A stretch of 64,000 bases of DNA, from positions 248,001-312,000 of the forward strand of contig JALLLT010000003.1 in the NCBI GenBank assembly GCA_025266875.1, read 5' to 3'. The notes under the pieces are model-generated. The model saw only the letters and a list, made by a program, of their open reading frames with translations. It was not told where the DNA came from and did no database searches. Below, piece after piece: positions 1 to 64,000 of the stretch (its first letter is position 1; each line of letters starts with the position of its first letter). Source of the stretch: Fennellomyces sp. T-0311 (taxonomy: Eukaryota > Mucoromycota > Mucoromycetes > Mucorales > Lichtheimiaceae). Both the position numbers and the translations under genes were made by a program.

Positions 1-3000
1 TTCCACGAAAAGGTGTCTCCCACAAAGGACGCCCATTTTAGCAGCGATTGACCGGCCCTTGGTAACTCGCGTAATCTACCAACCATAAACGACACATCCA
101 GTTCCGATTCATTGTCGCTACCATAGATCGTTGCTTCTTCAATTTCTCGTATGTCGTAATCCCATCGATTTTTTTCCCAGTCAAAGTATATCAGTTTCTT
201 TCGCTCAAGCGTCAGTAATAATTGGGTTGTGTAGAAAGCATTTCCTTGTGTTTTGCGGAAAACAATGCTTGCAAATGGAGTGAGCTCTTTGCGATAATCG
301 ACGTCGTGAGAGCGATGCAATGTGTCAGCAATAAATTCAATCAATGATTCCATTGTAAGCGACTCGGTTTTGATAAAGTGCACATTGGCAATCTTGTTCT
401 CGAGAAGCTCGGAGAGTCGTGTGGTCACCTCTTGGTCTCGATACGAGATAAATATTAACATTTTGACTCTGCCCATAATCAATGCTTCGATAAGTTCCAA
501 TGAAGGTTCATCTATACCAATATGAGTTCACAATTCACATTCACTCTTGCTACAAATCACTTTTTTTACCGACCAGCTTGATGTAAGTCATCTAGAAACT
601 AATATCTTAAAATTAGATTACGTTATGGACAATTTGTGATAAAAGCTTACCAAAGTTGTCATACGGCAGAGGGAAACAGCCCGAAAAACTTCAACAAATA
701 CTTTTTGAAATCGAGTTTTGTTGGCTTCGAAACTATCCATTTTTACACTCTCATTGACATTGCTCGGGACAAGATAAGCAGAGTTTGACAACGGTTTAAG
801 TTCTGGAACAAAATCCGTAAGGAGGGTAAGATTATTGAACTGCCCACCAAGGCATAATTTCAGGTGTTCGTAAAATTGATTGATTTCGTCTTCGGATTCG
901 GATAAAATTTGCTGAAGGGCGTGCGATAGTGATCTTAATACTGTTGCATAAGGAACCTTGTTGCGCGAATCAAATTTTGCTATGGCAACGTAGCTAATTT
1001 AACGTTTAAAGTTAATCAATGCTAAATTTAGGCCATATTGATGTTTACCCGTGTTTTCGCGCAAGTGGTTGAACAGCAGAATAAAGTGTCGATTTACCTG
1101 CGAATTTTTGGTTAGTCCTTGAATTTTGACATAATAAAATTGATCAATGTACCAGTGCCTGCGGGACCGTATAGACCCACGATTGTTGCCCCAATTTTAC
1201 TGTTGCCGCCAAGCATCCTGCTACTGATACTTGAAGTATCACTCCCGTCAAAATGATTACTGGAATTGGAGGATACTTTATAGTGGGATGTATTATTCGC
1301 AGAACTGCTGTTGGTTTCGGAGATATCGCTCAGGGTGTCTGTTGGATCGCTGCTTCTGCTGTGCCGCTTATGCATCGGCACTTCAATGGTGCTTAGAATC
1401 CGCGAATGTCTGTGCTCATTGGCGGAACGCTCAATGATCACCCTCATTTCGGCCAACACTTCTTGACGTCCATAAATTGCTTTTGGTATCGTAAACACAG
1501 ATGCAATATCGTGCTGCGCTAGCGGAAATGGTGGTATAACCTGCGGTATATACCACAAAAAGTATCAGCAATGGTGTGTATATTATCGCGCTAAGCAATT
1601 TTAGTATAGTACCTCGTCAGCCGAAGACTCCTTTGCCATATTGAGACGATCCAAACATTCAACCAAATCTGCGCGTATACCGCGAGCACTAGTATACCGA
1701 TCGTCGGGTGACTAAACTCAAATAAGCGATAAAGGGGCTGATTGCAAATCTATAATAATAGTACGATGAACACTAACCTTATGTAGCATCTTCTCAATTA
1801 TTCTAGATAGAATCTCAGGTACATCAAGTTGTAACTCGTGAATGAGCGGGACCCGTCGACTGAGGATTCCGTTCAAGATATCCAACGGCCCACCGTCAAA
1901 TGGCATTCGCCCGGTGAGTAACACAAAGTATATGATACCTAATGAATAGATATCGGTGCGATGATCCGGAGTATATGTTGTGCGCCCTGTTTGTTCTGCA
2001 TATTCATGGATTAATATAAGACAGCGCATTAAGTTTTCTTTTTTAATACCCGGGCTCATGTAAACTAACAAATTCTGCAGCATGCCGGTATACTCCTTAT
2101 TACGGGCTGTTTTTCGCCACCCCTTGCTTGTCAGATAGGTCTCGAGTGACTTTGCGCCAGATCCAAAGTTCCACATTTTGACAGGACTATCATCGCTACC
2201 ATTCCACTGGAATGCCGATAATTTTAGTTCACCATGAACAACCCCATGCCGATGGATGAATTCCAGACAATCTGTGCACTTTATCGCAAATCGAAGGAAC
2301 GTGCAAAGATCATAAGTGGGCGCACTGCTATGCCCGTTGTCATCAAATGCATCGTATGGTCTGTCGCGACGACTTCGAACCCACGATCGAAAGGTGTTCA
2401 CACTGCTGTTATCGCTGCCGGTCGTAGATGCCTCATCGCTACCACCACCAACGGACGACTTTGGAGTGGAATCGTATGCATCTTGTTTGAGGTAACTCTG
2501 TCCTTCGTCAGCATAGATAGCAACGGTCAATCCACTCGGCATATTGATATATTCCAATGGTCGCACTATACAAGAGTCAGCAAGAAATCATGCTACGTAT
2601 GCTTAGAAATGGATCCAACTTGCCAATATATGATGATCCATCTTTGTATTGATACAGTTTTCTCATAATGTAGAATTCACGTTCAAAGCGGAGGGAATCG
2701 GTAGAGACTGATTCCGAGGATTCTTGGGTAAATAAAGTTCTTTGGTGAAAGTAATAAAAGTGAAGCTGGTTACCTTTCGCGACAATAGGACTCCTCGTCG
2801 TGATCCTAGTGGAATGTCAGTCTGGAAAAGAGATTGCGTTTATAAATTGCGAATGACCTGAAACCATAGACAATGTCGACATTTTCGCCATGAGCCAAAC
2901 TTGGTGTCGTTTCCGATTTGAAATGGTAGCCGGGTATATGGAGTGGACCAGTCAAGACGGTGGTGGCGTTGACTGAGCCGCTCGAATGGGAGTCTGGCAT
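1..3000 (-). CDS. Group X hybrid histidine kinase (pseudokinase + AAA-type ATPase), 5' part; 3' end outside window
   Basis: Sensor kinase of the Mak2/Mak3 type. Exons (minus): 3000-2858, 2805-2774, 2722-2624, 2565-1778, 1711-1613, 1540-1153, 1097-1049, 993-651, 598-574, 511-<1; about 825 residues are visible. An N-terminal Ser/Thr-kinase-like domain (about 20-380) has HGELK where HRD is expected and NFG for DFG, so it looks catalytically dead. A signalling ATPase domain follows: Walker A GPAGTGKST (about 515, split by an intron) and Walker B FLDDLH (about 648). The GAF, histidine kinase and receiver domains expected of the family would lie beyond the left edge; I infer these from the family and do not see them. 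The start is set at the ATG at 3000; an in-frame ATG at 3081 is possible. The intron at 2623-2566 begins GCAAGT, a GC-AG donor. It is divergent from SWR1. Confidence 0.85.
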
Positions 3001-4110
3001 GGAAAGCAAAGGCACGAACACTCTAGCAATGAAAAAGAAGAGACGGCTCGATATATAGCTTCGCCTATTGTGTGATGGCACAGTACGTTTAGGGAGTTTC
3101 AGGGTTTCTCTGCCATTTTTGCATCGTCTGGATTCTCCCTCTCTATATCTTTTGTATTATACACCCCTTGAATCATATTCATACGGGTCGTGAAGGAGAA
3201 GGTCACAGACAATTTCCCATCGATCACGATTTCAATCATGGCTACACCCAAGACGTACGGAGCAACCGTTACTGGAAGAAAGCTTTTTAACTACTGGTAA
3301 AGGTGAGTTTCATCCGTGGTGGAGATAAGATGGCTGGTGGTACAGTAATAAAGATCATCTTCTACGTACATCGGTATTTGATGTGGCAAGTAAGTCAAAA
3401 ACCCATCCAAAATGTGCATGTTCGGCCCATATTCGAATGGCAATTTCCATATTTAGCACTAACCACATATCATCGGCCGAAAGCACCCTAATACTTTGTA
3501 CATGATAGGATCCATAATGATCTGGAAAAGAACAAATGCATATACCTGTGTTGCCCACGTTTTCCTATCATTCAACCGCAATCTCATCTACCTAGTAGAT
3601 ATTATTAAAAGGGTCAATACGTATGATAACCTCCCCACTGTTGAAGTGTATTGCAAGAGTGTACTAAGAGGGAGGATGTGTATACTTTCCTGTTACTTTT
3701 ACGTGCATCGGTGAGCGCGTGCTATTGCTCATGGTACATAATTTCAGCACTAGACATAGAGTTACGATAGGGGAAGTGAGCGAGAAAGACTAAACTATCC
3801 ATGTGTAAAGTAACCTTACGGCCGCTGGAAGCCTTTTTACGGAACTGTCTGTGGTGCTTCAGAGTTCGGATCTCGCCATAGTGATATCTGACAACAGACA
3901 CTCAAAGAAGCCTACAGCTAGATAGTCTGATCGGGCCAACTGAATCACTTCAAGGTTTACATACATCGCAGGTTCCTTAGTGCCCGAGCCGGCTCTGACT
4001 CCATGAGGAATCGAAATTATCTGGCTGGTCAAACCGCGCTTCCCCAAACTGCGCGGCTGCGGGTATTGGCTGGTCCTGCACGTCTCTTTTTCTACCACTT
4101 TGCTCAAACC
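3001..4110. other. Divergent intergenic region between histidine kinase and SWR1
   Basis: About 1.1 kb upstream of both neighbouring genes, so presumably it holds both promoters. Only short frames lie here. The longest (antisense, 3859-4257) overlaps SWR1 exons 1-2 and shows no family resemblance. No repeat or RNA gene seen. Confidence 0.5.
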
Positions 4111-7100
4111 ATGGTTGATCAGGACCCGCCCGCCATGGAAACTGGTCAGGATACGAAACACAATGCCGTGGTAATTTCTGATTAGGTCAACGTTTGCAAA
4201 CGTGCGCATCTCACTGTCAACTTTATATAAAGAAGAAACGTCCTGGAAGACGGTCACTCAAGAAAGCAGACAAGATCTTGAATCGACCCAGGACGTTGTT
4301 TGATACAGACGGGAATCTTTCCGCACACAACATTCTGGATCCTGAAAGCAGCCCTGCACGATCGACGCGCAACGCCCGTAAGCAGCTCGACGGAGCGGAT
4401 GAATCGTTACCACCGGTGAAGCGACAAAAGCTATATGATCATCGGTCTATGCGCGGCCGTGGCAGAGGTCGACCGCCAAAACGAACCAAGGAAAAGCTGC
4501 TGATGCAGAATCCGCAAACGCCGTTGGACAGTGTGCGTAATGGTGTGTTAACTGACAAGGCAAAAGAGCTACAGACTATTTACGAACACCATGCCAATAC
4601 TGTCAGGGAGCTATATCACCTCGAGATGAATCAAAATATGCTAGACTATGATCCTACGACCGTGGCCACGGGGTCTTATCACGACGAGCGCTTCAACAAG
4701 GTAATTTTGCGCGGCAAGCCTGTTTGATTTTCTGTACTCAAACAACAAAGTTTGCGCAACCGTATGACCTGTGGGACAGGGCAGCAGCGTATTTAGGAGG
4801 AAGTGAGCTGGTTCATATGCTGCAGGACGTCTTTGAGAAGAGCGCAGCAGCACCCGCCGCATCAAAGAAAACTGTTCAGATCTACACCGGCAGCGAAGTC
4901 CGCCGTTTCACTCGACAATACCCAACACTCAAGGACTATCTCTCGTCCTTCGTGTCCATCGACGACAACGAAGACATCACTACCGAAGAAGCCGATGCGC
5001 TGGTCGAGAAAGAAGCGGCCATACGCCAGCGCATCAACGAATTAAACGCGCGCGGCGGCTTCTCCACACGTTTGCAGTCCATCGCCAACCGACGGCCGCA
5101 GCTGGAAAGAGGCAGAAGCGACTGTTTACACGATGCGATTGTGTCAGGAGCCATATCCACGTCCAAACTATTTGCAAACAACTCAAAACACCGACGAAAC
5201 GCAGCCCGCAAGTGCGCTAAAGCAATAGAGCGACACTGGGAGCTGATTCGCACCCACGACGAACGCGTGCAGAAGAACGAAGAGCGAAGGATGATGCGGT
5301 TGGCCAAACGCACGGCTCAGCACGTCATGAAGAAGTGGAAGGTGGTTGAGCGCGTGTGCGAGGCCCGCTACAAGGAAATCTTGAAGGAGGAGCAAGCACA
5401 GGAAGGTCGTCGTCATTTGGAAATGATTCTAGAGCACTCGGAACAAATGCTGGGTGTGCGGATGGAAGAACTGACGTCACGCAAGGCAGTAGTTGAATCG
5501 CCTACTCCATCAGCACCATCACCCGATACCCAGAACCCAGAGCCATCGCCCAAGCCGCCGCCGACGCCGGTCAGTGATGAGGAATATTCGGCGGACGAAG
5601 GCGACGATGATGATCATATCATCTTTGACGACGAAGGGGAGAGCGAGGACGACGACGACGAATTGCGGGAACTTGCGGCTGACCAGGATCTGGACGTGGA
5701 GGCTTTGATCAAAAAGTACAACTATCGACTGGAAAGCGAGGAGGAGGAGGGAGAAGAAGAGGAAGAAGAGAAGGAAGAGTCAGACGGAGATGAGATGGAA
5801 GCAAATAAACCTGCAGCAGGACCTGCACAAGAAAAAGCGAAGGAGGAAATCGACGTTGTTGGAGTTGAAGGGCAGGAGAGCGAAGACGACGACGATCAGA
5901 CAGTCACAGTCTACGGCTCAGACATGACTGACATCGAAGAAGAGGGCGAGCAGCAGAAAGATGCAAGCGAGGCACCCAAAGCATCAGTTGCCGAAGCAGC
6001 CAATGCAGCAACCCAGCAACCGGCGACGCAGCCAACGGGAACTACGCTGTCCACCACCAAGGTCGATACGCAGATACCGTTCCTCCTCCGGGGTACACTG
6101 CGCGAATACCAGCATGTCGGTCTGGACTGGTTAGCAAGCCTGTACAGCAACGGGCTAAACGGTATTCTGGCGGACGAGATGGGTCTTGGTAAGACCATCC
6201 AGACGATATCACTGCTTGCATACCTAGCGTGTGAGATGGGCATCTGGGGACCGCACCTTATCGTTGTCCCGACCAGCGTGATCCTCAACTGGGAGATGGA
6301 GTTCAAGCGCTGGCTGCCAGGATTCAAAATTCTGACATACTATGGCACGCCCAAAGAGCGCAAGGAGAAGCGATCTGGATGGTCCAAGGAGAATGCGTTC
6401 CACGTCTGTATCACGTCATACCAGCTGGTGATTCAGGACCAAAATGTGTTTCGGCGCAAAGCGTGGCAGTATTTGGTACTGGACGAGGCGCACCACATCA
6501 AGAACTTTCGGTCGCAACGGTGGCAAGTGCTGTTGAATTTCAACTCGGCACGCCGACTGCTATTGACAGGCACGCCGCTGCAGAACAATCTCATGGAACT
6601 TTGGTCGCTGCTTTACTTCTTGATGCCTAACGGCGTGTCGCAGACGATGCCCATTGGGTTCGCCAGCCAAAAGGAGTTCCAAGAGTGGTTCTCGCACCCC
6701 GTCGACCGCATGATAGAAGGGCAGCAAGGGATGGACGCGGATTCGCGTGCAGCGATTCAAAAGCTGCATACAGTGTTGCGACCGTACCTGCTGCGTCGTC
6801 TGAAAGCCGACGTCGAGAAGCAGCTACCGGAAAAGCATGAACACGTGGTCTATTGTCGACTATCCAAAAGACAACGCTATCTGTACGATGACTTTATGAG
6901 TCGCGCTAAAACCAAGGAGACATTGGCAAGCGGCAATTTCTTGAGCATCATCAACTGCCTTATGCAGCTCCGTAAAGTGTGTAATCACCCCGATCTGTTC
7001 GAGGAGCGTCCGATCACGACAAGCTTCGCTATGGGAGATGAAGTGCAGTGGTCTGGGCGGCTTATTGAGACGCATGTGCGGAAGCGCCTCAGCATCGAGC

Positions 7101-8811
7101 TGCCGGATCTGAACTCAGTCAATTTAGTGATTGTTCGCGACGAAGAACAGATGTCGTCAGCCGTTTCAGAAGCATACGATCGACTTGATGCAGCCAAACT
7201 GTTTGTCAAGGCCATCGCCAAACACCAGTCGTACATTGATGTTGCCGAGGCTCGTGGCATCACGTCCGGCCGATACCTTGATTTGCGCCACTACGGAGGC
7301 CGCTACGGCTACCACGACCTGAGGAAGTACCAAAAGTACCGCCAGCTGGAGCAGCACTGGGATGCACTCGATCGATGGAAATCGATGATGTATATCAACA
7401 CGTTCCGGTGCGCGCGAAAGCCTATTTTGGGGGCTAGTCTGATTGCTATGTGCCAGAGCGCAACGCAATATTACACCGACGTGTTTTTCCCGGCCAAGGA
7501 CGACGATCGACGCTACCTCGACCGCAGTGACATCACTCGCAGCTGTGTCCTGGGATACCGGGAGCGCATAGAGCAGAATGTGGACATTATCGAGCGGTAC
7601 GGCTTCGTGACTCCTGGTGCAGTGATACGACACTCGCCGTCGGCTGTACCTGAACTTGTTCCTTCAGACGCGCCGATGGAAGTGCAGATGCGACTGCGGA
7701 GGGCACTGGACAACGACATCTTCCACCGGATCCAATCCCGACTGTCAATCGCGTTTCCTGATAAACGGCTTCTCCAGTACGACTGTGGAAAACTGCAGAA
7801 GCTGGACGCATTGCTAAGGCAGCTTGCGGCTGGTGGGCATCGTGCATTGATATTTACTCAGATGACGCGCGTGCTGGATGTTCTCGAGGTTTTTCTTAAC
7901 ATGCACGGGCATCGATATCTGCGACTCGACGGAGCAACAAAGATCGAACAGCGCCAAGTGCTGACGGAGCAATTCAACAGTGATAAGCGGATATTGGCGT
8001 TTATTCTATCTACGCGCAGTGGCGGTCTCGGGATCAATCTCACAGGTGCAGATACCGTCATTTTCTACGACTCGGATTGGAATCCATCCATGGTAATTCG
8101 TATTCCCTCGCCCCTCCCCCCACCTTCCTCTGGCTGCTACCGTCATTCTAACTTGCCCATAGGACAAACAATGCCAAGATCGCACGCATCGAATCGGCCA
8201 AACACGCGATGTCCATATATACCGTTTCGTCACTGAATATACCATTGAGGAGAACATCTTCAAGAAGGCCAACCAAAAAAGGTAATTCCTGATCTTTGCA
8301 ACGATGATCCTAGACTGAGCATCTTCGCAGATTGCTGGACAATGTCGTCATTCAGGAAGGAGGCTTCACAAACGACTACTTCCAAAAGATGGACTGGTGG
8401 CGCGACCTTCCCGAGGTGACGGGCAACAATACGCACGCAGCAACACCCACCATGGACATTGAGCAAGCGCTGCTGCAGGCCGAGGAGGATGAGAACGACG
8501 CACGGGCGGCGATCACGGCGCGTAACGAGATGGACATGGACGAGCGCGAATTTAACGAAGCCCGTCAATCACGCAGTCCGTCGGACTCCCCTGGGCCGTC
8601 GACGGCGACTGTTGTCACACCTGCAGCTGTCACAGGAGCAGATGACGAAGAAGAGCTGGAGGAGCAGATGGCTGTAGAGGACGAGGAGATGCAGCTGACT
8701 GTTGGACACGTCGACCAGTATATGCTGCGGTTCTGGGAGCGAGAGATGTTTGGACACTATCTTGGGTTCGGTGGGCTGGCTGAAGATCACGAACAAATGG
8801 AACATAGCTAA
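4111..8811 (+). CDS. SWR1: SWR1 chromatin-remodelling ATPase
   Basis: Catalytic subunit of the SWR1 complex, which exchanges H2A for H2A.Z in promoter nucleosomes. Exons: 4111-4170, 4233-4700, 4751-8092, 8163-8281, 8331-8811, giving 1489 aa. An HSA domain (about 335-400, for actin/Arp binding) is followed by a Pro-rich and strongly acidic tract (about 430-600, typical for H2A.Z-H2B contact). Snf2 lobe 1 has DEMGLGKT (about 651) and DEAHH (about 753), lobe 2 begins near 1200, and RTHRIGQTRDVHIYRF lies at about 1297. The long insertion between the lobes (about 800-1190) is diagnostic of the INO80/SWR1 branch; HSA and the sequence favour SWR1 over INO80. The ATG at 4111 is the first that joins in frame through the 62-nt intron; the downstream frame lacks an early ATG. 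Stop TAA at 8811. Confidence 0.95.
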
Positions 8812-10109
8812 TATTTCATTATATAACACATCATATGCTGCATCTCCACTTACCTGTACACTCTCACACACTTTGCCTCTCGCTCTTACACATATACGCA
8901 TCGCAACTCACTTTTTACACACAACACTCACGCACATTTATGCATACAACAACAAATTTGTAAATATATTTTGTAAAGAAGGAAAAGGCTTCGGGGGAGC
9001 GTTGGGGGGCCACGCTATCGGCACTGCGACGATGGGCACGTCATGCACTCGAATGGTCTGTGTGCACCAACCTTTTACCTATTCTGGATGCGAACCGTTC
9101 GTGCAGAAAAGCGAATAGGTTTCGCGCGATAAAGTCATAGGACCATCCGCTCCTTAATACTTTCCCAGCGGCGCACGGTGTATGGCTGTCAGGAAACGTA
9201 CGATAGTGAGAGGGTTACATCGATCGACATACTGGCCGCGACAAAAAGTGGTGGAACAGCGTGGCAGTCAACCAAAAGAATGTCCGATCGTCACGAAACA
9301 GCCAAAGCCAGGTGGACAAAGAATATATGATCTGACCCAATGACCCGCTATTTCCTTATCCTCGCAAGGCTGTACCGTTCTCGTTTAAGCTTGAAGCGTA
9401 GAAGCGTGCATAAAGTTTTGACCGTCCGCATTCTTGTATGGGGGAAGGGGGGGAGCTTGAGGTCACATGAGCTTATTGGGTCGAGAAGGCCGGTTTTTCA
9501 TAAGCCATCCAAAAGTGCCAATCTCCGTGATGGGTTATCACATTTGCATGCAGCGTTGTGTCAAAAAGGGGGGGATGAGAAAGAGTGTGGGGGGCCTCTG
9601 GATGTAAAAAAAGGGAAGTGAGTGGAAGGGGTTGATCGGAGAACTGTGAACAAAAGGAGATATACAATAATTAAACTACACAACATATTATCAACACATT
9701 TCTATCGAGATCAGAGATCCCGCTGCAATTCTTCGATCGCGAGTTTTTGCTCGTGCCAACTTTTTTCTACATGTGGGAAAGCACGCACGGCCCAGTGAGC
9801 TGGTTGCGGGCTGGCTTTACTGCAAACAAAGTAGGTCAGCTGCACAGACTTCTATCGGCCATCCAATTCAGATTTGTATCACTCGGGGGCACTACACAAC
9901 GATTGACATGTTTTTTTGTATTACATTATGTATTGTTTGTAAAGGGCAAGTTCGCTTGACGATCTTCAACAGTATATAAAGAGGGGCTTCGTCCACCTGT
10001 CTTTGTTTTTCCCCACTGCTTTTTTTTCACTTGCAAACTGCTCCCCACCCCTTTACCACTCTACACACCTGTGCTGCAACGCTACAACACTTTTGTTTAC
10101 TGATTCGCC
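8812..10109. other. Intergenic: SWR1 3' region and bHLH promoter
   Basis: The left part is the AT-rich SWR1 3' flank (TTGTAAATATATTTTGTAAAG near 8957). The middle has short G runs and only shadow frames. The right end carries a TATA box and a pyrimidine-rich leader ahead of the bHLH gene. No gene seen. Confidence 0.5.
9973..9980 (+). promoter_or_regulatory. TATA box of bHLH gene
   Basis: TATATAAA lies 130 bp upstream of the ATG at 10110 and is followed by a C/T-rich leader, the usual arrangement for a TATA-driven fungal promoter. Confidence 0.55.
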
Positions 10110-11198
10110 ATGCCTTCGGAAAAGTACAAGCGCTCGTCCTTCCGTCACGCCGCGAAATCCTTCTTTGGCAACTTTAGCAGCGTATCCCCGTATTCATTTG
10201 GTAAAATAACCGCAGCGCACAGACTTGGCGGCTGAAATCGCTAATCCATTTATTACCTTCCAGGCCTCTCGTTGTCCCCCAGCACATTCACCTTGTTGGA
10301 AGACAGGTAGAGTGCAATCTTTACGAATTCATATCGCTTCGACTCTTACTGACTCTTTTTTTCATATAATTTTTAGTGATGCTGCCTCCCAAGCTGACCG
10401 ACGCTCGGCCCATAATGCCTTGGAACGTCAACGACGTGAAAACTTGAACATCAAATTCCAAGAACTTGCCCATGCGTTGCCCTCGTTGCAAACTATTCGA
10501 CGCCCAAGCAAGACCATGATTGTCGCAAAGTCACTTGAGTTCGGTAGGGTTCTAGACACTAAAAAGATTCTCCCCCCAACACTTAACTAACATGAGGTGT
10601 AAAAATAGTGACCAGCAGCCTTAATCGCGAATCAAGCTACAAGAATGAAATCAGCGACTTGCGCAAGCAGAACGAGCAGCTTCGAAAGCAAGCGTCGACG
10701 ATTTCTTCTGCAAAGCTTAACCGACGTACCTCACCGCCTTCACCCCCAGATTCAAAGGCAATCGGGCTTCCATCGCCACCTCAACAACCCATGAGTTGCG
10801 CTAAGCAACAACAACAAAAACAACAAAAACAAAAACAAAAACCTCAACAACAGCAACAGCAACAAGCACGTCAACGAAAGAATGATCAGCAGCGCCAACA
10901 GGGAATGGAAGATGCTTATATCGCAGCCGCTGCCAATTATCATAGCTGGATGGCAGCCACAACCATGCCCAACCGAGATTACTGTCTCTTCGATAACGAG
11001 CCTGCGTGGATGACACAATCGACAATGTATCAGCGCGACCCGCTGCTGACGACGGTCCCGCCACCCTACTACTACCAGCAACCTATGACCATGAACCCAT
11101 CCATGATGCTCGCCACGGCACCACCACCACCATCAGCAGCTGACGGCTCATACCATTCCATTGTCAGCGGCAGTGGCACGAGCAATACGCTCGCCTAA
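10110..11198 (+). CDS. bHLH transcription factor
   Basis: Exons: 10110-10200, 10264-10306, 10377-10543, 10609-11198 (296 aa). Residues about 48-110 form a helix-loop-helix DNA-binding domain: the basic region RRSAHNALERQRREN (H-E-R pattern expected for E-box contact) is followed by helix 1 (LNIKFQELAHALP) and helix 2 (PSKTMIVAKSLEFVTSL-like, crossing an intron). A basic, Gln/Lys-rich coil with repeated CAA codons follows (about 165-190), then a Pro/Met/Tyr-rich tail. The short N-terminal exon MPSEKYKRSSFRHAAKSFFG is basic. It is presumably a nuclear, sequence-specific regulator; targets cannot be deduced. I do not recognise a precise orthologue. The next gene, RPP2, is convergent. Confidence 0.88.
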
Positions 11199-11662
11199 AA
11201 GAATTGCTTTTGATTTCCTTGATTATACTATAGTTGTTGTAAATAATTTCACCGTTTTTATTCGTCACTTCGTTTGTCAACAGTATTGTCTGTGTACTTA
11301 GCATCGTTTAATTAACCTATGCCGCTTCTTTTTTCTCTTTTATAATAATAACATATACGTGCAACGCACGCTTATGATCACGTTCCATCTATTTCTGCCG
11401 ATCATTGACTTATTTGAACTGTCGATCGTTCCCAATAATTATTCATATTCTTTGTCTGTCTTCGCTTCCCCCGATTGGTTTCAAAAGCAGGCTCAGGGAC
11501 CGGGACACAAACCGCCCGCGTGGGGGAACAAAAGAAATAATAACGCTTCTTTAAAAAAAAACGAACCCATGACTTCTCAATGTTGATCGTTGCCTAGTCG
11601 GGCGTGGTGTTGTGTCGCGAAAGAAAAGTGACTTTTTATTTTTACAGAGTAGTGTAAAGTAC
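11199..11662. other. Convergent intergenic region
   Basis: It contains the 3' ends of the bHLH and RPP2 transcripts. It is AT-rich with TTGTAAATAATTT at about 11237 and contains no credible ORF. Confidence 0.5.
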
Positions 11663-12109
11663 TTAGTCGAACAAGCCGAAGCCCATGTCTTCGTCACTAA
11701 TTTGGTTAATTGTTAGCTATCAGTTGCCCACAAAATAACTCAATTGCCAGACACTTACGATTCTTCCTTTTCTTCCTCCTTGGCAGCTTCGGGCTCGGCC
11801 TCAGCGGCACCACCAGCGGCAGCACCAGCACCACCAGCGGCAGCAGCACCACCAGTAGGGACGGAAGCAAGCTTCTCCTTGCCTTCAGCAATGACCTGCC
11901 CAGGTGTTAATCGATTACAAGCTTTAAAAAACGCGATCGCCCTTTCTTACCTCATCAATGGTCTTGCCTTCAAGGGCCTTGATCAACGAAGTCAAACGTT
12001 CCTCTTCGGCCTCAACACCGACGGAACCAAGGACGGCCTTGATATCAGCAGCAGTGGGGGCGGCCTTGCCACCGGCGACGAGAAGAAGGTAAGCAGCGAG
12101 GTACTTCAT
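11663..12109 (-). CDS. RPP2: 60S acidic ribosomal protein P2
   Basis: Ribosomal stalk protein that pairs with P1 on P0 and recruits elongation factors. Exons (minus): 12109-11951, 11895-11759, 11696-11663 (109 aa). The N-terminal dimerisation domain [18 protein letters not shown] is typical of P2. An Ala/Gly hinge (about 68-90) and the acidic tail [13 protein letters not shown] follow, the latter being the conserved P-protein C-terminus that binds elongation factors. The second intron splits the tail within EES|DED. Length matches the family (about 105-115 aa). A tract of about 10 A residues lies just upstream (about 12134-12143 on the plus strand). Confidence 0.96.
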
Positions 12110-14840
12110 TTCGAAATGGAGAGAGAGAGAAGGAAAAAAAAAATTGGGCCCTTCGCCTGCCAACAAATTTTTCGGGGGAGCAAAACGCGGAAAACGCGTC
12201 ACCTTCAACAACGCCACTCAAAAAAAAACTGCGGTGAAAAACCTATTGTTGCTGCGGTGTCCATTACCTAGTTGCGTTAGGTATCCATAGCAACTGCTTT
12301 TGGTTTCAATTGTTTGTAGTTCCCTATTGCTTTTTTTTCCTTTTTTTCTCACCCGCTATCACAAGGAGGTGCCATCTGAACCTCTGATTGAGAGAGTTTT
12401 CTTTCGGTGTAACCAGAAGCAAACCCCCCAAAAAGGACTTGATTTTGCATGTTCTCTCCCCCCCCAGAGGTTGTTTTGTCAAAAGATTGTTATACTTTCT
12501 CCTTGACAAAACCCTACTAATGCAAAGAGTCCCCTATCCCTCCCCCCAGATAGAATCACGAGAGAGAGGAGTATACCCATTTGGAGGACTGCGGGATATT
12601 GAGAAGCCATGCTATGACTGACATCATCATCAACATATGCATGCTCCTGCCAGCAAACTAGTTAAACTTCTTCTCGTTAGCCAAATAATATGCATAATGA
12701 TACTTCTCGCCTGTTGCCTCGAAATTGTGTTGAAAGCCGAAGTAAACGGTACCATGACCTTTGTCCCCCAACCTTGTTTCCAACTTTTGGGATTGATCTG
12801 TCGGAAATTCACTGATAAAGACAGAAGCCTAGAACGTGCAATCTTATCCGTATCACTCGTTCGATCGAAATAAAAAAAAAGAATATGACGAAGGTACGTC
12901 ATGAGCAGGAGAGATTTTGCATTTTGTTGTCCACTCTACGTAATACAGCACAGTCGATCAGCCTGATTGATCATCCACACATTACCGCCAACCTTCTTTT
13001 TGCAACTTTGTCCGCGTCAGCACTTTCAGCTCCTTGGTAATTTCGGGTTCTTGCTGTTTATTAAATGATTGATCCGATCATTTCTCGATCGAAGAAACTA
13101 TATTGTTTACATAAATCGCGCCTTGGTACTTTGGGCTACCATATATTAACCCACTTTTTACCTGAAAATCACACCAATCCTGTCATTTCCAAGTATTGCT
13201 TCTTTCACTCTTGGCATATGTCATCATCAGCTTCAAATTATCTGCTTGTTACCTATGAGTGTACTTTAATTTACTACTAATATTGTAAGCTGCAGTAAAA
13301 AAAAATAGCGTTTGTCGCCCTAGCCTTAGATAACACGCGTTCCATCTACTGCAATGCTGCTGCATTGACTCCCGATGAGGAGTTCCTTGGGCATTCTCAA
13401 TTCCTGTACAAACTATATATAGTAAGGTGCTGTTAATTCTATCATTTAGATGCGAGCGATGACATCAAGCATAGAAAGCATGCGACAGTCTAGATGCATA
13501 TTCTTCCCCTGGGTATATGGGTGTCAGAATCAAAAAAATTGGTATCTGCAGAACAGCCCCTTCGTAAGCTTATCTCATCAACGACCCTGTATAATTCCTA
13601 TGACGTATTATAATCAGCTTTACCAGTGATAACAAGAAATTTTTTATAGTTGCCTCCTAGTTTTTTTTTTCAGAACGGTTTTTCTTAACTCTTCAGATTT
13701 TCACAATGACTTGACAATTTGCTCTCTTCAAAAGCTTCTTCCTTACCATTGCGCAATATACTATTGGAGTATGATTCATGGCAAAGACGTTTAAACGTCA
13801 ACTCACGGTTTGTAATGAACGGTCCACTACTACAAGCTTCCCAGAAGTATGGATTTCTTTTCCAATGATTTATTAATGAATAACAAAGACTTATTCTTAC
13901 TGCACAGGGGAGGAATTAGCTACGGGTGTAAGGAACAAAACATATGCTAACTGATTGTAGTAACCGTTCATCTTCTTTATGACGTGGGCCATTGCTGACA
14001 TACCTAATTATATGTTATCGATACATTTCATAAAAGCAAATTCATGGTTGCTAATATGTCAACCTCCATATACTTGCATGACGAAGTGTCAGTCAAAACA
14101 GGCACTATACACTGTTGTCTGTTCAGTACTGTGCGGCAATACATATCGTGCGCATTTCTACACCATAACCGCCAAATGCACGCAGATACCTGATACTTAT
14201 TGGATTTTTCTACCATTTAAAGGTTATGTTCAAATTTTACCTACTGTGCAAGTCATCCGGTGCCCACAGAATACACTTCTTTACGTTCAAGCGAGTCCTC
14301 AAAATGGTTTGGGAAGCATTTTCCGTTCCTTGATGATGACCACTCTCATAAAATACCAAAGGTATACTTTTGTTACATAGTGGTCTTTGGACACTCCTCG
14401 ATAAGTGTCGTACTCATTTTTATTGGAAGGCCCCATGACAAAGCCCTTTTCAAAGCTTATTTACTGTCGGAAGAGTTGACTTCCAACGGTATTTCAGGAC
14501 ATTTTACCTCGAATACCCATCGTACTTCTATTCATTGAATCTGTCCAAGACATCATCCCTGGCGCCCGAAACTCAACCCGTTACAGCTTAAATTGATAGC
14601 ACTGTCTGTCGGGAGAATACATGTCGCGTGTTGTATATATATAAGATGTGACAAGCATATGGCTTTAAGCAAATCTGTAGTTAGAAAGCCAGGTACACCA
14701 CACTATCATCCCATCTCATTCCATGATCATGACATGGGCACCATTTCTCAATGAATCGTCGTTAGTGAAACCAGGCGACACATTTTCAATAATAGCAAAG
14801 GCTATGTTGACATAAACAAGACACAAGTTTTCAACGAAGG
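12110..14840. other. AT-rich intergenic stretch
   Basis: About 2.7 kb. The left edge is the RPP2 promoter and leader. Beyond that I see only short frames without family resemblance, homopolymer A/T runs (for example 13298-13306) and no clear repeat or RNA gene. The right end shades into the decayed TPR/F-box copy. Confidence 0.45.
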
Positions 14841-16540
14841 CAGAGGAGCCTACTCCGCCTAAAATTACCAGGAAGGCTATCGAGCTTTATACCCAAGTGC
14901 TAGAGGCATTGAAAGCTGATATTTCTGCAGTCATACATGTGCAATGTGCAGCAGCATATGAACGTTAGACAGCTATATCGATTCTGCCAAGGACAGCAAA
15001 GTTCGCAACGTATGTCAGGCATGATCAGATCCACACTTTGCTCGAGCCAACGCATTGCCTCTACAAGGCGATATATGCAAATCTCAGGAAGGTTGTTGGG
15101 AGGGTATAAAGAGCGTCCAAGAAGAGTTTTCAAAACACCATATCCTTTTCAAGAAGCACAGGGAAATCATGGCTCTCATACGTCAACGGAATACCGATCT
15201 GTCCCAAATGCTGCCTCTTGAGATACTTTCACAGATCTTGTCCCAGTTGTTACCCAGGACTGTGCGCGGCGTAAACCAACATGCAAGTGCTGGAAATATA
15301 CATAAACCACAAATAAAAGATACTTGTGGCGCACTATTATCGAAATCAAGAAAAATAGCATACCTTGCTATCAGGACATGCAGTCTGAGTATATTAATGC
15401 AATACTAATGGAACATCTCCGGAACTTCCGCGTGGATTTCAAAATTACTCAGAGCCTTGTCGAGTTGTATACGGATATTGATATTGATTAAGATGATGGT
15501 GATTTCACGCATACCTCCTGTGGATATACACGTAAGAACACTGCTGAAAGCCTAGTAGTTACTATGCTTACGATATGCTTTGTTCTCCACGCAGACAGGC
15601 GGTGATCGAATACTCAACAAAATATCTATACTTACTCTAACAAATTTTATTAACATTTCGATTTTCCCACTACGAACTTTTCAAGGGTTATTTTATATTA
15701 GATTCAGCTGGACAGCGCTTCAAGGCATTGATGCTATAGGGTACCTCGATTCTTACAGACCATAGTATCAGAAAATTACATCGTGCAGCAGCGACATTTG
15801 AAATCCTAGAGGTACTGACAAACCATTGGATGGATGAAAGCTACTGCAGCGACATGAATTCAAAGATATGTTGGGATACCTGACAGCACCACAGACATTA
15901 AAAGGTTTTATCTCACGTCACTTTGGTTAGCACGCCTCGTAGACGGCAAAACCTTCGTTGTAAGTTGCCGCCAGTTATCCACCTTGACATCGTTTATGAT
16001 TGGTTACGAATACAGCGATCGTCAAAGCCTGTTAGATGATGTATACAAACATATTCCTTTCCTCAGAGAGAGTTCCGCTACAATAGTGTGGCTGCTCGAC
16101 TCACGGTTCAGCCAGCATCGCTACATGTGCTCGACAGTCGACATATTCGGCTAATGGGCTGCAGGTGCTGGTATTTTGACTGATGGTTACAGAAACGATG
16201 TAGGATACGGCGACATTCCACTGCTCTTGATATTTCGAAAAACGCATAATACTTAACAGACATTAACCTTACATTTGGATTTCATAGAAGTCGGCGACTA
16301 TGGTGCCATAAAGGCTCTCGCTCAACTTGGTACGCCCCAGCTGCAAACGCTTACCCTGCATGCGTATCAGTAGTGCTTTCTTGGACGTCAAGTAGTTGCT
16401 ACACTCGTTTCGCCATATCCATCGCTGGTTAATGTGAACCTTACAGGAGAACATATTTGGCATCGGTTATCTTTCAAAATTCTGTCAGTACCAAAGACTA
16501 TCCAGCGACTCAAAGTGAACCAAGTCATCTTCCGTACTTA
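14841..16540 (+). pseudogene. Decayed TPR/F-box/LRR-type gene (copy A)
   Basis: Fragments read in order across changing frames. A TPR-like helix pair (AIELYTQVLEALKADISAV, about 14880) is followed by a second TPR-like piece (about 15040-15170). An F-box start PLEILSQILSQLLP lies near 15215, with weak leucine-rich pieces further on (about 15960-16140, and LGTPQLQTLTLHA at about 16325). Several stops and frameshifts separate them, so no intact protein is possible. The N-TPR, F-box, C-LRR order matches a multicopy family I associate with Mucorales. A second damaged copy lies on the other strand at 28.8-31.7 kb. In the family, such proteins would be substrate adaptors for SCF ubiquitin ligases. 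Confidence 0.6.
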
Positions 16541-16697
16541 GTAATATACCAGCAACGTAAGGGGTTCAATTGTATATTTATTTTTGAGATTTAAGGCACT
16601 GCAATAAATGAATATTGGATAAAGATAAAGATAAAGATAAGGATAAGGATAATCGGGGAACGAGTTTTGGAGAAAGTAGTCTTGTACCGAAAGATAG

Positions 16698-17454
16698 TTA
16701 GGAAGGGCAGAAGGTAACCGTGTAACCGCTAGCGGCACACGTATAAGTAGAAGTGGTATCATCGTATGCATATGAATAAGCATCCGGGCACACAGCCTCT
16801 ACAGCCTTTGAGTATTCGTTAGGAGAGCATGTCTCAGGCGTGTTGTGTTCTCCAGCACAACAATATTCGTCGGTGCCGTAGTGAGAACAGGCAGACTGAC
16901 ACCCAACTAGCTCATTCGCACTATTATACACCTTCATTTCCTCTGGGCATTCAGGTGCTACGGTACAGGTTGGTGAACCGCATCGATACTGAGCATCTCC
17001 TTCTCCAGGTTGATCAGATGGATTAATAGGAGACATGGAAACAGGCAAGTTGAAACCATCCACAAACGACAGATCGTAATAATCGTTGCCGCCCCATCCA
17101 GCTAAAGTAAGTGACATTCTGAGTTCATGATATCGCATTCACTGTAAAACTATACTTACCAAACGTTACTTCGGCTAATGAGGCCGGATTTACAACAGAT
17201 GCGAGGGCATTACATTCATCACCGACGCAATTTGCACGAGCCCAGTAGCGGCCTTGCCAGTCATTAGGTAGATCAAAGGTATATTCACCACCATGCGAGA
17301 CAGCTTGGAAAACGCCTTGGCTTTGTCCGTTTTGGAGTTGCCCAACAGTGATACCATCGCTGCAATTGTTTTTGATTACGACTTGCACGGCTTGAACGGT
17401 AGTAAAACCCAGAAGGGCAGTAAGAGAGATGAACTTGAGCGAAGTAGTGAACAT
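16698..17454 (-). CDS. Secreted thaumatin-like protein
   Basis: Exons (minus): 17454-17160 and 17101-16698, joined at a 58-nt intron (232 aa). A signal peptide (MFTTSLKFISLTALLGFTTVQA, cleavage about 22) is followed by the family N-terminus VQVVIKNNCSDGITVGQ. DYYDLSFVDGFNLPVSMSP is the thaumatin-family signature around the acidic cleft. There are many Cys (for example CGSPTC, CCAGEHNTPETC) and a C-terminal YTVTFCPS. Fungal members are extracellular wall-associated proteins, some with beta-glucan binding or glucanase activity; activity here is inferred only. A TATA box lies 57 bp upstream. The gene is intact although it sits between a pseudogene and a retrotransposon. Confidence 0.92.
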
Positions 17455-17510
17455 TTCAATGTTTCAACGAGGAGTGGACGCAGAAGAAATTATTGGTCCA
17501 TTTACTTCTG

Positions 17511-17518
17511 TATTTATA
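17511..17518 (-). promoter_or_regulatory. TATA box of thaumatin-like gene
   Basis: On the minus strand TATAAATA lies about 57 bp upstream of the ATG at 17454, implying a short leader. Confidence 0.55.
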
Positions 17519-18261
17519 TCTTTATTTTCGGTTGCAACGTGTACTCCACGAAGCAACAATCTACGGATATTTTTCGCACACTACTCTGAAGAGACGGATA
17601 CTGGTGAATTAATTATCATACCGAAGTGCGTATCGAAAGTAGCGATCACTTGGTTAGTTCATAACCACAAGATATTACCATGAAGTATCCAATGAACGAT
17701 TGCGTCCTTCAAATTCGTTACGCCATTCGATTCTATTTAGCAAAAAAGAGTGCAAAAGTTTTCATCATCGCCTATGCCAATATATTTTTCGTTTCACCCT
17801 CGGTATTGATTAAGTAAGGCCTATCCCGCCGGGTACAGCCAACTTATTTGTGCTTTCGGCTGTATTTCTATGTTGGTATAGCTCATTATGCGTACAAGGA
17901 AGCATCAAGTGAGTATGTGAACGTCAAAATAACACATATCACTTTTGTCGTGTCACCGCTGATAAGAGAAGCTGGGAAGCCCATGTCAGATAGAGCATGA
18001 TCCCGTCCCCGATCCATCTATCCAATTTTTCCTACGTAGATGTCAAGTCACTGAGACGTCTACTAAATAAAGCAATAATCATGTAGTGTATCGACCTAGT
18101 AAGTATTCCGAATACACATATTAGCCAATTATCGCGCTGGTATTTTTTACCGCCTCCTACCGAGTACTAATTTTCTAGTTTTAGAAAAAGATTATCTTCC
18201 CCGCTTCTGCAGGGTTGCAGGGTACTAATGCCTGAGAATTTCAACCTTTCGCATGTTGAGT
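17519..18261. other. AT-rich intergenic flank of the retrotransposon
   Basis: Only short frames. Its right end carries the ACAG target-site copy (18262-18265) of the LTR element. Nothing else recognised. Confidence 0.4.
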
Positions 18262-18265
18262 ACAG

Positions 18266-18790
18266 TGTTACGCTACTTTTGGTTCTGAAAACTATAATCT
18301 GTTAAGGTCACTTGGAATGGTAAAACCTTATTGGTTCGTATGAAACCTAAAATTTCCCAGAAACGAATAATTATCCAGAAACGAATCTTTTGTTCAGAAT
18401 ACGAGACCTTGTCCAGAAAAAGATCTTACCAGAATAGCTATCTGCTCCTCCTTAGTGTAATTATCCAGAATAGCTTTAGATTCTAGAAATATATAGCTGG
18501 AAATATATAAGGTATAAATAGAGCGTTCGTATTTTCAATAAACTACAGTTCTTTTTCTGCTAAACTTTACTTTTTAGTTTTTTCTCTTTTGAGACACATT
18601 TAGTTTTTTGTCTAGATATTACTGCAGTTGGCATCCGATTATAAGTCCAAGCTCAAGAACTCCTGCGGTCAATTTAACTAACCTTTTAGGTTACTAACCT
18701 GTATTTAGGTATTATTAGAAAAACTCATTAAGACAAGCTATTCTTGTCAAATTTCAGTTGTGTCTAAATCGATAGAGATACGGCATAACA
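18266..18790 (+). repeat. 5' LTR
   Basis: 525 bp, TGTTA...TAACA ends. It carries a TATA box TATAAATA (18513-18520) and AATAAA (18537-18542), so promoter and poly(A) signals lie within 30 bp. A CCAGAA-containing motif recurs several times in U3 (about 18357-18475). Identical to the copy at 27139-27663. Confidence 0.96.
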
Positions 18791-18793
18791 TCT

Positions 18794-18814
18794 TGGTGCT
18801 CACTACAGGGGTCG
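18794..18814 (+). promoter_or_regulatory. Primer-binding site for a host tRNA
   Basis: TGGTGCTCACTACAGGGG and three more bases begin 3 nt after the 5' LTR. The reverse complement ends in CCA and partitions as a tRNA 3' end: discriminator A, acceptor strand AGTGAGC, T-stem strand CCTGT and loop end CGACC. That is 21 nt of potential pairing. I cannot name the tRNA. Confidence 0.75.
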
Positions 18815-18943
18815 TTTTAAAGAAGATACCCTCAGATAATAAGGAGATAATACGTCATTCCGTCACACCGACGACGAAGATACAAAGTTAGAAAACCTCA
18901 ATCTAAGACTGAGACCGAAGTCAAAACCAAACAAACAAACAAT

Positions 18944-20431
18944 ATGCCGGAAAGCTCCTCTGAGAACAAGAAACACATAGATACTGCACAAGTCATAACA
19001 GCACCATCACCTGTGTTGGTTAGCACCAATAGCGCTTGTTTCAAGCCAAAGCTGATCGATTTCTGCGGCTATGAAGGAGAGGATTTCCGTCATTTCAAAG
19101 AAACCCTAGAATCGTATTTCACAATTACCAATGTGTCTGACAGTGCTCGAAAAGCTGATATCCTAAGAGCACAGTTGAAGAAGTACGCTCGCATTTATTT
19201 ACAAGTCAAAACGAGAAGCAATCATGCACTTAAGGCCAACTATGAGAGTCTCGTTAAACTTCTAGAAGAAGAATATCTCACGGAGGATATTATCGAACAA
19301 TACAAAGATGCTTTTTTTAGACTAAAACAAGGCGAAAACGAATCGCCTCGCACTTTTCTAGCAAGGGTCTACCAAGGAGCCGACTTGGCCAACTTGTATG
19401 GAAAGGAAGGCAACATATTAGTCGAAACCCAATTTAAAAATGGATTACTTCCTCGTGTAAGGAAACATTGTCAGACACAGAATGCAACCGACTTTGACAA
19501 ATATAGACTGTGCGCATATGGATATTGGAGGGGGCAACACGGAACGGTGCTGTATCCTCAAGATAATCCATTTGTTCCTATGAAGGAGGAAGAAAGAATT
19601 CCGCCAGCTTGGTATGATCGACTTGCTCCTTCTAAGGAAGCATTGGATAGAGCCAGAGCACATGCATTGCGGGTGCCCGCTTATGAACCAGGAAGTGAAT
19701 CACCTACTATAGACTCTTTAACCCGACAAATGCAAAACTTAGAGCTATACCAGCATGAAGCGGCAAACAGTAGGTATGGTGCATCAGTACATCAACGACC
19801 CCAAACGGATTGTTACAGTAGCAATGAGCTTGAATCCATGATTCGCAGGATAATTCAGGAAGAGACTAGAAAAACAGCAGATTTCCGTAATCGAAATAAT
19901 AATATGCCACGACGTTTTAACAACAACAGATCCCAGTATCAGAACGGCCCGTCATATAATTATAGAAACGGAAGAATGGATGAAGGCCCTACGAGTCGTA
20001 ATTTCCAGCCCAACCGCCAAAATAATTACAGACAAAATTTTCTATCCAATCCTCAGCAAAATTACCAACCAAACAGAGAAACGTATCGCGCACGCCCAAA
20101 TTCGCCGTCAGGAACAATAGCCGCATTGGTAGAAGAGGAAGAATTCAAGCTTCTTCAGAGAAACAGTCAACATATGGAAGACGATTATGATTGCCTTGAA
20201 AGATATACCGAACTGAAGGAAAATGACTACAGTGAAAATGAATCAGACGAATATGATAATGAATGCGACGAAGAAATATATCACACAGAAAATGAAGAGT
20301 TATTTCCTGCCCGTGAGTTGCGACCAAGGAATGATTCAGGAAGGGTAAAAAAAGTAGACAACCCGCAAAAGAAAGTGGCTTTTCGAGAGTTACCTTTACG
20401 TAGGAAAAGAAGGATCGACAGAACACAGTAA
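18944..20431 (+). CDS. Retrotransposon Gag
   Basis: 495 aa from ATG 18944. The capsid-like retrotransposon Gag region (about 25-190) begins KLIDFCGYEGEDFRHFKETL and continues with helical segments including EEYLTEDIIEQYKDAFFRLKQ. A basic Asn/Arg/Gln-rich stretch (about 320-390) follows, and then a very acidic tail with a basic end (about 400-495). I see no CCHC zinc knuckle; the Asn/Arg-rich segment probably substitutes as nucleic-acid binder (inference). Gag stops at TAA 20431 and coding-like sequence continues in the -1 frame, so the Gag-Pol relation is not a simple fusion. Confidence 0.88.
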   Translation: MPESSSENKKHIDTAQVITAPSPVLVSTNSACFKPKLIDFCGYEGEDFRHFKETLESYFTITNVSDSARKADILRAQLKKYARIYLQVKTRSNHALKANYESLVKLLEEEYLTEDIIEQYKDAFFRLKQGENESPRTFLARVYQGADLANLYGKEGNILVETQFKNGLLPRVRKHCQTQNATDFDKYRLCAYGYWRGQHGTVLYPQDNPFVPMKEEERIPPAWYDRLAPSKEALDRARAHALRVPAYEPGSESPTIDSLTRQMQNLELYQHEAANSRYGASVHQRPQTDCYSSNELESMIRRIIQEETRKTADFRNRNNNMPRRFNNNRSQYQNGPSYNYRNGRMDEGPTSRNFQPNRQNNYRQNFLSNPQQNYQPNRETYRARPNSPSGTIAALVEEEEFKLLQRNSQHMEDDYDCLERYTELKENDYSENESDEYDNECDEEIYHTENEELFPARELRPRNDSGRVKKVDNPQKKVAFRELPLRRKRRIDRTQ

Positions 20432-20508
20432 CGACAAACAACGGAAACACGGTTCCGGAGGTTGCACATGAAAATACCAAGAATGATTCCACTCCACCTG
20501 TCTCAAAC

Positions 20509-20622
20509 ATGGAATTAGATCCTGAAGTAATACAGAATTTGCCTCAACCACCTTCATCAACATTTGGAAGAACCAATTTCACGCGTGAAGAAACGCCTAT
20601 ATGGAAACGACTACAAAAAAAG
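20509..20622 (+). CDS. Short coding-like frame linking Gag and Pol
   Basis: Frame starting ATG at 20509 (MELDPEVIQNLPQPPSSTFG), open from about 20404 and ending at the A7G run at 20615-20622. Composition resembles the neighbouring Pol N-terminus. It may be the true Pol leader entering the main Pol frame by -1 slippage. Otherwise, Pol starts at ATG 20601 and this is vestigial. Confidence 0.45.
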
Positions 20623-22883
20623 CGCCGGTGGGTAGACAATGGACTAAATTCAGAAATGATTTTGAAAAAATGGATTTAGACACCCCTTCGTCAGATAATA
20701 GTGCTCGCACAACTAAGACTGGCACTAAAGTAGTGGATTTGACTACGCCTCAGCAAGGAAGGAAAAAGGTTGCACAATCTAATGTCAAGCAAACCACGAA
20801 AAAGACAACTGCTATAAGAAATGCGGGAAAAACGCAGGTCAAGCGTAGAACGGCCAGCGGACGCATACATATGGCACCAAAGAAAATGGCTCCCTACAAC
20901 ATTTCAGCCGACATCTTGAACAGATCTGCTGATATAAGCGTAGGACAATTAATTTCTATTGTTCCTTCATTACGAAGACAACTAATAGCCTCATGTCGAG
21001 AATCACGCACTCTAGCAGTTTTGGATAATCAAGGATCAGATGCTAATGCACCTTACACCACAGCTTTATATGCTAATTTTGTAGTACACTCTGTCCCAGT
21101 TAAAGCTCTTATTGACTCAGGTGCATCAAAGACATGCTTGTCAAAAGCTTTCATAGACCGCTTAGGAATGCGTATTACAGATCCTTCAGCCGCCATATTT
21201 TTGCTGGGAAATGGAGACCGACAAGCCTCTTTGGGTACTATTGCTAATGTACCATTAAGACCGAACTTTACAAATCCGGTGCCTATAACCATAGAGGTAC
21301 TCCCGGATTGTCCGGTTGACTTGATAGTTGGAAACAATTGGCTATCTAAAGCTCGTGCGCGAATCGATTATGAATCCAAGAAATTATGGATCAACCATGG
21401 AACCACTCGATCTATACCTATAAGTTGTGAACGTCAATCTTCTAAGCCAATCGCTTATACGTCAGTAGAAGATACGGAGGAGGGCTCAGAATCAGGATAC
21501 TCGACAGAATCTACTAGCGATTCAGAAATTGAGATTGAACCAGTAGATCCCGCATTTGAATCTGACAATACACACTCCTCTCCTTTAGATGAAATGTTGG
21601 CTTCAGAATTTTGGTTGGGCGAAGAACTCTTCACAATAAAGGATGATCGCCCAATAAACGTAGATATCCACGAAGGAAGGATCCGAGTAAACACGGTAGA
21701 GGATATATGCCTGGAACCAGATTCGTACTATACTTATGAGGTGCCCATTAAAGGTCGACTATACAACACATATGTATTTGAAAATGGTGAATCACTAGGC
21801 CATGGAATTGACGTATACAGTGGGATACTATATGAAAATGAAAAATCATACCGCGTAACGTTATTGAATATGTCAGATAAATTATTGACATTGCAAGCTA
21901 ATACGTATTTGGGTGATCTTGTACCTGTTACCAATGATTGCAAAGGGTATTATTTGCCAAATCTTGAAGATTTGAATTCCGAGGTCAAGCTAAAATATAA
22001 GTTCCCACCACTTTCCAAAGAACAAGTAGACATGGTAGAGATAGGAAAAATAGACCCTCAAACACGGCAAGAATTTCTCGCACTCTTGGCGGCATACCAG
22101 GACATCTTTGATTGGGATGGCCGCACACTAGGAAGGACGACTAGACTAACATATACCATTCCATTAAAAGAAGATGCAGTACCAGTACGAACCAGACCAT
22201 ATCGGATGGCCCCAGTGGAAAAGGAATTTCTAAAAAAAGAACTCGACCGGATGTGTGAAATGGGAATTATTAGGCCTTCGGCATCTCCTTGGGCTTCTCC
22301 CATTATATTGGTCCCAAAGAAAGATGGTACCTACAGAATCACATGTGATCTGCGCAAACTAAACAAACAACTACGTGTCGATTCGTTCCCTCTTAGCAGG
22401 ATTGATGATCTACTAGATGAATTGGGAAACGCTTCCATATACTCAGTATGCGATATGTCCAGAGGTTATTCACAAGTACCATTAGCCCCCGGAATTAGTA
22501 CAGAATGTACTGGGTTTGTGTGTTGCTTGGGGAGTTATGAGCACTTAACTCTTCCACAAGGCCTCAGCGCCTCGGTTAGCTGTTTCTCACGCCTAGTCAG
22601 TATTTGTTATCGTGCATTGTTAACCTCCGTAAATTCACCTCAAACAATGGTAGCCTATCTAGATGATTTGAATATATTTTCACAAAGTAAGAAGCAGCAT
22701 TTACATGCTTTATCAAAACTCTTCGCTTTAACAAGATATGCAGGCCTCGTATTTAGCCCCCGCAAATGTAGTTTCTTCAAGGAAAAACTAAAGTTTTTGG
22801 GCTACATCGTAAGTAAGGACGGGCTACAAACAGACCCTGAAAAAGTAAAGAAGATTGCAGCATTAGAGACACCAAAACTGTGA
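20601..22883 (+). CDS. Pol: aspartic protease and reverse transcriptase
   Basis: 760 aa. A basic Lys/Thr/Gln-rich N-terminus (1-100) is followed by a retropepsin-like domain with active-site IDSGASKTCLS at about 171 and a conserved partner segment DLIVGNNWLS (about 237). The reverse transcriptase starts near 515 (YRMAPVEKEFLKKELDRM, MGIIRPSASPWASPIILVPK). The polymerase box is YLDDLNIF (about 684), a Y-x-D-D variant, and the thumb/connection reads FLGYIVSKDGLQTDPEKVKK. The frame closes at 22883 with a stop just where the family motif TPKTVKQVRSF would continue; a single base appears missing in an A run. Polypeptide is therefore cut off before RNase H. Confidence 0.9.
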   Translation: METTTKKAPVGRQWTKFRNDFEKMDLDTPSSDNSARTTKTGTKVVDLTTPQQGRKKVAQSNVKQTTKKTTAIRNAGKTQVKRRTASGRIHMAPKKMAPYNISADILNRSADISVGQLISIVPSLRRQLIASCRESRTLAVLDNQGSDANAPYTTALYANFVVHSVPVKALIDSGASKTCLSKAFIDRLGMRITDPSAAIFLLGNGDRQASLGTIANVPLRPNFTNPVPITIEVLPDCPVDLIVGNNWLSKARARIDYESKKLWINHGTTRSIPISCERQSSKPIAYTSVEDTEEGSESGYSTESTSDSEIEIEPVDPAFESDNTHSSPLDEMLASEFWLGEELFTIKDDRPINVDIHEGRIRVNTVEDICLEPDSYYTYEVPIKGRLYNTYVFENGESLGHGIDVYSGILYENEKSYRVTLLNMSDKLLTLQANTYLGDLVPVTNDCKGYYLPNLEDLNSEVKLKYKFPPLSKEQVDMVEIGKIDPQTRQEFLALLAAYQDIFDWDGRTLGRTTRLTYTIPLKEDAVPVRTRPYRMAPVEKEFLKKELDRMCEMGIIRPSASPWASPIILVPKKDGTYRITCDLRKLNKQLRVDSFPLSRIDDLLDELGNASIYSVCDMSRGYSQVPLAPGISTECTGFVCCLGSYEHLTLPQGLSASVSCFSRLVSICYRALLTSVNSPQTMVAYLDDLNIFSQSKKQHLHALSKLFALTRYAGLVFSPRKCSFFKEKLKFLGYIVSKDGLQTDPEKVKKIAALETPKL
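20616..20622 (+). promoter_or_regulatory. Candidate -1 ribosomal frameshift heptamer A AAA AAG
   Basis: In the frame of the 20509 ORF the codons read CAA AAA AAG, so A AAA AAG has the X XXY YYZ phase. A one-base backward slip continues exactly into the long Pol frame (GCG CCG...). A homopolymer length error would look the same. Confidence 0.4.
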
Positions 22884-23547
22884 AGCAGGTGAGAAGTTTT
22901 ATCGGCATGGCTTCATACTATAGGAGGTTTATAGAAGGTTTCAGCAAAATATGCCGACCGTTACATAACCAACAAAAAAGGACCGACCCGCATGGGGAAC
23001 TGCAGAAACAGAAGCTTTTGAAGAGCTAAAAAGAAGACTGTGTACCAGTCCAATTTAGCACATCCCAATTTTGAGGAAAAATTTGAATTCATATGATGCA
23101 AGTCAAAAAGTTTAGGATGCGTCCTCTCGCAACGAGACGAACAGAACCGAGAAAAAGTGATTCTCTATTTAAGCAGAGGACTGAAAGGATCTGAGGTAAA
23201 TTTTCGGCTACAAAATTGGAAATGCTCGCATTAGTATGGAGTGTACGAACACTGCGACCATATTGCTGTCAAAGCCGTTCCTTGTTTATTCAGATCACGT
23301 TAGCATTCGGGGCTTATTAAACACACCTAGACCTGAAGGAATTATAGCCAGATGGCTTACCATTTTAGGCGAATATACATTCGAGGTACGTTATAGAGCT
23401 GGAAGGAAGAATTCCAATGCGGATTATTTGAGTCGATTGGGGAGTGAAAAGCCGATCTTGCAACATATGAAATTTTCATTGAAATATATCTTTTTAAAAA
23501 AAAAAAATATTATTATTCGCTTTGACCAGATTCCGGGAAGTCATTAA
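22884..23547 (+). pseudogene. RNase H segment of Pol, frameshifted
   Basis: Recognisable connection and RNase H pieces appear in rotating frames: VRSFIGMASYYRRFIEGFSK (22888), then EAFEELKRRL, LGCVLSQRDEQNREKVILY, LEMLALVWSVRTLRPY, and intact from 23236 (FLVYSDHVSIRGLLN, IARWLTILGEYTFEVRYRAG). At least five one- to three-base indels fall within about 350 bp (22875-23220), several in homopolymers. Downstream of 23236 the frame is clean until a stop at 23547. Confidence 0.75.
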
Positions 23548-23759
23548 AATCATGCGGGTAATCTAACAATCATAATAAATATAACGTACATGGACTGGGT
23601 CGCGCACTCGGTCATATCAACAAGACACAATTGAAATATTCAACTACGACTATACAACACCTCCAAATTCAAGTACGAATATTACAACGAAGACAACCAA
23701 GTTTTAACAAGTGGAAATATCATTGACAACTTTCAACTGGATCAGTAGGTAAAAAAGTT

Positions 23760-25547
23760 ATGGATCCCACTAAATTGAGTCTGCTACAGTACTATCTTGA
23801 TACTTTAGAGTACCCACCCGGTATTACCAAACAACAACAACGCTACGTCGCCACACAAATCAAGCATTATTTTTCGCACAATAATCGCGTATATCGCCGT
23901 CACTCTCTAGGACCACGCTTGGTGTTGAATCGGCAGCAGGCTGATGATGCTATATATCAATACCATTTTCATACTTTAGGAGGACATTTTTCTCCCTTAG
24001 CAACATACAACAGGATTAGAGCAAAATATTACTGGGAAGGTATGCGCGTAGACATAGAACGTAAATTGAAGGCATGTCATCATTGTCAAGTTGTTGGTAA
24101 GCCTCGCGGTATAAATGAACCTTTGCACCCTATAAAAGCCCCGATCACGCCATTTGAGTTTATATCAATAGACGTTAAACATTTACAACCAAGTAGGTCA
24201 GGGCGTCAGTACATTTTTGTTTGTTGTGATTTATTTACAAAATATGTTATCACGAAGCCTACCAGGCTTGCCAACGCCTCGGAGCTGGCCATTTTTATCT
24301 TTGAAAACATTATTTGTGTCCATTCGACGCCTCGGATCTTGCTGACTGATAATGGTACGAACATGAGGAGTAAAATAGTTGAATCCGTATGCAAAAATTT
24401 CTCGATTACCCACCGTTACACAACATGTTTCCATCCAAGTGGAAATGGCCTCTGCGAAGTAACCAATAGGTCGATTGGCTTAATGATAAAAAAGTGTACG
24501 GAAGAACAAAAGAAAGATTGGGACAGCTATCTGCCAGGTTTAACTTTTAGCTACAACACAAAAGTGCATTCGTCACACAAACGTACCCCTTTCGAGCTAG
24601 TCTATGGAAGGAAGGCTGTAACGCCATTTGATAGGACAATGGAAGACATACCTGAATCTATACCGGAAGAAATGAACGAGAAACAGTTTGATGAATATGT
24701 AAAAGAATTTTTGGCCAAATTATCAAAAATACGTCAAGAAGCTTCCGTTGCTATTGCCCAAGCGCAAGAAACACAAAGGCGAACAATAGATAGGAAGTTA
24801 AATGCAAGACGTCGACATCTAATACAGCCAGGTTTTAACATCGGTGATAAAGTGTTACTATACCGGAATTCAATTGAAACTTCTTGGTCAGGGAAGATTT
24901 TATGGACTTGGACTGGGCCTTACTACATTCATCGGGTTCATGACAACAGCACTTACGAATTGAAAACGGAAAAGGGAGTTCTAGTAAAAGGCAGAACTCA
25001 TGGTAATAGATTAAAAAGCTATTTGACCATGGATATAAATTTTAGACCAAGCTTCACTTCTAAGCCTTTTCTTCCCACTACTACTATGAATTCATCCAAC
25101 GACCAACAAACTCAATTTTCTGCCCCTGTCAACTATGACGAGGTTTTGGCCTTCTTGGAGCAACCTCCATCGTTAACATCAATCCCATCGCCATTGCCGC
25201 TCCCTTCGCCAGCTCAATCTGTCGGAAGGCTTCTATTGGATAATGCCAACGTGCAATCAGGTCGGGAACTACTGTACCCGGAGATCATGAGTGGCCGAGC
25301 CGATTTATGCGATCGCTTGGCTTACTACGTATATAGCAGCCCCGACTTTGAAGAGGCAAGGAAGTCGGAAAAAAATACCGCGCGAATGACCATACTCCGG
25401 CAATGGTTCAGAGACAATGGCATTAGCACGGATATGTTGGAAGAACGACATCCCTTCCACAACAAGTTGAGGATTCGTCTTCAAGAATATAGGAAGAAAT
25501 GGGAGGAGAACGGGCGGCAACCATTGCCCATGATGTTGCCATGGTAA
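23760..25547 (+). CDS. Integrase with GPY/F module and C-terminal extension
   Basis: 595 aa, opening with its own ATG after about 210 bp of multiply stopped sequence. The zinc-binding HHCC domain reads HFHTLGGHFSPLATYN...ACHHCQ (about 62-115). The DDE core has D in FISIDVKHL (about 140), D in LLTDNGTN (about 198) and E in GNGLCEVTNRS (about 237). The C-terminus holds the GPYYIHRVHD form of the GPY/F module (about 384). It ends with a 150-aa extension with a Pro/Ser linker and a helical block (LAYYVYSSPDFEEARKSEKN) I cannot assign. Separate initiation is unusual; splicing, reinitiation or loss of the original fusion are all possible. Confidence 0.88.
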   Translation: MDPTKLSLLQYYLDTLEYPPGITKQQQRYVATQIKHYFSHNNRVYRRHSLGPRLVLNRQQADDAIYQYHFHTLGGHFSPLATYNRIRAKYYWEGMRVDIERKLKACHHCQVVGKPRGINEPLHPIKAPITPFEFISIDVKHLQPSRSGRQYIFVCCDLFTKYVITKPTRLANASELAIFIFENIICVHSTPRILLTDNGTNMRSKIVESVCKNFSITHRYTTCFHPSGNGLCEVTNRSIGLMIKKCTEEQKKDWDSYLPGLTFSYNTKVHSSHKRTPFELVYGRKAVTPFDRTMEDIPESIPEEMNEKQFDEYVKEFLAKLSKIRQEASVAIAQAQETQRRTIDRKLNARRRHLIQPGFNIGDKVLLYRNSIETSWSGKILWTWTGPYYIHRVHDNSTYELKTEKGVLVKGRTHGNRLKSYLTMDINFRPSFTSKPFLPTTTMNSSNDQQTQFSAPVNYDEVLAFLEQPPSLTSIPSPLPLPSPAQSVGRLLLDNANVQSGRELLYPEIMSGRADLCDRLAYYVYSSPDFEEARKSEKNTARMTILRQWFRDNGISTDMLEERHPFHNKLRIRLQEYRKKWEENGRQPLPMMLPW

Positions 25548-26127
25548 TAATTTGCAACAACAATAAAATATATATATTGGTTTTAAAGACTGAACATTAC
25601 AAATTTACTGAACCATTGGATCATGGCTACAAAAACACATTCAAGGCGTTAATTTCAATATGTCAAAGATACATCTCAGAATGATTACTATAAGACTATA
25701 TCATTTTTTTACAAGGTTGCGAAAATCCGATGGCGAACGAATAGTGTTAAGAGTATTATGAAAACTGACTTATAGTATCATAAATTATTCAGCGAACATA
25801 CTATCGATTTAATGGTTAACTAAGTCAAAATCTGGAATTGCGGGGTATAGCAAGATCACGCCTTCAGGAAATTGACATAGTTCTCAGGATGCCAGCCTTG
25901 TGAACCTTAAATTATCTGGAAACCTTAAATTGTCTGGAAACGATATTTTGTGGGGAAACGAAAAAGTATCTGGGAAGAAGAAACCGTTTGCAATACTATG
26001 ACATACCACTAAAAAGAAGACCTTCTTCATTTCAGCAGAGCGTATTATCAGTAGAAAACAAGGGCGTAGTCGAATATAAATATGAGGACTAGGAAGCTTG
26101 AGTTTTCTCATTCAACATCTTATCCAA
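25548..26127 (+). other. Spacer between integrase and accessory ORF, with signals
   Basis: Contains AATAAA at 25562-25567 just after the integrase stop, a short tandem repeat AACCTTAAATT(A/G)TCTGG (two units, about 25904-25938), and a TATA box at 26075-26082. It looks like the end of one transcription unit and the promoter of another, inside the element. Confidence 0.5.
26075..26082 (+). promoter_or_regulatory. TATA box of accessory ORF
   Basis: TATAAATA 46 bp upstream of the ATG at 26128; the same octamer as in the LTR. Confidence 0.5.
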
Positions 26128-26778
26128 ATGTCTTATTCCAGCTCTACACCCTACTCTGTCCCCTCATCCGTATCCAGTTCGAGCAACAATTCAGGCGGCT
26201 CTTTCGACGAACAGTTTTACCAGCTCGAATCGGATCTCACTTCTGTTTTTTCTTCGGTTAAGGAGGAAAAACACGAGCATAGCATTCCTCAATTTGTTCC
26301 GCCCTCAGTTTTTGAAAAAGCAGGCGGTGTGCCAAAGTATGTGCCAGGACGCGATGTGCCTGTTGTGAGCCCAGAGTATGCGGGAGGATCGGTGATAGAA
26401 CGACGTTTCGATCCGGACTTTGTGCCACCTCCATACTATCCACAGCCTGATGGTTTCACAGTGGAGAACACGTTTTTCTACGACCTTACACATGAAATTA
26501 GCTATCAACATCAGTGCCTCCGACTAGCCCAGAAGAATCTGGATACTGTTAGGAGATTGTTGGCTTATAGGATCGCTGCTCGCCTGTACCCGGTGCTCAT
26601 GGCGATCAATGACGAAGCCACTCGTCAGTATACGATCAAGTTATATATTGCTACTCACATCCATGACACGTATACATCGGCGGATGCGCGGCTTCATGTA
26701 CTCGTTAACAACTATTTCAATACGATGGTCCATGAAGGTTTGCCAGCCCACCTTGCAGCCAAAGAAGTTTTTATTTGA
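26128..26778 (+). CDS. Accessory ORF of unknown function inside the LTR element
   Basis: 216 aa, intact, in the position between integrase and 3' LTR where some elements have env. I do not recognise it. It has a Ser/Tyr/Pro-rich N-terminus (1-40), an acidic patch (LESDLTSVFSSVKEEKHEH), a Pro-rich middle (about 60-115) and a helical C-terminal half (about 120-216: QHQCLRLAQKNLDTVRRLLA, LYIATHIHDTY). There is no signal peptide or membrane segment, so it is not an envelope-like protein. TATAAATA lies 46 bp upstream and AATAAA at 27028-27033, suggesting its own transcript. It could be a captured host gene, a second Gag-like protein or a regulator; none can be shown. Confidence 0.6.
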   Translation: MSYSSSTPYSVPSSVSSSSNNSGGSFDEQFYQLESDLTSVFSSVKEEKHEHSIPQFVPPSVFEKAGGVPKYVPGRDVPVVSPEYAGGSVIERRFDPDFVPPPYYPQPDGFTVENTFFYDLTHEISYQHQCLRLAQKNLDTVRRLLAYRIAARLYPVLMAINDEATRQYTIKLYIATHIHDTYTSADARLHVLVNNYFNTMVHEGLPAHLAAKEVFI

Positions 26779-26857
26779 TTTGTTACGATAGTAACATCGG
26801 TTTTGCTGTTACCTTGCAGCACTCTTTTCTTTTGCCTGCATTTCTTTTGTCTTCTTT

Positions 26858-26968
26858 GCCTTGAGGCATATTTTGTCTTTCGCCCTTTGGGCACATATTT
26901 CTTTTGCCTTCGGGCACGGTTCTATTTCTCTGTGCTTGTCTTAGGACGTACTTCTTCGGCCTTCGGCC
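26858..26968 (+). repeat. Array of four mini-hairpins in the 3' part of the accessory unit
   Basis: Short palindromes GCCTTGAGGC (26858), GCCCTTTGGGC (26882), GCCTTCGGGC (26906) and GGCCTTCGGCC (26958). The first three are 24 bp apart, separated by pyrimidine-rich spacers resembling ATATTTCTTTTG. They would lie in the 3' UTR of the accessory transcript. Confidence 0.55.
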
Positions 26969-27126
26969 ATATATAATTATAAGTGATATGACTAGCCGTT
27001 CTCTCTCTCCCTCTTCCCTTCTTGGGGAATAAATTACTTTGCAATGACTATACGAGCGTTTCCTTCTATTCCGACCATTCTAGCTCAGCATAATTGTGTT
27101 CTATACACGGGACGTGCATCTTACAT

Positions 27127-27134
27127 GGAGGGGG
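27127..27134 (+). promoter_or_regulatory. Polypurine tract
   Basis: GGAGGGGG lies 4 bp before the 3' LTR; the expected plus-strand primer site. Confidence 0.6.
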
Positions 27135-27138
27135 CATA

Positions 27139-27663
27139 TGTTACGCTACTTTTGGTTCTGAAAACTATAATCTGTTAAGGTCACTTGGAATGGTAAAACC
27201 TTATTGGTTCGTATGAAACCTAAAATTTCCCAGAAACGAATAATTATCCAGAAACGAATCTTTTGTTCAGAATACGAGACCTTGTCCAGAAAAAGATCTT
27301 ACCAGAATAGCTATCTGCTCCTCCTTAGTGTAATTATCCAGAATAGCTTTAGATTCTAGAAATATATAGCTGGAAATATATAAGGTATAAATAGAGCGTT
27401 CGTATTTTCAATAAACTACAGTTCTTTTTCTGCTAAACTTTACTTTTTAGTTTTTTCTCTTTTGAGACACATTTAGTTTTTTGTCTAGATATTACTGCAG
27501 TTGGCATCCGATTATAAGTCCAAGCTCAAGAACTCCTGCGGTCAATTTAACTAACCTTTTAGGTTACTAACCTGTATTTAGGTATTATTAGAAAAACTCA
27601 TTAAGACAAGCTATTCTTGTCAAATTTCAGTTGTGTCTAAATCGATAGAGATACGGCATAACA
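27139..27663 (+). repeat. 3' LTR
   Basis: 525 bp, identical to 18266-18790, followed by the ACAG target-site copy at 27664-27667. Confidence 0.96.
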
Positions 27664-28779
27664 ACAGGTATCACATATGATGATTATGTAAAGCAGTCAG
27701 CAGAACGTGATACTTCTTTCAAGTATTATGTCATGTGAACAAATATGCTTGAAGATGAGAAAATGAGAAGATTATACATAACTGCTTGAGATTTTAGGAA
27801 ACGAATAAAGTAACGATTCGGCAATGTTATGTTTGTTGGAACTAAGTCTTCTTTGTTATTTCTAAAATAAAGTTATAAACGAAGATACTAGTTCAGACCA
27901 CGCCGATCTATACTCAACTCACCCCGAATTGCTGTTCCTATACTGTGGATAAATCTTGAGGCTTAATATATTTTGGTTGTACAAACTGTGATTCTGGTAT
28001 ATGCCACAGTTACCGACTTCTTTTTATGTAAAAGGAATATTGGGATTTAATACTATCACAAGAAAGTATCTTTCAGGTTGCCAACGTTAATCGATGTTAT
28101 TCTACAAAGCTATACAAGTAATATTGTTTAACGTATACATTTGTTATTTCTATAGGTGTACTTTATGTAATCGACACCTTGTGGAGCAGGGTCTCCGCTC
28201 CCACCAGAGTCTTTATGGGCCCCTTACTTTTTTTTTATCCCACCACTTTCTGGCTTGTGTCACTTTAATAGGATCGGATCTTGCATGTGCCATTTCACTT
28301 GCACCAGTAACCTTTCTAGTACTCATTAGTTAGCTGACGCGAAAAGTCACTTTCCCATACACTGTCTAATAATGTCATTTTCAGTCCAACAATTTTCAGG
28401 GTCTACTTTGCTACTTTTGACCCTGTCCTAAAGATGGAGTTTAGCGTAAGGAACTTTAAACTGAGTGAAGTCAATTTATATAAGGGCTCAACAGGGCAAA
28501 GGCTCAAACGGCATCGTTAGGTAACCACGGTTATTACCCATCACTACTGGCTCGTCCATATTTTTAAAACGGTCCTTCGGATTCGTTCTTTTAAAATTCC
28601 TTGCCTCACAATATGGGAAGTATGGAATCATGTGCGTTTGACTGACTGTACCCACGCGGGTGTATTAACAAGTTTATACATGCCTCCGAAGAACTAGTAG
28701 TCCATCGATCCCGTTTTTCAGTACATATCGTTTCGGGTAACCTTTCTGTACCGGGGTATTATCCAGAAACACTAAACAT
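27664..28779. other. AT-rich intergenic flank
   Basis: Starts with the ACAG duplication. No supported gene, repeat or RNA seen. Confidence 0.4.
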
Positions 28780-31720
28780 ACCCCAACTGATTGTAGGTGT
28801 GTGTACTTTGTGTACATAGCAAAACTTTTGCAAATGTGTTACTCGTTACAGCAAGAAAACTCTCGTCAGAAATTGAATTTAAGGATTTTATGCGTAAAGG
28901 ACCAATATGTTTGGGTTCAATTTGGATAGATGAATACTCTCTGACAAGCATATAATATGTATTTCCTACCATACGATAAAAGTACCATGAAAATTGATCT
29001 ACATAAAAAATGATATGGAGATTCAATCACTTCCCAGTTTATTAGCTATGTACAAAGTTCCCGTTTTCTCAAAACGTTACGTATTATGAGAAAGTTAATA
29101 ACGTGAGAAGAATCCAATACAGAAAATAATATTATACCACGACATCCATTGACGTACACAATCACTTCTAAGTCCGTAACGCTGGTAAAAGAGAGCAATT
29201 CTAGATCAAAGAGATGATAATACCATTTATGCAAAGCAATTCTTTTCGAATACATATTCTTTCACTTCATGACAGTAAGAATTCTTCGTTTATTATTATC
29301 AGGAAATTAGAATCTTGGGTGCAATGCTACAGAATTTAATACTTATTCTTTTATGGTTACAGAATCGACTGTCGTATTGAGTAGTAACAAGTCTTGATAT
29401 CCTGAATCAAATGCTTCGTTTGACGGATTCTTCCGACGCTAGCCTTGTATCCACTAAGCGTATACCTTTGTTGCTCGCTTCGGACACAAGCCACCAGTAT
29501 CTACGACAGCTACCATCTTTCCACTAGTGCACATATATGATGTGCTTCACAGAAACCATTGCCATTATACACAATCAAGTACGACAAATACTGCATTTCA
29601 GCAAGTGCACTGAGCTCCGCATCATCGATCTCGCACTGAACGAAAATTTTGAGCGTTCGAATTTGAGAGTGCTTCAAGTTGCCCAGGACCCTGACCAATG
29701 TTTCCCTTGGCTATATGTTACTGGCATGAATATCGAGGGAACGTATGATAGAGCGACAAATAACTTGAGTTAACGTAGATAAGAAACCAATTTTTCCAAT
29801 GCGAATCATGCCTATTGTTTGAAGTGAGAAATCCGTAAAAGTTTGTTTGCTGTCGAGAAACAGTATTATGTCATCCAATAAAACCCTTTCAGTGTCTTCA
29901 GTTGTATGCAATTTATCAAAACTTGTTAAGGTATGATTCATAGTGACCCGTTGAATGCTGTTGGATACAATCCGAGCGTGGAAAGGTCGCTCGTGTCGGT
30001 ATAATTACCTGCAAATTCTATAATGATAAGCGAGGGACATGCCGAAATAAGCGCTCAAAGTCTCTGATAACCCAAGGAGCGTCTTTCGTGATCATGGAAG
30101 ATAAGCATGTGTATCTCGGGAGTATCTAGCTGTGAAAGGGTTTCGAGAGCACTGTCAAGAGAATCCAGATATAAACTCAGCGTTTCCAGTATCTTGTATG
30201 ACTATTGGAATAACAAAGCCATTGATTGGTTGATGTATGTTCATGCATCTTGCGCCAAGGTTGGAACACAAATGCCGACAAGCCGTTGATTGAGGATGTG
30301 GGTCGCTGAGTGTATGTGACACGAACAATAGATGATGAGTATGCACGACGGATAACACGATAATAACGAAACTCTTTGAGCACTGGACAATAACTGCTTA
30401 TGGCATCGAACAGGCCTTCATCACAGTGGTAACATTTAGCGTCAATCGTGAGCGATATCAATTCAGGTAATTTCTGGCCCATTTCAACAAAGCCCGAGCC
30501 TTCCATGTAAGGTGATATGCAAAGCGATGTAAGATGGAAGTTGGAAAAGCGTGAAGCAGTTCCAATGTATTGTAATAGCTCTATTGAGGCCATATCCCTG
30601 GCACTGACATTATCGTTGACATATATGTACGGGGTTGGCCATCTCTTGCAGTTTTCGAAAACTTTGTGATGCAATGTGTAATGTCGCTGCGCAACAGTCC
30701 GAATCGGATTTCCTGTCGTAAAGTGACAACGTTTTCACGGTTTCTTGAACTGCTGAAACTAATCGCTCGAAATTTTCACCATGACAAGGTTCCAGTGATA
30801 GTAAAATATGTATATTAGGTTGAATATGAGCACTTTGATGAAACAGTGGCATACTTAGAGATTCGATAGCCCTCCATTGCTCCCAGGAACGTGACATGGC
30901 ATTAAGTGTGCCGATCTCCTGGAACCTTGAAGTCGGGTAATGTAAATAATTATTGAGTTCATTAACATACAGTGGGTCCAGAGTTTAAATCCAAAAGCAA
31001 ATCTCTGACTTGTTCGTCTTGTATCGCGTTGATAAATCCAGGTTTCAAATCTCGACGCCAATTCATATTGTTCTTGATAGTAACTGTATGCCACATGCAT
31101 GGACATTTGTGGAATACACAATCGTTCCAAAATCTGCACGCCATACCCAGCCGCTCACGTTCCGTGATTGACAGTTGGCACAAGATCCACGAGAGCACCT
31201 CACACGGGGATACTTATGCAAGATGCTCATTCTGTTTTTTTTTATAAGAGTAGTAATCTCGCCTTATTTCTTGACAAGCGTATTGTGCTGCAAGGATCCT
31301 TTTAGAACACATTTGGAACCCTCGCCATATACCATCCGGAACTTGCGCAGATCACCTTGGAAAAACAATGAGTTGCCACAAATAAAGTACGGATCCGAGC
31401 ATGCGGAATACATATGCGGGTTGGCAAGTTTCCCATCTTCGATAGCCCAATTATACTTGCCCTTGATCTTATGTGCTACGGTGCGATGAAAATGTATCAC
31501 TGAACAAATATTTTCTTGAGTATTTCCAGAGCCTGAGTGTACTGCATTATAGCCTGTTCATAATTTTCGGCCATATAGGCTTGTCTGCCTTCGTTAAAGG
31601 CTTTTTGTGTGGCCGTAAAGAACGGGGGTTTATTATTCGTTATCATCGAGAATGTGCCGCCTTGTTTCACGAATGGCGATAATTTGTGGAATGTTGATCG
31701 TATCTTGATTGTCTTGAAAT
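28780..31720 (-). pseudogene. Decayed TPR/F-box/LRR gene (copy B)
   Basis: Read on the minus strand: a TPR-like start AFNEGRQAYMAENYEQAIMQ (about 31580) is followed by a frame change into AIEDGKLANPHMYSACSDPY (about 31440). The F-box is VLSWILCQLSITERERLGMA (about 31195) continuing RFWNDCVFHKCPCMWHTV. LRR-like segments then run to about 28780 (for example LPELISLTIDAKCYHCD at about 30470, SVTDLEVIVYVNGCRGI at about 29180). Stops and frame changes interrupt it several times, although the F-box stretch is open. Same architecture as copy A but better preserved. The tail between 29500 and 28780 is assigned with low certainty. Some breaks might be introns, but not all. Confidence 0.6.
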
Positions 31721-33312
31721 GAACAGGTCTAAGAAGTATTCACAGTCGGAGTCAATTTTTATGTTTCAGGCTGTCAAGGTGCACATGCGGCTTTCATGTA
31801 CAATAAGTCGTGTATAACAACATTTATGATCAAAACATGATGATATCGAGGAGAAGCATCTGATGATCGGTAACGACTATGAAAGTACTATTATGTTTAA
31901 TTGCAGAGCGGCTTTTTTCGTCTTCTTGGGGCAGATATCACGGCATGTACATGTGCAAAGCATAGTCCAGCAGCAGAAGTGAACTGAATTATTGCATAAC
32001 ACGATCCTACGGTTGTTCATTTATCGATGTACTGATTAGCTACAGAAAACTTAATATGAATGGACACTGGGGATAACACTGCCTTCGACTAGTTTAACAT
32101 AAAAATCAGTCAAATAATTTGGATGCTGGCAAGTAGCAACCCTTGAACTACATCCGCGCATCGAGTTTTATGTACTGACTATTTAATCGCAGCCATTGCC
32201 ATGTGCCACGCTTGTTGACTCCTCTTAAAATACTACTTGCAATACCATGAACTGAAGGCACAATACACATAAATCTGCTAAAATAGCTGTCTTTTACCAA
32301 ACCTGATCCATAATAATATTTAACGCTAAAAATGGGCAATGTGAATGCAACTGACAAAACGAATTATTTAACCTTGGATCCAAATGTGATACACGTCGCA
32401 ATTCATGCTAATTGCTATCTTCTACTGATGGGATCAGAACCTGCCGAAGCACATCAATGTAGGGCTTTAGTTTCAGGTGAAGCATAAGCTATACTTATAA
32501 TAGTATCCAACGGTCTTTAAGGGCATATATATATATATATAGTCATCTAATCTTAGCCCAAGCACCGATTTCTATAAAGCGTAAATATGCCATTGCGCAA
32601 AGTTTTTTTATCCGAAGTTTAATTTTCACTACACTACTAGTTGTGGCCTCAGCCGCATGCTGAGCAAGAACGAACTATGTATGGCATGAGAAAGTTACCA
32701 GGGCAACAAGTAAATCTGCATACATAGACCGGAAGTACCGGGTACTTCATTCGGCTTTATTTATCTAAATGAATTACCGTGAGAAACGAAGTGGTGCTTT
32801 ATCACCATCGCCAAGAGAAATATCTTTAGTAAAGCTATCCATCAGCAGCCTTGGGCATAGTCAGTAAGTAATGACGTACAACGTAATCTTAAAAACCAGA
32901 ACGGATGACAACGTGTGCTGTTGTACGTACCTCATTTAACGACAGTTATTAATTTTTGTTTTCTGCCGACGGCATGATCATATGATGCTTGGCTAAAGAA
33001 AGAGTACACACTTTGCCATGTCAGGACAACAATCTAAAATACGATTGCATTTTTTCTTTTGAATCGAGAAGGCTTTTTGTTTACGATAGCGAAGAATAGA
33101 ACGTGTCAGCAGGGCTCGCGAAACAAAAAGACATCCCATAACAGGCGAAAAGGTACAAGCCGCTTGTAAGCCAAACTGCTTTCGGAGCTAATGTTGCACG
33201 GTGGTGCTCCCATCAGCCCCCGCGAACTGGCTGTTCTTCTCGCCCTCCCTTTTCGTTCTCCTCCTCGAAATCCCGTGCGCTGTCATCTTTAAATCACTTG
33301 GCCAACAACGAA
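31721..33312. other. Intergenic region with TA microsatellite
   Basis: Holds a (TA)n run at about 32525-32541. A pyrimidine-rich stretch (33235-33275) sits just upstream of the Hsp70-like gene and probably belongs to its promoter or leader. No gene seen. Confidence 0.45.
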
Positions 33313-35419
33313 ATGGCAGTAGCAGCAGCTCGTCCCTTTAATCCTAATGATTACCCGGTAGTCATTGGCATTGATTTTGGTAAGCGTTCTTGGAAATGGC
33401 GAGCGCCAAGAAACATCTTTCGAGAATTTGGTTGATGACACCACATGGGGAACAGGTACAACTTTTTCTGGATGCTCTTACGCATTTATTCAGAACGACG
33501 AAGTTGTGGACATTGTCAGATGGTAAAGCTATTGGGAGGTACCGGTGTCGACTTGCCAGGTTGACCCATTTGCGTTTATAAATAGGCCCAAGCAGAACAA
33601 CAACGTGTATCCCAAGGTAACTTTCGAACGGGCGGTTTCCGAGGCAACAGCTAAATACGCAACTTTCATAGACACCAACACTTAACTTTTACCATGGCAA
33701 CTCCAATCAAATGACACAATGGGGCAATGCAGCTCGGTTAGAGATGCAGCGACCAACGGCTCGTAACTCGGTACTGTTGAAGCAGTACAAGCTTTATCTT
33801 GATGAAAATATTGCCAAGGACCTTCCTCCCCTCCCCAATGGCTTAACAATTGTTGATGCGATCGCAGACTATCTCGGTGCGTTCCACGATCACGTTGTCA
33901 ACGAACTGAAAAAAGGTTTTGCCCGTAACTACGGACAGCATCAATTCCGATACGTAAGGGAAACAGGACAGATCAAAACACGAGTGCAAGAGCGAAAAAT
34001 GGACTAATGGTATCATTAGTGCTTGACTGTTCCCGCCATGTGGTCTGATAAAGCCAAGAGTACTATGCGTGATGCGGCAATCAAAGCTGGACTCATCAAT
34101 GAAAATGACCATCGCGACCGACTCATGCTCATCTCGGAACCTGAAGCTGCTGCGCTTTACTGCGAGAAAAAGTGTGACCAGTTCAACCTCAGACATGGAG
34201 ATCGGTTCATGATCTGCGATGCTGGAGGTAAATATCTTCGCGCACAGTGCTTGTACAACCCGCTATAACATAAGAAAAAACATAGGTGGTACTGTCGATT
34301 TGATTGTCTTTGAAATTGATGAACGAACGGGCCGCAAGCTTCGGGAATGCACAAAGGGTCACGGTCAATCCTGCGGTTCCGTGTTTTTGGATCGACGTAT
34401 GCGTAAGCTGCTGAAGAAGAAGTTCAAGGAGTATCTGTCTTCGATCCCAGCCTCTGCTTTTGAAACAATGATGGATACGTTCGTTGACCTGATCAAGCCT
34501 CAGTTTGACGGTGTTGAGGATCAGTTCATTTCGCTTCCAGCATCCATGAATTTGGACTCGCTCAACAATCCGGCGATTGGCCTGGAGGATGGCATGTTGT
34601 GTATTACTGCGGCTGAACTCAAGCAGGAAGTTTTCGAGCCTGTGATCCGCGAAGTGCTGGCACTGGTCGAAGATCAGCTCATCAAGGCGCAATCATTGCA
34701 GGCCGTGTTTTTGGTTGGTGGTTTCGGTTCATCGAATTATTTGTTCGAACGTGTGCAGCAGGAGTTTGCGCCGCGTGTGGGCTTAGTAGCCGTGCCGCCC
34801 CGTTGTGAGCTGGCCGTCGTACGAGGCGCCGTATATTTTGGTCTCAACCCCCGAGTCGTCACCACACGTATTCCTCGATACTGGTATGGCATCGACACCA
34901 CGACTACTTTTGAAGAAGGCATCGATCCTCCCAGCTACAAGATCGTACGAGCGGATGGTAGTGTTCGTTGCGACAACCGTTTCTCAGTTTATGTACGACG
35001 TGGAGAGCCGCTTGGTATGTTGGATCGCATTGGATTGATCAAAGGCAAACTTTTTAACAATGAATGCTCTAGACATCGACAACTGCGTGTCTAAGGACTT
35101 TTTCGCGTATTACCCTCATCATACCACTTGTACTCTCTATGCAGCTGATACGGAGGAGCAGCCGCGTTATACTACTAGCCCTGGCGTCCGCAAGGTTGCC
35201 AACTTTACGATCCCGATGCCAACACTTCCAGGTGTCATGGAAGGCGAAAAGGTTGACTTGTCTATAAAAATGTACTTTGGTGAAGTCGAGCTTCGAGTGG
35301 AAGGTATAAAAAGGGAAAACGAAGCATCTCATAACACGTTCAACTAATGTTTCTGTTTCCTAATAGCCGTCATCCGTGGCAAAACTTATGGCACAACATG
35401 CACGTTCGACACGGATTAA
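33313..35419 (+). CDS. HSPA12-like Hsp70-family ATPase
   Basis: Exons: 33313-33379, 33456-33522, 33586-33616, 33672-33953, 34020-34227, 34286-35014, 35073-35303, 35367-35419 (555 aa). Actin/Hsp70 nucleotide-binding fold: phosphate-1 loop IGIDFGTTFSGCSYAF (about 18-33), phosphate-2 DAGGGTVDLIVFE (about 216) and adenosine motif FLVGGFGSSNYLF (about 358). Conserved insert LTVPAMWSDKAKSTMRDAA and EPEAAALYC are typical of the HSPA12 group. It lacks the canonical Hsp70 substrate-binding lid; the C-terminal 130 residues are divergent, as in HSPA12A/B. Probably a cytosolic ATPase with an undefined client. Seven short introns, several exactly inside the ATP-binding motifs. Confidence 0.9.
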
Positions 35420-36433
35420 AACCACACCTTACCATTTTAGAAACCTTTCACACTTTACCGATTTCCTCTCTATTTTTTTCTTTATTGTATTACTTGTTTC
35501 TCGTGAAATACCAAAGGCACCTTTTTTCTTGCTATCACAATTCAAAGTACATGTCCGTATCTTTATCCCAAACCTTGCGAGCGATAGATAGGAATCTGAG
35601 GTACCTATTCACATAGGAATATCATGATCCAAAATCCAAATAGTACTCCGTTGTCCTTTTCCTCACTACATTTTCGCGCAATGTAATCTATTTTCCCTTA
35701 TAATTATGCAAGTTGATCGGCTGAACAGAGAGTACAAGAGATGTAATCTGCATAAGTCACTGTGGTATTAAACGAGCCCCATTTCGTGGGGCTAGGTGAT
35801 GTGTTTTAATGTTGAAAAACACTTCGTCGCGAAGGTGCTTCATAGTGTTGCTATATATTTATACAATTGCTCCCATAAGTAGTTTATTTCGTCTCAGGGT
35901 ATAGCGGAGCGCGCATGATGACAAGTGCATCTTCAAACTGGCGCTATCGAATTGAAGAGAACAGGTTTCATTCTGGGATTCAAGTATGTATCTATCACCA
36001 AGTGAATTATTTTGTTGCTAGATGGATGTCATGTATCATGTCCCACAGGAACAGTTACCATGGTATAACTTCTCTAGGACGAAACTTTCATGTTTTCCGG
36101 GTAAAACGGTATAGTTGGCAGTTGGAAGCACAAGTTTATAATCAAGAATGAACCGCCCATTGCCTGATAGCTGGAAGTTGTGATAAGAAATGAAAACTTG
36201 TTAATGACTTTACAGTTCAAATATAGCAAGCATTTCTGATTGCCACATGTTTTTTATATATGGTACGATCGAAATGGAATGAATAGAAAGGCTACAGTGA
36301 TGAATTTGCCCAGCTCAACGCGCCCGACGTGACGTCAGTTAGTCAAAACAGACTTAGAGAAAATCGAAAGTCCAGCTTCGCAATAAACAATATCACTGCC
36401 GAAAAATACTCCCCGCTCTTTGCTATACCACCA
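35420..36433. other. Intergenic region
   Basis: 3' flank of the Hsp70-like gene and promoter of the complex I subunit gene. It contains the short palindrome GAGCCCCATTTCGTGGGGCT (35776-35795), which could fold as a stem. No ORF with family resemblance. Confidence 0.4.
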
Positions 36434-36784
36434 ATGACCGCGCACGAAAACAAGGATTGCCTCTACGAAGCCGGCAAGACAACCCTCATCGCCGGTTCGC
36501 TCGGTTTGGTCGTTTCTGCCATGCAGAACACTGTACAAAAGCACAAGGAAGGTGCTAAGGGCGTCTTCACGAGAACCGGTGGCACCATCGCGCTTTTCGG
36601 TAAAGAATCATTCAGCAACCACGTCCCATTTTCGCCGATCGCCCGACTAATTAGCATAATGTAGCCGCGATGGGTGGTATTTTCTCAATCACCGAGTGCA
36701 CTGTAAAGGACATTCGCGGTCAAGACGATGCAGTGAATGCTGGTATTGCCGGTTGTGCTGCTGGTTTGGCAGCCGGTGTCAAGA

Positions 36785-36822
<38 letters not shown>

Positions 36823-37041
36823 AAGTAGGCCCGTCGATGGCGTTGGCTAATGTCTGCAACTTTGTTAGCTCACTCGCTCGCCAAAATGTGCGCCGCGTGT
36901 GCCGGTGTCGGTGCTACGATGTTTGCATATGAGTACGGTGGCGAATTGAAGGGTTCAATGACGGATAAGACGCTGGAGGAGAGAAAGGAACACCGAGACT
37001 CGTTTTTCAAGGGCTACAAGAAGGCTGAGGAGCAAGCATAA
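36434..37041 (+). CDS. NDUFA11/B14.7-like complex I accessory subunit (Tim17 family)
   Basis: Exons: 36434-36599, 36665-36784, 36869-37041 (152 aa). A small Ala/Gly-rich protein with four hydrophobic segments: GSLGLVVSAMQNTV (about 17-30), GGTIALFAAMGGIFSITEC (about 50-68), AGIAGCAAGLAAGV (about 80) and AKMCAACAGVGATMFAYEYG (about 100). The N-terminal CLYEAGKTTLIAG and the CTVKDIRGQDDAVNAGIAG motif fit the NADH:ubiquinone oxidoreductase B14.7 branch more than Tim22/Tim17. Inner mitochondrial membrane. The second intron contains a (GA)n microsatellite right after its donor. The upstream in-frame extension has no ATG. Confidence 0.8.
36789..36821 (+). repeat. (GA)n microsatellite in intron 2
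   Basis: About 16 GA units, beginning 4 bases after the GT donor at 36785; may be length-polymorphic. Confidence 0.85.
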
Positions 37042-37199
37042 ACTTTCTATCATCTCGTATCATACTTTTTTCTCTCGCGCCTTTTTGCCGTCTCGTCTAC
37101 CTTCCCTTTATTTCATAGACTGCTGTGCCCCTACTCCCAGCACTATTAAAAAACTGATTCTGTTTTTGCGTGTGGTTCTATTTTGTGTATGTACATTCT

Positions 37200-39133
37200 T
37201 TATGTCAGGCATTTGCGCAGCGACCGCATCATCTCTCGACTAAATGCGACCTCAGAGAACCGGTCCGATGCCGCCGCCCGCCCATTGGACGCCATCCTTA
37301 CTCGCGCCTCTTCGGGCAGCGACAACGCCTCATTTAGGCTGTCAGCAAACGACTCTACCGAGTTTGCGAGAAAACCAGTGGCTCTTCCATCGTATTCAGT
37401 GACGATATCCAACTTCGGGCCTGCAGAGTTATGCGCGACTGGAATCAATCCCGCAGCCTGAATGTTTTTGACTTAGCATTAAATAGGAAGCAGCCACGCT
37501 CTGGTTCTTACCATGTATTCAACCACGCCAATACCAAAGTGCTCGTTCCACATCGTGTGCAGGCCGATCTTGGCTGAACCGAGATTATCCACCAGCGTGT
37601 CAAACGAAGCGTTCACCTGGAAACTAACACGATCCTAACAACAAAAGACCCGTTAGTCATTCATAATGTCATCCCACAGATCGAATAGGTCACCTCGATA
37701 TTAAACTCTTTTGCCAAGTTTTTGAGATCGGCAATACGTTTCTCATCACCCTCGTTTCGAGAGCTTCCAATTAATACCAGTTCCAGGTCCTTCTCTTGAT
37801 TCCAGCGTGGGTACTTTTCAAACAATCTTGCCATAGCTTGTATTTGCATTGCATGATCCTTTTCTGGTCTATCCGGCTCTTAGCTCAACCGTACTGCATT
37901 GGTGCTTTTACTCTTACCTGAACTGGGCCACACTGACTATTTTCGATACACGGCCCCGGATAGGAAGAGCATTGAGACGCTCGGTGTCACAGGGCGGATA
38001 AACGATTTCCGCCTCGGCCTTCCAGAGCGAATCTATGTGCCCTTTTGTCCAAGAGGAGTTCACCATGACAATTTCTGCGAACGAGCCGCACCATCCATAG
38101 ATCCATGCAAACATGTGGTAGTAGCTAGATACAAAAGTTAGGCACAGCAAAGAAAGTGTTGCAACCACTCACATTAGCTTTCCATAAGTCCAGACCGCAC
38201 TTTGGGCGAATTGAGAGTTATTGTTGTACTGTCTGCGCCGCTCATATACGCGTTGTAACATATCCGAGCTATTGCAAATTAGTCTGCAGTCGATACCACA
38301 CAAAATGAATCCCGAACCTTATTGTAGGATAGTGGGTGTACGTTGCGATCTTGACGTGCGTCAAATAGTGCACTAGAGGATAAGTAAATGCATAACCCAT
38401 GGTATCTGTGCGTAACAGCAACAATGGATTAGGCGTAAAATAACAGTAAGCACTGAAATATTACCAAAATATAAGTCAGGAACCAGTCTGCTCATTGCCT
38501 CGTACCCGAGTACTACGGATGACAGACTCTGCAGCAGCAATGTAAGGCGAGGATATCTGCAATAGGGGCGTCAGAAGCACAAATAGAGCCTAACTGCATT
38601 TTACTATGATCCGTTACCTCGAATCCTCGACAAGGTATCGTGTGTGTAGATAGATAAACACCAGCGTTTGCGGGTTCAAATCGATATTAAACGAGTTCTA
38701 AGGAGTATGTTATAGATCTATCGCCTCCCCTTCCCCAGACGACTATACCTTCACTTTAAATATGATCTGCTCCTTGGTAGCGTCAATATCTCCAGTATAC
38801 ACCGCACAAATAATATGCGGAAACTCTCTTTGCACGTCGCGTATAGCTGTCCACAGAACACGTTCGCCACCTCCGCCTGCGTTGCTGGTTTCAGACCGTT
38901 GAGTCCACTCCATTATCGTAACTCTAGCCGCTTAAAGGTTTGGCTTACCAGTAGGGATGGAAGAAACCGAGAAAAAGTGGTGGTGAATCGACATCAGGCG
39001 ATGGATCCCCACCCAGATCTTGTAGAATGCGTTGTCGATTGACTTCAATGCTGTTTAATGTACGCAATCGGAGGAATCGGTATATTAGCCATATGGATAC
39101 CAATGCTGTTGTGATCCAGAAAGACAAGGCCAT
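37200..39133 (-). CDS. ALG11: GDP-Man:Man3GlcNAc2-PP-dolichol alpha-1,2-mannosyltransferase
   Basis: Adds the fourth and fifth mannose to the lipid-linked oligosaccharide on the cytosolic face of the ER. Ten exons (minus): 39133-38949, 38884-38749, 38697-38618, 38556-38465, 38405-38318, 38268-38173, 38124-37918, 37868-37694, 37634-37512, 37457-37200 (479 aa). An N-terminal membrane segment (about 5-22) is followed by [18 protein letters not shown] (about 56-73), conserved [13 protein letters not shown] and [10 protein letters not shown]. The C-terminal GT-B lobe carries the retaining E-x7-E motif EHFGIGVVE, then [16 protein letters not shown]. Length and order match Alg11 (GT4). The donor after exon 5 is GTTCGG, weak. 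The 3' end is convergent with the complex I gene, 158 bp apart. Confidence 0.95.
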
Positions 39134-39505
39134 GGTGCTCAACGTGTTCAATTTCCCGCCACACACGACTAAATAGAGCGAAATGCAAAGGTTACACAGG
39201 AGCCTTTCATGCGCAAAAGATTTTAGCCAGGCGCTTTTATGGTTTCCAGGCGACCATTCATAACGTCATTACCTCGTTAACAATTAAATACGTTCATTAC
39301 AGTGGAAGAATTCATTATCCACCAGGTCGGCCGATGGATCTAGACTTTGAGAGAAGATAGCGCCGTAACTTCAGGAGTAAGGCAACAGTTATTTCCTTCA
39401 TGTTCCTTATAAAAATACTTTAACCAATTCGGGACAACGGGATTTCAACAACATTGTTTAGCGTGAAGCGTGAGCTGGCTTCCTCGCCAAGTTCTTTTCT
39501 CTTTA
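39134..39505. promoter_or_regulatory. Shared divergent promoter region
   Basis: 372 bp between the divergent starts of ALG11 and the gene at 39506, so it must hold both promoters if each uses local signals. No strong TATA box; mixed AT-rich sequence. Confidence 0.5.
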
Positions 39506-39970
39506 ATGTTCAGACGATTCGTCAACGTTGGAATCACAAGAAGAGTTGCACAACCACTGCGGTTGCCATTGACAACTCGGCCAGCAATTCGCCCCAGCAT
39601 TACTCCTGAACTGGTTAGAAGCTTTAAAGGAAGCTCTATGCAGCGTAATAAGAATATGGAGGAAGCGATGAATAATATCGAAGAGCTCTTTTCAGCTGCA
39701 AAGGATGAGGTTTGTATTTCACAAGGGAAAAGTTTCAGTGACTCATATGCGATCAAGATGGAATTTGCAGAGGAAGCCGTGGGCTCGGTATATTATCATG
39801 AGGATCGTGCAACGGCCGAGAAGGCAGTGACTGAATGTCTCGAAGCTTTCGACAAGTTTCTGGCTGACTTGCCAACAGATGAAATGCGCAATGAAGTTCG
39901 AGGGAAAGTTGGAATGAAAATGAGGGAATTGAAGATGGAATACGAGGCACTGCCCGCCGAAGGAGATTAA
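39506..39970 (+). CDS. Small probable mitochondrial protein, unknown function
   Basis: 154 aa if unspliced. The N-terminus MFRRFVNVGITRRVAQPLRL is basic, hydroxylated and free of acidic residues, as in a mitochondrial presequence (to about 45). The rest is acidic and helical (NNIEELFSAAKDE..., RATAEKAVTECLEAFDKFLA, GKVGMKMRELKMEYEAL). A 48-nt stretch (39710-39757) has GT..AG ends and a TGACTCAT branch-like motif. Removing it keeps frame and joins AAKDE to MEFAEEAV, giving 138 aa with a more continuous helix, so I suspect a small intron. I recognise the style of a conserved fungal mitochondrial protein but no function. Confidence 0.7.
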   Translation: MFRRFVNVGITRRVAQPLRLPLTTRPAIRPSITPELVRSFKGSSMQRNKNMEEAMNNIEELFSAAKDEVCISQGKSFSDSYAIKMEFAEEAVGSVYYHEDRATAEKAVTECLEAFDKFLADLPTDEMRNEVRGKVGMKMRELKMEYEALPAEGD

Positions 39971-42781
39971 GGACATTTGAGGGATAATATAGGGCATAGA
40001 TATGGATGGCCTTTTTACAAAGATAGAGCGCGTACATACCGCAGTTGTTCTTTATACATAAACAGCAGAATGGTATTGTACAGCAAGGAAGATAATCATC
40101 CATAAAGTAGCGTTGTGTACCACTTGACCTGTAAAGCAAGGCTCGCTCACTAGAGTACATGTCACCATGACAGTCGCCGCGTTAATACTAAAGGAAAAAG
40201 TTGTTCACCCATCCAATTGCAATACGCTATGCAAACCATATTCTGCTTTCTTACCGGCTTGTTCCTGCGTAGCATACATAGACCATTAAATGTAAGCTGT
40301 GTTTCGACCAGCTCTTCGGCGAGTTCCAGTGCTACTATTCACATATCAAGTTACTGCACACTTTTCAATTAGGTCTTTCCGTTCAATTTCACGTATCTCT
40401 ATTTCTGATCCACTCTATACTTTTCGTAGGGCAGAATTTATATTTTTGATCTGATTCGATGTGTACTCCTAGTACGTTAGATAGAGAAACGTACATATTT
40501 CTTCGTGACATCTGCTTCAAGAAAAATGAGGTATCTGGACCGTGTTATGGTACCCATGGGGGGGGGGTGCACGACTACCAAGGCACACGACTAAACTTTT
40601 ACACTCATTGACGTGCTTCCTGAGCTCAAGGACCACCGTAAAAAATCCTAGTGTAACGTAGCACGACGGTACTATAAAATTATACAAAGTCTTGTAAAAT
40701 CCTGTAAAATCCTGTGAAAACTGCCATTTTACAAGAAAAATTTTTTACGGTGGACGCGATCAATCTCAACTATAGAGTCAATAGCTCGTCGACATCATCT
40801 ACATAAGCACACCAGTAACATACATGACTCAAGTTTTAGTATACATTGAAGTGATTGAATCTCTACTATACATCTTTGGGAAAGGGGTTGAACTTTGGTG
40901 GTATACTTACAGAAATGCTTCAAGTTTCATCAGCAATTTTATGTATTAATGGTTTTTAATAAAGAAAAGTGCTTGATTGCTTTGGAAGTAGGCTAACAAA
41001 TTGTTATTCAACGGGTTCCATTCGAATACAATGATAGTATGCTCCTTTCTAAACACAATAGTTGTCTAAAAGAGTTTTAACTAATATTTTCATCAAAGGT
41101 CGCCTTTAATACTGTCCTTACATGGATGTCGTTTCGAAATTATCAGAGTTTCTTGCCGCGCAAAATGTAACATTGTGAAGCATATTCAACAGTGACATGA
41201 CTCTTTTCTTGCTTCCGCTACCAATTTCAATGGACAGACCCAACAATGTGTCATGATAACGTCATCCAATACAATAATCGATTTCAGTAATGGTAATTTT
41301 AAATGTTTGTAATGATCGATATGCTTCTACATTGGCTTCCGTGTTTTAAAACAATAAAAAATTACCTAGAAACAGTCGAACTAGGATTGCCACTTAGTCC
41401 CACAATCGTAGTCAAATACGACAAGTGTTTAGCGTTACATTTCGGATCAAATAAGACGGTACAAACGTATTGCTAATCCCATTGTGCTTGGGAAGTTCGT
41501 TTTCATTACAACTTTAGTTCTAAATGATGTATCAGATACCCAACATTCTTTTATTATCGTCGGATTTGAATACTGGAACTGGGTCTCGTTCAACTGCATT
41601 AAAAGCTCTATCCTTTTGGACATATATGCCTCTTAAAGATTCCACATACGTTTGCTTCACTCGTACTCTCTTATCGATCGGATAGTATACTTGGTACACG
41701 GATTAAACACTTCCAAGGCAGTCCGGAACTCAAGTACGAGGGCAAGAGCAGATAAGGCGCTTTTATAAATGAGATGCATCTTCCGTATATCGGTCACTTT
41801 ATATCCTGATAATCGTGATCGATCTATGACTGATCGTACCAAATATATCGGATCCGAAGGCGAGGGTTATTTGCTGAATTATGCCTTTTTAATTTGAGAA
41901 ATAAATATCCCTTGTCGAGAAATCAATCTTATGTGCTGTTTTTCTTGATCCATACTGGCCTTCCGTGGCATAAGTTTCAATACTTATGCCGTAATGATAT
42001 GATGCTTCCGGTTGTCAACTCTGTTTAATTTTTCACTATCTTTCTGAATAACCTCGCTGGACTGATTCCACGAGTATGATAAACGCAGCAATGATCATTC
42101 ACATTGGAGTCAGGTACGATTTGTATATCAGATACACGAACTAGTCAAATGGGCTTAAAATCTGTTACTCATGATGAAGAATCCCGGATGTAAGCCAGCT
42201 CTACTTCTTTATCTGCGCCAAGTACTTCTCCCTGGCTCCTCTCGTATATGATGTACATTCTAGGTAGTTTTTCTCTTATTTTAAATGTATGCATATGTAC
42301 GTATTATCCCGGTTGGACAGAAACTACGAATAAACCCAAAAGAATTAAGCTATGACACGCTGCTATGACTATCATGGACGAATGATTAAAAGTTAAGCAG
42401 CAAAGTACCAAAAGAAAACAGGAAGATAAACAAGAGGTATTACGTATTATCTTTAACGAATGATAAGAGAAAAAGCGTGTAAGTCAGGCTTACCTTGCTC
42501 ATAACAAAAGAATAAACGAAAAAAGATGCAAAATAAGAGAAAAAGCATAGAGCTTGAGTACATCTTTGTGTCACGCCACAGTGTATGAGCAGCCGAACAG
42601 CACATTTTATTCCGCAAAATTATTAATAGCTAATGTATATTGCCCATAATTGAGGAATTCAGTATGAACTCTTAATGGTGCATAAGAAGCAGAGACGATT
42701 ATCGACTCTGAACTTCAAAATAGACGAAAACATGTGACGGAAAGTATTGCTGGTGAATCAAAGTCGACTTTATTACGCATG
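39971..42781. other. AT-rich gene-poor stretch
   Basis: About 2.8 kb. It contains a run of 10 G (40558-40567), the MITE at 40634-40752 and otherwise short frames. Between about 40.95 and 41.85 kb the minus strand gives scattered Leu-rich pieces (for example LPLLKSIIVLDDVIMTH) that may be a very old F-box/LRR relic, too weak to call. Confidence 0.4.
40634..40752. mobile_element. MITE with CACCG ends, 119 bp
   Basis: Perfect terminal inverted repeat CACCGTAAAAAAT / ATTTTTTACGGTG and a 3-bp duplication GAC on both sides (40631-40633, 40753-40755). The interior has the repeat TGTAAAATCC (two units, 40693-40713). CAC-type ends with 3-bp duplications fit the CACTA/EnSpm-Plavaka superfamily. No coding capacity. 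Confidence 0.8.
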
Positions 42782-43707
42782 CTAATGACCCTTCGGTATC
42801 TGCCCGGCCTTGAGCAGTTGTTCTAACCTGGAGATTTCGTCAAGCGAAGTCGCTTGCTTTAATGCCTCCTACAGAAACAATTAGCAAAGTAACCATACGA
42901 GACATTCAAACGCACCTTAATCTTTTGTTGCTCCTCTTTCGAAAGAACTTTTTGCTTTTGTGCCGGGTTTAATCCCTCTCCCACTTCAAATGTATTGCTC
43001 TTGGTGTCCGTAAGGGACTGACCCAACGCATTCTCCACGCCATTTTCCTCGAACAACGCAGCTGCCTCTTGACGCTCCTAATGGCACCCATATGGTTAGC
43101 ACCGAATCAACAACATCACTAATCCCTTCTTACTCTTTGCTTAATCTTTTTGAAATCCAATACTCGTAGCTTAGGAAGCTTGTGGATCAAGTAAGCGCGA
43201 TAATATTGCTTCTTTGACACGGGGTTATCCAACAAGCTCAAGAACGTGAGACGCTTGCACTTTGCTAACGGTTCCAGATCGCCCAATTCCTGAATCGCAT
43301 TGTTGGTCATGATTACCGTCGTCAAGTTGGGAACAAACTCGTGAATGTTGGCTTCGATCTTGTTGATGCGATTGTTGGTCAATAACATGTGTTGCAGTCG
43401 AACCATCCGTGGAAAATTGCCCAAAACGCGAAGATCATTGTTGCTGAAATCGATCGTGTCATTTAAATCCTATTGTTTTTCTGCTGAGCAAAGAAACACG
43501 ACGCGTGTATTGTTAATCTTTTGAAGCGAACCTTGGTTACGCCGAGGTTTTCAATGGCAGGTATCTTGAGATCTGTTTGGAAATGTCAACTGCTTTATTA
43601 CGAATGCTTTTTTAAGCAACAAGCATACCTCTAAGAACCAATTCACGTTCCTTTAACGGGTTGATGCGGGATACAGAGTCATTGATCAAGTCAGTTGTGA
43701 GTCTCAT
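42782..43707 (-). CDS. LEA1: U2 snRNP protein A' (LRR)
   Basis: Exons (minus): 43707-43629, 43572-43532, 43469-43134, 43077-42916, 42868-42782 (234 aa). U2A' binds U2B'' and stem-loop IV of U2 snRNA in the spliceosome. It begins MRLTTDLINDSVSRINPLKE and ELVLRDLKIPAIENLG, the standard U2A' opening. Leucine-rich repeats follow (DTIDFSNNDLRVLGNFP, LLTNNRINKI, VIMTNNAIQEL, LTFLSLLDNPVSKKQYYRAY) and the cap LPKLRVLDFKKIKQRERQEA. A charged coil with LSKEEQQKIKEAL and the tail LEQLLKAGQIPKGH complete it; the latter resembles the conserved C-terminus. Length agrees with orthologues (about 235-255). The donor after exon 2 is GTTCGC. Confidence 0.95.
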
Positions 43708-44621
43708 GATGTGCGTATAGGATGCCCGGCAACCGAAGGAAGGAGGACTTTGTCTCCCGCTCAGCACTGACTTTTTCTAAATTTTGAGAAGGGCTTTCAT
43801 GTAACGTATCGATATATAAGTCCAGCTTTACAAGATTCAGTGCTTCGCGAGCGCTATTGCTTAAATGGGTCACACTATACTTGTGTTTAAACTTGATCCG
43901 GCTCTTTTTATACTGAATAAGCTTTGGAGAACGAATAATGAATAACTGATCTGTCGTGCGCCCAAGTAATGGAATGGAGCCAACTAACTTAAACCAGGCC
44001 AAGCCAAGCCAAGTATGGGGCTGATAATAGTAATATATATTAGATGTAAGATATATAACCAGTTTAATAACGTACAACTCGTAGATGATTATAACTGTCT
44101 ACGCATAGCTATGCCTTGTACCATCCGTTGGAATGCTTTCAGTTTTATTAATGCCTCGGGTATATTTAGTCACCATAGTTTCGGTTACCTTAGCTATCAT
44201 TGTTGCCATTGCTATTTTCTACGCTTACTCTTATCGGCGGGACACAGAAGGAGAAAAGCGACCGTTCGCTTATAATTAGGCGTCTCGTTATCTAAAAATA
44301 AAAAAAAAATGGGGGAATGCAGTTCAAGTGCCAAGCACCGTGTAATAACAAACATACCAAACTAGCTTGCATTCTGTAACGCATTAAGCCTCGAACGCGC
44401 TAAAAATGACGCAGAGCCAGCTTTGTAAGAAAAGGAATGGCACACCGAGGTGGATCGACAGAAAAGAAAGGCCATGAAGCCTTCCAGTCCATCTTTAGTT
44501 GGGCATTTAAAAGGAGCTCACACTAAAAAGAAAATCGTCTGACACCGACCCACCCCGCTGCACTAAATAAGCAAAAGGTTCGGTTTTGGCTTCAACTCTT
44601 GCTCTTGCCCATTTGTTCACG
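43708..44621. other. Divergent intergenic region
   Basis: Upstream of both U2A' and the O-acetyltransferase gene. Short frames only. A run of 9 A at 44301-44309. Nothing else recognised. Confidence 0.45.
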
Positions 44622-47251
44622 ATGGGAACAAAACTGTCCTTTAATCATGCTCATATAACCATTGGCATTTGCCTGACCTTTTGCCTAGTCTTTATTGCTG
44701 GCATCCTTCGTTTCATAATCGGTAAAGAAAAAAGTATAGCGAAAAAGCGCACAGAACCTGTACCTGACTTTTATGCAAAAGACCCCAAGGACCAGAGTCG
44801 GTGCCAGTCTATGCTCAACGATGGGTGGTGGCAAGACACAAACGAATACACAAGATGGCAACCAGCCGGGTGTATGATGCATACCTACAAAGCACCAGAA
44901 ATCTCTGCGTGTTTGAACCATTCACGCATTCTTTACGTGGGCGATTCGATTGCACGAGAACAATTCTTTTCATTTGCCCGATTAATCCGCGACGATATCG
45001 AAACGGCTGGTCCTAAACATGTCGATCGCAAGTTTGAGTTTAACGATCAACGACTGGTGTTTGAGTTTTGGTGGGACCCTTACCTCAACGAGTCGCGCAC
45101 CATTGATATGTTAAAGACGTCCGATCCAACGATCCAGCCGAGTTTATTGGTGTTGGGAAGCGGTGCCTGGTATATGCGATATCTCGGCGAAGATGTGTTT
45201 CGAGAAGATTGGCAAGATGCAATGGATCGCGTGTTTGATGCCGTTCAACGGTCTAGTCGTGTTGCAGATGCCGTTATCTTATCCCCCGTCGAAGTGCCTA
45301 ACTTTGACCTACTGTCGCCTGATCGCGTCCGCACCATGTCGATCGATAAAGTCAACAGCATGAATGCCTATTTGAACCAAAAGTCCAACTCAATCACGCC
45401 ATTGACTCCCATGACCATACCGTTCGTGTGGAATACGGTGTCGAGCAACGCACATAATGTCACAGCAGACGGTCTTCACTTTACTCAGCCTGTCACCAGC
45501 ATGCAGGTCCAGCTGGCGTTGAACTATCGCTGTAACGAACAATTGCCGAAGCATTTCCCCATGGACAGCACCTGCTGTTACCACTACCCGGCTCCAAAGT
45601 GGTACCAATGCGTGTTCTTTATCGCATTCCTGGTGTGGGCCCCACTGGGACTGTACATGTCAGCATCCGGTAAGTATCTACCAATGCATAAAAGAAGCCA
45701 TGGGGCGGGAGAGAGTACAAACAGGTTACTCATTAAAGATGGGCACACGAAAAAGAAGGGAGACTGTCCAAGCTGGTCCAGATGGCGATACCTTCGGAAT
45801 CGGTTCTCAACGCACTGTTTATATTTGGCTTGGGAGTGATCTACATGTATTTTGGAGATCGAACGCAGCTTTTCGGAAAAGCACAAAAGCACTTTGATCC
45901 GCTGGTGTTTACCCTGTTTCTTCTGGTAACCTTGGCCGCGGGCGTTCTTACGCTCAAGGTCAAAAAGGAGGGAGACCAGGGCTTTCTCAACCGCGACCAG
46001 ACGGACGAGTGGAAGGGATGGATGCAGGTCATCATTCTCATCTACCACTTCCTTGGTGCATCCTCTGTCTCCGGAATCTACAACCCGGTGCGTGTGCTCG
46101 TCGCCGCGTATCTATTCCAGACCGGATACGGCCACTTTTTCTTTTTCTACAAGAAGGCTGACTTTGGCATTGGTCGCGTTTTGAACGTCATGATCCGCCT
46201 CAATCTGCTCACCTTTGTGTTGCAGTATGTCATGGACACCGATTATCTCAGCTACTACTTTACGCCTCTGGTGTCATTCTGGTTCTTTATCATCTGGACC
46301 ACGATGTACGTTGGTCACGGCTCCAACAAGTCCGGCTGGTTTCTGCTATGCAAGCTATTCATTGCCTTTGCAACAACCACCATTATTATCCATGCACCCG
46401 GTGTCCTAGAGGACTTGTTTTCCGGACTCGAGTTTCTGTTCAACATTCGATGGAATGCGAGCGAGTGGCGCTTCCGACTGGCACTGGATGCGTACATTGT
46501 ATATGTGGGTATGCTGAGCGCGTATGCAACCATCAAATTCACGGAGCATCGTATGCATGAACATCCATGGTGGCATACGGCAAAAAAAGTTAGCATGGCC
46601 ATTTCTGCAGTGCTTTTGTTTGTCTATTTCGTGTTTGAGCTCTCGGTCGCCAACAAGTTCATCTATAATACCATCCACCCGTACATTTCATGGTTGCCCA
46701 TTCTGGCATTCGCCTTCCTGCGAAACGCAACCGTCAAGCTGCGCAACACATCGTCTCGATTCTTTATTTTCTTCGGACGCATCTCACTAGAAACATTCAT
46801 CGGCCAATTCCATATGTGGTTAGCAGGCGATACCAAGGGCCTGCTAGTCGTCATCTCGCACCCACGAGCGACCCATGGCCTCGGCTGGTACTTTAACCTT
46901 GCGGTGTCAAGTGGTCTCTTTGTATTTGTGTGTTATTATCTGAGCCAGACAACAGGCGAGCTCACGCGATGGTTATGCTCTGTAATTACAGCTGCTGAGA
47001 GCCGTGGGACTGCCCAGTATCATGCAGTGCCACTCCTGCCGACAACAACCACAAGACAGGATCCTGCATCCACTGCAACCGCATCTGAACCCGAAAGCGG
47101 CGGCGTACAGGGGGATACCAATGTCGATGATGGACTAACGGATGTAACAGCTTCACCGCAAGGATCGAAGATTACGAGCTTCTTCAATGATGCGCGCGTT
47201 AGAACGGGCATCGCCGTATTAGCTATCGGCTTGCTTAATAACCTTTGTTAG
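44622..47251 (+). CDS. Cas1/CASD1-like glycan O-acetyltransferase
   Basis: Two exons, 44622-45669 and about 45759-47251 (846 aa with this acceptor; 45756 would also keep frame, adding one residue). An N-terminal membrane anchor (about 10-30) precedes a lumenal SGNH/GDSL-like esterase fold with YVGDSIAREQ (Ser about 109) and the D-x-x-H pair in TADGLHF (about 283-286). A multi-pass Cas1p domain of a dozen or so hydrophobic helices runs from about 330 to 770, including FGDRTQLFGK, YHFLGASSVSGIYNPVRV and RISLETFIGQFHMWLAGDT. The tail is Ser/Thr-rich with a last hydrophobic patch. Family members O-acetylate polysaccharides in the Golgi (Cryptococcus capsule glucuronoxylomannan, animal sialic acid); the substrate here is unknown. 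The first in-frame ATG is at 44622. Confidence 0.93.
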
Positions 47252-47315
47252 ACAACGTCTCTTTTTCACTATATAGTTAATGTCATATTTCCAACACCCC
47301 CAATTTTTATGCAAG

Positions 47316-47588
47316 CTAGCATTCAGTACGACAATTCATAATTAAATCCGCATGCCACATATTATCCTTTTTTGAATCAACAACTAATTTGGGCGGAGGC
47401 TCCCAGTACCAGATTGCGGGCACCAGGCTAGTGCGCTGATTATCCAACACTTTAGTCAATAGACTGCGTTCTTTCAATGTGCACCGCTGCTGGTTATATA
47501 ATAATGGCAAACGGACTCCCTTGCATCTCAACGGTGGCGACACTATTTCGCAAACAAATAGATACGTAGCTAATGGGATAGTGCTCAT
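47316..47588 (-). CDS. Doubtful small ORF, 90 aa
   Basis: Starts at a real ATG and reads with balanced composition (for example AIWYWEPPPKLVVDSKKDN). A frame just upstream (MAGNQASFTKLPRFFTYSPG, 47739-47625) could be a first exon joined across a GT..AG stretch ending CCCATTAG. No family recognised; it may be chance. Confidence 0.25.
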   Translation of the reverse strand: MSTIPLATYLFVCEIVSPPLRCKGVRLPLLYNQQRCTLKERSLLTKVLDNQRTSLVPAIWYWEPPPKLVVDSKKDNMWHADLIMNCRTEC

Positions 47589-48472
47589 ATGATGATTTCA
47601 TGACACCAACGTACCGTGTACATCATGACATATATGCAACACGCCAGACCCCTTTGTTGTAGCTACTTGATTGACACTGCTTTCCAGGGCTGTAGGTAAA
47701 GAAACGCGGCAGCTTAGTAAAGCTTGCTTGGTTGCCTGCCATTTTATGGAGCCATTTAAAAGTATGATGAGGCAACAGTAAAGTAATGCTTGATAAAGGG
47801 GGGATATTTTTTCTTGAAAGTAACACGACCTGTCATTTTTTTTCTAGGAGTCAGCATTAAGAAAAAAGATGGGGTCAAATGATTAGACTAACGGAAACGC
47901 GAGCGAGAGGCGAGTACTGTAAGATAATTACACTCTTTTCCCCTCGCGATATTTCTGAGCCCCGGGTTGCATTAGAGTTTCGATAGGCTTCTATGTAAAT
48001 AAAGGATTCTAGTCCCTTATTTTTCCTTTGATCCAGCGCTATGCCGATAAAAAAACAGCCATGGGACCTGCAGTAAGACGATGTAACATGTACATGTGTT
48101 TTACAATAATCGGCCCGAAATATGGGAAGGTAATGTGAAGCACGGGTACAAAAGATGCATTGATTGATTGACATTTTGTCAAAGTTTATAGGTTTCACGG
48201 TGTTAGTGCCGTAAATGCTCTTTTAACTTGACGCCTCATTTCTTTCTCCTCCTTTATCACAGGTTCACTAAACCTTAAAAGTGAAAAAGCGAGGAGACAG
48301 ACGCCCGCCGCTCGAGCGCAGCATATATGTGCTTACGCATACATAGAATGCAACATTCGAATTCTTTCGATCGCATCAGCTTTTTAGTTATAGTATGATA
48401 GCTGTCGCATGTTCGCCGTTTTTGCTAAAATGACCTACCCAAAAGTCTGTTCCCAGCTGTCACAGCCATCAT

Positions 48473-48694
48473 ATGAAAGAACTTGTTCAAAGCATATTGC
48501 AGTTCTTTTCTACCTTACTTCTCACTTTCTCTTTACTTGCCTATGTCTATCCCAATCAAGCCTTTAAACTTGCAAGGCGGTCAATGGTAAGCAGAGCGCT
48601 GTCCGGCGATGGCTGTCGTACTGAAGCGGTAATGTGTAGCACCTGGTGCGGCCGATATGGGCATAAGCGACCCACCTGCCCACTATTGAAATGA
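48473..48694 (+). CDS. Doubtful small ORF with zinc-knuckle-like end, 73 aa
   Basis: ATG start and a hydrophobic N-terminal segment (about 5-25). The Cys-rich end CSTWCGRYGHKRPTCPLL resembles the C-x2-C-x4-H-x4-C knuckle but has one extra residue between the first Cys pair. Such endings occur in transposon-encoded proteins, so this may be a relic. Confidence 0.3.
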   Translation: MKELVQSILQFFSTLLLTFSLLAYVYPNQAFKLARRSMVSRALSGDGCRTEAVMCSTWCGRYGHKRPTCPLLK

Positions 48695-49460
48695 AAAAGA
48701 AGACCACCAGTCAGTTGTACGGACTGTTTATGCAACGCCTTTTTATTCGACTCCTACTACAACGCAACGTCAGCGCAGAATATCGATACGCACAAAATAT
48801 CCAAGTCCAATGAGAAAGTCCTTTTAATATCAACCATCGCTACCGAGTGTGCATACCCAGCTCCACATGTCGCTTTTTTGCTCTTTTATTGAATGTAAAT
48901 AACACCTCATTCTATACATACTGTATGGTATTTCTTCTTTCTTGCATTTCTCCACACACAACACACATTGTCCTATGCCACCATCTTTAAAAGTACCCAT
49001 TGACACACACAATACATTGAGTCTGTCTTGCTCTCGTTTAAATATTTGTATTTTCGCTTTCACAATAAAAAAAAGTGTTTCTGTTTTCTCAACAGGTCGA
49101 TCAGTTACTGTCTGTTCACAGACTGCACTGCGCTGATCATTCGAGTCGAGGTTACGGCCAGGAGCAAAAGAAAAACATGCGATCCGTCCCATTTTGGGCA
49201 TGGATCGACAAAGTGTTCTGTTTTTAAAGTTGGGAATACGTCTGCAGTCATCAAAAGAGTCCAGATTTCGCTTGCATGAAGTTGAAAAAAATGGGAGTTG
49301 GTCCTGATGACCACAATTTGTTGCATGCGCCCTCTCTCTCTTTCTTCTCTTTTTACCGTAGGGATGAAAAAATGCCCATTCATGCAGGAACACGTAAAAG
49401 ACGAAAGAGGGAGCCAAAATAAAATACCGTTTTCTTGTTCCTGAAAAAGTCCCCGAAACA

Positions 49461-49847
49461 ATGGACATTGGCAAACGTCCATCACGCCAACGACGCCATT
49501 TGCCGATTGCATTCGAGCCGGAAAAAAAGAGCAAGAAGGAGCAAGAGCCGATCCAGAATGACATTTATGACGATGAACAGTTCATGCAACGATCGAGCTC
49601 GCGTTGTTCGGATTGGGCGGGCAATTTGCGAAGACGAAGGAAAACACGGCCAAGCGTGGAGGTGACGGCGCCTCGAACAGCTGTTGAGCAAGGCATAGTC
49701 AAAGAGCACAGGCATCAGCCGACGGTCCAAGTCCTAATATGGATCAGTTGCGGAGGATGGGCATTGTTCCTGCTGGTGCGGATTGTGTACAGCGTCTGGC
49801 TAGGCGACTACGGACAACTCAACGTGGTGCACTTTTTGACGCATTAA
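49461..49847 (+). CDS. Small basic protein with one C-terminal membrane segment, unknown
   Basis: 128 aa, single exon, ATG at 49461. The N-terminal 90 residues are hydrophilic and rich in Arg/Lys (RPSRQRRHLPIAFEPEKKSK, NLRRRRKTRPSVEV). A single hydrophobic helix VLIWISCGGWALFLLVRIVY lies at about 91-110, followed by a short tail. This suggests a tail-anchored or single-pass protein with a cytosolic basic domain. No family recognised. It is 272 bp upstream of the polyQ/WWE-like gene on the same strand. Length, ATG context and amphipathic layout argue for a real gene. Confidence 0.6.
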   Translation: MDIGKRPSRQRRHLPIAFEPEKKSKKEQEPIQNDIYDDEQFMQRSSSRCSDWAGNLRRRRKTRPSVEVTAPRTAVEQGIVKEHRHQPTVQVLIWISCGGWALFLLVRIVYSVWLGDYGQLNVVHFLTH

Positions 49848-50119
49848 GTGTGGTTGGGGTTTGTTTTCCTGTTGCACATCTGCTAAAGTAACGAGATGAC
49901 AGCTTTTTGTGCGATCGAGGTCAGCCGATGCAAATACCTTTTCGTGTTCCTACCAATAAAAACTGTGGGGGTCGTGAGCCTATATCTCATTGTATACCTT
50001 TTTATTTGCCTCACTTGCAAACGCCTTCTCTCTCTCTCTTTCTCTTTCTTCTTTTTTTTTCTTTCTCCCATCGGCTTGCCAAGAACGATGCTTTCGATTG
50101 ATCCCGTCGTCTCTATACA

Positions 50120-50708
50120 ATGACATTCGATCGACAACATCCCTATAACTACACCCCATATCAACAGCAACCACAGCAACCACAACAGCAACAGCAACCA
50201 CAACAACAGCAGCAACCGTTCTCTCACGACCAGCCTCAACCACAGCCCTATCTGGGCACTCCCTTGCCATGGCCGTCCGGTAGTTCCTATGACTATGTTC
50301 CGCCCGTCCAGCCCGCGGACAGCAGCAGCAGCAGTAGCGCCAATGCCGTGCAGGCCAAGACCGAGCCGCAGGACCCTACAAAGCAGTACCATCCAGAGTG
50401 GGGCGTGTTGCGAGATCAAGACTTCCATCCACTCGCTCTAAAACATCAACGGGATCTTGAAAACCATTTTCAAAGCGGTACTAGCATCGCCGACTTTTAT
50501 TTTTGGCAGGCGAATTTGGGCGGTTACTGTATGGCCGATATGAACCAAAGTAAGTCATTGACGTGTATATTGCGCACCATCAATCCCAAAGTAACAATCC
50601 AAAAAAGATATCGTCGTGTCCTCTGAAGGAGTCTTTGTCCTTGTACGACGTATGGTGGAAGGCGCTCCTCATCCAGGCCGGAAGAAGAAGAAGCGTGGCA
50701 TGGGCTAG
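50120..50708 (+). CDS. PolyQ protein with a WWE-like domain
   Basis: Exons 50120-50549 and 50608-50708 (176 aa). The N-terminus is a Gln/Pro tract from CAA/CAG repeats (about 14-50). A Pro/Ser linker follows, including a serine run (about 69-74). The C-terminal half (about 90-165) reads WGVLRDQDFHPLALKHQRDL, ENHFQSGTSIADFYFWQANL, YCMADMNQ, then GVFVLVRRM after the intron. This pattern (Trp, helix with E-x-x-x/F-x-x-G, beta strands, final VRR) resembles the WWE domain that binds poly-ADP-ribose or ubiquitin-system partners. It is my reading of a weak similarity. The end KKKKRGMG is basic. A long CT-rich leader precedes the ATG. Confidence 0.7.
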
Positions 50709-53305
50709 CATATTGTGCAACAAACGACCCCTTGTTCCCCTTACTTTATCCCCACCTCTCTACTTTTCTCTCATAAAAAAGCTTGACCTCTCTTGTGTAT
50801 AGATACTTTAATAATCTGTAAATCAAGAATTAACTTGAAATGCGTATACTCAAATTTATCAGCGCGAAAAACGTCACGTCTATACCCGGCTCTTGAGCGT
50901 ATTTGTGTGTAAAAAAGCATTACGCCTTCTTGTTTTAATAGATATCGTCGATCATAGCTTTTCTCTCCCCTCCGCTACGCGTCTCTGGGTTTTCTCCAGC
51001 GGATTTGCTTATTTTAGTCAGGTACTACGTGGCAAGGATGCCGGCGCAATACTCTGTAACCTTAACATGACCGTGGATAGATTAGCAAGTAATGAAGCGG
51101 TTGCATGCTATAAATAAAACCCTGGCGATTACGCGTTCGCTTTTAACATGCTGGTTTTTGGGATTCTTTTTCTATTGTATGTATCTGTTTATAATGTCCA
51201 TGCACACCCTCTTTATTACCAAATTCATCAACAATGAATACCTCCTTGGTCATAGTAAAAAGAGCAAGAAAGAGGGACGAAGTGAAAATCATTTAACAAG
51301 ATAACATCAGTAAAATGTGAAGATCAGGGACGTAGACACATACATTCCTTTTGCTATTGAAATCACAAACTCTGAGAAGGTGTACCAGAATTGCCGACTA
51401 AAAAAAGATTACGCCGAATTTGCTTTCATCATCTTGTTTGAACATAACGAGTATTCGTTCATCTTACGCGACTTTTGATTATTTACAAAGTTTCAGTATT
51501 AGTTTCACGCCATGTGAAAATAGTAAGACTGTTTAAGGATATTTATCAATAGCATTTTTTTTCATGGGCACCCTATAGTCGTCTTTTAAGCCATTTTTCG
51601 TCAGAATAGCTGTTTCACCTGCTTGTTAATTGATGAAAAAAAGTAAAGTACTGATGCTTGCACTATCTGATAAAAAAGAAGGAATTATTTCCAAAGTAAA
51701 GATAATGTATGAGTAACAACCTAAGCATTTGCATGAACGTTATCATTATTGATAATTTTCTTTTTGTTATCCCTTAAGTTTACATAGAACCGGCTGGAAG
51801 ATTGGGGGTGACTTTTTTTTATAGCTGCGAACCGTACGACAAAAATATGCAGGATGGCACGAATGCATCGGCAATCACCCCCCCCCATTGATCAGTTCGG
51901 GAAACGATATGCATATGCAATTAAAAATGTTGGGGGCACTTGGATTTTTTTACACGGGAACAAGTTATTCTGGAAGAGTTACTATGGTGCCACCGGCATC
52001 CTTCTTCCAATATTTCTTTTGAATTACAATATGTGTGTGCTTCTAAATAGTGCTTCTAAATTCTTATATATGCTGCTCCGTGGCACAACTACCAGTTGCT
52101 GCGACATTTTTTTCTATACACTGAAATCATATCATTTGAAGGATATCTATTCCATTTACTAAGTAAGTCAGAATATGTTCACACCGATCTGTAAAGTTGT
52201 GATCTAATATACCGATGTACATGTTTTTCCTTAGCCCCTATATAGTGTTTTGTGCTCGCTTTGTACTCGGGTTTTTTGTTTGTTGCGGTCGGACCTCGTG
52301 CCTTGTGTTCCCCGCCATTCCCGATTGCCCAGACAAGAAAACTTGTTCGAGAAATCCCCACTTTGTATAATACAGAAGTGACGATATACTTTGCTACGGT
52401 CTACTGATGAAGAATTTTATAGAGTGTGTTTACTACCATTTCATTAAACTAAGATATGCCATGATTACAACTTTTCTAACCGCAGAAAGATGTTTACTAT
52501 ACGATCGGATAATTTCATTTTCGCGAATGGTTCCGTGAGTATAATTACCACGATTGTATATCAACCACACTGGATTAGATAAATCATCGGAGCCCTATTA
52601 TCCTCCGCAATTTACTATATACATGACATCAACGCTTTCCGAAATATACATCTCCATCGCCGTATGAAAAGCAACGTTGTATACCCAATAATGTCGTGTT
52701 CGAAAGGTAAGGTTGACAGTAACCAATGTTGGGGTGCACGGATCCTCTTTTTGCTATGACTAAAGCACGGTAGCACAAGAAACTTTCTTTCGGAAAGATG
52801 ATAGAGCGAGAAAGGCGCTTAGTGACGGACCGAACTGTGGCTGAAATACATCCGCCCACATGTGGTAAAGGAAAAACAATTTCCATTTCTGGTTGCGATC
52901 AATCTGGTAATATCTGATGCTACTATATTACACCTCTCTTTATCGAATGATAGTGCAGTGAATAGAAAAATTAGCTACTATAAAGAGCCAGTGTATATAA
53001 AAGTGACGGAGTTGCGATAAGCTTCATGTGGAAAGTAAAAAAAAAAAACTTTATCGGACTCTTGGCGCACAATGCTATAGAATAAAGTATCGTTTACATG
53101 TGTGTAACCATCATAAGGCCAATTGACATGATGTTAAGTGGGACTGTTCAACGTCCTTGTCACCTGGTTCGAAACGATGAACGGCATTTGGCACAAAAAA
53201 ATGACTAAAAAGGCATCGGTACGGCTCGCCGATCGTATATAAATGGACTTCCTATCAATCTGATTTTGCTCGATTCGCAAAATAAATCTCTACAATAAAA
53301 ATGAT

Positions 53306-53533
53306 ATGTGGTTGTGGTATTGCATTAAGACAACGGAAGCGGCAATGATATTAGATACAGGTGACGACTGTGTATATATAAAAAAGGCCGATGGGAAGTG
53401 GGGGTTGCTTGGACAAACTAGGATTTTTGACCATACGAATACAGATATAATTAGATCAAAACATATGATAGGTGGCATTTTTATTAATTTGATCTTTTAT
53501 GGGATCATGCGCTCGCCTACTAGTTCACTTTGA
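53306..53533 (+). CDS. Doubtful small ORF, 75 aa
   Basis: ATG start; protein-like stretch ILDTGDDCVYIKKADGKWGL. It could be a relic of a larger gene. No family recognised. Confidence 0.2.
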   Translation: MWLWYCIKTTEAAMILDTGDDCVYIKKADGKWGLLGQTRIFDHTNTDIIRSKHMIGGIFINLIFYGIMRSPTSSL

Positions 53534-53894
53534 TCGTCTATGGGGTTTTTGCGGGGTAGGCAGCTTTTCGTGAAGGTTGTCCAGGTGAGTGCCAATATTA
53601 CGCATATAACATAGCTGACTTGCATATTTGAATTTTCATACACTGTCGCTTTTTATGAGTTCTGTTGCGGAAAATGGCTTTGATAAAGTCCACTTTAGTA
53701 ACGTTTGGTTTGTAAAATGATATCGAGGTGAGGTGAAGATCTGTGGTAGGTCTCAGTCCGTTTCTGTGAAAGCTCCTGATTTACTACACCCCACTCAATC
53801 ATTTGAATAGACTACTTCCATCCTCTCGGCGCTTTTCATGGGCGGAATCGATTTCCAATGGAGAGAGCATCCTTAACGGTTCACGTCTCGACGA

Positions 53895-54149
53895 ATGAGA
53901 CCGCGAATTTCTGTTCGTGGTGCAGTTAGTGTTAATCCGTACGTAACACGTCGTAGGGATATCACGCGGTATCTATTTGAGCAGCAAGTGTATACGGTGA
54001 ATTCTACTACTATCAGCAAAGATTGGCCGTTTCGACCTATAACCGCAGGATACAATACCTATCGTTTCCTTCACCGTACATCAAGCAATTATACCAAAGT
54101 TTACCTTGGTCATGCAAGTTATAACTACGCCCAAATTAACGACGCTTGA
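53895..54149 (+). CDS. Doubtful small ORF, 84 aa
   Basis: ATG start; Arg/Tyr/Asn-rich sequence ending YLGHASYNYAQINDA. No signal peptide or family recognised. Confidence 0.25.
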   Translation: MRPRISVRGAVSVNPYVTRRRDITRYLFEQQVYTVNSTTISKDWPFRPITAGYNTYRFLHRTSSNYTKVYLGHASYNYAQINDA

Positions 54150-54595
54150 CTCTCTAATACACTAGCCATGATGATATACAACACTGGTGCCCTCTTTATT
54201 TCCAGAGGTACTTGCGTCTTGAATACAACTACCCTTATTTTATTACTGCAATTGGTTAGATATAATTATTGAGCAAAATATTGTATGTACTAAGCAATAT
54301 CGACTTTTTATTATTATTTGGGCAAATTCTCTAGCGTGGAAGAGTTGCTTGGTGCTAGACTACCTTTTGATTATTATGATCGGTAAACTGGTGAAGAGAA
54401 TGAATTCGAACTGGCCAGTGTGCTTTTCAGAAATCAATTGAGAACGAAAGTAAGGTACAAAAAGTGGATGACGCTGCGCAGTATAGGTGTCCACACTATA
54501 TTCAAACAATGCGTCCACCAGTACGGCATACTAAACTATTTACATTGTGTGTGCCCTGTATTATTGTTTATTCTCTTTTCGTCGCACACCATATA

Positions 54596-54767
54596 CACTG
54601 TAAAAAAATTTTGGGTGAATTTTGGTGAATAATTTTCGAAGTGGTTAAACATAAGCTTTTTAACCACTTGAGTTACTAAAAATGGTAGTACAAGTGGTTA
54701 AAAAGCTTATGTTTAATCACCTCAAAAACTCATTCACCCAAAATTCACCCAAAAATTTTTTGCAGTG
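54596..54767. mobile_element. Fully palindromic MITE with CACTG ends, 172 bp
   Basis: Ends CACTGTAAAAAAATTTTGGG / CCCAAAAATTTTTTGCAGTG; the arms stay complementary for about 80 bp, including GTGGTTAAACATAAGC against GCTTATGTTTAATCAC, so one strand can fold into a long hairpin. A 3-bp duplication ATA lies on each side (54593-54595, 54768-54770). The ends resemble the MITE at 40634 (CAC-C/T-GTAAAAAA). No coding capacity. Confidence 0.85.
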
Positions 54768-55841
54768 ATAGTTTATTGCTCTATTGGAGCCATACATTCT
54801 GTCCCATTATGCCAATGTCGATCATGTACGTATCATCGGATATTTAGAATATATAGCATTATATGAATTTAGTAAATGTCATGCTTAACCGGTAAATTAA
54901 GCGAGGAGACGAGAAATCTTTTTTATTATATGGTCCTATTACGCAACCCTTTGCGCTATCTCGCTCAAATATAGAACGGTATAAAGTATCACATAATTAA
55001 TTGATACTCCCTCAATGGAAGTATCAACATGGTCGAGGAAAATTGCTCGGTTATAATGTTATCGCGTAATCGTATCAGGTACATAGGTAATCTTCAATAA
55101 GTAAATAGTGGTATACGTATCTGGTATGTACCGTCCAAGCTGGAGCCCGAAACGACAAGTAGTTGGCAAACGGCAAAATTTCTTACTACGTTGGTCTATC
55201 TGTATGTAACAATTGCCGAAAGTTAACTGTAGCATCTTTAATAATGCGTTATGTACGGATAGACTGGAGGTTGATAATCAGTGTCATTCATATCCACATT
55301 TTGGAAACAGTATCAAGGGAATCAACTGAAGGCTGAGCAGATGCTCTTTTTCATAGACCCTTAGTATATGGAATGTTTGGAGATTGAAAATCATCATCAT
55401 CGCTGCATTTCACTCGCTTGTAGATATTGGATTTCCACTCCTACATTTTTCAAAATGGATTGTCCAGGTACTATGTTCATTATAATTTTTACGAACTAGT
55501 TATGTTTTGATACGAATTGATACGAAGCTTATCGTTAACAAAACTTTGTTTCTCATCCAACGTATATAATGCTTCCTTCACCTACTCATAACACGTCTTT
55601 CGTCCCATTAGAACGTTTCTTTGAGGTAAACATGATTCTAGAGTGTATCTGCGGAAAAAATATCCATCTGTCAGGTTAACCCACGTACGGTTACTTGGTA
55701 TTTTGGGTGCCGCTTAAGCTTTGCTACGTCTGACTGAAACTACTCATGATCTACTATTCAACTCTGATACATTGCACTACTGCACTCCTCGGCGGTACCG
55801 TGGTATGGGTGTTCATAGACATACCAGCCCAGAATTGCTGG

Positions 55842-55849
55842 TATATAAG
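55842..55849 (+). promoter_or_regulatory. Possible TATA box of SGF73
   Basis: TATATAAG 319 bp upstream of the SGF73 ATG, followed by ATTGG (a reversed CCAAT) at about 55860. The distance is long, so the assignment is tentative. Confidence 0.3.
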
Positions 55850-56167
55850 GGCGCAATCTGATTGGTCGTTATGGCGACTGCAATTGATGGTGCGGCGACT
55901 TGTGAAAGTGCAGTACAATACCTTCACAGTTGCCAAGGAAAAGCATATTGCCGCCCTTCAAAAAAGAACAGTTTGTGGTCTGTGCTTCAGCGGACACAGA
56001 GAAGAAATACAAGGCGTTGACACGTTTTCATTTTCGCAGCGGTAACATAAAAATAAGAAAACAGCTTTGCGGATTAGCATTTCAGAAGGCGATCGCACAC
56101 CCCCGTTTTCTTTGTCACTTTTTTTCTTAATCGTCCGGCACTCCGTTCTTTGTTGTTCTGTAATATC

Positions 56168-58188
56168 ATGTCGGCCAACGGGCCCAGTAAAAAACAAGGT
56201 AATGTCGGTTGGATGATTGCAAAAAGGGAGCGATACGATCCGATTTAACATGGTCCACATTAGAATACTTGACAGAAGAACAACAAGGTATCTTGAGTAA
56301 AAAGGCAACAGAAATTGAACGACTGCAAACAGGTAAAGCCGGGCAGTGGATCAAGCGGTTGTGTGGTGTGGAATAACGGCGTATGCAAAAGATATCACTT
56401 CATTGGCGAAACCACTTCTTTCAACGCCTGACGGAAGCGTATACGATTGGTCAAAGCACGTTACGCCAGGAACACTCTCAGTCTTTCAAGAAGGCACCAG
56501 TTGGAATCGATTACCGTTCAATCCAGAAAGTGGTCTTCTCAAACGCAAATACCCATCGGACATCCCAAGCACAGGCGCGTTCAAAAAGATGCGTGATATC
56601 ATTGACTCTTTCGACGAGGCCGACGACAGCCTCTCGGACGGCGAACTGTCGCCAACGGTATCCAAATTCGACTCGAGCGAGCGCAAGACCTTTGGTACCA
56701 ACACCATGGAAGAAGATGTGGTGGTGCTGAACTGCAAAACCTGCAACAGACCCATCCTGGCAAGCAGTTTCCGGGCGCATTCAGGTGAACTTACTCAAAG
56801 GTGTTGGTTTGGGGTATTTCGACTCATTCGAGTGGGAAATAGAAACGTGTGGCAAGGGAGACAAGAAGCCTCGTGCGCTGACGCAAATAGAGTCGTCTTC
56901 ATCCAACGACAAATCAAAGATCAAGAACTTCTTTTCGGACGACGACGACGATGATGATGATGACGACGACGATCCGATTGCGTTGAAGCGGGGGAACGAC
57001 CCAGCGTCCAAGAAGAGGAAGCAGACGGATAAGCTCAAGGGTGGCGATGGGCTAGATGGTAAGATTCTTACTCATTATCAGATGGGCGACTGAAATGGAA
57101 ATAACCATTAGATGCACTAGATCCAGCGTCTGTCCCGGCCAAGCGGCCTCCGTCGACAAATGAAAAACCCGAGAAAAAGAAGCTGAAAAAGGAAAAACAG
57201 AAGCAGAAGGCGACACCAAAGCAAAAAGGTAACGAGGAGGGGGGAGGGAGCAGATCACACAGTCGAAGGCAGCGTGGGATGAGAAGGAATTGATGGTTTG
57301 TGATGCTGTAGCACCACTTGATTTGGATAAGCAGTGTGGAGTGATTCAGGGCCCAAACAATACTCCGTGCACTCGGTCCTTGACGTGCAAGAGCCACTCC
57401 ATGGGGGCCAAACGCGCGGTTGCCGGGCGATCACAGCCTTACGACGTGCTTTTGTCTGCGTATCAGAAGAAAGCCATTGGACGGCCACAATGTAAGCCGA
57501 AGCCTCGGGCGAAACGAGTTTACTGAGACAAACAAATATAGCGACTGGGGCCAGTGCGAGCACCAATAAAGCGGCCGTAGTGGCCAAGGCAACCAAAACG
57601 AATGCAAGAAAGTTACAAAATCAGACGGCATCACCTGGACTGGCTGGTGCGACCGCGAATGCCACAGACAATGTCCAAGCCAACGAGGAGCACTACGTGA
57701 ATTCAGACGAAGAGGTCGAGAGCGTGATCCAGGCCATCCGTCAAAGCTGCCCTGCTCCCCTGGCGGAAAAGCCCTTTTACTTTGTCAAGCGACGACGGCA
57801 ATGCTATCGTCTGCGCGATATCCTGCTCGATACCATCACCCCCAAAGCCGCCCCCATGGCTCACAGTGACAGCAACAGTAGCCTCTCGAGCCTCTTCAAC
57901 ACCTCGCCCTCCGTCCACGCCTCTCCCCTCCACTCGCAACAACCGTCCACGCCGCAGCAACAGCAGCAGCAGCAGCAACAGACGCAGCTCCATCTCCCGC
58001 ATCACGCATTCCAGTCCGCCGCCATGATGAACTCCTCTCCGGCCTCAGCAGCCATGAACCGTATTAGTCAGCCCGCTTTAGGAAGCACCGGGATGGGCGG
58101 ACCTCCGCTGGGCATGATAGGCTTTTCAGGGTCAATGGATGCAGGAAGCGTGTTCGCGTCGACAAACGGCGCTGTGCGTGATACGTAA
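56168..58188 (+). CDS. SGF73: SAGA subunit Sgf73 / ataxin-7 homologue
   Basis: Exons: 56168-56198, 56264-56332, 56392-56784, 56843-57058, 57121-57228, 57312-57491, 57542-58188 (547 aa). Sgf73 anchors the deubiquitinase module (Ubp8-Sgf11-Sus1) to SAGA. An Sgf73-type zinc motif [20 protein letters not shown] lies at about 145-164, its last Cys supplied by the next exon. An Asp run (about 190-202) and a Lys-rich linker follow. The SCA7 domain starts LDLDKQCGV and continues [35 protein letters not shown] (about 275-325). A conserved block [18 protein letters not shown] (about 405) and a polyQ run (about 470-478) follow. The 4th and 5th introns lie in the Lys-rich linker. Expected location is the nucleus. 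Confidence 0.94.
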
Positions 58189-59159
58189 AGTTGTACAGAA
58201 AGCAATTAATATTTGTGCTTGTGCGTGTGTGTTGCATTATCTATCCATGTGTGTGTATGTGTGTCTCTTTGGGCGGTTGTTCCTCGAGTAACGAAATAGC
58301 CGGTGCGGAAAAGAGAAGTGTGCTATGTCTTTGGTCTCCGCGGCTCCTTGAAGGTTTACATGAAGTTTCTCACGAGGACTTTGAGTGCCAACCAGGCCTT
58401 TTATCTCTGGCCAATAAGAAGAGATCGCAGAAAAGCGAGCCGTGACAGAACTCAGTTCCGAAAGTACGGACACCGCCGCACTGATGCCTGCCAGTAAGGG
58501 GCTGCGTGTGAGTGGTCTTTTCAAGATAAGCTTTGCGGCGGCTGTGATGGGTTGTTCTATATACGTCACAAACCGACGGCGGAAAACCTCTTTTGTATAT
58601 ATGATTCAGGGTTTGTCGGGGGGAGGGAAAAGGCGCTAGTGACTTGGCTGAGCCCGATCAGCCGTTTAATACGTTTAGAACGCCAATTTGAAACCAAGAT
58701 AAGATAAAAAGTGGGGGAAACGGTGCAGAGTTCTGTATGCACGGGATTGGTTGGCTGGCAGAGGCACGACACTGAAACCGCCTCCCCGGACATTCGGGTT
58801 ACACAGCTCGTTTTTTACTTTTCTGACCGGCATTTTACATTGTGGGACATGTCTGATCGGCAACCGTATCTGCTTTATGATCTCGATATTAAACACTGTT
58901 TGTAACTTAAAAAAAAGTCCTTTGCCATAAAAATCTTTCCAGCCTTCCTTTCTCTCTCCCGCCCCCCTTTTTCGACTTTCACTTTCACATCCATGCAATC
59001 AGAGTATGCTCCTTTCTAGCCTTGTCGTTGCGTGGCCTTGCTTTATAACCCTGCTTCCTCCATAGACGCACCACAGCAAACGAGCGACCCATCCTCCCTC
59101 CCATCTCCAGCATCGACAGCCAGCTCTCGTCATCATGGACCTTCCCTCGGGGCCCCTCC
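58189..59159. other. Intergenic: SGF73 3' flank and GATA promoter
   Basis: Begins with a TG-rich stretch (58225-58266). Just before the GATA gene a 32-codon upstream frame opens at the ATG at 59134 and overlaps the start at 59160 in another frame; it could lower translation. No gene seen otherwise. Confidence 0.45.
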
Positions 59160-60175
59160 ATGTCGCTGCCTTCGCCACCACTCGCCAATCACAAGGCCCC
59201 AGCGCCCACCATGACAACCACCGTATTGGATAATCATAATCGCCGTCTTGTTCCGTTCAACACATACCAACCTCCTCAGAAGCTTGCACCATGGCCTCAG
59301 CCCGACCATCGTGTATCACAACAACAGCAAATCGAAAGTCAACGAGCAGCAGCTACACGCAAGCGAGTATTTCAAGATATGGATCAGGTGCGTATCCTGT
59401 TGTCACTTGTTACCGTCTTAAACGGGTCATATTCAAACCGGCTTTTTACATTTATGTGTAGATTGTGAGCCACTGCTCCACGATGCGCGAAACCATGATT
59501 CACCAGCAGTCCATCATTGCTCCCGATGCACATCTTTTAGCAAACTCACAGCCATGGTTGGACGATATGGTCACCAAAGCAAACGAAATCTTGAACGCCC
59601 TTTTACGAATGCAAAAGCAACAGTTGGCTGCACAGGAAGAAAAACGCCAAGCCTACTACTATACTTCGGCACCCCCTAATAATATTTATGTAAGTTTAAA
59701 CTATAAGCAATATACAAGAAGCGATTCATCTAATCAATATATATATATATATATATTATACCAGGCGGACCAACGGTCGGACCTGCACGATGACGAAGAA
59801 GCAATGCAATATGACGACAATAATCCACTTCGTAGTCTTCGTCAACGCAAGCGCAGAGTATGTATCTTAATGATTTGGATCGAATCACAGAATGATTGTT
59901 AACCGAAAGAAAAAAAATAGAAGAGAACCGTATTCCAAGGTCGCTGCCATTCATGCAATATTTCAGAGACTCCAGAATGGCGCAGGGGTCCAGATGGTGC
60001 CCGTACTCTTTGCAACGCTTGCGGTCTTCATTATGCTAAATTGGAACGTAAACGCGCCGCAGCCGAAGCCAACAAGGAAAAGGAAAAACCAAATGAACCT
60101 CTCATGTCTCCGTCGTCATCACCCACGAGCACTCTCAGTTCATCATTACAAGATGATGTGGTGGTAACCCCATAA
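59160..60175 (+). CDS. GATA-type zinc-finger transcription factor
   Basis: Exons: 59160-59387, 59462-59689, 59765-59857, 59921-60175 (267 aa). A single C-terminal GATA finger [18 protein letters not shown]...[13 protein letters not shown] (C-x2-C-x18-C-x2-C, about 192-224) follows [12 protein letters not shown] across the last intron. The [10 protein letters not shown] form with an 18-residue loop resembles the fungal WC-2/plant type. The N-terminal half has Gln- and Ala-rich pieces and a helical region ([20 protein letters not shown]) with no recognised PAS domain. The acidic segment [15 protein letters not shown] precedes the finger. The tail is Ser-rich. Intron 2 contains a (TA)n run. Probably a nuclear regulator; targets are unknown. 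Confidence 0.9.
59736..59757 (+). repeat. (TA)n run in GATA-gene intron 2
   Basis: About 11 TA units close to the acceptor of intron 59690-59764. Confidence 0.75.
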
Positions 60176-63100
60176 AACCTCGTTTCTTCCTACTATACGC
60201 TTCTCTCCCCATGCATCATTCTATATTGTACTTATCCTAGCAAGCATCTTACGCACAAAGCACCATTCATGCAAACACCTCTTCGCACACAACTGTAGTA
60301 ATACCTGTATCTATATATCATTTGTTCGCTTTCTTTTTACACGACTTATTACATATCGGTCTCACAGTCCCTGTATTATCTCTCTTTCATATTATGAATT
60401 ATGTTTTTTTTTCTTTATATAAAAGCTACCTTTTTCTCATCCATCGATAAACCTCAGTGGAAACGTAAATTATTTATTTACTAAATATAAGCTGTCAATT
60501 CCCATGGATGGTTGCAAAAGGAGAAGGTGGACGTGTCAACGATCGAGAATATTACCAAACTGATGATCATCTATTTAGTCATCATCTTCACTCCTCCTTA
60601 TCATCTATAGATGCCGCTGCCCTACTGGAAAATATTTTTTGATCAATCAGCCAACGAAATAGGGAATTCGTACATAAGGTTATCAAACGACGCTAGTACA
60701 CTTCCATCGCATCTACAGCTTCGCCGTAAATGGTACGGGTACCGTAATATGATGCAATAAACCCATCCTTTTCTGTAATATTTGTTTCAAAGTACTTTGG
60801 GCAATGCGTTATTCCTTTTAGTTTCGTTTAGCCCATGTGCTTGCTTGAATACCATTAATGCTTATTTAGTTTGTCGCCATCGGGCAATATAAAACGAGCT
60901 TCTTTTTCATTTCATTGTAAGATGTGCAGCTTTATTCAGCTTTAATAGGTTACTCGCAAAGTGCACACGCTCAGAGGCTACCCGACTACCCGGACATACC
61001 ACGGTACCATAAATATGGTATACGGTCTTTTTTATTTTGCGAACAGCCACGGTTCTTGCTATTTCTAGAAAAGCACACAAGTTTTCCCCAGCTTTTGTAT
61101 ACATAAGAGAACAAACACAAGATTTCTTGCAGTGGTTACCAAGTGTACTCGCCGCGAACCTTATGATTCCTATGTGTTGAGCGGCTTAAAAAGTATACAG
61201 AAGCTGGTTTGGCTTGCGAATATATCGGACCAGCTAGGTTGCTATACAAAGCGCTTTTCTCTATAGTTCCATTGCCTTTACGAGCTGATATTGCATTGAA
61301 AAGAACAGAAAACTTGTGCAGGACAGAATATTGTAAAATACCCATGAACCAAGCATTCGTTCAAGACAAGGTTTTGATTCCCAATTAGGATGAAACGAGG
61401 TCATGAGTAAAAAAAATCTCGTACTGGACAGATTGATATTGATAACGAAGACTAATATGGAACAGGTAATCAACGAACGGTTTTGCTTTTTCACTTGAAA
61501 GCATGACGCACATATAAACATAGGTCAGTAGAACAAAGTAGAATGTGCACTTAGTGGAACCATTATATACTTTGATTTAGTACTATGCTTTGCTTTCTCT
61601 TTCCTACTTTATCTCAACAATGGGAAATCGTTTCGCCAAGAAATATAAAATACAGAATACGTAGAAGAATAGATGGAGTTGGACTTTGTAAACAAGTAGG
61701 ACAAGACGCGTCAGACAACTTGCGTCGAACAACAGGCGACAATATTAAAACAAGAAGCAAGCTCTAGAACAGGGTATATCTTGCATTCATTCGTTGCCAA
61801 CTACAGGCCCCGTTTTCACATCAGAAATCAACCTTTCCAATGGCATCATAAACCTTGCTCTCTTTTTTTTTAAGAGAGACGATGAAAGGAAAAGGCTTAC
61901 GTTGGGATTCAGTTTATGATCGTACAAAATAAAACAACCCCCATCTTGATTTGAAAATTTTGGTCATGTTAGTCAAAGCAGTTGACTTTTTGACTCCTTA
62001 CCATGTGCTTTTTCCAGACTAGCACAGATGTAAAAATGTGTTTTGCCTAACGAAAATGGCTTAAGGATATATAACTCAGAGCGATACTCCCTTGTGTTAC
62101 AGATAGTTCCGCTTGGGGGTGCAACGCGCGGAAAAAGTTGTGCTTGTGTTTTTCCTCAAGCGCCTCTTCAAAACGTCATTCGCTAGATAATATAGATCGT
62201 ATACTGAACTCTATTCAAAACGAAGTCCATTCTCTGAAAGTAAATTTTCGACCTTTTAGTAAAAAAGGTTTTTGAGATTGAGTTTGTAAACTTTTCAAGT
62301 GGGGTAAACAAAAAGAAAAACCACTCGCAAGAAACTAAAACTTGTGAGGTACCAGAACGTTTCGCAAGTTCACGAGGTTTGGGGGTGCCAAATTTCGAAA
62401 TTATCAAGTGGAATTTCACAAGTTCCCGTGTAATTCATGTGCTCGCAATTATGCGCCGAGAATTACGAAAAAAAGCAATCTTTTTCTTGAAACTGATTGG
62501 TACTAGCAAAAAAGAGATGTTGGAATACCCGAGAACGGGCGAAAAAAATGGGTTTAATGCAATTGCTCGGAACCATAACCCTTTTCGGAGGATCCGTTGG
62601 GAGAAAAAGTTGAAGCCAACAGATTTTTTTTTAGTACAACATCGCTGTTCAATTGATTGAATAAAACACATCATTGGATCGCTATTGGGACGCTCAGGTA
62701 CGTAAAGCTTTCACTGCATTATGGAAAGATGTTTGTAAAAATGACAGGTCGATGTATTTCAACATCGGAACCCCTCCGGTAGCTATTTCTGACACCAGTT
62801 ATCATGCAGGATGGACAAAAAAATCTAGTAGTAGTAGTTTATGGCGTATTCGTCGTCCCGGGTTATCAAAGCAAAGTGTTTTTGGCACATGAACGTGAAA
62901 CCAGGCATTCACTGTCACGGCGGAGCCTAACCACGCAGGTTTTTTCTGGAACTATTCCCGGCTAAATTTTTAGTCCGTCGCTTGCTGACAGTAGTGTTTC
63001 ATTTCTATTGCCCTTGTCAGATTGGTACAAAATTCGGTTTGATACGCACCAATAGAAATATAGTGCAGTTTCGCTTATCGTTGCAACAGGTGGGAATGGA

Positions 63101-63694
63101 TATTACAACAGCACCGGTTAAATGGTTTTCTCTGCCTTTTTCGCTCTCGTACACGAGTTGGACGTGCATCCGTATAGATTAAATGGATAGTTCATAAGTG
63201 CTTATTACGCACGCACTGCCTAATTATCCAAGATCGTGTACCGGTTATGGTTTTTTAATCCATTTTGCGCCTCATGTTGAGATGTATTGAATGACGGTAG
63301 TGACTAGTGATGATTCTGTGGAGAAGTATTTGAAATGATGTGTGGCGCATCATAAAGTTTGCCCTGGGCCATATATTAACCTTTTATTGAGTGGCTAATT
63401 GCTTCTGCAGCATTGTTTTTGCGCCTTGACGTGTTTCATTATGTAACAAGCAAAAGTAACTCATCCTTACGCAAAGATAGCAATTTTCATCGCATGTAAT
63501 AAGCTAAAATTTTCCTTTTTTTAAAAAACAAAAGATCATTCTTATTTGATGTAAGAGACTTACCGTGCAATAATTCCATTGCTTGGCTCCGAGGGTTCTA
63601 TGCATGTTTGTTGTGGTCGTACTGCATGACAGCTGCTAACATATTAAAATTCGTATCTGAGGGCAGGTTTTTTGTTTCAACTTCTTCACTTAAG
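60176..63694. other. AT-rich intergenic region
   Basis: GATA-gene 3' flank, then AT-rich sequence with no recognised gene apart from the fragment at 62674. Around 62290-62420 the motif CAAGT(T/G) recurs several times, without clear periodicity. Confidence 0.4.
62674..62892 (+). pseudogene. Coding relic of unknown origin
   Basis: 72-codon open stretch without ATG start (starts TTG). It reads like protein (YWDAQVRKAFTALWKDVCKN, ISDTSYHAGWTKKSSSSSLW) and ends at a stop; Leu/Val-rich pieces continue in other frames to about 63170. Probably a decayed mobile-element or duplicated-gene fragment; I cannot name it. Confidence 0.3.
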
Positions 63695-64000
63695 ATGACT
63701 ACGGAAAATTACTTTATAGGAAAAGTTGCTGTCATCACAGGTGGCAGTAGAGGTCTTGGTAGAGCTGTAGCTGAGGCATTAGTAAAACCTTGTGATTGGC
63801 GATATTTTGGACAGCGAAGGTCAAACGACAGTGAACAGTTTAAACAAGCTTTCTGCGAGCTCGGCAGTGTATCTCCATACAAATGTCGCCATTTACAAGG
63901 ATGTAATTGCTCTTTTCAAGCTTGCCGAATCTAAATTTGGTGGAGTGGATGTAAGCCTGTTCTTTTGTTGCTCCCATTTGATATTGACTTAATAACTGTA
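63695..64000 (+). CDS. Short-chain dehydrogenase/reductase, 5' part, apparently frameshifted; runs off window
   Basis: Starts at ATG 63695. The N-terminal Rossmann segment FIGKVAVITGGSRGLGRAVA contains the TGxxxGxG cofactor motif. After ALVK (about 63790) the frame breaks: the expected second beta strand VIGDILDSEGQTTVNSLN and the following DVIALFKLAESKFGGVDV read in the +1 track, and a few codons around the usual kGA turn are missing. A GTAAGC donor follows GVD at about 63951, so at least one more exon lies to the right. The acidic residue in GDILD after strand 2 suggests NAD preference. Either a pseudogene, a local sequence error or a damaged allele. Confidence 0.7.

Follow-up and report, generated by a model that had tools for sequence, protein, structure and literature searches.

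Fungal Ty3/Gypsy elements are usually drawn with gag and pol only, and accessory genes with a promoter of their own are a textbook feature of the foamy viruses. In these viruses (Spumaretrovirinae), small accessory genes (tas/bet) lie in the sense orientation before the 3' LTR, with a TATA-containing internal promoter; this promoter gives rise to Tas, which in turn acts on the LTR (PMC3798896). LTR retrotransposons with additional genes are described as well. Bdelloid rotifer elements carry lineage-specific extra ORFs past pol, called ORF3s (GDSL, DEDDy, coiled-coil, TM), whose types vary among related lineages and which are described as products of spliced messages (PMC5408684). Plant elements such as Bagy2, Grande (gene23), Retand and RIRE2 have an additional ORF (aORF) between pol and the 3' LTR; it is antisense in Grande, Retand and RIRE2, the sense ones include env-like genes, and Grande gene23 has a promoter of its own (PMC7264820). 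The extra ORF of Boty (Botrytis/Sclerotinia) is antisense (PMC7264820), and CERV of the C. elegans element Cer1, an accessory protein beyond gag-pol linked to nuclear export of the genomic RNA, is made by splicing and has G and M domains (PMC10309623).

We analysed a stretch of 64,000 nucleotides (hereafter the window) from Fennellomyces sp. T-0311 (Mucorales, Lichtheimiaceae), in which an LTR retrotransposon carries an accessory gene, ORF3, past its integrase. The layout is close to that of the foamy viruses, but the foamy promoter lies inside env, whereas here there is no env and the putative promoter lies in a non-coding spacer. Moreover, no sequence or fold relation was found in a comparison that left Tas itself outside, and no motif common to the LTR and the internal promoter was found in two of the three subfamilies described below (B and C). 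The bdelloid ORF3s differ in that no GDSL, exonuclease or TM signature is seen here. Unlike the plant aORFs, the Fennellomyces ORF3 combines the sense orientation with the lack of a membrane segment and a TATA box of its own, and CERV and the Boty ORF are set apart by their descriptions. Among the literature matches listed, most subscription papers being outside the scope of the search, we found no description of ORF3 and none combining 'Fennellomyces' with 'retrotransposon'.

The element that carries ORF3 is a Ty3/Gypsy-type LTR retrotransposon, as typed by its LTRs, its target duplication and its domain order (Table 1). Since the LTR pair is identical and the element is flanked by a direct repeat, ORF3 lies within a complete insertion; the 4-bp duplications differ among copies (CTAC for C150, ACGT for C157 and ACGG for C141). 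In the window copy, Pfam detected the integrase, the reverse transcriptase (RT) and an aspartyl protease, to which the open frames of C150 and C141 add RNase H, so that the order protease, RT, RNase H, integrase was found over these three copies, the integrase being a separately started ORF. In C150, gag-pro-RT-RH forms a single open frame of 1504 aa that is matched by both Pfam RNase H models. Gag matches were weak in the window copy (E 0.09-0.13). We looked for late-domain or zinc-knuckle logic in Gag and rejected it, since none of the three gag-pol frames examined (L027, L032, L036) contained a PPxY motif or a CCHC zinc knuckle (C..C....H....C). The C166 gag-pol frame has one P[TS]AP and that of C141 one YP-type site.

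Table 1. Features of the element carrying ORF3, with positions counted from the first letter of the window.
Feature	Position	Strand	Basis and remarks
Target-site duplication ACAG, 5' copy	18262..18265	.	3' copy 27664-27667; read from flanks
5' LTR	18266..18790	+	525 bp, TGTTACG...CATAACA; self-comparison of window, 100% identical to 27139-27663
Probable primer-binding site	18794..18810	+	begins TGG, 3 nt past LTR; from sequence
gag frame, first part of gag-pro-RT-RH ORF (broken in window copy)	18944..20431	+	assigned by position
Protease and reverse transcriptase frame (aspartyl protease, RVT_1)	20601..22883	+	Pfam
RNase H frame remnant, broken in window copy	23236..23547	+	ORF list, comparison with C150
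22-nt non-coding motif, RH-integrase gap	23535..23556	+	also contig C106 271535-271556; 24 genome matches, reversed control 0
Integrase ORF (H2C2, rve) with fused C-terminal extension	23760..25547	+	Pfam
Counterpart of the separate small ORF of B and C, in frame with integrase in window copy	25086..25547	+	comparison of copies
AATAAA directly past integrase/small-ORF stop	25562..25567	+	also in B (overlaps stop) and C (about 65 nt on)
TATAAATA, putative internal-promoter core	26075..26082	+	53 nt upstream of ORF3 ATG
ORF3, 216-aa accessory protein	26128..26778	+	open frame, genome matches, dN/dS
P-P-P-Y-Y-P codons (residues 100-105), PPxY-type motif	26425..26442	+	alignment
Predicted C-terminal helical domain codons (residues 120-203)	26485..26736	+	AlphaFold2, block mean pLDDT 74-90
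AATAAA past ORF3	27028..27033	+	from sequence
Probable polypurine tract GGAGGGGGCATA before 3' LTR	27127..27138	+	from sequence
3' LTR	27139..27663	+	self-comparison

ORF3 is open over its 216 codons without internal stop. A protein search of the genome gave 16 matches, which form three subfamilies saturated at synonymous sites: A (the window copy, C95, C150, C172, C47 and C173, plus the partial C158 and C157:10549), B (C141, C115, C134, C39 and C157:40657; 62-66% identity over the match) and C (C2, C166 and C157:23709; 55-59% over the match). The ORF3 DNA is identical in four A copies, the window copy among them, and the C39 copy has lost 9 codons in frame. An ORF3 match lay downstream of the integrase in all 14 A-C integrase loci and was open in 11; these counts are lower bounds since 95 of 254 integrase candidates were scored, and integrase matches at 30% identity or less were not counted as A-F (the A-C loci reach 43% or more in pieces). 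As 12 of the 16 matches are open from ATG to stop, including C2 and C166, which are 49-50% identical over the whole protein, and as differences fall mostly at third codon positions (68, 45 and 137 at positions 1, 2 and 3 between A and B), ORF3 is not a chance frame. From the 12 open copies we left out C39, C47 and three identical ones, and fitted codon models to the remaining 7. Between A and B, dN is about 0.30 with dS saturated, and likelihood-ratio tests against omega=1 gave P=1e-32 for A-B, 3e-25 for A-C and 5e-27 for B-C. Purifying selection was significant in two of the four unsaturated close pairs (window-C173, omega 0.17, P=9e-5; C2-C166, omega 0.10, P=3e-6), the other two being the within-B pairs C141-C115 (omega 0.26, P=0.09) and C141-C134 (omega 1.04, P=0.94). 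The A-B dN was lower for the integrase (0.14) and gag-pol (0.12) and higher for the small ORF described below (0.91).

Outside this genome, profile searches of about 5.8 billion proteins found relatives in Zychaea mexicana (P0005) and Circinella umbellata (P0007) and one further relative, P0006. The P0007 gene model is a fusion in which, by eye, a small-ORF-like start is followed by ORF3 pieces at the end, pieces only; because of this order Circinella also seems to have the small ORF and then ORF3. We aligned 8 of the 12 open Fennellomyces copies (alignment A2), and six of these together with P0005 and P0006 (alignment A3), leaving aside P0002-P0004, which come from the same genome, and the fused P0007. 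Conservation is concentrated at the C-terminus: the last 104 residues are 76% identical to B, 62% to C, 51% to Zychaea P0005 and 48% to P0006, against only 25-32% to the same four relatives for the N-terminal 68 residues. Taken together, these results show that ORF3 is borne by the element, within LTR-LTR insertions, and that it is conserved and selected, being kept open in diverged subfamilies. An earlier, sequence-only reading of the window had proposed that the intact 216-aa ORF between integrase and 3' LTR may be an accessory gene; the frame is indeed open in a complete insertion, and other copies of the family carry it under purifying selection between subfamilies. Its alternative suggestion of a new acquisition is not supported, because ORF3 predates the three saturated subfamilies and has relatives in two other genera.

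The same reading had also seen a hint of separate constraint on ORF3 in its being intact next to a broken RNase H. That ORF3 is constrained is borne out by the dN/dS analysis, but the argument from RNase H does not stand. Between the window copy and C150 there is not one difference in the LTRs, the integrase, the spacer, ORF3 or the stretch past ORF3, whereas the segment from the leader to RNase H (4.7 kb; 18791-23440) has 2 substitutions and 11 gap runs totalling 18 nt, all 11 on the window side; between RNase H and integrase, each of the two copies shows a single gap run. This points to recent damage or an assembly error as the origin of the break in the gag-to-RNase H frame. The frame is whole in C150, and its break in the window copy carries no information on a separate constraint of ORF3.

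We then looked at the protein. The window ORF3 matched no Pfam family; its homologues gave only weak unrelated Pfam matches (best E 0.013), none of them a GDSL or exonuclease family. There was no PDB sequence match (best E 0.79 for the profile against PDB), no BFVD match at E<=0.001, with no viral contig confirmed, and no relation to other proteins of the elements that carry it (gag, pro, RT, RH, IN; P 0.1-0.6). The absence of a recognisable domain, already remarked on from the letters, thus extends to Pfam, PHROGs and PDB, none of which gave a convincing match. Kyte-Doolittle means over 19 residues peak at 0.91 in the window ORF3 and at 0.52 to 1.52 across the 8 aligned proteins, where the usual membrane cut-off is about 1.6; no membrane segment is therefore evident, and the view that the gene is not env-type is upheld. 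An AlphaFold2 model from 8 sequences has low confidence over the first 120 residues (block means 36-49) and predicted helices at residues 120-158, 163-177, 181-184 and 187-203 in the C-terminal part, with a whole-chain pTM of 0.39; it gave no convincing known fold and no fold match indicating a function. Of the N-terminal 68 residues, 24 are Ser or Pro, 8 are acidic and 3 basic. Outside the helices, the motif that stands out most is D-x-x-F-x-P-x-P-x-Y, which is invariant in the 8 aligned rows. A PPxY is present at the site of residues 100-105 in 7 of the 8 aligned proteins (4 of 5 lineages), P0006 having PSPLY; the C and Zychaea proteins have a second PPxY elsewhere, and the C39 copy has lost the motif. 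The block mean pLDDT at this site is 47, and chance alone yields a PPxY in 5-15% of cases when the whole protein is shuffled and in 5-26% when the N-terminal half is.

Each of the signals that the sequence-only reading had placed around ORF3, the TATA box and the two AATAAA, is present, and similar signals accompany the gene in A, B and C. A TATAAAT precedes the ORF3 ATG at 53 nt in A (window), 47 nt in B (C141) and 61 nt in C (C166), the A copy at C173 having TATAAAA instead, and the upstream stretches of the three subfamilies are otherwise too diverged to be aligned by eye. With 4000 dinucleotide shuffles each, an exact TATAAAT at 40-70 nt had P values of 0.0125 (A), 0.013 (B) and 0.006 (C), and TATAWAW of 0.03, 0.05 and 0.02, respectively. 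An AATAAA follows the upstream gene in all three (15 nt after the stop in A) and another one follows ORF3; the latter lies between ORF3 and the LTR in B and about 10 nt into the LTR in C, as judged by eye and if the LTR begins TGTTACG as in A and B. Since TATAAAT recurs in A, B and C and an AATAAA closes off the upstream gene, ORF3 is probably a Pol II unit separate from the pol unit upstream of it, equipped with a TATA box and a poly(A) signal of its own. The 50 nt adjoining the ATG are no more conserved between close copies than the remaining spacer (3/50 differences in A, 4/50 in C).

A foamy-like feedback through a motif common to the LTR and the internal promoter was also considered. In no subfamily did the exact 9-mers common to the LTR and the ORF3-upstream stretch outnumber those of the highest of 30 shuffles; B came nearest, with 8 against the reversed LTR compared with a shuffle mean of 1.9 and a maximum of 9. 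The hexamer TCCAGA/TCTGGA, chosen post hoc, was enriched in both the LTR and the ORF3-upstream stretch only in A; in B it was enriched in the LTR and not upstream of ORF3, and in C in neither. The idea was dropped, as what is seen in A does not carry over to B or C. We also noted that the spacer preceding ORF3 at L033 (7047-7974) exceeds that of C141 by about 430 nt and contains additional TATA-like sites.

ORF3 is not the only extra gene of the element. A smaller ORF follows the integrase in B (126 aa, 7 nt past the stop, frame +1; L032 7165-7545) and in C (148 aa, 2 nt past the stop, frame -1; L036 6851-7297, reversed locus), and in A the related stretch is fused in frame to the integrase. 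This small ORF evolves under purifying selection (omega 0.20 for C141-C134, P=8e-8; omega 0.14 for C2-C166, P=4e-4), and the spacing between integrase stop and small-ORF start suggests reinitiation or a similar coupling. Its predicted helices span residues 3-10, 16-60, 64-86, 91-94 and 99-124, and from the second one on they repeat, in the predicted models, the order of the ORF3 domain (long, medium, short, medium). A duplication linking the small ORF and ORF3 was examined on this basis, and the profile comparison was not significant (P=0.13, collinear); as only the predicted helix order agrees and the sequence profiles give no support for homology, the duplication remains a suggestion.

The slot past the integrase is also occupied in sister lineages D, E and F, whose integrases are about 33-41% identical to that of the window. 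At one locus each, the extra ORF has 318 aa in E (L040 1911-2867), 232 aa in D (L041 1732-2430) and 256 aa in F (L042 1654-2424), and none showed convincing similarity to ORF3; kinship with ORF3 was rejected on profile comparisons (P=0.024 with E, 0.31 with D and 0.59 with F). A relationship is suggested only between the ORFs of E and F (P=6e-5), and a joint E/F profile matched a single protein, from the Fennellomyces genome. Again among the 95 of 254 candidates scored, the lineage's own ORF was matched downstream in 17 of the 18 D-F integrase loci (E 8, D 5, F 4; some broken), the exception, C113:52692, having three stops and no ORF match. Because these loci hold other ORFs downstream of the integrase, the slot is general in the group and its content differs. 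In a more distant element on C94 (L043, integrase 28%), the 1.8 kb past the integrase lacks any ORF reaching 100 aa on the same strand. TATA elements precede the extra ORF of D and E by 69-84 nt (84 nt in one, 69-71 nt in the other), in AT-rich DNA, and in F only at 19 nt. By eye, the E and F ORFs have basic C-termini. Two pieces of the D ORF (residues 192-229 and 1-50) were met at each of C95:711325-711607, C113:232724-233006 and C2:182783-183065, without a D integrase nearby among the matches listed; they are perhaps deletion derivatives.

A single pol polyprotein is usual for Ty3/Gypsy elements. Here the integrase starts at its own ATG after a non-coding gap past the RNase H stop, in the window copy as well as at L040, L041, L042 and L043. 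In A, B, E and F this gap contains, once or twice, a 22-nt motif, GGGADGTCRTTAAAMTCAHNCG (besides the window, L044 at 665, L046 at 595 and 704, and L032 at 5601 and 5648). C (C166) has a degenerate form, and the motif is absent from the D locus and the C94 element. Genome-wide, its 24 matches were counted at no more than 1 mismatch with a pattern derived from the same copies, and 21 of the 24 immediately precede an integrase among the matches listed. The motif may serve integrase expression.

Other readings of ORF3 have to be set against these data. It could be a real accessory gene whose protein comes from a spliced subgenomic RNA that starts in the LTR, like retroviral env or Cer1 CERV, the TATA box being incidental in AT-rich DNA. 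Spliced messages are described as the typical source of LTR-retrotransposon ORF3s (PMC5408684), and single TATAWAW matches have shuffle P values of only 0.02-0.05 each. We nevertheless hold this unlikely, since all three saturated subfamilies have a TATA box at much the same distance and each has an AATAAA past the upstream gene. Capture of a host gene by the element (transduction), for instance before the split of the three genera, would agree with the gene-like signals that ORF3 has of its own and with an unrelated ORF in the same slot of the sister lineages; however, a six-frame search of the genome at E<=0.001 found no homologue beyond the 16 matches, of which 14 adjoin an A-C integrase, the other two being the partial copy C158 and the contig-end copy C115, and we consider such an origin quite improbable.

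An env remnant or env-like gene is suggested by the position of ORF3, in the sense orientation between the integrase and the 3' LTR, but this has very little probability in view of the low hydropathy maxima of the 8 homologues, of a predicted C-terminal domain that is helical with a low-confidence remainder, and of a frame and domain that are conserved rather than decayed. Finally, the window element is young, with identical LTRs and an ORF3 identical in 4 copies, so ORF3 might be a chance open frame kept only through the youth of the insertion. We give this practically no credit: the protein sequence is kept in B, C, Zychaea and Circinella (for the latter in the pieces of the fusion model), and the between-subfamily dN/dS tests refute it.

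Altogether, we think it likely that ORF3 has long been established as an accessory gene in a Mucorales Ty3/Gypsy-type lineage. It is probably a separate Pol II unit, and we infer its product to be a trans-acting adaptor or regulator. The protein would be made from the internal promoter, in a layout that parallels the foamy-virus one, and would act in trans in the life cycle of the element itself. Its Ser/Pro-rich, acidic and probably disordered N-terminal half would present the PPxY motifs, while the conserved C-terminal helical domain may bind a partner or form oligomers. As to the precise role, our tentative first choice is a regulator, transcriptional or anti-silencing, that the internal promoter would express; an adaptor recruiting a WW-domain (Nedd4/Rsp5-type) ubiquitin ligase through a predicted PPxY contact is possible too, if a little less probable. 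An RNA chaperone or export factor seems unlikely, and some other role unlikelier still.

A broader scheme, doubtful at present, would make these Mucorales elements a complex retroelement lineage that arrived, independently of the foamy viruses, at a gene layout with several expression units. It would combine an LTR-driven gag-pro-RT-RH unit, an integrase separately initiated with the conserved 22-nt motif, and an own-promoter accessory slot with fast-evolving content that differs by lineage. In A-C, this slot would hold two similarly laid-out helical proteins (the small ORF and ORF3), possibly from an ancient duplication, ORF3 being the trans-acting regulator. A selected and separately expressed gene at this place in a fungal element would show that retroelements evolve regulatory genes even in walled cells, where an envelope is of little use; such genes perhaps counter host RNAi or chromatin silencing or recruit host machinery. 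ORF3 and the ORFs of the sister lineages make up a concrete family to seek in other early-diverging fungi, and the young copies with an open ORF3 allow expression to be measured.

Elsewhere in the window, positions 4724-8236 hold an HSA and SNF2 helicase gene, which we take by its domains to be SWR1/INO80-like. At 44586-47251, a Cas1p-type 10-TM acyltransferase gave a strong match; a frame that overlaps it has a PC-esterase match below the cut-off, and the two are probably parts of one intron-containing CAS1-like gene.
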